Below are positions 1 through 22,745 of a stretch of DNA of 22,745 nucleotides, in pieces. Source of the stretch: a virus. The notes below the pieces were generated by a model that saw nothing but the letters and a program-made list of their open reading frames with translations, had not been told where the DNA came from and ran no database searches. Position numbers and translations under genes: made by a program. The stretch lies in the IMG/VR virus record IMGVR_UViG_3300033148_007178, positions 1 through 22,745 of that record; one strand, written 5' to 3'. Numbering within the stretch: position 1 is the stretch's first letter; each line of letters opens with the position of its first letter.

Positions 1-656
1 TTGGATTGACCCAATAGTTGGTGAACCCGGCTATATCTGATTAAGATTTGATGAACGATTTCCGCAAAACCCGGCTCCCCATTATAGTAATAACAACCTA
101 ATCTACGTCCTTCCGGTGCGATAATTTGTATCCAAATCGCAGTTTGTCTTCTGTTTTTCATGATTTTAGTTGGCGAAATCGTTATCCAGTTTTTAGTTAG
201 GTTGTGTTGAAACCGGTATCGGGTTCTATCTTCTGTAAAATGTTTCGACGATAGAAAACTGTTGTAGAGCCGTGTCCACATCCCCGATACGAAATCCGGT
301 AAACTGACCTCATTACCGTCGCAATTTACTCGGATATATTCAACCGGGATGTCGAGTATCATTTCAAAATAGATTTCAGGTGAGTTTCCAGTACCTCCAA
401 TTAACGTGATTTCTATATAAGTATGAAGTGATCGGAGAGCCGATTTTAGTTGTTCAAATAAACTGATATTCGGGATCTCGCAATACAGTTTGAGTCTAAA
501 ATAATCTAAAGTACTTTGCCCCAGGTGCGTTAAAGTCACCGGGGTATCCGGCGGTTCAACTTTGATCTTGGTTACAAGGTAACGGGTTAGGATAATGTCC
601 AGGTTCGATACAAAATCTCCGTATCCGTCGGTTAGGTAAAGTGTCTCGTTCAACAT
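1..656 (-). CDS. Hypothetical protein, partial (3' end beyond left edge)
   Basis: I translated this by hand: an open frame from ATG at 656 reads about 218 residues to the window edge without a stop, so the gene is cut by the left boundary. The protein begins MLNETLYLTDGYGDF. It is a mixed alpha/beta sequence without a recognisable motif, signal peptide or membrane segment; a late stretch reads IWIQIIAPEGRRLGCYYY. A GGAGTTGA Shine-Dalgarno site lies 8 nt before the ATG, and the start follows the stop of the upstream 71-residue gene by 3 nt, so it is the last visible gene of the leftward operon. CCGG-rich codons match its operon neighbours. I do not recognise a family. Confidence 0.75.
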   Translation of the reverse strand, partial: MLNETLYLTDGYGDFVSNLDIILTRYLVTKIKVEPPDTPVTLTHLGQSTLDYFRLKLYCEIPNISLFEQLKSALRSLHTYIEITLIGGTGNSPEIYFEMILDIPVEYIRVNCDGNEVSLPDFVSGMWTRLYNSFLSSKHFTEDRTRYRFQHNLTKNWITISPTKIMKNRRQTAIWIQIIAPEGRRLGCYYYNGEPGFAEIVHQILIRYSRVHQLLGQS

Positions 657-659
657 GTT

Positions 660-875
660 CTACGTCAACTCCGGTATGTCAAAATCTGCTGGGATCGTAT
701 ACCATAATGTGCCGTCAAATTCCGTCTCGACCATAATCAAATTGCTGGTGCCGAAAACCTTGAACTCGAATTTCCGTAATAAATCGAATCGGAGCCGTTT
801 GAGTTTACAGAACTCTTTGACCTCTAATTCGGTCAGATCGCCGCATCGGTTTTTATAGAGGATGTCCTCAAACAC
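660..875 (-). CDS. Hypothetical protein, 71 aa (GTG start)
   Basis: Small leftward gene starting at GTG 875. The start is supported by a GAGGTGAT Shine-Dalgarno site 5 nt upstream and by an 8-nt overlap with the stop of the upstream small gene. The product is mixed charged: the N-terminal half is Lys/Arg/Glu rich and probably helical, and the C-terminal half looks like beta strands (FEFKVFG, LIMVETEF, GTLWYTI). No Cys motif or HTH is evident. It is translationally coupled on both sides. Function unknown. The plus-strand ORF over the same bases is a shadow. Confidence 0.6.
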   Translation of the reverse strand: MFEDILYKNRCGDLTELEVKEFCKLKRLRFDLLRKFEFKVFGTSNLIMVETEFDGTLWYTIPADFDIPELT

Positions 876-1026
876 CCGGTATCACCTCTATAGTTTCAGA
901 ACAGGATAAGTGCAAGTTGACCGAGTTCGGGATTGGTGATGTCGTCATGTTATCGTCCACCAGGTATTTGTTTATTCTATATGGGTGCGAGGTTAAATTT
1001 GTTTTGATCATGGTATTCGACTCCAT
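868..1026 (-). CDS. Hypothetical small protein, 52 aa
   Basis: Hand-translated from the apparent gap between two leftward genes. ATG at 1026 lies directly after the TAA of the upstream gene (1027-1029), and the frame stays open to TGA at 868-870, overlapping the next GTG start. The product begins MESNTMIKTNLTSHPYRINK. A second in-frame ATG at 1011 has a GGAG site 9 nt upstream and may be the real start (47 aa). The perfect fit between neighbouring stop and start codons is the main support; no family is recognised. Confidence 0.45.
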   Translation of the reverse strand: MESNTMIKTNLTSHPYRINKYLVDDNMTTSPIPNSVNLHLSCSETIEVIPGV

Positions 1027-1305
1027 TTAGTACTTAAATTGGTTACCAAAAAACGCCGTCAGGTTGCCCTCTTTCGTCTTGCTATGTTCCGCTGTGGAAG
1101 GTTTACAGGGGTCGTCGATTTGAAGCAACTCTAGTATCATGGAAAGATAAATGTTGAACAGTAATAGCTTCTCTAAGAGGATAGACTCTTGCGTTTCTGA
1201 TAATACCCCTATGTTGATCAGTAACTTTGGGTCATACCATATAGCTTCAATGCGTTTGAAGGTCTTTTTGATCAGTTTTTCGATTCTATGGCAGTGCAGT
1301 CCCAT
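1027..1305 (-). CDS. Hypothetical helical protein, 92 aa
   Basis: Leftward gene. An in-frame GTG at 1317 extends it by 4 residues, but the GAGGTGA Shine-Dalgarno site at 1314-1320 covers that codon and sits about 8 nt before ATG 1305, so I chose the ATG (MGLHCHRIEKLIKK). The start overlaps the end of the upstream winged-helix gene by 20 nt. The protein looks mostly helical, with a hydrophobic middle (LLLFNIYLSMILELLQI) that is more like an amphipathic or dimerisation helix than a membrane segment. No motif gives a function. Confidence 0.6.
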   Translation of the reverse strand: MGLHCHRIEKLIKKTFKRIEAIWYDPKLLINIGVLSETQESILLEKLLLFNIYLSMILELLQIDDPCKPSTAEHSKTKEGNLTAFFGNQFKY

Positions 1306-1660
1306 CTGGTTTCTCACCTCGTCTTAAAAATTTGTAATCGAAAGTCCGGATTTTTATACCGTTTTCTTCTAAATGGATAAGCGTTTCTTTAAACCATTTG
1401 CCCCGGTCTGTAATGTAAAATGCTAACCGGTTCGACCGCCGGTCAGGATTCTTTTTTCCATAGGCCGACCGGGCGGGTTGCCATGACTGGTCTATAAACC
1501 CGGCTGAGACAAACGTTTTCAACATGTCCCGAAGCGTGGATTCGGTAACATCGAGCGCACGCCGGATATCCGATAATGAGAGTCCGGGCGATTTCGATAT
1601 CAGGTTGAAAAGTTTTATAGCACGGTCGCCCTGGTTCCGGGTCTCGTTTTTATTTCGCAT
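1286..1660 (-). CDS. Winged-helix DNA-binding protein (MarR/ArsR-like)
   Basis: 124 residues. Residues 15-60 give a helix-turn-helix pattern: RAIKLFNLISKSPGLS, then LSDIRRALDVTESTLRDML as positioning and recognition helices, then VSAGFIDQS. A wing-like segment follows (KKNPDRRSNRLAFYITDRGKWF), with the ITDRGK signature common in MarR/PadR-type winged-helix regulators. Role inferred: transcription factor of the virus, possibly controlling its own operon or the early/late switch. A strong GGAGG site lies inside the end of the upstream 88-residue gene, with its last codons and stop forming part of the ribosome site. The basic N-terminus (MRNKNETRNQ) is typical of DNA binding. The target is unknown. 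Confidence 0.72.
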   Translation of the reverse strand: MRNKNETRNQGDRAIKLFNLISKSPGLSLSDIRRALDVTESTLRDMLKTFVSAGFIDQSWQPARSAYGKKNPDRRSNRLAFYITDRGKWFKETLIHLEENGIKIRTFDYKFLRRGEKPDGTALP

Positions 1661-1667
1661 TATAGTT

Positions 1668-1934
1668 CTAGCCTCCTATAAATTGTGACATTAACCATTT
1701 TAGAGGTCTGCTGACCGGTCGGAGCGTCAGGCTCATATGGAAACAGAGCCGGTATATTTGCGTATCGAACCAAAACGAATAAACGGGCGTTTGTTTCGAC
1801 CGACGTGTCTGTTTCAGGTCGATATAGAACCGGTATTTCTTTTTGTGTCGGTGCCAACTGTATCCGAATTCGAAAAAATCGGTTACCTGGAACCGACGGT
1901 CTATATAGATTTTATCAAGTTGTATCGGTTTCAT
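1668..1934 (-). CDS. Hypothetical basic protein, 88 aa
   Basis: Chosen over a competing 65-residue frame (1660-1857) because its ATG at 1934 overlaps the TGA of the upstream resolvase gene in the classic ATGA arrangement, and its end supplies the GGAGG site for the next gene. The product is rich in Tyr, Phe, Trp, Arg and Lys (IYIDRRFQV, YSWHRHKKKYRFYIDL), suggesting a small beta-rich nucleic-acid-associated protein, but no family is recognised. Function unknown; it is probably coupled to resolvase translation. Confidence 0.55.
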   Translation of the reverse strand: MKPIQLDKIYIDRRFQVTDFFEFGYSWHRHKKKYRFYIDLKQTRRSKQTPVYSFWFDTQIYRLCFHMSLTLRPVSRPLKWLMSQFIGG

Positions 1935-3193
1935 TGCAGTTGCCTCCGGGTTTCGTCTTGTATGTCTGTCGGGTTAGTTCGAAAAAAGTCCCTGAATTCG
2001 GTCTCGGTTAATTTATTAACACCGATTCCTGACGCTAAATGCCAATCAAATAAAATGTCTAACTGGTTTAGAGTTAAGACCTGGATTATAGTCTCAAGGT
2101 TTTGCAGGTATGTTAATTTAGTGGTATAAGTGACACATAACTCGATAGACGACCTCGGGGTCTCTTTCGGCATTATTGAAATCAGTGCAAACCCGCCAAC
2201 GTCTTCAATCGTGTATTGTAACGATCCTCGTATAAAATTGATTATGATATTTGACGACCCCTCGTCAGTAAAAATTGAAAACCTGAGGTCCGAGACCCGG
2301 TCTTTATACCGGAGCACGATCCGGTTCTCTAATTCTGTCTTTTTCAGAAGTTTTTGAATTAAGTAGAAAAGCATGACTATTGAACCCCGTGTTCTTATCA
2401 GTTCTGTGTCACGGTACTTGATTCTGTATGATTTGAGTAATATGTTAATAAATGAGATCGATATTTGTTCATCGTTCATTATCTGGTTAATAACGGGCTC
2501 TATCTGGAAATCTATATCGGTTACTTGAACCCGGTCGGATTTCTTATCGGTAAAAACCGTTAACTCGAGTTTGCCGTCCTCTAATTCGATAAGAGACGAA
2601 TGCGGAAAAGACATAACCGGTCTTAAATGGTTTAAAAAATTGTAAATCCGTTTCGATATCGTCAGTTCGTTATGGATAAATTTATCTAATGCGTATCGGG
2701 CTAATAAGTAAGCATCACAGATATCGTGTTGTTTTTCTGTCCATATAACGTCGAACCGGTCTTTACAGGCTTTTAACATGTCTTTCTTCGTTGCTCGACC
2801 GTTCCCGGTTGCCCATTTCTTCAACGTTGCCGGGTATACTTCTACTATTTGACTAAGCCGTGACCGGAAATGCCATTTCAACATTCCTATAAACTCGAAC
2901 CGGTCAACGAGTCCTCGTCGTCTACCAAAATTAACGGCTTTCTCGATTACCAGTAAATCGATATCCGCCGGGTCGATAAGAAGATCTTCTATTCTTTTCG
3001 CAAATATTTGCATTGTCCTTACTGAACTCGACACACGTCTGGTTCCTTTAACGGGTTTTCTTTGCCGGACTACGCTATTGAAGTATTCGATTAAACTTGT
3101 CTCGCCGGTTAAAACGTTATATTCGAGAATAACTGCACCTGTCGATTTCAATGCCGGGTCTATCGCAAGTATTTTTATTTTGTTGTCTTTCAT
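1931..3193 (-). CDS. RuvC-like Holliday junction resolvase with long C-terminal extension
   Basis: 420 residues. Residues 8-170 carry a RuvC/RNase H-fold nuclease: strand 1 ILAIDPALKSTG (D12), strand 4 LLVIEKA (E84), the segment VYPATLKKWATGNG (119-132) that matches the P..vKk..tG.G element of RuvC-type resolvases, and HDICDAYLLARYAL (H156, D157, D160). The four acidic positions expected for two-metal catalysis are present. Such enzymes resolve branched replication or recombination DNA, often before packaging. RuvC proteins are usually 160-190 residues; residues 171-420 form a mixed alpha/beta extension that I cannot assign. An AGAGGA site sits 7 nt before ATG 3193. The gene is in the leftward operon and overlaps the next start by 4 nt. 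Confidence 0.85.
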   Translation of the reverse strand: MKDNKIKILAIDPALKSTGAVILEYNVLTGETSLIEYFNSVVRQRKPVKGTRRVSSSVRTMQIFAKRIEDLLIDPADIDLLVIEKAVNFGRRRGLVDRFEFIGMLKWHFRSRLSQIVEVYPATLKKWATGNGRATKKDMLKACKDRFDVIWTEKQHDICDAYLLARYALDKFIHNELTISKRIYNFLNHLRPVMSFPHSSLIELEDGKLELTVFTDKKSDRVQVTDIDFQIEPVINQIMNDEQISISFINILLKSYRIKYRDTELIRTRGSIVMLFYLIQKLLKKTELENRIVLRYKDRVSDLRFSIFTDEGSSNIIINFIRGSLQYTIEDVGGFALISIMPKETPRSSIELCVTYTTKLTYLQNLETIIQVLTLNQLDILFDWHLASGIGVNKLTETEFRDFFRTNPTDIQDETRRQLQ

Positions 3194-3224
3194 TTATATA
3201 TCCTCTTGTTTTCTTTTTTTTTTT

Positions 3225-3572
3225 CTATTGAGTCGGTAGAGTGACTGGTCCTAACCAGATTGCCATTAAGACCGTTAAAAGTAAATCTATCCAGTTCAAG
3301 TTCGGGTTCTCTACACAAACTTCTTCTAATGTGTTTAAATAATTTACTATGATTCCAGATGGATAAACATCTATAATAAATGGCGAAGATGAGTTTTCCG
3401 GTTCATAAAAGACCCGAATTGTGTTAAAGGTGACGCTTACAACGGTTTCGATACCTACTTTTCGAGAAATTAGTTCTTTAATCACAGAACAAACGGTTTC
3501 TTCTTTCGGTTCAGATGCCATATAGTGTAACAAATGATCACCCACAATTTTACAAATATATTCATGGTTCAA
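3225..3572 (-). CDS. Hypothetical protein, 115 aa
   Basis: A mixed alpha/beta protein with no recognised motif. The N-terminal 40 residues look helical (ICKIVGDHLLHYMAS); the middle looks like beta strands (VVSVTFNTIRVFYEPE, FIIDVYPSGIIVNYL); the C-terminus is hydrophobic (LLLTVLMAIWLGPV) and could be a membrane-associated helix or a buried helix. It lies 38 nt after the double zinc-ribbon gene and 31 nt before the resolvase, in the same leftward direction. The short spacer to the resolvase contains a long A-rich run on the coding strand and the resolvase Shine-Dalgarno site. Function unknown. Confidence 0.6.
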   Translation of the reverse strand: MNHEYICKIVGDHLLHYMASEPKEETVCSVIKELISRKVGIETVVSVTFNTIRVFYEPENSSSPFIIDVYPSGIIVNYLNTLEEVCVENPNLNWIDLLLTVLMAIWLGPVTLPTQ

Positions 3573-3610
3573 ATATTTAATAGTTTTCTTTTTTCGGGGT
3601 CGAGGTTGAG

Positions 3611-4381
3611 TTAAGGTTGCCGAGGAGTTCTTGTCTTGATCTGTGTATCTCGAACGGCTTCTTTCAATAATCTGAAATAATTAGGTCCTTTCAATATCGA
3701 TAACTCGTCTGACCGGTTCCGACGTCGTTTGCTTAATGCATCGTTCCGGTGTTTCCGGTGTTTTTTCATCTTCTTTCGCCAAAACGCTTGCCATCTCAAT
3801 TGTATTGTCCGTTCCGATAAACCCCGTGCCCGTAATTCGTTAGCTGTGGGTTCGAATTCCTTTAACCAGATTTGCCGTTTCTCTTTATACGTCTTTCTCG
3901 GTTTATATTTCTTTGTTTGCTTTTTGCCTTTTAGAAACAAAACCGGTTTTATCTCGGCTACTCGGGCACGACACGTCCACATACATAACGCAGCACCTGT
4001 TCGGTATAAGTAAACCGTTTTGCATTTCGGACATTGCCATCCAGAACCGGTTTGCAAGAGTTTATAAATTTTTTCGCTCGATTGTTTCTCTAAGATTTTT
4101 AAATCGATAAAGTCGAATTGCCGGTGCGTTTTGTAATAAATCTTTGCGTCATCTATGTGTAATGAGAGACCGCATTTGTTACATGTCAAAAAAAAAGAGT
4201 AGATTATAGTGGGCGATTCACACTTCGGACATCGTTGTATGAACGTCTCAAAGTCTGTTATGGTTTTTTGTCTTATTAATAGTTTCGATACAAAATTATC
4301 GGGATTGAGTACCTCTCGACCCACAAATTCGTTTATCCGTTTAATAAATCTGTTTAATAGACTTTCGGGATCAGATTTCAT
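3611..4381 (-). CDS. Double zinc-ribbon protein with basic C-terminus
   Basis: 256 residues. Two Cys4 clusters are visible: CPKC at 51-54 paired with CNKC at 67-70, and CPKC at 117-120 paired with C133 and C137. After residue 150 the chain becomes very basic (KGKKQTKKYKPRKTYKEKRQ), followed by a helix-turn-helix-like stretch at 178-203 (ANELRARGLSERTIQLRWQAFW) and a Lys/Arg/His-rich tail. This suggests a DNA- or RNA-binding protein, perhaps a transcription or replication accessory factor; the family is not recognised. Its start overlaps the end of the upstream Cys-rich mini-protein by 11 nt, implying coupled translation. Confidence 0.65.
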   Translation of the reverse strand: MKSDPESLLNRFIKRINEFVGREVLNPDNFVSKLLIRQKTITDFETFIQRCPKCESPTIIYSFFLTCNKCGLSLHIDDAKIYYKTHRQFDFIDLKILEKQSSEKIYKLLQTGSGWQCPKCKTVYLYRTGAALCMWTCRARVAEIKPVLFLKGKKQTKKYKPRKTYKEKRQIWLKEFEPTANELRARGLSERTIQLRWQAFWRKKMKKHRKHRNDALSKRRRNRSDELSILKGPNYFRLLKEAVRDTQIKTRTPRQP

Positions 4382-4616
4382 TGTCTCTTACACCGATTTT
4401 AAAGACGAAATGCGAATCGCAACTGTCAGTTGAATAGGTTTTTGTGCCTAATCGCCATTTCGATACTCGAAAATCTTTATCGATATGCTCAGGACGTTTT
4501 ATTTTGCAGATGCCTTGCAACCGACCGCCTCGTTCTCGTTTCACATATCGCCAGTATCTACAATTTATACATATTTTGTTCATGTGGTCAACAACTACTC
4601 CGCTGTCCATTAACAT
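4371..4616 (-). CDS. Small CxxCxYW Cys-rich protein
   Basis: 81 residues from ATG 4616. The pattern C16-x2-C19-R-Y-W, then GICK (C37), then DSC (C66) resembles a group of small phage proteins with a CxxCxYW...GxC...DSC layout, probably binding one zinc ion. The downstream start at Met12 (4583) is attractive: a TATA-like element at 4616-4623 would place transcription start near 4594, upstream of Met12 but inside the longer reading, and the conserved motif begins right after Met12. The longer form is listed because the frame is open. Function unknown. Confidence 0.6.
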   Translation of the reverse strand: MLMDSGVVVDHMNKICINCRYWRYVKRERGGRLQGICKIKRPEHIDKDFRVSKWRLGTKTYSTDSCDSHFVFKIGVRDNEI

Positions 4617-4623
4617 ATTTAAA
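4616..4623 (-). promoter_or_regulatory. Candidate archaeal TATA box
   Basis: On the minus strand this reads TTTAAATA, preceded by an AGAAATG stretch that could serve as a BRE. It lies after a 140-nt spacer and a T-run terminator, so a new transcription unit for the Cys-rich and double zinc-ribbon genes could begin here. The spacing favours Met12 of the downstream gene as start. Weakly conserved motif. Confidence 0.35.
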
Positions 4624-4677
4624 CATTTCTTAGTTGGAGACTTCGAATGTCTTCACAATAGGAGGAGTGAGTTTAGG

Positions 4678-4687
4678 AAAAAAAAAA
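4678..4687 (-). terminator. Candidate T-run terminator after acidic protein gene
   Basis: Ten consecutive A on the plus strand give a T10 run in the leftward transcript direction, about 75 nt downstream of the acidic-protein stop codon, preceded by CT repeats. Archaeal termination typically uses such T-tracts. No stable hairpin precedes it, and the rest of the 143-nt spacer holds no gene that I can support. Confidence 0.4.
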
Positions 4688-4759
4688 GAGAGAGACACCA
4701 ACTCTGGTCTTAAGAAAGTGACAATTGGATCGTGTTTTCTTTTTCTTTTTTTTTTTAGG

Positions 4760-5440
4760 TTAAGACTCGTCAACTAGGTCTTCGTCGTGTTTCTCTCTTT
4801 CTTCATTTTCTTTAACGCTTTTTTCCTTAAATACTTTTTCCCATACGTCCTGCCTTAACTTCATCCGGTAACTGTAATCTTCATGTGTATCATCGATAGC
4901 CCAGTCGAGTTCGACATAATCAGAATCTAAGTCTTCTATAGCAAGATTGAAATCATCGGCAGTTAGGTCGTATGACCACTGATTGCAAATCCGGTTCATT
5001 TCTGCCTTGATTCCACCTATAGTGAGTTCGGTCTCCTGGTTATAAACGCTTTTAAGGTAATCTGAATCGAATAAATCTATAATAACAAAATATTGTTGGA
5101 TGAGCCGCTCAACGTTTGACTCGATTCCTTCTTTCGATATAGGTTCTGCATTAGGGTTTTTCAATTTTTCGGGTACTGGGTCGAGTTTATCTAAATCGTA
5201 ATAATCTGAAAAATCCGCTAATGTGTCGATTAATTCGCCTGCATTAAGATACATCTTTTGTCCCCCCTGGTTTATTACCTTAAAAATAATATATGGATAA
5301 TCTATATCTAAATCGTCGACTACCATAAACCTCCGCTCCAGTTCTTGTTTAATATAGAACACCATAAGATTGATTATACCAGAATAAATGGCGGGCGATA
5401 TCGGCGGCAGAAACCAATCTATAGTGGGGTCGTCTTCCAT
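4760..5440 (-). CDS. Acidic hypothetical protein, 226 aa
   Basis: Strongly acidic protein without a recognised domain. Residues 15-65 are hydrophobic and strand-rich (IYSGIINLMVFYIKQEL, DYPYIIFKVINQGG); the middle carries Asp/Glu-rich helices (LADFSDYYDLDKLD, AIEDLDSDYVELDWAIDD), and the tail is highly charged (EKSVKENEEREKHDEDLVDES). Acidic early viral proteins can be DNA mimics or inhibitors of host factors, but nothing here proves that. The start at ATG 5440 has an AAAGGTAA site upstream and follows the 49-residue zinc-ribbon gene by 5 nt, so both belong to one leftward unit. Confidence 0.65.
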   Translation of the reverse strand: MEDDPTIDWFLPPISPAIYSGIINLMVFYIKQELERRFMVVDDLDIDYPYIIFKVINQGGQKMYLNAGELIDTLADFSDYYDLDKLDPVPEKLKNPNAEPISKEGIESNVERLIQQYFVIIDLFDSDYLKSVYNQETELTIGGIKAEMNRICNQWSYDLTADDFNLAIEDLDSDYVELDWAIDDTHEDYSYRMKLRQDVWEKVFKEKSVKENEEREKHDEDLVDES

Positions 5441-5445
5441 TAGAA

Positions 5446-5595
5446 TTACCTTTTATATACCCAACCGATTTCGTCGCATTCTGGACAACAATAATAATAA
5501 GTGCCGAATTTTTCATTAATCCGGGTTCGGATCTTCTTCTTACAATGCATACATGTAGTTTCGATAAAAGTGACAGAAACCTCATGGAGACTCAT
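5446..5595 (-). CDS. Mini zinc-ribbon protein, 49 aa
   Basis: Hand-translated: ATG 5595 to TAA 5446-5448, MSLHEVSVTFIETTCMHCKK... and ending DEIGWVYKR. It carries CMHC (C15, C18) and CCPEC (C36, C37, C40), a Cys4 zinc-ribbon spacing (C15-x2-C18-x18-C37-x2-C40) with aromatic residues Y33-Y35 before the second knuckle. A TATA box 26 nt upstream of the ATG indicates a leaderless transcript, so it is the first gene of the leftward operon. Small zinc ribbons in archaeal viruses are often transcription or nucleic-acid-binding factors; the exact role is not known. The 78-residue ORF over the same region is an out-of-frame shadow. Confidence 0.75.
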   Translation of the reverse strand: MSLHEVSVTFIETTCMHCKKKIRTRINEKFGTYYYCCPECDEIGWVYKR

Positions 5596-5617
5596 AATAT
5601 GTGTATGAGTTTGTATG

Positions 5618-5625
5618 ATATATAT
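5618..5625 (-). promoter_or_regulatory. Archaeal TATA box of leftward operon
   Basis: ATATATAT centred 26 nt before the ATG of the mini zinc-ribbon gene at 5595. This spacing is what an archaeal TATA/BRE promoter gives when transcription starts at or next to the ATG, i.e. a leaderless mRNA. There is no Shine-Dalgarno site before this ATG, which agrees. Confidence 0.6.
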
Positions 5626-5691
5626 CTATTATCGTTTTTGAAAATCTAAATAGTGGGAAAATAGTAATATGTCAAAATAATTTTGATTTTT

Positions 5692-5725
5692 TTTTGACAA
5701 AATAATTATGGTTTTTTTGACAAAA
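5692..5725. repeat. TTTTGACAAAA operator-like repeats, pair at 23-nt spacing
   Basis: Two copies of TTTTGACAAAA at 5692-5702 and 5715-5725. The motif is a near-perfect dyad (TTTTG-A-CAAAA). A third copy with extended symmetry lies at 6155-6169. The identical unit at both flanks of the small 81-residue ORF suggests binding sites of one homodimeric regulator. TTGACA resembles a bacterial -35 element, but no matching -10 box was found. Confidence 0.5.
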
Positions 5726-5751
5726 CCGGGGTCGGATTATGGAACCGGAAA

Positions 5752-5794
5752 ATGCTAGTTTAAATAGGGTAAAATCGAAAAATGCGACTAGCAT
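5752..5794. repeat. Inverted repeat ATGCTAGT / ACTAGCAT
   Basis: Perfect 8-bp arms at 5752-5759 and 5787-5794, separated by 27 nt. It may be a regulator or recombination site, a cruciform, or part of a structured RNA. Its position 395 nt beyond the TnpB stop makes it an unlikely transposon end. Role not determined. Confidence 0.4.
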
Positions 5795-5893
5795 AAAAAA
5801 AAGGTGAAAAAAAAGTGGGGTTTATTTCTGTTTTTTTACTATTTAGTGATTAAATTTCATGTAAAAGAAGGTATAGGAGAAGGAGATTTATAT

Positions 5894-6139
5894 TCATTTC
5901 AACACATTTATTTTCTTCGACTTATGGGTTATAGGACTTTCTAAAAAAATACCACACGGCATGTTGTAAATAATTCGTGCGATCTCTTCGAGTTTTAGGT
6001 CATGAATCGTCGAAAAATCCGTTTTTGGAAAAATAATAATAGTTTTTTCACATATAAAAAATAGGTTATTATAATTATATTTATAGGGAGTGTCCTTAAG
6101 AAGTGTTAGTAAGGAAAAATAGTATAAACATACTGACAA
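5894..6139 (-). CDS. Hypothetical protein, 81 aa (uncertain)
   Basis: An open leftward frame in very AT-rich DNA. The C-terminal half looks protein-like (STIHDLKLEEIARIIYNMPCGIFL), while the N-terminal half is rich in Tyr, Phe, Ile, Leu and Asn as expected from low-GC sequence. No Shine-Dalgarno site and no ideally placed TATA box are evident, but a perfect 15-bp palindrome (6155-6169) lies just upstream, where a repressor would block a promoter. It could be a small regulator or a chance ORF; no family recognised. Confidence 0.4.
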   Translation of the reverse strand: MSVCLYYFSLLTLLKDTPYKYNYNNLFFICEKTIIIFPKTDFSTIHDLKLEEIARIIYNMPCGIFLESPITHKSKKINVLK

Positions 6140-6154
6140 AAAAATATCTTATAT

Positions 6155-6169
6155 TATTTTGACAAAATA
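6155..6169. promoter_or_regulatory. Perfect palindrome TATTTTG-A-CAAAATA (operator candidate)
   Basis: 7+1+7 dyad containing the TTTTGACAAAA unit also seen at 5692 and 5715. It is centred 23 nt before ATG 6139, in the zone where a TATA/BRE element would sit, so bound protein would occlude initiation. A further TGACAAAA half-site is at 6134-6141. Regulator unknown; the winged-helix protein at 1286-1660 is one candidate. Confidence 0.5.
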
Positions 6170-6188
6170 GAAAAAAAGAAGGAAATAA

Positions 6189-7325
6189 TTAGTTTCCTAG
6201 ATGAATAATTTCTGAGATCAACTCTTCAGAGGGTTTATTCATATACCCGGGTTCCATCAGTCTCACTTTCCATAATCTCGAAAAGTTTTTGAGAGATGGC
6301 ATTTTCTTTGTCTGTCGTTTAATTCCTTTTAATGCAATATTTAGACTTGCGTTTCGGTCTCGGTGGTCTTGATGACCACAGATACATTTAAACCGTCGAC
6401 CCGTTACGCCTGTTGGATTATGAGTTCTGCTCTTTGCACAGGTCGTGCTGGTTCGATATGGATCAACTTTCATTGTTCTGATTGAAGACCATTTCGCTTT
6501 GTATTGAATGTAAGATAATAAACGGTATAAAAACCAGGTTTCGGGTCTGTCTGAATACTGTAAATAAGTTGATCTGGATAGGTTTTCTAAACAGATAATC
6601 GGGTTCGAATACTTTTTCGATATACAGAGGGCTATATGAGATATTTTGTGTGCAAGATTAATTAGTTTGTGTTTTTTTTCAAGTTTCTTTTTTCCTTTAT
6701 CCAGAACTCGACTTATGGGTTCATATTCGATTATAATGCTGTTCAATACGATTCCGTCTGGTTTTACTGCAGATATTGTTATGTTTGATTCATTGAGATC
6801 GATTCCAATAAACGTTTTAGGTATATATTTAATTTCAAACTGTTCAGAGACCGAGATATAGATGTAATATTTCTTATCTCGTTTTACCAGCTCAGCTACT
6901 TTTAAACCTTGTTCGTTTTTGATTCTTAGTAATAAAGCGGTATCAAATTGATTTCCTTTAATTTTGCATTCTATAGTTTGACCATTTCCTAGGGAAATAC
7001 TTAAATTAAGTTTGTTATCGATTATATAATCGTGACCGTATCTTAAACCGGTAATTATGTTATCCGTAATAAATTTACGACTAAGACTTTTTCTTGATTT
7101 GACTATTCGGTTATAGACTTTGCTAAATGTGTAATCGATAAAATTCTGTTTAATAAACGAGGGAGGAAAACAGTCTTTTAATTTAGTATAATTAGAATAA
7201 TTTGATTTTAATACTAAATCCCTAAAGAGTCTTTTTAAACGATCAGTTTCTATAAGCAAAGTGTCGAGAGACTCCCCGTTATCGATTAACAATTTGAATT
7301 TAAGCGTCCGACGACGAAAATACAT
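6189..7325 (-). CDS. tnpB: TnpB family RNA-guided nuclease (IS200/IS605-type)
   Basis: 378 residues. The RuvC-type triad is intact: D176 in FIGIDLNES, E247 in ICLENLS, D323 in HRDRNASLNIA. The VDPYRTSTTC segment (287-296) matches the TnpB zinc-knuckle region, but the knuckle is altered: C296-x2-S299 replaces CxxC and C314-x-C316 replaces the second CxxC. TnpB proteins use a guide RNA made from the 3' end of the gene and the adjacent transposon end to cut DNA next to a short target-adjacent motif. No TnpA transposase is present, so this is a solitary TnpB. A TATA box 26 nt upstream of ATG 7325 indicates its own leaderless promoter. The gene separates leftward and rightward viral modules. Length is normal for the family. 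Confidence 0.9.
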   Translation of the reverse strand: MYFRRRTLKFKLLIDNGESLDTLLIETDRLKRLFRDLVLKSNYSNYTKLKDCFPPSFIKQNFIDYTFSKVYNRIVKSRKSLSRKFITDNIITGLRYGHDYIIDNKLNLSISLGNGQTIECKIKGNQFDTALLLRIKNEQGLKVAELVKRDKKYYIYISVSEQFEIKYIPKTFIGIDLNESNITISAVKPDGIVLNSIIIEYEPISRVLDKGKKKLEKKHKLINLAHKISHIALCISKKYSNPIICLENLSRSTYLQYSDRPETWFLYRLLSYIQYKAKWSSIRTMKVDPYRTSTTCAKSRTHNPTGVTGRRFKCICGHQDHRDRNASLNIALKGIKRQTKKMPSLKNFSRLWKVRLMEPGYMNKPSEELISEIIHLGN

Positions 7326-7346
7326 TAAAACAATTATTTGATGAGG

Positions 7347-7355
7347 TTATTTAAT
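7347..7355 (-). promoter_or_regulatory. Archaeal TATA box of tnpB
   Basis: ATTAAATAA on the minus strand, preceded by AGAAAAG (BRE-like), centred 26 nt before the tnpB ATG at 7325. It implies leaderless transcription of tnpB independent of the neighbouring genes. Confidence 0.5.
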
Positions 7356-7383
7356 CTTTTCTTAGTTAGACTTAACACATATA

Positions 7384-7438
7384 TTAAGATCTTAAGTTCT
7401 AGATATCTTTGATTTATTAAATGGTCTGTAGATATCTA
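7384..7438. repeat. Palindrome cluster TTAAGATCTTAA / AGATATCT / TAGATATCTA
   Basis: A perfect 12-bp palindrome at 7384-7395, then AGATATCT at 7401-7408 and TAGATATCTA at 7429-7438. The two AGATATCT cores are 29 nt apart, close to three helical turns, so proteins bound at both would lie on one DNA face. This is typical of operators or initiator binding sites; no cognate protein is identified. Confidence 0.45.
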
Positions 7439-7745
7439 ATATATAAGTCTATGATATATGAACTATAGGTCTAGATTTATAAACTATATATCTTTGAACA
7501 CATAGAACCCCCCTAAAACTAATTTTTGTGTGGTATTTTTTCCTGGCTTTTCAGGTATGAACGGAGTAAGGAGAATGCCCAGAAAATACTACAACGCCAG
7601 TATAATATTTTTTAGACCTTAAAACTATGTTTTCCTTTCGTTTTAGACTCAGATCTGAAAATGACCTAGATCAAAAGTGCCGATTTTCCTCAAAGTAGTA
7701 ACGATATGTTGTCACTGAGTGGAGAGAGCAACTGATTAATTTATG

Positions 7746-7757
7746 CAGTTAAAACTG
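7746..7757. promoter_or_regulatory. CAGTT-AA-AACTG operator candidate upstream of TATA box
   Basis: Perfect 5-bp arms with a 2-nt spacer, ending 6 nt before the TATA box of the rightward operon. This abuts or overlaps the BRE position, so a bound regulator could switch the late genes. Confidence 0.4.
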
Positions 7758-7763
7758 TAAAAG

Positions 7764-7771
7764 TTTATATA
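7764..7771 (+). promoter_or_regulatory. Archaeal TATA box of rightward (late) operon
   Basis: TTTATATA centred 25 nt upstream of the ATG at 7792, the spacing for a leaderless archaeal transcript. The purine-rich GTAAAAG directly upstream can act as BRE. This is the clearest archaeal promoter in the window and drives the terminase-portal series. Confidence 0.65.
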
Positions 7772-7791
7772 CCGAAAAGCGTATTCATTTA

Positions 7792-8595
7792 ATGTTTAAG
7801 ATGACTGTAAAGGATGTTAAGAAAAAGTTAATGAAACAACATTATCAAGACGAACCTGAGCGAGTCCTCAGTGCAGAGCTGAATAAAGATAGAAGTCATC
7901 TTCGACTCGATAGAAATAAAATTCAGTCTACTGTGAATCGATTATGGACTGAAGTCGAGGATGATATTCTTCGTAAACACTATCCTCATTTATCTAATGT
8001 TGAAATAGCGAAAATTTTAGTTAACCGAACCGCCCATGTAATTGAACAACGAGCTGCACGGCTTGGTTTAAAAAAAGATAAGAAATTTCTTGAAGTAAGG
8101 AAAAAGAAATCATTGAAAGAGCATGCATGGAACTCTCAAGCGGTTGTTTCTTTAGACGCCCGAACACATGGAATGTATTCTAATAGGTTTATGAACGAAG
8201 ACGAAAAAGAATTTTATTCGACTTTTTACGAGAAATTCGTTATAGAAAATAATATCACTCGATGGGACGAATTCATGTTACTTGACCAGATTATTATGAC
8301 TTTGATAAAAATATTTCGATGTGATTCTTATGAAGCACTTTATGACATGACGCAAGTAGTTCGGACTGAAAAAACGCAAATTATTTTAGAAAACGCATTA
8401 GCGAAATATCATTCCCGATTACAGAAACAGTTATTGTTAATGATGCGAGAATTAGAGATGACAAGACGAACTAAACGAGAAAAAAGAACCGGTGAAGTAG
8501 ATTTAGCACAAGCAATGAGTGCTTTAATGAAAAAATTGACCCAAAAAGATGCTCAGAACCAGGCAATTGATGCAGAATGTAAAGTTGTTGATTAA
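7792..8595 (+). CDS. Putative terminase small subunit (HTH protein)
   Basis: 267 residues. Residues 52-93 form a Myb/SANT-like three-helix HTH: WTEVEDDILRKHYPHLSNVEIA, then the recognition helix around VNRTAHVIEQRAARLGL. The C-terminal half is helical and charged (MNEDEKEFYSTFYEKFV, LQKQLLLMMRELEMTRRTKREK), suitable for oligomerisation. Small terminases bind the viral pac/cos site and deliver DNA to the large subunit. The position just upstream of the large terminase gene, separated by 2 nt, supports the role. ATG 7792 is used because of the TATA box 25 nt upstream; Met4 at 7801 is an alternative. First gene of the late operon. Confidence 0.7.
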   Translation: MFKMTVKDVKKKLMKQHYQDEPERVLSAELNKDRSHLRLDRNKIQSTVNRLWTEVEDDILRKHYPHLSNVEIAKILVNRTAHVIEQRAARLGLKKDKKFLEVRKKKSLKEHAWNSQAVVSLDARTHGMYSNRFMNEDEKEFYSTFYEKFVIENNITRWDEFMLLDQIIMTLIKIFRCDSYEALYDMTQVVRTEKTQIILENALAKYHSRLQKQLLLMMRELEMTRRTKREKRTGEVDLAQAMSALMKKLTQKDAQNQAIDAECKVVD

Positions 8596-8597
8596 TT

Positions 8598-10061
8598 ATG
8601 CCTCGACCGAAAAGACAGGGTAACGAAGACCCCGAATACGAATTTAAAAAACAGCTTAAAGAGAAGATTGGCAAATTACCATATCAACGCAAGAAAGGAG
8701 AAGCGTCATTGAAGGAAATTCAACTTGAGAAATTAGTTAAAGACCCTGTTTATTTTGCCGAACAAATTCTGGGTTATAACCTGTATTCATATCAAAAGAA
8801 CACGTTAAGGAAATCTCTAACCATAAAAAAGATTTTATTATGTTGGGGTCGACAAACAGGTAAATCAACTTTACTAACTCTAGCTGCAATTCATTTCGCG
8901 TTTACGCATCCCAATTCAACTCAATTAATTATATCGCCTTCGCAAAGACAATCGGTGAAGTTAACTACGCAGATAAAATATATAATAGAATCTACGCCAC
9001 TTTTGCGCCATTCTATTGAAAAGAAATCATGGTCTAAAACCGAGTTAACGTTCTCAAACGGCGCTAAAATCGTTTCGTTGCCCGATTCGTTACATACGAT
9101 TTTAGGATATTCAGCTCACCGGATTTATATCGATGAAGCAGCGCAGTTCCCATCTGATGAAATCTTTACAAGAGGTTGTCAACCGATGATTCTCGCTACC
9201 GATGGTGAGATTTGGTTAACATCAACACCCCGAGGTAAAAGAGGTTTCTTCTATAAGAAATTTGTAGAATGGGGCGAATCTACAGACGCGTATATTAGTT
9301 TAATGAAGTCTACTGACTCTCCAAACATTAATCAAATTGAATTAGAGAAACAAAGAAAAACGATGGACGAATTAACCTTCGCCCAAGAATACGAATGTTT
9401 ATTTGTAGATGACTCAACGTCATATTTTCCATATGAATTAATTGGCAGATGTCTGATCCAGCCCGGTGATATGGATTTCGATTATCCTGATCCGTTTAGA
9501 GAACCCAATGCGACTTATTATGCAGGAATCGATTGGGCTAGATTTAAAGACTATACAGTATGCGTTATATTCAAAGAAGATGCAAAAAAGCATCTAACTA
9601 TGGTAAATATGATTAGATTACGTGGAATTGATTATGAAGATCAACTGAAAGTAATTATACCTATGTTATACGATTATAGACCAAAGAAAGTTATAGTTGA
9701 CCGCACGGGCGGTAGACATGATCAACAGTTTAAGAAACTCATTGAAATGGGTTTTAACGTTCAGCCATGTGATTTTAATACAGAAAAATTCGATATAATG
9801 AGCACTTTACAGATAATGTTTAGAAATGGTGTTTTATCAATACCTGACATACCAGTTATCAGATCGGAATTCCGAAATTATCAAGCGCAATTATTGCCTT
9901 CTGGTGCTATAAGGTTAGGCGCAATTGGAAAGAAACATGACGATATACCTTCTGCAATAGGCATGTGTGTATATGGCGCAAGACGTTTGAAACATTATGG
10001 TAAAGTTCGAAGTCGAAGTGCGAAATCACGTCGTGTCACTCGTTTTAGTCTATTGAAGTGA
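8598..10061 (+). CDS. terL: Terminase large subunit (packaging ATPase-nuclease)
   Basis: 487 residues. The N-terminal ATPase has Walker A GRQTGKS (84-90), Walker B IYIDEA (D179, E180) and the coupling motif LTSTPRG (207-213). The C-terminal RNase H-like nuclease has GIDWA (D312), IVDRTG (D368) and KKHDDIP (D448/D449) as metal ligands. The enzyme cuts concatemeric DNA and pumps it into the procapsid through the portal. All catalytic motifs are intact, and the length is normal. It begins 2 nt after the small terminase gene. A 14-bp palindrome follows its stop codon. Confidence 0.95.
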   Translation: MPRPKRQGNEDPEYEFKKQLKEKIGKLPYQRKKGEASLKEIQLEKLVKDPVYFAEQILGYNLYSYQKNTLRKSLTIKKILLCWGRQTGKSTLLTLAAIHFAFTHPNSTQLIISPSQRQSVKLTTQIKYIIESTPLLRHSIEKKSWSKTELTFSNGAKIVSLPDSLHTILGYSAHRIYIDEAAQFPSDEIFTRGCQPMILATDGEIWLTSTPRGKRGFFYKKFVEWGESTDAYISLMKSTDSPNINQIELEKQRKTMDELTFAQEYECLFVDDSTSYFPYELIGRCLIQPGDMDFDYPDPFREPNATYYAGIDWARFKDYTVCVIFKEDAKKHLTMVNMIRLRGIDYEDQLKVIIPMLYDYRPKKVIVDRTGGRHDQQFKKLIEMGFNVQPCDFNTEKFDIMSTLQIMFRNGVLSIPDIPVIRSEFRNYQAQLLPSGAIRLGAIGKKHDDIPSAIGMCVYGARRLKHYGKVRSRSAKSRRVTRFSLLK

Positions 10062-10074
10062 ATAAATATTTATT
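10061..10074. repeat. 14-bp palindrome AATAAAT/ATTTATT after terL
   Basis: Perfect dyad beginning in the terL stop codon. AT-only, so the hairpin would be weak. It may mark an mRNA processing site, a regulator site or chance. The remaining 48 nt before the portal gene hold only an AAGTGAT ribosome site. Confidence 0.35.
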
Positions 10075-10122
10075 AAGTGCAATTACTTTCAAAAGAAGTG
10101 TAAAGTATTAAAGTGATTCCTT

Positions 10123-11433
10123 ATGGTTAGATTTTTCGAAAAATTATTTAAAAAAAGGACTGAACCCAAATCAAAGTCAAAAATAGTATGGACTAACGCA
10201 GCTTCATTATCGCTGTTATCAAAACTCAATGAAAGAACAAATAGGGAAACTAAAACTAGTGAAGATATTAAAATCAGACGAGTTCCGTTAGATAAATTAG
10301 AAATACTGGCTGCGGCTGATGCATCAGTAAAAGCCGGAATAAACTTAATAGCGAACCATGCAATACCAGATCATTCGATAGTTGGCGATTATGCACCTTT
10401 AGTGATTGATACTCTTTCTACTTTTGATCGAGATTTTGATTTTTATATGAAAGCAGCGGTGAAACATGCAGCTATTTACGGAAACGGATTTCAAGAAATA
10501 GGAATTGGGTCTACTAACCAAAAAGTAACTAATTTATTTATTGTCGACCCAAAAACGATGGACTTCGAACGTGGGATAGGAAGTACTATTTTAGTAGATG
10601 AAAGCCAGAAACCTATTGGTTTTAGACAAGAGGGTCGAATATCAAGTGACCCAATTCCTTATGATAAAATATGTCATTTTAAATTAGACCAAATCAGCGA
10701 TTCAGAAATGGGTATAGGGTTAGTTGAACCTTTAGCAACAATTATAATAACAAAGGCAAATATAGAACTCGGGTTAGGGCAAGCGATTTATCGAAAGGGT
10801 TTTCCATTTTTAATAGGAACGGTCGGAAACAAAGAAGTTGTTCCAACTGAAGACATGATCGATGATCTTTCAGATGACTTAGCGTTAATGAATATGCGTG
10901 ACGAGTTAGTCGTGCCCTGGTATTATGATGTTAAATTTCTTGAATCGAAGAATTCTGAAAAGATGGCGACACATCTCGATTACTTCCTTAACATGATTTG
11001 TGCGGGTTTAGGTATCCCAAAACCAATGTTGTTTGGAACGGGCGAAGATACCAATAAAGCGACCCTTACAGGTCAGATTATTGGGTTTGACCGGACTTTA
11101 CGGTCATATCAAAAACTTATTAGTCGAGAATATGAAAAGAAACTTTTTGGTCGTATTCTAGCCAGTAATGGCATAAAAACATCAAAAGTGCCAGAAATAA
11201 TCTTTGCAGAAATAAACCCCGAAGATTTGAATGATAGAGCAACCAGATTATTGAAATATGCAAGAGCAAAGGCAATTACAATGACACCTGATATCGAAAA
11301 CGTTATCCGTCGGTCAGAGGGGTTTCAGAAAATAAATTCGAGTATGGCAAATACAAAATACGAGAGTAAGATAATCCAATCTAAAGGCTATAATGGCATT
11401 GTAAAAGATGCATGGTCGATAAAGAACGCATAA
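10123..11433 (+). CDS. Phage portal protein (HK97-like)
   Basis: 436 residues. The dodecameric portal forms the DNA gate at the unique capsid vertex and docks the terminase. Typical portal features are visible: an early ADASVKAGINLIANHAI segment, the central wing (KHAAIYGNGFQEIG; IVDPKTMDFERG), and the C-terminal clip/stem region with GLGIPKPMLFGTGEDTNKATLTGQ, where the helix of archetypal portals reads LG.P..L.G......, followed by RTLRSYQKLISREYEKKLF. Position right after terL is canonical. Length is close to the family norm (about 400-500). It is followed by the enzyme fusion rather than a MuF protein. Confidence 0.9.
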   Translation: MVRFFEKLFKKRTEPKSKSKIVWTNAASLSLLSKLNERTNRETKTSEDIKIRRVPLDKLEILAAADASVKAGINLIANHAIPDHSIVGDYAPLVIDTLSTFDRDFDFYMKAAVKHAAIYGNGFQEIGIGSTNQKVTNLFIVDPKTMDFERGIGSTILVDESQKPIGFRQEGRISSDPIPYDKICHFKLDQISDSEMGIGLVEPLATIIITKANIELGLGQAIYRKGFPFLIGTVGNKEVVPTEDMIDDLSDDLALMNMRDELVVPWYYDVKFLESKNSEKMATHLDYFLNMICAGLGIPKPMLFGTGEDTNKATLTGQIIGFDRTLRSYQKLISREYEKKLFGRILASNGIKTSKVPEIIFAEINPEDLNDRATRLLKYARAKAITMTPDIENVIRRSEGFQKINSSMANTKYESKIIQSKGYNGIVKDAWSIKNA

Positions 11434-11452
11434 TAATGATATAAATTTCATA

Positions 11453-14400
11453 ATGGGGATAAATATGGTTCATAAAGACGATATACCATCAGAATTAGAC
11501 ACAAAAGTCTTAGTGTTCGATCATATGATACTACACTCGTGGTGGAATAAAATTCTGAAGGGCGAGACTATTGAAGGTTGGACTAAGAACGAAATAAAAG
11601 TCTTACATGATAAAATAGCAAAAGAATTAATTAAACGAGGTCTAAAACATAATACACCTCTTATCGATAAAGAATCTAACGAGGAACCCGGAAAAAAAGA
11701 ATCCGCCAAAATCACATTAAAAGAGTTTTTACAGAGTTGTAAACCTAAACTGGATGTTCGAGGAGAACCCGTAGTTTTTGTAGTCGGATCGATAGTCAAT
11801 AAAGGATGGTCTGACGAAGGACACGATATCGATATTTTAATTAAATACCCGTATCCAAATCAGAAAATAATAGATACCATAAAAGAATCATTTCCACCAC
11901 ATATAGCCAATAAATTAGAATTTATTTGGGATGCGAGTCCCGATGCTCCTCTTATAGGTAACGCTGTCCCTCTTTATGATGCCTATTTTAATGAGATCAA
12001 TAACGAACAATTATTTGACCTTTCAACTGATTATCAAGAACTAGGTGGCGTTAATACTATAGCGTATATCGGGTCGAAAATGAGGTTTATTAATTTTATT
12101 ACACGCCATATCCCTGAAGGAGTTAAAAGTATACTCGATGGTTTTGCAGGGTCTAATATTGTTTCGATAGCGTGCAAAAAACTGGGTTACAAGGTCTACA
12201 CAAACGACTGGATGAAATATTCATATATTATAGCAAAAGCCGTGATAGAGAACCAACGGAGTCGGTTAAAGGATTCTGATTTTGATATTTTGTTTCAAGA
12301 AAACAAAAACTGTCCAACGCCATTCAAAGACCGGTGGAGTTATGATTATTTTACACCAAATCAAGTTTATTGGATTGACCAGATATATCACAATATCTCT
12401 AAACTGAAAGGTTATAAAAGGTATTTAGCAAAAGCATCACTCCTTAAAGCAATGTCAATGATTAGAGTTAGGAGTGACTTCGACCGGAAAGTGAAAGAAG
12501 CACACGACAATCGGGATTTCAAAAAAGTTTTATTGAGAGCTTATAAGATATTAGAGCGTTTTATGGTAGATGGTCAAGAATGTCGAGCATATAATGAAAG
12601 CATTTTCGATTTATTGCCAAACATGCAAGTAGATTGTGCCTATTTCGATCCTCCTTATGCTGGATTAGTTCCTGAAACTGCTTATCAATCTAAATATTTT
12701 GTCTTCGAAATAATTGCGAATAACTATAAAGAAGACGGTAAAACTAAAATAACTAAACGTCATGACGATAAAGGGGCGCTTTGGACTGCGAAACGAGCTG
12801 GAGAAGCATTTAGTCTTTTATTCGAAAAAGCGAAACACATCCCAGTAATCATGATTTCCTGGTCAGAGAAGGCTCAGCTTAGCTCCCGAAAAATAAGATC
12901 AATAGCAAAAACATATGGTTATGAATGCCGGGTCAAAAAGATTTATCGTGATTATACATTCGATATGGGACCTCGAGGGCGAAATTCAACCAATGAATTA
13001 TTGTTTATTTGTATTAAAGAAAAATCAAATTTTGCATTTGAGTATAGCAAAAATACCGTAGAACTTAAAGCGCTTCAGCCATTCGATAAATTTGGACCTC
13101 TAAAAGCGGCAAAAGGATATCATGAAGCCGAATTCTTTAATTGGGATTCGTTTAAAGAGAATTGGGCAGAGAAAAAAATTAATGAAGAAAAAAAACAGGT
13201 CGCCGTTGAAAAGAAATTTGACGGTATCCGATTCATAATACACCGTAAGGGCGATATAGTTAAAATCGTTACCGAAGACCGAAAACGAGACCGAGCCTAT
13301 ATGTTTAAGAAATCAGTCGAAGATTTTCTAAAACTCAAACCGGTTAATTTCATTTTAGATGCGGAGATGGTTGAATACACTGACCCAACACACAAGAAAG
13401 CATTACGACGAGAGGATATGATAAAATGGGTAGTTGCAAAGGGCGGATTAGACGATAGTAACGTTCAATTCAATGTATTCGATTGTTTATACTATAATGA
13501 CAAAGCCCTGAACGATTTGCCTTGGTCTGAACGACAGGAATACCTAAAAAAGGTAATACCTAAAGACACTACTCACATCCATAGGGTAATCCCAATTATA
13601 GCAAAAACATTGCCTGAGTTGAAGAAAGCTATCGAAACACAACGCAAAAAACCGAATTCAGAAGGCGCTATGGTGAAAACCACTGACCATATCTATCCGA
13701 TAACGGGATTGAAAGAGAGTAGAACCGATGAATGGGCAAAAATTAAGAATGTTAAACAGATCAAAGTTAAAGTCATAAAAATAGAAAAAGCGGTAAGAAA
13801 ATCAGGTAAAGAGAAAGGAAAACCCATTGAGGGTGCAAATATTTATCATTGTGCTATAAAAGACTCGAAAACAGGCGAAGACGTTTTCATAGGTAAAACA
13901 TTCGCCACGTCTATAAAAGCAAAAGTTGGTGACATTATCGAAGTCTCGCCGGTGAAAATAAATATCGAAGAAGAAGATGGCAAATTAAAGTTTTCCTGGG
14001 AATTTCCTCGTGTTACAGCCGCTGAACCTACTAGAACCGAACCCGATACTACAAACGACGCAATTAATATCGCCGAGAAAGGGATTGCCCCGCTTATCGA
14101 ATCGCTTATAGAAACTTTAATGAAAAAGGAATTGGAGATTTGTCCCTATTGGAAAGATATTTTCGAATGTCCGCTTAATTTACGTTTTGAACAACCGATG
14201 ATCGAAATTAATGGTTTAAAATACCCGATTAAATGTAAACACGCATATAATTATCGATGCGTATATGTCAAAGATTATTACTATAATTCGATTACTGATA
14301 TGACCGAAACTTATGTCGAATCGGAGTTAGTGCAACTGGAGCATGAGGATCTAAACGAAAATATGATTGAACAGATTTTAAGATATCAAGAAACGGTTAA

Positions 14401-15094
14401 TTTAGACCAGGAAGCGCCTACTCGTGAGCCGCTTTTACCGAAATTGCTTGAACGACCTAAAACTAAGAATGCACCATATGTAGTTCAAACACACCGACGC
14501 GGTGATTCAGTACATCTTGATTGGCGGTTTGCGATAACGGATTCAAACGGTAAGATACGTCATTTAGTTGGATGGACTGGTTTTGATCCAAAATCAGTTG
14601 ATTTACCTCTAAAAACATCCAACAAACCTGGAATGAATAATCTTCGAGTTAGAACGGTGCCTAAATCAAGACAACCTGCTTCTTGGTTAAAAGTAGAGGG
14701 AAAAGTAGAACCTGGCGAAGTTGGTGCAACGAAAACGTTACCTGGTTTCTTTAAAATTATAGATAAAGGCACATGGATGCCTTTAACCCAAAAACCGTTT
14801 TTCTGGGAAGTATGGCTTAATGGAGATAAGTTCAGTGGCAGATGGGTTTGGCGAGCAGTCAAAGTTCCGGTTATAGACCCGAAAACTAAAAAACCCATAA
14901 AAGGTAAAACTCAAATTATTTGGACGTATTGGAAACCTAAAGACCAGAATCCATATATCGCAAGTACAAGAGCGAAACGTGAAGGTTTTGTGCCACCTAA
15001 AGGCGTAGTTCCTTTACCTGATGAATGGGTTGAAAAAAATCCAGAAAAAGCTCTTGAGATTGCAAAATATCTTTTAGAGAGGTGGTTGAAATGA
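11453..15094 (+). CDS. Four-enzyme fusion: nucleotidyltransferase, D12 DNA methyltransferase, ATP-dependent DNA ligase, LigD-type phosphoesterase domain
   Basis: 1213 residues. (1) About 100-190: polymerase-beta-type nucleotidyltransferase, VVGS (G112, S113) and GHDIDILI (D125, D127). (2) About 198-525: D12/Dam-type adenine methyltransferase, YIGSKMRF, SAM motif LDGFAGSN (229-235) and catalytic DPPY (399-402). (3) About 540-855: DNA ligase, motif I EKKFDGIR with nucleophile K588, DAEMVEY, FNVFDCLYY, SEGAMVK and EWAKIK (K763, K765), then an OB-like fold. (4) About 1006-1170: LigD 3'-phosphoesterase-like domain, YVVQTH (H1014), HLDWRF (H1021, D1023, R1025) and WEVWLNGDKFSGRW. The linker at 897-936 has four Cys. 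ATG 11465 with GGGGAT upstream is an alternative start. All key residues are present. It sits between portal and protease, overlapping the protease start (ATGA). Confidence 0.88.
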   Translation: MGINMVHKDDIPSELDTKVLVFDHMILHSWWNKILKGETIEGWTKNEIKVLHDKIAKELIKRGLKHNTPLIDKESNEEPGKKESAKITLKEFLQSCKPKLDVRGEPVVFVVGSIVNKGWSDEGHDIDILIKYPYPNQKIIDTIKESFPPHIANKLEFIWDASPDAPLIGNAVPLYDAYFNEINNEQLFDLSTDYQELGGVNTIAYIGSKMRFINFITRHIPEGVKSILDGFAGSNIVSIACKKLGYKVYTNDWMKYSYIIAKAVIENQRSRLKDSDFDILFQENKNCPTPFKDRWSYDYFTPNQVYWIDQIYHNISKLKGYKRYLAKASLLKAMSMIRVRSDFDRKVKEAHDNRDFKKVLLRAYKILERFMVDGQECRAYNESIFDLLPNMQVDCAYFDPPYAGLVPETAYQSKYFVFEIIANNYKEDGKTKITKRHDDKGALWTAKRAGEAFSLLFEKAKHIPVIMISWSEKAQLSSRKIRSIAKTYGYECRVKKIYRDYTFDMGPRGRNSTNELLFICIKEKSNFAFEYSKNTVELKALQPFDKFGPLKAAKGYHEAEFFNWDSFKENWAEKKINEEKKQVAVEKKFDGIRFIIHRKGDIVKIVTEDRKRDRAYMFKKSVEDFLKLKPVNFILDAEMVEYTDPTHKKALRREDMIKWVVAKGGLDDSNVQFNVFDCLYYNDKALNDLPWSERQEYLKKVIPKDTTHIHRVIPIIAKTLPELKKAIETQRKKPNSEGAMVKTTDHIYPITGLKESRTDEWAKIKNVKQIKVKVIKIEKAVRKSGKEKGKPIEGANIYHCAIKDSKTGEDVFIGKTFATSIKAKVGDIIEVSPVKINIEEEDGKLKFSWEFPRVTAAEPTRTEPDTTNDAINIAEKGIAPLIESLIETLMKKELEICPYWKDIFECPLNLRFEQPMIEINGLKYPIKCKHAYNYRCVYVKDYYYNSITDMTETYVESELVQLEHEDLNENMIEQILRYQETVNLDQEAPTREPLLPKLLERPKTKNAPYVVQTHRRGDSVHLDWRFAITDSNGKIRHLVGWTGFDPKSVDLPLKTSNKPGMNNLRVRTVPKSRQPASWLKVEGKVEPGEVGATKTLPGFFKIIDKGTWMPLTQKPFFWEVWLNGDKFSGRWVWRAVKVPVIDPKTKKPIKGKTQIIWTYWKPKDQNPYIASTRAKREGFVPPKGVVPLPDEWVEKNPEKALEIAKYLLERWLK

Positions 15095-16899
15095 ATTTTA
15101 AGAATCTTATTTCTATAATCGAGAAAGTTTCAAAAGGTAAAACTAAAGAAGATTTTCTTAAATGGAAAGAAGAAAATAAAGACAAAATTGAGTCAATATT
15201 TAAGAAATACCCGGATGTTCTAAGCCTATTGAGAAAATATCCTTTTAGATTAAAACAGGTTACTTATGGTGGTGGACCTGTTCGGCAAACACCGCATGAA
15301 GATTTTTATCTCTTAATCAAAGAAAATTGGATCGTATACAGATATGACTTTTTAGCGAATCCACTATATGAAGATATTGTCTCGGTTCGGGAACGGCAGA
15401 AAATTAACGAAAAATGGTTCGATTATGAAGGATTAATTGGTCCTAACAATATTTTCAATCCAACTAAAGAACTGAAAGCTGAAATGATTACCGTCGATAA
15501 GGGAACCGTTGATATTAAAGAAGAAACAGAAGAACGAGGTGCGAAGAAATTTAAGATGGATTTCGACGGAAAAGATTTAAAAGGAATTTATTATTTGGAG
15601 CAAGAAAGCGAGAAAGCGGATATATGGGTATTCTCAAAAGGCAAAGAGTTTCTCTCGAGTGAAATCGATTTCGTGATCCAGGAACATAAAGGCAAAAATT
15701 TGGAGAAACACTGGGATCTTCGATTCGATATTAACGATCATTTAGATAAATGGACTTTCGTAGTTAATCCGGTTGAGATTAAAGAAATAGAAAAACCAGT
15801 TAGAGTAGTTCGAAGTGTATGTAAAGATAAATCATGGATGGATAAAGAAGGGAAAGTCACTTTACCACGTTGGGGCGAAACTGAGGTTAAAATTATCGAT
15901 AAAGGGAAGGCAAACATTATCGAATCAAATCCTAGGTTCCTATCAGTTATTTTCAATGGAAAACATTTAAAAGGTTATTATGTGTTCCAGTTACGGAATG
16001 GAAGTTTTGTATTCGAAAAATCGAAATTACCAGAACCGAAAAAACTAAAAGCAACGTTTCCAGAGGGACATCCACAAGGCAAACCGTTTAAATCTAAAAT
16101 AGAGGAAAATGACGATAAAATAGTTTTCATATTAAGAGATATAAGATTTTTTTCGAGTTGTGAGAAATTTGACTATCCGGGTCAACTCCCAAAAGACGTT
16201 AAAGCTATAGTGTGTTCATATCCTGTTGAAGGCAGTTTACCTCATCTAAAAATACAGCGTATTGAATTTAAGAAACCCGCTTGGAGTTTAGATAAAGCAA
16301 AGTTAATTATCAAAGAAGAGGATTTCTCGAGTTGGGAAATTGAAGAACCCCGACCCAAGAAGAAAAACCAGCTCGATGCATTATGGGCTTGTCCTATTTT
16401 TCAAGAAATGCTTCAACAATATATCGACCTTGCATCACATGGTAACCCAATATACGAATACTTTAAGTCAGGAATCTTAACTGAAGAGTTGAGCCAAAAT
16501 GGATTCTCTCGAAAAATAAAAGGCATTGCCCTTATGGAAGGAACATTTAATGGTGCATTCTATCCCGCTGAAGAAATAGAAAAATCCTATAAGACATTGC
16601 TCGGCAAACCGTTTATGATAAACCATTCAAAAGATGTTCGAGACAATATTGGAAAAATAACAAAAGTCTGGTGGGAACCCAAAGAGAAAAGCATGTATTT
16701 TGAGGCAGAAATCGATAATGAAGAGTTTTATTCAAAAATAAAAGAAGGGAAATTGACTGGTGTTTCAGTAGGCGTTCTGACTAATAAAATGATTAGGGGA
16801 AGGAAAATTGTTGCGACTGATCTAATTTTCAAAGAACTTAGTTTAGTTGTGATCCCCGCGTGTCCAGACTGTCAAATCAAGTTTGTTGAGGGCAATTAG
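15091..16899 (+). CDS. Prohead maturation protease fused to LigD-type phosphoesterase-like domains
   Basis: 602 residues from ATG 15091, which overlaps the upstream TGA and has GAGGTGG 5-6 nt before it; GTG 15082 would add 3 residues. Residues about 130-182 resemble the last strands of a LigD phosphoesterase domain (VDKGTVDI, FDGKDLKGIYYLEQE). Residues about 194-313 form a second, complete copy: FVIQEH (H199), HWDLRF (H207, D209, R211), IIDKGKANI, FNGKHLKGYYVFQL. A linker with WSLDKAKLIIKEEDF follows, then a C-terminal prohead protease (about 472-600) with GIALMEGTFN, NHS (H512), TGVSVG (S559) and FKELSLVVIP (E582), matching the Ser/His layout of phage prohead proteases. The protease cleaves scaffold and capsid proteins during maturation. 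The phosphoesterase fusion is unusual. CPDC lies near the C-terminus. Confidence 0.85.
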   Translation: MNFKNLISIIEKVSKGKTKEDFLKWKEENKDKIESIFKKYPDVLSLLRKYPFRLKQVTYGGGPVRQTPHEDFYLLIKENWIVYRYDFLANPLYEDIVSVRERQKINEKWFDYEGLIGPNNIFNPTKELKAEMITVDKGTVDIKEETEERGAKKFKMDFDGKDLKGIYYLEQESEKADIWVFSKGKEFLSSEIDFVIQEHKGKNLEKHWDLRFDINDHLDKWTFVVNPVEIKEIEKPVRVVRSVCKDKSWMDKEGKVTLPRWGETEVKIIDKGKANIIESNPRFLSVIFNGKHLKGYYVFQLRNGSFVFEKSKLPEPKKLKATFPEGHPQGKPFKSKIEENDDKIVFILRDIRFFSSCEKFDYPGQLPKDVKAIVCSYPVEGSLPHLKIQRIEFKKPAWSLDKAKLIIKEEDFSSWEIEEPRPKKKNQLDALWACPIFQEMLQQYIDLASHGNPIYEYFKSGILTEELSQNGFSRKIKGIALMEGTFNGAFYPAEEIEKSYKTLLGKPFMINHSKDVRDNIGKITKVWWEPKEKSMYFEAEIDNEEFYSKIKEGKLTGVSVGVLTNKMIRGRKIVATDLIFKELSLVVIPACPDCQIKFVEGN

Positions 16900-16925
16900 T
16901 AAGTGTAATAAAGAAAAGGTTAAAA

Positions 16926-16933
16926 GTTATAAA
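16926..16933 (+). promoter_or_regulatory. Candidate internal promoter before scaffold gene
   Basis: GTTATAAA preceded by AGGTTAAAA (BRE-like), about 55 nt before ATG 16985. The predicted transcription start near 16953 leaves a leader of about 30 nt that carries the strong GGAGGT site at 16971-16976. This would raise expression of scaffold, decoration and capsid genes. Confidence 0.45.
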
Positions 16934-16984
16934 CTCTAAAAACTTAACGAAAATTATAATTAACTGTTTTGGAGGTAAAAAATT

Positions 16985-17701
16985 ATGGATGAGGAAAAGC
17001 AGAAAGACCTTGCTAAGGATGAGGTTTTCGGCGAAATGAATGAAGAGTCGAACGAATCCAAAGAAAAGGTTTTAGCTGTTGATAAAGAACTTAGAGAGGC
17101 TATTCGGGATGAAATTAAGAAAATACTCAAAGATATGGGTATAGGAAAAGAAAAATATCCAAAATATAAATATAAGTATCCTGAAAAACAGTCAGAAGAA
17201 AAGAAAGAAGAAAACGAAGAGCAATCTGAAAGTTCTTTTAAAGGAACGACTATGCAGATTAGCGATAGAATGTATCTTACTTTTTGGAATGGTCAGCCTG
17301 ATGATAAAGCATTACAAATGGCTATCGAAGATATAATGTCGAAAATAGCCGAAAAAAATGCTGAAAAAAAGGCAGAAGAAGAGGAAGAAAAGGAAGAAGA
17401 AAACAACGAAGAAAAATCAGAGGACGAAAACGAGGAAAAAAAGGAAGAACCTAATATGAAACCAGTAGAAAATGAAGTCGAGAAAAAAGAAGAAGAAGAA
17501 GAAGAAAAAGAAGAAGAAGAAAACAACGAAGAAAACAAAGTCGAAGAGAATACCGAAAAAATTGAAGAAAACACAGAGAAAGTCGAAAACGAATCCGAGA
17601 CTCAAGAGACACTCAGAGAAACTCAACGTTCAGTCGAGACATTGTCCAAAAAGATAGAAAAATATCAGGTTAAGGGAGATTCTATCGAATTCGTTCTGTA
17701 A
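16985..17701 (+). CDS. Putative capsid scaffolding protein (acidic, coiled-coil)
   Basis: 238 residues, extremely Glu/Lys rich with predicted coiled-coil or extended helices. Only the segment at about 82-115 (SSFKGTTMQISDRMYLTFWNG) looks folded. A Glu-rich block is duplicated (EEEEKEEENNEE near 130 and again near 170), and a 7-residue tandem repeat ENTEKIE/ENTEKVE follows. Location between prohead protease and decoration/capsid genes is the classic place for a scaffold that is degraded by the protease. GGAGGT lies 8 nt before the ATG. Low sequence conservation is expected, so the call rests on composition and position. The GAA-rich DNA gives long shadow ORFs on other frames. Confidence 0.7.
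   Translation: MDEEKQKDLAKDEVFGEMNEESNESKEKVLAVDKELREAIRDEIKKILKDMGIGKEKYPKYKYKYPEKQSEEKKEENEEQSESSFKGTTMQISDRMYLTFWNGQPDDKALQMAIEDIMSKIAEKNAEKKAEEEEEKEEENNEEKSEDENEEKKEEPNMKPVENEVEKKEEEEEEKEEEENNEENKVEENTEKIEENTEKVENESETQETLRETQRSVETLSKKIEKYQVKGDSIEFVL
17481..17535 (+). repeat. GAA/GAR low-complexity tract
   Basis: Nearly pure purine run of GAA codons encoding the second Glu-rich block of the scaffold. A related block lies at about 17375-17415; both run into the same AACAACGAAGAAAA stretch, so one likely arose from the other by duplication or slippage. Confidence 0.55.
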
Positions 17702-17735
17702 ATAATAATCAAATATTTGAAAAGGTGAAAAAAAA

Positions 17736-18182
17736 ATGACACAAGAAAACACTCACTTGGTGTATAGAGGTGCTACCGGTTGGACGGCTTATGCTGATGG
17801 CGAAGCTATCGAAATAGGCGATGTTCTGAAAGCAACCAATGCAGCAGGTCCTTCTTCATTACCAGCAAAAATAGAAGACTATCTGAAAGTTGCAAAAGCC
17901 GATGCATCTGGAGACGATGCTAAAGTAATTGGTGTCGCTCTGAATGCAGCCGATGACGGCGAACAAGTTCAGATTGCTAGACCTGGTGGATTCATAGGTT
18001 GGTTCCAGTGTTCCGGCACAGTGAATCCAGGCGCTATTGTTAAAGTAGTTGCATCCGCTGGTAACGAGAAAAAGGTTATGGCTTTCGTGGCTGGAACTGA
18101 TAGCGAGTTACTCATGCTCGGTAGGGCTCTAGTTGGTGCTACAGATGGAAACTATGCGTTAGTTCAAGTGGGGGTGCTTTAA
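17736..18182 (+). CDS. Head decoration (capsid-stabilising) protein, DUF2190-like
   Basis: 148 residues, small and Gly/Ala/Val rich. The layout is YRGATGWTAYADGEAIEIGDVL, then VIGVALNAADDGEQVQIARPGG, then SGTVNPGAIVKVV and a C-terminal LGRALVGATDGNYALVQVGVL. This beta-rich repeat pattern resembles head-decoration proteins of the DUF2190/lambda gpD-like group, which bind the outside of the expanded capsid. AAAGGTGA precedes the ATG. The stop codon abuts the ATG of the major capsid gene with no spacer, so the two are translationally coupled and made in similar amounts, as expected for partners in the shell. Confidence 0.78.
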   Translation: MTQENTHLVYRGATGWTAYADGEAIEIGDVLKATNAAGPSSLPAKIEDYLKVAKADASGDDAKVIGVALNAADDGEQVQIARPGGFIGWFQCSGTVNPGAIVKVVASAGNEKKVMAFVAGTDSELLMLGRALVGATDGNYALVQVGVL

Positions 18183-19013
18183 ATGCGGACTTTAGCAGAA
18201 CTTTTCTTAGATGAAAAAAATGTAGATCCTAAACTGATTAAAGAGGAAATAGCGACTATAATCGAAAAAGCGGCAAAACCACGACTGTTTGGTCGAGAAT
18301 TGGTTAAAATAAAGAAAGTCAGTGCACCAACATTTACGTTCTTTAGGAGAACCACAAAATCGTTCCCAGTACATAAAGGTAAATCTGGCGCAAATAAACC
18401 AGCAGCTCCGGACGCCGAACGAGTGAAAATAGATGTAAGTGTTGACAATTATTGGGTTGATCTGGAATGGACTGAAGACATGATTGACGACAAACAGTTT
18501 GATCTCATGGCAGATGACCTCGAGATTGCCTCCTTCTCAATGGCATTACAGGAAACACAGGATATCATTGATGGTCTTATTGCAGGTGCGGGTAATACTG
18601 TTGCTGCTGATAGTGCCGGTACTCTCGGTCCTGATGACCTCGCAGATGCTGTAAACCGATGCGAAGTTGACGATTATTATCCGACCACAATTTTGATGCA
18701 TCCAGACCAGGCATATGACTTAAAAGTCAATACAGACCTCGTCGATTCGTCATATATTGGTGGATCAGAAATAATCCGAGAAGGTAGACTTCCTATCATA
18801 CAGGGTCTAAATGTAATGGTTACTCGACTGATTTCGTCTGGTACTGCTCTTGTGCTTGACCCAAAATGGGCTGCATATCTAGTTATGAGACAGGACCTGA
18901 GCATGAAAAATATCGAGGATCCATTCAGAGACATTGTAGGTCAACGACTTAAACAGAGACGTGGATTCGCAATAAGACAACCCGACGCAATTTGTACTAT
19001 CACGAACTGTTAA
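18183..19013 (+). CDS. Major capsid protein (HK97 fold)
   Basis: 276 residues. The N-terminal arm and E-loop region (residues 1-90) are followed by typical P- and A-domain features: VDNYWVDLEWTEDMIDD, the spine helix FSMALQETQDIIDGLI, TTILMHPDQAYDL, and IREGRLPIIQGLNVMVT, the near-universal G.i.G..V..T element of HK97 capsids, then LDPKWAAYLVMRQDLSM and a strand-rich C-terminus. The product builds the icosahedral shell. GGGGGTG lies within the end of the decoration gene as ribosome site. The chain is short for a protein with an in-built delta domain, in line with a separate scaffold gene upstream. A hairpin with T-rich tract overlaps its stop codon. Confidence 0.9.
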   Translation: MRTLAELFLDEKNVDPKLIKEEIATIIEKAAKPRLFGRELVKIKKVSAPTFTFFRRTTKSFPVHKGKSGANKPAAPDAERVKIDVSVDNYWVDLEWTEDMIDDKQFDLMADDLEIASFSMALQETQDIIDGLIAGAGNTVAADSAGTLGPDDLADAVNRCEVDDYYPTTILMHPDQAYDLKVNTDLVDSSYIGGSEIIREGRLPIIQGLNVMVTRLISSGTALVLDPKWAAYLVMRQDLSMKNIEDPFRDIVGQRLKQRRGFAIRQPDAICTITNC

Positions 19014-19042
19014 ACAGTTCGCCCATTCTATTTTTAATTTTT
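19003..19042 (+). terminator. Hairpin plus T-rich tract at end of capsid gene
   Basis: CGAACTGTT-A-AACAGTTCG at 19003-19021 is a perfect 9-bp inverted repeat; as RNA it gives a 7-bp stem with a 5-nt loop. It spans the capsid TAA and is followed by TCTATTTTTAATTTTT (19026-19041). It probably acts as a partial terminator or 3'-end stabiliser, making the capsid mRNA more abundant than the downstream neck genes. Confidence 0.6.
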
Positions 19043-19053
19043 GGGTGAGTAAT

Positions 19054-19320
19054 TTGACTAGAAGACATAGACTTAAGCGTCAAAACCGATTTAAAGTGAA
19101 AAAGAAACAACCAGTGTCTACATCAAAACAACCATTAAAGGAAAAGAAAGAAAAAGTTTTGAAGGTTGTAAACGAAGAAAAATCGAAAAAACAGGAAGAA
19201 AAAGAGAAAAAAGATTTGATTCCTGAAAAAGAAGCCGAATCTAAACCTGAAGTTCGATTATTCGATAAAGGAAAAAACTTTAAGTTTAAATCAAAGTTTA
19301 AAACCAAAAAGAAGGATTAA
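19054..19320 (+). CDS. Small Lys-rich basic protein, 88 aa
   Basis: I chose TTG 19054 because GGTGA at 19044-19048 is the only ribosome site nearby; GTG 19045 in the same frame would add 3 residues but has no site upstream. The product is highly basic (LTRRHRLKRQNRFKVKKK; FKFKSKFKTKKKD at the end) with a central Glu/Lys helix, and looks intrinsically disordered. It lies between the capsid gene and the first connector gene, 2 nt before the latter. It might bind packaged DNA or the capsid interior, but no family is recognised. Confidence 0.55.
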   Translation: MTRRHRLKRQNRFKVKKKQPVSTSKQPLKEKKEKVLKVVNEEKSKKQEEKEKKDLIPEKEAESKPEVRLFDKGKNFKFKSKFKTKKKD

Positions 19321-19322
19321 TA

Positions 19323-19778
19323 ATGAGTTTAGTCACTCCTACTGAGATAAGAGCAATTGGTAGGAGTGCTATTTCTACTATTTCTGATACAGATTTAGAA
19401 GCTCTTATACCGTTTGCTGAAAGTTATGTGCAAACAAAATTACAATACATTTTGCCTGATCCTGTTGATACAGAGATCAAAATGGCTATCATATATTATG
19501 TTCTTTTAATGATTTTCTCTGAAGGTCCATCCGATAGTGATTTCTCACTTCAGGGTATAAAAGGAAAATTGGGGAAATTTGAATTCGATACGAGTTCAAG
19601 TTATATAAATAGACGAGACCCCGCCAAACTTTATTTAAGACGTTTTAACGAGATAATAAACGCAATACTTCAAAAACGAGTCCGGTCTAAACGAGCCACC
19701 ACTAACATTAATGAAGTTTTTGAGGCTATGGACGATCAAGTCGAGGATATACACGGATACGGTTCGGGGACTGGGTGA
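19323..19778 (+). CDS. Head-tail connector (adaptor, HK97 gp6-like)
   Basis: 151 residues, mostly helical. It starts SLVTPTEIRAIGRSAISTISDTDLEALIPFAESYVQTKL, the pattern of head-tail adaptor proteins of the gp6/gp15 type: a TPTEIR..G.....ISD..L...I..AE.YV motif near the N-terminus and a helix bundle behind (VDTEIKMAIIYYVLLMIFSEG; PAKLYLRRFNEIINAIL). These form a ring below the portal. The position after the capsid gene fits. The stop codon overlaps the next gene's GTG, but that gene's ATG at 19784 is the likelier start. Confidence 0.7.
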   Translation: MSLVTPTEIRAIGRSAISTISDTDLEALIPFAESYVQTKLQYILPDPVDTEIKMAIIYYVLLMIFSEGPSDSDFSLQGIKGKLGKFEFDTSSSYINRRDPAKLYLRRFNEIINAILQKRVRSKRATTNINEVFEAMDDQVEDIHGYGSGTG

Positions 19779-19783
19779 ACTCA

Positions 19784-20260
19784 ATGGTATTGGGGGATGC
19801 AGTTAAAAGTATTTTCGATAAGATTCTAAGTTTAATGCAAAAAAACAGAGTAACCTGGCGACGTTATACAAAACGAGTTGCTGATCCAATTTACCATAAT
19901 TTCGATTTGAAGCAAGATAAATATTGGGAAAAACAGATTCTATGCGAATTGCAAGAAAAAACGGCATTCGATGAGATATATGACGTCGAAGGAATGAATA
20001 ACGTCGATGCGATTCTATATACTGCATCAACGAATCCGGTTAAAATCCAGGATTTTATTATCTATAACGAGAAAACTTATGAAGTTATTTATGTGACGCC
20101 TGAAGTAGTCAACGATGTTACGGTATTCTTCGAATGTGGATTAAAACGAGTCGAACCAATCCAGGCAGTTATAGAAGCAAATGAAGAAGAGGCCGGGTTC
20201 TTTATGTTTTTCTATTCAAATTTATTAGGAAAGGAGATGAACAGATATGGCAGTATTTGA
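19784..20260 (+). CDS. Putative head closure / head-tail joining protein
   Basis: 158 residues from ATG 19784, which has GGGTGA 5 nt upstream; GTG 19775 would add 3 residues. The layout VDAILYTASTNPVKIQDFIIYNEKTYEVIYVTPE followed by FFECGLKRV resembles the small beta-barrel stopper proteins (SPP1 gp16 type), where a 'D.i.y.g..Y.V..v' strand pair precedes a final strand. These plug the portal after packaging. The 3' end overlaps the next gene by 14 nt and contains its GGAGATGA ribosome site. Assignment is by pattern and position, so moderate. Confidence 0.55.
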   Translation: MVLGDAVKSIFDKILSLMQKNRVTWRRYTKRVADPIYHNFDLKQDKYWEKQILCELQEKTAFDEIYDVEGMNNVDAILYTASTNPVKIQDFIIYNEKTYEVIYVTPEVVNDVTVFFECGLKRVEPIQAVIEANEEEAGFFMFFYSNLLGKEMNRYGSI

Positions 20261-20690
20261 TTTTAGCGAATTTTTAAAACGAAATGTTCCGCATGGGGAT
20301 CCGGTTGAGGAATCATTTGATTGGGCAAGTTATTCCGCAGCTCAGATTCAACCCGACGAACTTTATGGAAAGTTTGTGAATAAAATCACATTCTTAATTA
20401 AAAAAGAGGCGAGTTGGACAAAAGGTGTAAAAATTACACTACCCGAAGAATCGACTTCTCGAGTCTATACCACTCAAGAAGAACTGCTTTCGGCATGTGT
20501 AAATGTCGCTGAAATTACTGAATTAAACGGGACTGATAGTTATATTTTTGCAACCTATAATTTTGATCCTCCGATTCTTTTGCTATCGAGTACGACAGAC
20601 CAAGTAAAAATTGAACGAGAGGACGATACGATTTATCCTACGATAAAATTTACGGTTCATTCATGGCAAGTCCCAGAATCCGAGATATAA
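20247..20690 (+). CDS. Hypothetical neck/tail module protein, 147 aa
   Basis: Unrecognised protein. The N-terminal 40 residues carry aromatic and Pro-rich segments (FDFSEFLKRNVPHGDP), and the rest is strand-rich (KITFLIKKEASWTKGVKITL; SYIFATYNFDPPILLL; KIEREDDTIYPTIKFTVHSW), suggesting a beta-sandwich structural protein. GGAGATGA lies 6 nt before the ATG. It sits between the head closure candidate and the gp10-like neck protein, in the place where neck, tail-fibre attachment or completion proteins occur in other tailed viruses. Confidence 0.55.
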   Translation: MAVFDFSEFLKRNVPHGDPVEESFDWASYSAAQIQPDELYGKFVNKITFLIKKEASWTKGVKITLPEESTSRVYTTQEELLSACVNVAEITELNGTDSYIFATYNFDPPILLLSSTTDQVKIEREDDTIYPTIKFTVHSWQVPESEI

Positions 20691-20694
20691 TGAA

Positions 20695-21657
20695 ATGGCT
20701 GGAAAAAGAAAAGTTAAAAAACCCGGTGTTATAAGACCGGCTGGTAGAGCTAAATCATCTACACTTAGAACTAAAAAGACGATTAAAAATAAAGTAAGAG
20801 GTGTTCATACTAAAATCAGGCACGCCGTCGAAGACTGGAAATATAAAACCCCCACTTTAAGCGTAATTCTGACAGGTTATTTGTATACTCATATTGCATT
20901 AGAGAAAATTTTTAATATCGTTGAATTATCGTTTCTTCAACTCGTATTAATAAAATTTGGTGAAAAGGTAAGAGAATATGCAGCGGATATTTTAGAAGAT
21001 GGTAGATTGAAAGGCGAAAAAATGGATTGGCCTGCATTTGCGCCTTGGACTATCTCAATGAAAAGACATTACGGTAAAAATATAGACGGAATGATGAGAT
21101 CGGGGTTTTTACGGTCTTCATTTACAGGCAGAGTGCCAATTCAAAAATATGATGACAATGCGGCGAAAATATCTTTAACAAGAGGCGTAGCGATTTTTGA
21201 AATCGAAGGTGTAAAAATTCGTAAAAAACATTACAACGTCCAGGGTGGAGAAAAGAAATATGGAAATTTTGTTAGTCGCAAATTAAGGGTTAGAATCGGT
21301 TCTCGGGTTTCGTATGCAGCTTTATTAGAAACGGGTGGAGTTAATGAAGAAGGTCGAACTATACCAGCTCGACCTTATTTAATGCCTGCTTACATGAGTG
21401 CTACAAAAGATTTAAAGAAAATAATCGAAACTCTAGGAATCCCAAATCTTGACGAAAAAGTTGATGAAGAAGTGCAAAAAGCAAATACGCTAGGTTTAGC
21501 TGAATTGCGTAAACAGATTAGAAAACTCCGACAAGGCAAACGAAGCGATTTAATGAGAAAATGGAGGAAAATGAGTAAAAACTCTGTGAAATCATTTAAA
21601 ATTTATAATAAAGGTAAACGGAAACATATAGTCCCAAAATGGAGAAAACGAAGGTGA
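20695..21657 (+). CDS. HK97 gp10-like neck / tail-completion protein
   Basis: 320 residues. Residues 1-45 are basic and probably disordered (KRKVKKPGVIRPAGRAKSS). The segment SYAALLETGG (about 206-215) followed by IPARPYLMPA (about 222-231) matches the YA..vE.G....ParPfl.pA signature of HK97 gp10-family proteins, which join head and tail. A further 80-residue Lys/Arg-rich C-terminal extension follows. Usual gp10 proteins are 120-180 residues, so this one is enlarged at both ends. A hydrophobic helix near residues 70-90 (ALEKIFNIVELSFLQLVLIKF) is probably buried rather than membrane-spanning. Confidence 0.7.
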   Translation: MAGKRKVKKPGVIRPAGRAKSSTLRTKKTIKNKVRGVHTKIRHAVEDWKYKTPTLSVILTGYLYTHIALEKIFNIVELSFLQLVLIKFGEKVREYAADILEDGRLKGEKMDWPAFAPWTISMKRHYGKNIDGMMRSGFLRSSFTGRVPIQKYDDNAAKISLTRGVAIFEIEGVKIRKKHYNVQGGEKKYGNFVSRKLRVRIGSRVSYAALLETGGVNEEGRTIPARPYLMPAYMSATKDLKKIIETLGIPNLDEKVDEEVQKANTLGLAELRKQIRKLRQGKRSDLMRKWRKMSKNSVKSFKIYNKGKRKHIVPKWRKRR

Positions 21658-21661
21658 TCTG

Positions 21662-22243
21662 ATGTTTATAGAGAAGTTAATGGAAATTTTGATAAAACGA
21701 TTAAAGAAAAAGGTGCCAGGTTTAACGATCATACCGGCATTTCCTGAACAAATCGATAAAATTCCTTTATTAGCCCTAGTGCTTGATTCCATAACGCCAC
21801 GGGAGAAAGTCGGTCGGTTTCTTTATAGAGTTGAAGACGATGATGGTAATTATTTATTCGACGTAAAAGGTTTACCGGTTGAATATACATTAGATATCGG
21901 TCTCTGGGCAAAAAACTCCTCGAAACGGGATTTCTATGTCGGTCATGTTATTAAACAACTATTGGTAAACAAAGATTACTTTCGGGAATTCGGTATCGAA
22001 GATATAGAACTTTTATTCGGCGCTGACGTATATAACCAAGTCACGTCGATGTCGCAGAAGTCCATGGATAAAACATATCGAACTCTGAGCCGGAAAGCAA
22101 TGCGGATTCGTATCTATGATTACATCCGGTATGCAAACGGAACCATAATCGACTATTTCAATAACCCGATTGATGGCACGACAATCAAAGAAGAATTCCT
22201 TATACAAGAAATTCTCGCTGACGTTATGTTACAAGATACTTAA
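21662..22243 (+). CDS. Putative tail terminator / tail completion protein
   Basis: 193 residues with GAAGGTGAT 4 nt before ATG 21662. The pattern LKKKVPGLTIIPAFPEQIDKIPLLALVLDSITPRE, then VEYTLDIGLWAKNSSKRDFYVGHVIKQLL, matches the alpha/beta fold of tail terminators (SPP1 gp17 or lambda gpU type): an early conserved-Pro segment, a strand ending in a WAKN-like turn and a long helix used for ring assembly. The position just before the tail sheath gene agrees. The C-terminal third is extra. Several CCGG sites give it a base composition more like the leftward genes than its neighbours. Confidence 0.5.
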   Translation: MFIEKLMEILIKRLKKKVPGLTIIPAFPEQIDKIPLLALVLDSITPREKVGRFLYRVEDDDGNYLFDVKGLPVEYTLDIGLWAKNSSKRDFYVGHVIKQLLVNKDYFREFGIEDIELLFGADVYNQVTSMSQKSMDKTYRTLSRKAMRIRIYDYIRYANGTIIDYFNNPIDGTTIKEEFLIQEILADVMLQDT

Positions 22244-22260
22244 TATGAGCAGTGAAATAA

Positions 22261-22300
22261 ATAAAAGATTATAAGAAACAACCACTTAAAAATATTCGAA
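22261..22300 (+). promoter_or_regulatory. Candidate promoter upstream of tail sheath gene
   Basis: The 112-nt spacer before the sheath gene holds two TATA-like sequences, TTATAAG (22269-22275) and TTAAAAATA (22286-22294), with a leader of 40-60 nt leading to the AAAGGTGA site at 22342-22349. Which one is used cannot be told from sequence. Confidence 0.3.
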
Positions 22301-22355
22301 CTTAGTATTATAGAGAAAATAAGTTAATATTAAATTATAGAAAAGGTGAAATAAA

Positions 22356-22745
22356 ATGGCAAAACGAACTCGACCTGGAGTCTATGTTACTATAACTCCT
22401 GAAGGGCTTTTGACTGCTAATGAAGCTGCGAGAGGTATAATCGCTATACTGGGCACAAGTTCAAGGGGAAATGATGAACCGACTTTGGTTGGCAGTTATA
22501 CAGAAGCAAGAGAAGAATTTGGCGAACAAGCCGATGATTTGACACTAATGAAAGCTGTAGAATTGGCGTTTATGGGTGGCGGCGGTAGTCTTCTACTGTT
22601 ACGAGTTGGAGATACAAAAGCTACAATTAATTTACAGGATTCGACACCAGATACGCTTATCACTCTGACAGCAAAAGAAAGTGGCGATTGGGCTACTTCT
22701 TTATTGAAAGTCGCATATGTCGCATCTACGAAAACATTGACTATA
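22356..22745 (+). CDS. Contractile tail sheath protein, partial (3' end beyond right edge)
   Basis: Hand-translated: ATG 22356 gives 130 residues to the window end with no stop. The product starts MAKRTRPGVYVTITPEG; then AARGIIAILGTSSRGND (about 27-43), PTLVGSYTEAREEFGE (about 46-61) and LMKAVELAFMGGGGSLLLLRVG (about 67-88). This order (R.PGVYV, an IAILG.S.RG strand, a PtlV.S...A...FG segment and a G...LL.LRV strand) is the N-terminal signature of myovirus sheath proteins. The sheath surrounds the tail tube and contracts at infection, so the virus has myovirus morphology. AAAGGTGA precedes the ATG by 6 nt. Confidence 0.82.
   Translation, partial: MAKRTRPGVYVTITPEGLLTANEAARGIIAILGTSSRGNDEPTLVGSYTEAREEFGEQADDLTLMKAVELAFMGGGGSLLLLRVGDTKATINLQDSTPDTLITLTAKESGDWATSLLKVAYVASTKTLTI

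Follow-up and report, generated by a model that had tools for sequence, protein, structure and literature searches.

A multi-enzyme gene in the head operon of a tailed virus belongs to a modular ligase-phosphoesterase family linked to the maturation protease

LigD of bacterial NHEJ unites an ATP-dependent ligase with a 3'-phosphoesterase (PE) domain and a domain that adds nucleotides, and in phage T4 the protease gp21 cleaves internal head proteins. T4 also packages and injects its Alt protein (PMC5512222). In ASFV, base-excision-repair components that include PolX and ligase are carried in the virion, and a viral protease processes the capsid polyproteins (PMC12172490). The polyvalent proteins described by Iyer et al. 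in 2017 are very large, virion-gene-encoded chains that unite unlike enzymes, including adenine methylases and pol-beta nucleotidyltransferases (NTases), and some of them end in a C-terminal assemblin-like peptidase with a predicted role in virion assembly (PMC5512222). In the main text of that study 'ligase' denotes RNA ligases only and LigD is never mentioned, and a paucity of such proteins in archaea was noted, the large examples being almost only bacterial (PMC5512222). A relative of the protein studied here is found in ANMV-1, where ligase AJP62006.1, annotated just as an ATP-dependent DNA ligase and not discussed in the main text of the ANMV-1 paper, has the order NTase-ligase-PE-PE directly after the portal. 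ANMV-1 itself is known only from a metagenome.

We analyzed a virus record of 22,745 bases (IMG/VR IMGVR_UViG_3300033148_007178, positions 1 to 22,745; this whole stretch is called the window), in which a head operon of the tailed-virus type lies on the + strand and a tail sheath is encoded at the right end. No Rfam RNA and no tRNA were detected within the 22,745-base window. The operon encodes the terminase large subunit (8598-10061), the portal protein (10123-11433), the multi-enzyme protein of 1213 aa (11453-15094), a product carrying two further PE modules and the maturation protease (15091-16899), an acidic coiled-coil protein that, from its position and composition, is probably the scaffold (16985-17701), a small protein (17736-18182) and an HK97-fold major capsid protein (18183-19013), with all of these, and all domains described below, on the + strand. 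The portal gene ends 20 bases upstream of the multi-enzyme gene and the protease is encoded by the next gene, so that the location between portal and prohead protease given in the initial annotation held true. A comparison with MuF minor head proteins, which had also been drawn there, did not hold, as no MuF match was obtained in Pfam or PHROGs for the 1213-aa protein, and ANMV-1 has a MuF-like protein (by motif) as a separate gene beside the ligase gene.

The frame at 11453-15094 is intact and joins, in this order, an NTase, a D12-class N6-adenine DNA methyltransferase, an ATP-dependent ligase, a four-cysteine segment and a LigD 3'-phosphoesterase-like domain, here called PE1. The methyltransferase domain (12059-13030; aa 203-526) was matched by Pfam over aa 205-437 (E 1.2e-20; 74.8 bits with a cut-off of 22) and by PHROG 27806 over aa 203-526 (E 2e-49), with a DPPY motif at aa 399-402 and the AdoMet motif DGFAGS at aa 229-234. 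For the ligase catalytic domain (13160-14017; aa 570-855) a Pfam match covered aa 573-765 (E 2.7e-24), Pfam and PHROGs taken together reached from about aa 570 to 790, and the C-terminal part, up to aa 855, was matched by the family profile only. Its motifs comprise K588-x-D590-G591 with K588 as the nucleophile, E638 (motif III), EG at 737-738 (motif IV) and K763-x-K765 (motif V); among relatives, K763 and E638 are kept in 59/59 and K588 in 56/59 rows. Judged by these motifs the domain is an ATP-dependent DNA ligase, with nick sealing on DNA as the predicted activity.

The pol-beta-type NTase domain (11717-12022; aa 89-190) was weak when searched alone, falling below curated cut-offs (E 0.24, or E 0.0037 when cut out), with its motifs GS (aa 112-113) and D125-x-D127 being well kept among the relatives (G112 and D125 in 59/59, D127 in 57/59). 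An AlphaFold model made from an alignment of 58 relatives, with the ANMV-1 row left out, had a pLDDT of 85. Foldseek found no match to this model at E 0.001, and in structural comparison the leading rows were all pol-beta-superfamily NTases, with Z scores of 7.5 for HI0073, about 6 for MNT antitoxins and 4.9 for DNA polymerase beta. From the conserved residues and this model we accept that the N-terminal domain has a predicted pol-beta-superfamily NTase fold; structure prediction had been proposed earlier as a check, and for the NTase segment no other fold came out as leading.

PE1 (14474-15043; aa 1008-1197) stayed below the Pfam cut-off when taken alone (E 0.013), and a family profile of 66 relatives compared with the PDB matched archaeal and bacterial LigD PEs (3p4h, E 5e-5; 3n9b, E 0.05). 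Together with the Pfam and PHROG matches, the conservation among relatives and the NTase model, this bore out the four domains that had first been read from the one frame. The metal ligands and the Arg of LigD (His42, His48, Asp50 and Arg52) are kept in PE1 as H1014, H1021, D1023 and R1025, conserved in 65/65, 67/67, 67/67 and 66/67 members, respectively. P. aeruginosa LigD requires its phosphate-binding His84 and Tyr88 for activity (PMC8656161); in the window Q1074 and W1078 stand in their place, and across the family the first position is Gln or Glu in 63/69 members and the second is Trp in 69/69. Archaeal PE 3p4h retains His and Tyr at these positions. With both of these essential residues exchanged, a classical PE activity of PE1 is doubtful, and from its sequence PE1 would be a member of a variant PE subfamily, either with changed chemistry or acting as a binding module. 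The initial annotation had counted every active-site residue that it could judge as present, which is correct for the ligase, methyltransferase and NTase motifs and for the four residues from H1014 to R1025, and incorrect for the equivalents of His84 and Tyr88. Overall, catalytic motifs are kept across 59-69 members, and in the comparable near pairs among relatives, a set that does not include the window itself, dN/dS was 0.00-0.28 for all domains, which is strongly purifying.

The stop of the multi-enzyme gene overlaps the start of the next gene as ATGA (15091-15094), preceded by a purine-rich, ribosome-binding-like stretch, an arrangement of translational coupling. From the ATG at 15091 the next gene encodes 602 aa (the mechanical ORF start is a GTG at 15082), including a degenerate PE-like module (PE2, 15232-15639), a further module with a LigD_N match (PE3, 15661-16032; E 3.6e-8) and a prohead/maturation protease domain (16486-16896) with His515 and Ser562 in a 605-aa numbering. 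In a model of this product with a pLDDT of 78, residues 193-316 matched LigD phosphoesterases with Z 17.9 to archaeal 3p4h, and residues 468-604 matched T4 gp21 (5jbl, Z 11.8) and herpesvirus assemblin proteases. The PE fold is accordingly assigned to PE3 by structural match and to PE1 by family profile only, and the C-terminal domain is, in the model, an assemblin-like prohead protease by its fold, His and Ser. The multi-enzyme system of the window extends into this next gene, in which two PE modules are fused to the protease.

A single-sequence search of viral contigs with the 1213-aa protein gave no match, and relatives surfaced only by profile searches, the earliest matches being ANMV-1, L006 and L007. 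With the PE alignment as query, genome assemblies gave 15 loci and viral contigs 129, of which 80 were kept; once near-duplicates had been taken out, 72 dereplicated loci were left. Among 50,697 annotated phage records ANMV-1 was the sole match of PE-containing queries, and all further matches in that set concerned methylases, ligases or proteases encoded separately. As the same layout recurs in many divergent relatives, a one-off frame fusion or an assembly artefact could be ruled out. The 72 loci form a modular, apparently undescribed family in uncultured archaeal and bacterial tailed viruses. MAG titles of relatives name Archaeoglobales, Thermoprotei, Methanosarcinales and Aenigmatarchaeota, and also Omnitrophota, Planctomycetota and Myxococcales. 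Since viral contigs cannot be binned reliably, these titles do no more than suggest hosts. The window virus is tailed and probably infects archaea.

Across the 72 loci the constant core consists of NTase, ligase, PE1 and further PE modules, distributed over 1 to 3 genes with varying joints, in a near-fixed order of terminase/portal, NTase-ligase-PE-PE, maturation protease and capsid. A head gene lies on the same strand in 65/72 loci. Where a portal was seen it is upstream on the same strand (28/28), as is the terminase in 23/24; the maturation protease either lies downstream or forms part of the chain (54/54), and the capsid is downstream in 28/29. A search of archaeal viruses for the same domain order next to the portal had been suggested, and it is the core that recurs in this setting. 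In 12 loci (L009, L024, L025, L050, L057, L080, L083, L084, L088, L097, L100 and L101) a single chain unites ligase, PE and protease, with Pfam Peptidase_S78_2 matched in the L025 and L100 chains (E 1e-26 and 4e-20), and PE and protease form one chain in four further loci (the window, L034, L066 and L086). Fused and split states changed at least seven times on the ligase-PE tree. Matches of L056 and L066 to the initial protease profile were false, reflecting a coiled coil; the protease counts given here come from a cleaner profile, with which L066 was found again with another sequence.

The exact four-domain order of the window is rare, in keeping with the unfamiliarity first remarked upon, but the class of architecture is widespread, with 72 loci. 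A D12 methylase precedes the NTase in L012 and L053 and follows the ligase, ahead of the PE, in L082, L085 and L091, with three copies in L025; methyltransferase state changed at least four times on the ligase-PE tree, in three different chain places, and this tally is a minimum since the single profile used missed L025. L066 has UDG and NUDIX domains, L098 a PNK 3'-phosphatase and a 2H domain, L100 a 2H domain and L031 a metallo-beta-lactamase-type domain together with secondary RNA_ligase and capping-enzyme matches, and a TGT-like domain occurs in four loci (L009, L050, L057 and L080) with a minimum of two changes on the tree. A recurrent N-terminal domain in 31 loci is weakly assigned and called ASCH-like, since only one scanned member reaches Pfam ASCH (E 0.0012). 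Nearly all accessory domains examined would, by their sequence assignments, be nucleic-acid enzymes, with repair and modification as the apparent theme.

Having several unlike predicted catalytic domains in one chain and in a virion-gene context, the 1213-aa protein is of the polyvalent kind, and carriage in the virion and delivery to the host would be expected of it. Unlike the polyvalent proteins as published, the present family has a constant ligase-PE-NTase core and many members from archaeal MAGs. It differs from LigD in that a pol-beta-type NTase replaces the POL domain, that PE1 lacks the His84/Tyr88 equivalents and that the gene belongs to a head operon. Ku was absent from the 46 virus records tested, many of them fragments, and a virus-borne NHEJ with a Ku partner was not retained as an explanation. 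In ASFV, a eukaryotic virus of unrelated origin, the repair enzymes are separate and not fused to a protease, and in T4, whose gp21 shares the fold of the window protease, each internal protein has a gene of its own and the activities are different. ANMV-1, in contrast to the window, has no methyltransferase and encodes its protease far away. Polyvalent proteins as a kind and assemblin fusion were thus already known. The literature searched gave no mention of the constant ligase-PE-NTase core, of its spread to archaeal viruses or of the PE variant, and it yielded nothing relevant on LigD with a prohead protease or related combinations, its silence being weak evidence as most subscription papers lay outside it.

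From the domains, their head operon, their coupling to the protease, with fusion in relatives, and their conservation, we favour, with moderate confidence, a DNA repair and modification kit that is loaded into the procapsid, released by the protease and acts on the viral genome. The enzyme would be expressed late and incorporated into the procapsid together with scaffold and protease, whereupon the maturation protease would cut the polyprotein-like chain into parts that could act on the viral DNA while still in the capsid or once they have been delivered along with it. NTase, ligase and PE-type modules may then fill, trim and seal nicks, gaps or ends, including genome circularisation, and the D12 methyltransferase may mark the DNA against host restriction. 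The strongest argument for entry of the enzymes into the procapsid is the fusion of ligase, PE and protease in 12 loci together with the PE-protease fusion in the window, and through these fusions procapsid loading and protease processing would stand on a firmer basis than when they were first proposed from the sequence. Polyvalent proteins with an assemblin-like peptidase (PMC5512222) and the repair components of ASFV (PMC12172490) offer possible precedents by analogy. Against such a kit stand the two essential LigD residues without equivalents in PE1, the accessory 2H, PNK3P and TGT domains, which are compatible with RNA repair too, the fact that adjacent genes can fuse without the enzyme being retained in the capsid, and the 7/72 loci without a visible head gene, one of these lying on a contig shorter than 4 kb.

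Repair at the packaging stage would also agree with this gene order and with the link to the protease. The enzymes would then seal, trim or mark DNA at the portal or procapsid of the producing cell and would not be delivered to the next host; in favour of this reading, the enzyme gene directly follows the portal, with the 20-base gap in the window and an overlap in L012 and L053. We consider it unlikely, however, since a methylase for restriction protection needs no linkage to a maturation protease, and enzymes fused to a protease that resides in the procapsid would more naturally be enclosed. It is less probable still that the virion delivers an RNA repair or conflict effector, in which ligase, PE, 2H, PNK3P and TGT would repair RNA of host or virus after cleavage by defence RNases. 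The 2H and PNK3P domains of L098, the 2H of L100, the secondary matches in L031 and the four TGT-like loci point that way, but the D12 methyltransferase and UDG are DNA-acting, the best ligase family is a DNA ligase adenylation domain and the PE belongs to the LigD DNA-end family. Phage ATP ligases outside this family are encoded by genes of their own at a distance from the head genes, as in Rhizobium phage RHph_Y2_11, and position alone could therefore be drift; yet an ordinary intracellular DNA-metabolism protein, incidentally placed in a late operon, is very improbable given the near-invariant position in very divergent viruses and the repeated fusion to the maturation protease. Hardly credible is a mainly structural role, with PE barrels and linked domains as internal scaffold parts of vestigial activity, which the repeated PE-like modules, the degeneration of PE2 and the lost His84/Tyr88 equivalents of PE1 would suit, but against which count the almost invariant ligase, NTase and PE metal-site residues under strong purifying selection and the repeated swapping in of accessory enzymes.

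Extending the procapsid-loaded kit to the whole family, we tentatively propose, as a possibility somewhat short of probable, that a wide range of tailed viruses from archaea and bacteria follows a Gag-Pol-like strategy, in which a DNA repair and end-joining core of pol-beta NTase, ligase and variant PE, with interchangeable DNA-modifying enzymes, is joined to the maturation protease, loaded by assembly and released by maturation, so that the genome would be mended, circularised and marked at entry. If true, HK97-lineage DNA viruses would pack a genome-repair and marking kit by fusion to the shell-maturation protease, with the logic of retroviral Gag-Pol, and this would explain how intact, protected genomes are delivered to archaeal hosts, probably of hot sediment, without LigD/Ku. 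Polyvalent proteins would then be extended to archaeal viruses, and virion-borne DNA repair would become testable in tailed viruses. The work also identifies a subfamily of PEs whose active site has been rebuilt, and it supplies a marker family for uncultured viruses. The conserved four-cysteine segment (14132-14284; aa 894-944), situated between ligase and PE1, is present in 25/72 loci.

Between the ligase and the LigD 3'-phosphoesterase-like (PE) domain of P0001, the 1213-residue multi-enzyme protein of the window, lies a four-Cys segment with the spacing C-x8-C-x20-C-x7-C (14132-14284), which was conserved in 25 loci of the ligase-PE family and possibly forms a zinc or iron-sulphur site. 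On the N-terminal side, a helical motif, LHxxIxxExxRRGxxHxTPL, was found to recur in P0001 (residues 12-67) and in the relative L009 (residues 167-221), the latter copy giving a partial match to Pfam Pyr_excise, the T4 endonuclease V family (E 6e-5).

In the ANMV-1 virus (L002), the gene at 1913-3193 annotated as 'MutT-like phage hydrolase' matched Phage_portal_3 (E 3e-22) and is the portal gene. The ligase is there followed by a gene (5868-9368) for a cysteine-rich protein of 1166 residues, the C-terminal tail of which looked MuF-like by eye (CxxC...HxxCRC).

A single Myxococcales contig of 105,832 bases carried two family copies (L025 and L026), near opposite ends and in opposite orientation, with at least 90% identity in PE1, the PE domain corresponding to that at the C-terminal end of P0001, but with differing N-terminal architecture. 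At L011 an HNH endonuclease-like frame (9250-9666) separates the ligase gene from the PE gene, and LAGLIDADG or intein insertions were present in L009, L010, L031 and L081; the ligase-PE locus thus seems to attract homing elements.

In the window, the oppositely transcribed left region of the virus includes a gene (6189-7325, minus strand) whose product is of transposase type and resembles TnpB/Cas12f1, with a TNB domain matched at E 8e-17. Also on the minus strand, 1931-3193 encodes a 420-residue protein with a weakly RuvC-like N-terminus (E 0.065).

Follow-up and report, generated by a model that had tools for sequence, protein, structure and literature searches.

Two adjacent genes of a virus encode three modules of the LigD phosphoesterase (PE) type. 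PE1 is at the C-terminus of an upstream protein that also contains a DNA ligase, and PE2 and PE3 precede a prohead protease domain in the next protein. The genes lie in a window of 22,745 nucleotides, the whole stretch of DNA that was analysed (IMG/VR record IMGVR_UViG_3300033148_007178, positions 1 to 22,745). We give about an even chance to the reading that they form a capsid-targeted polyprotein for healing and sealing of DNA ends, which the prohead protease would process and which would act, inside the virion or after leaving it, on nicks or on the ends of the genome. To our knowledge, how the genomes of tailed archaeal viruses are protected and closed on entry is largely unknown. The connection of a ligase and end-processing barrels to a capsid-maturation protease makes this question directly testable, and the protease fusion suggests a route for loading of enzymes into capsids.

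Overall architecture

The features are as follows.

8598..10061, + strand: large terminase (Pfam/PHROG)
10123..11433, + strand: portal protein (Pfam Phage_portal, 2.4e-11)
11453..15094, + strand: NTase-Dam methylase-DNA ligase-linker-PE1 fusion protein, 1213 residues (ORF; Pfam)
11768..12022, + strand: putative pol-beta-type nucleotidyltransferase (NTase) core, GS..D125xD127 (motif, weak profile matches)
12065..12763, + strand: D12-class adenine methylase, DPPY at D399 (Pfam PF02086, MethyltransfD12, 1.2e-20; motif position)
13169..14032, + strand: ATP-dependent DNA ligase core with OB-like part, catalytic K588xDG (Pfam DNA_ligase_A_M, 2.7e-24)
14468..14944, + strand: PE1, LigD-PE-fold barrel at the C-terminus of the upstream protein, residues about 1006-1164 (model, profiles, conservation)
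15091..16899 (coding 15091-16896), + strand: PE2-PE3-mid-prohead protease fusion, 602 residues (ORF, start signal)
15232..15642, + strand: PE2, degenerate but whole LigD-PE barrel, residues 48-184 (joint model, profiles)
15661..16029, + strand: PE3, LigD-PE-fold barrel, residues 191-313 (Pfam LigD_N, superposition, conservation)
16084..16440, + strand: "mid" domain, common to tri-PE proteins of relatives (alignment A9, 10 sequences)
16516..16878, + strand: S78-like prohead protease, H512 and S559 (PHROG profiles, conservation)
18183..19013, + strand: HK97-fold major capsid protein (Pfam Phage_capsid, 6.6e-10)

The ORF at 15091-16899 is uninterrupted. Its ATG start at 15091 is preceded by a Shine-Dalgarno-like stretch (GAGGTGG) and overlaps the stop codon of the upstream gene in the sequence ATGA. 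Internal starts near the protease part have no such stretch in front of them.

The PHROG profiles "major head protein" and "head maturation protease" matched the protease domain at 4.7e-7 to 5e-5, and the Pfam Peptidase_S78 match was under the cut-off (13.4 versus 21 bits). The catalytic-type residues H512 and S559 are kept in 19/19 and 18/19 aligned protease rows, respectively, as counted from the joint PE and protease alignment A4, in which PE3 and the mid domain are misplaced under the protease; A4 was used for this count only and never for modelling. By its conserved His and Ser and its place in the head operon, the C-terminal domain of the 602-residue protein is an S78-like prohead protease. 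S78/XkdF prohead proteases such as HGTV-1 gp11 share the protease domain and the head-operon position, but the Pfam scan of the HGTV-1 protease did not reveal a PE domain. The mid domain (alignment A9) had no PDB relative at E<=1. The VIA-align lists also contain no match for it, an absence that carries no weight.

Fold of the PE barrels

PE3 was matched by Pfam LigD_N above the curated cut-off (E 3.6e-8; residues 200-302 of the GTG-numbered ORF). A phmmer search of the PDB with the 602-residue protein found 3p4h (7.9e-10) and 3p43 (1.5e-6), and PE3 was superposed on the solved LigD PE structure 3p4h with a Z score of 17.7 (1.9 Å, 117 residues). The AlphaFold2 model of PE1 (pLDDT 87.6, pTM 0.82) gave a Z score of 15.7 against both 3p43 (rmsd 2.2 Å, 123 residues) and 3p4h (1.7 Å, 115 residues). 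The PE1 family profile matches all five PE structure entries: 3p43 at 5.2e-6, 3p4h at 9.2e-4, and 5dmp, 2lj6 and 3n9b at 0.07-0.28. The superpositions assign the eight-stranded PE barrel to the modelled PE3 and PE1. Thus, the LigD-PE fold in front of the prohead protease and the related module ending the preceding fusion, both proposed in a preliminary description, are borne out by the structural match on which that proposal had been made to depend.

The same description had counted at least two, perhaps three, modules, taking residues 125-185 as a partial copy. Three are present, and these residues correspond to the second half of PE2, which seems to be a complete, degenerate barrel. The PE2 profile matches 3p43 (6.3e-5) and 3p4h (9.5e-5), profile-profile comparison relates PE2 to PE1 (probability 96, E 2e-9), and the barrel fold of PE2 is predicted from the profiles and the shape in the joint model.

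Active sites of the PE barrels

The metal triad of LigD, His42-His48-Asp50, and Arg52 have equivalents in PE1 and PE3 of the window but not in PE2. PE1 keeps H1014, H1021, D1023 and R1025; family-wide, the four positions are kept in 33/36, 36/36, 36/36 and 35/36 sequences. H199, H207, D209 and R211 of PE3, exactly the positions named in the preliminary description, are invariant in 12/12 aligned relatives; in a wider set, the four residues are retained in 18/32 sequences and lost in 14/32. From the superposition on 3p4h and the sequence register, the His, Asp and Arg residues are predicted to cluster in three dimensions. The sole remnant of the site in PE2 of the window is an HxD motif (H69, D71), and the site is gone in 11/12 tri-PE rows. 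The loss in PE2 and the partial retention in PE3 fit binding as much as catalysis.

In LigD PE, His84 and Tyr88 bind the scissile phosphate, and mutation of either inactivates the enzyme, according to passages of PMC8656161. The His84 equivalent of PE1 is E or Q in 32/36 sequences and the Tyr88 equivalent is W in 35/36 (Q1074 and W1078 in the window). PE3 of the window has W249 at the Tyr88 position and no His84 equivalent. By alignment, the phosphate ligands of LigD are thus replaced in both barrels, so that classical 3'-phosphatase activity is doubtful and PE1 and PE3 are not classed as classical 3'-phosphoesterases. PE1 has, in addition, a new near-invariant Lys (35/36 sequences; Lys1071 in the window).

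The PE domains of Candidatus Korarchaeum (3p4h), Methanosarcina barkeri (3p43) and P. aeruginosa LigD (3n9b) share the barrel (Z 11-18), the His-His-Asp triad and Arg in register, and the close coupling to an ATP-dependent ligase. The viral barrels differ in the replacement of His84/Tyr88, in occurring as tandem copies, some of them degenerate, in being C-terminal to the ligase, and in being fused or linked to a prohead protease.

The upstream protein

The ligase core matches DNA ligase chains at 6e-9 to 8e-7, and the active-site lysine is present in all 31 sequences having letters there. The DxD of the NTase is invariant in a 12-row alignment and is also conserved family-wide. Profile matches to TdT, pol beta, pol mu and MNT-type chains are weak (E 0.1-1). 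The NTase is tentatively assigned on the motif and these matches, and because they are weak a gap-filling role is not claimed.

Bacterial LigD (POL-PE-LIG), which works with Ku, likewise has ligase and PE in one unit, with a polymerase where the viral protein has the NTase. The viral unit differs in its order, NTase-ligase-PE, and in its position in a head operon. In the Pfam scan the upstream protein gave a weak NTase, methylase and ligase only, with no AEP polymerase domain. No Ku was found among the 11 proteins scanned (Pfam, PHROG) in the window, which is a fragment.

Relatives of the module

The module NTase-ligase-PE1-(PE2)-PE3, with varying partners, was found in 36 distinct loci. It adjoins or is fused to a head protease in 26/36, as tallied by hand from the locus outputs: PE and protease are in one ORF in eight loci, the protease is in the next ORF within 100 b in 11, and it is farther downstream in seven. 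No head protease was seen in the other 10, five of which are at contig ends. In a ligase and PE1 tree with 31 tips, the fusions are distributed over seven separate branches. PE1 was also found in 6/392 archaeal-phylum genomes, where two loci are further PE-protease fusions, making ten fused loci; the head proteases linked to the module belong to two Pfam families. A conserved ligase-PE polyprotein occurs in several states, and the fusion in the window, which is not peculiar to this protein, represents one of them. The named MAG contigs bearing the module are mostly archaeal. ANMV-1 and the Guaymas MAG contigs stem from methane-seep or hydrothermal sediments.

It should be mentioned that the loci were gathered largely via one exact peptide motif, and these counts are not frequencies. 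The heptapeptide occurred in 69 loci, and 20 passed an extra motif filter; the others are different proteins that contain the heptapeptide or true members missed by the filter and later recovered (e.g. L012, L035, L056-L058, L069). The locus, conservation and tree counts leave out the window (L001) and L079, L087 and L101, which are protein or (near-)identical contig duplicates of L078, L088 and L078, respectively. Scans of viral contigs with single window proteins (P0001, P0002, TerL) gave no true relative; their single match, L002, was short and chance-like, in an ORF that we read as 2-oxoglutarate-oxygenase-like.

Among 25 ligase proteins, Pfam detected a D12 methylase in 4, a metallo-beta-lactamase domain in 10, and a pyrimidine-dimer glycosylase and an AAA domain in one each. 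By these matches, the partners are of DNA-repair or DNA-modifying types. In locus L072, PE1 is joined to an InPase domain.

ANMV-1 is the sole carrier among 50,697 phage records. Its protein AJP62006.1 (KP703175), annotated just "ATP-dependent DNA ligase", likewise has the order NTase-ligase-PE1-PE3 and adjoins the portal gene. In contrast to the window, its PE parts are unannotated, the PE3 metal site is lost and a protease was not found alongside. A term search of the main text of the 2015 ANMV-1 paper did not find the word "ligase". Public profile libraries miss much of the PE family: Pfam LigD_N detects 2/6 carrier virus records, and in the five proteins tried the PE part falls outside every PHROG family. 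A tblastn search of phages with a cellular PE sequence gave no match. Full-text searching of the published literature, with incomplete coverage, found no account of LigD-PE domains in archaeal viruses or alongside a prohead protease.

Functional implications

In the reading to which we give an even chance, the two genes would make a single functional unit of NTase, Dam methylase, ATP-dependent DNA ligase and three PE barrels, with its last part covalently joined to the prohead protease. The site of protease action is the interior of the procapsid, so that barrels fused to the enzyme would be brought there too. The protease might then separate the domains by cutting during maturation, and the virion might retain the products. 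In the particle, 3' DNA ends might be bound, and perhaps also trimmed, by PE1 and PE3, with the ligase sealing nicks or joining the ends of the genome, either while DNA is packaged or shortly after its ejection. The net effect would be a particle-borne, Ku-less, LigD-like kit. Such a DNA-repair kit is suggested because related uncultivated viruses repeat the protease/PE/ligase arrangement; fusion is not required, since the protease is a separate gene in 18/36 loci. The fold, the ligase lysine, the four PE1 residues, the 26/36 linkage, the fusions on seven branches, the partner domains and the InPase of L072 were counted in support, and the His84/Tyr88 replacement, the PE2/PE3 site loss, the loci with a separate protease gene, the weak NTase assignment and the motif-based gathering of loci against. 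Also on the negative side, the data searched contained neither a virion proteome nor a cultured member. Of the roles suggested in the preliminary description, action at DNA ends or in the procapsid stands as the best reading, and it cannot be taken for granted that 3' phosphates are trimmed, His84 being E/Q or others and Tyr88 being W.

As one alternative, the ligase and PE might mend nicks and ends of new concatemers in the cytoplasm, at the portal and terminase, so that the motor is not stalled; little or nothing would be packaged, and the protease link would reflect merely joint membership in head assembly. The position of the genes between portal and protease in a late operon, the loci with a separate protease and the known need of T4 packaging for nick-free DNA favour this explanation. 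However, on seven branches the domains are covalently attached to the protease and would be carried into the prohead with it, and the Dam methylase and dimer glycosylase partners better suit genome protection on entry. We regard packaging-coupled repair as rather unlikely, although it is the strongest of the alternatives.

Somewhat less likely still, the barrels might be non-catalytic modules that bind DNA, portal or capsid, as core or scaffold anchors that bring the ligase and the protease to the place of assembly. The loss of His84/Tyr88, the degraded PE2 and PE3 sites and the tandem repetition would suit such a role, but the His-His-Asp-Arg set in nearly all 36 divergent PE1 sequences, together with the near-invariant Lys, exceeds what a scaffold needs. 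An accident of gene order or assembly, that is, meaningless read-through or drift fusion of unrelated neighbours, is conceivable for a metagenomic contig with short operon spacing, but it is close to refuted and most improbable, as the linkage recurs in many separate records with ten fused loci and two protease families, and the start signal is at the N-terminus only.

The capsid-targeted end-healing polyprotein resembles the polyvalent proteins, large multidomain proteins of portal-terminase phages for which packaging and processing by a peptidase are predicted (Iyer et al. 2017, PMC5512222, in the passages seen). The window likewise encodes a large multidomain effector with portal and terminase genes, and would represent a new branch of this theme in archaeal viruses. 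Passages of the same paper describe archaea as poor in polyvalent proteins and place the InPase domain in predicted virion-packaged proteins; a search of its text did not find "LigD", and "ligase" occurs three times, about RNA ligases in the passages seen. In contrast to polyvalent proteins, the processing enzyme here would be the prohead protease itself. No zincin-like processing peptidase was seen in the 25 ligase proteins scanned with Pfam, and the prohead protease is present instead.

A more specific form of this reading, which we put forward tentatively, is that archaeal tailed viruses pull a Ku-less LigD-like polyprotein into the procapsid via the prohead protease, where it would be cut, to be ejected with the genome, which it would heal and circularise. 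The machine would comprise the nucleotidyltransferase, the ligase and the remodelled PE barrels, sometimes with a dimer glycosylase or a metallo-beta-lactamase-type domain.

Gene organization and translation

The virus record of 22,745 bases carries a standard head operon in the order terminase, portal, 1213-residue fusion, the protease fusion under study, charged protein, small protein and HK97-fold capsid protein. A contractile-tail sheath follows the capsid protein at the end of the window.

1931-3193, minus strand: possible RuvC-like resolvase start (weak Pfam match, 0.065, below the cut-off), then a long unknown C-terminal part
6189-7325, minus strand: TnpB-like protein with a Cas12f1-like TNB domain (8.2e-17), separating the leftward gene block from the rightward one
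15091-16896, plus strand: PE2-PE3-mid-prohead protease fusion, from ATG 15091
16084-16440, plus strand: "mid" domain of this fusion

The start of the protease fusion overlaps the stop of the upstream gene (ATGA). A GAGGTGG stretch precedes ATG 15091, whereas the in-frame starts near the protease have no such stretch. For these reasons, a single polypeptide most likely contains both the PE barrels and the protease, its translation being coupled to that of the ligase protein.

Structure of the PE barrels

PE3 matches Pfam LigD_N above the cut-off (3.6e-8), and the closest solved relatives of the fusion are the PE domains of Korarchaeum (7.9e-10) and M. barkeri (1.5e-6). When residues 1-460 are modelled from a 12-row alignment (mean pLDDT 76), PE3 superposes on 3p4h with a Z score of 17.7 (1.9 Å, 117 residues), followed by 3p43 (17.1), 3n9b (14.8), 5dmp (13.8) and 2lj6 (12.4); the first unrelated chain scores 4.6. 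This means that a LigD-type module does precede the protease, as the preliminary description had proposed. The related module that it placed at the C-terminus of the preceding fusion is likewise found: the PE1 model (pLDDT 87.6, pTM 0.82) matches 3p43 and 3p4h with Z of 15.7, the first unrelated chain being at 4.1.

A further, partial copy had been suggested upstream of PE3. Its relatedness to PE holds, but it is the second half of a complete barrel, PE2 (residues 48-184). The 12-row profile of PE2 matches 3p43 (6.3e-5) and 3p4h (9.5e-5) over most of its length, and profile-profile comparison with PE1 gives an E value of 2e-9.

Relatives and fusion states

With the PE1 peptide GEVGATK and profiles, 36 distinct loci having PE1 were found, including the window and ANMV-1, a virus of methane-seep archaea. 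They share a conserved plan, NTase-ligase-PE1-(PE2)-PE3 followed by protease and capsid. Each of the window's barrels has its one-to-one counterpart in relatives with all three in one protein (e.g. L078, L080, L105); the window differs only in that PE1 ends one gene and the following gene runs on into the protease. In the viruses of these three loci the mid domain also lies behind PE3, with conserved motifs YP.pG...ARV and W..eKA..WI..N; no solved relative of it was found. Residues 27-74 of the window fusion show 41% identity to a 2-oxoglutarate-oxygenase-like viral ORF (L002, 2878-3054), probably by chance.

By hand tally, PE and protease share an ORF in 8 of the 36 loci, with an S78-like protease in the window, L094, L100 and L107 and an XkdF family protease in L058, L091, L092 and L098. 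The protease is in an adjoining ORF (≤100 bases) in 11 and farther downstream in seven (L109 by a weak match); it was not seen in ten, five of which are at contig ends. In a 31-tip tree the fusions fall on seven separate branches; some supports there are only 54-70, and either fusion or fission could account for the pattern. PE1 was present in 6 of 392 genomes searched from the phylum of the Archaeoglobales MAG, and two loci from this search (L119, L120) are again PE-protease fusions. The order in L120 (808-3537) is ligase-PE1-protease-NTase; with the protease internal, release of the NTase would require cleavage.

Named MAG contigs account for nine of the loci: six carry archaeal labels (Archaeoglobales, Thermoplasmata, Thermoprotei, Geothermarchaeota, Euryarchaeota, Methanosarcinales) and three bacterial ones, although binning may err. 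ANMV-1 was the sole match among 50,697 phage records, and 72,556 plasmids gave matches to the ligase part only. The literature search brought up no description of LigD-PE domains either together with a prohead protease or in archaeal viruses. By term search, "ligase" is absent from the main text of the ANMV-1 paper, and none of the terms tried was found in the searched text of the ANME-1 virome paper. The parts are known; their combination and its spread are not described in the literature and records searched.

Partner domains and possible role

Among 25 ligase proteins scanned (window, ANMV-1 and 23 others), all have the DNA ligase domain, ten a metallo-beta-lactamase domain, four a D12 methylase, one (L100) a pyrimidine-dimer glycosylase and one (L099) an AAA domain. 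In L100 (7823-11548), an ORF of 1242 residues encodes a pyrimidine-dimer glycosylase-like domain together with NTase, ligase, PE1, PE3 and the prohead protease, which would provide nearly a whole excision-repair path in a single chain. At a contig end, L072 (3842-6970) has InPase (4e-34), DUF5661 and a PE1 barrel in one ORF, and no ligase was seen on this contig fragment; Iyer et al. describe the InPase domain in proteins whose packaging into virions is predicted.

Its linkage to two head-protease families, its repeated fusion and its partner domains from DNA repair suggest that the ligase-PE protein works in or at the capsid. In the favoured reading, the protease would draw the chain into the procapsid and cut it, and ligase and PE would act on genome ends or nicks. 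The T4 and HK97 proteases act within the prohead, and some mycobacteriophages close their genomes using Ku and host LigD. Repair coupled to packaging in the cytoplasm, the main alternative, and a purely binding role of the barrels are both less likely but plausible.

Active sites

In P. aeruginosa LigD, the metal ligands are given as His42, His48 and Asp50, and the phosphate ligands as Arg52, His84 and Tyr88 (PMC8656161). The His, His, Asp and Arg of PE1 are kept in 33, 36, 36 and 35 of 36 sequences, the three missing cases of the first His being gaps. In contrast to LigD, the His84 position of PE1 is Glu or Gln (32/36) and the Tyr88 position is Trp (35/36); a Lys three residues ahead of the former is kept in 35/36. 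In PE3, H-H-D-R is intact in 18 of 32 sequences, among them the window and every three-barrel relative. The PE2 site is lost in the 11 other three-barrel proteins, and window PE2 keeps HxD alone. From these counts, PE1 is strongly selected for a metal- and phosphate-type site unlike that of LigD, and the other two barrels are freer. The ligase lysine is kept in all 31 sequences with letters at that position.

Two NTase-ligase proteins carry intein-like insertions: LAGLIDADG at residues 1053-1100 in L080 (2-4783), and LAGLIDADG or a splicing domain at residues 552-726 in L082 (262-4290). In ANMV-1 (L003, 5868-9368), a cysteine-rich repeat protein of 1166 residues adjoins the ligase-PE gene; its last residues resemble a MuF-type C-terminus.
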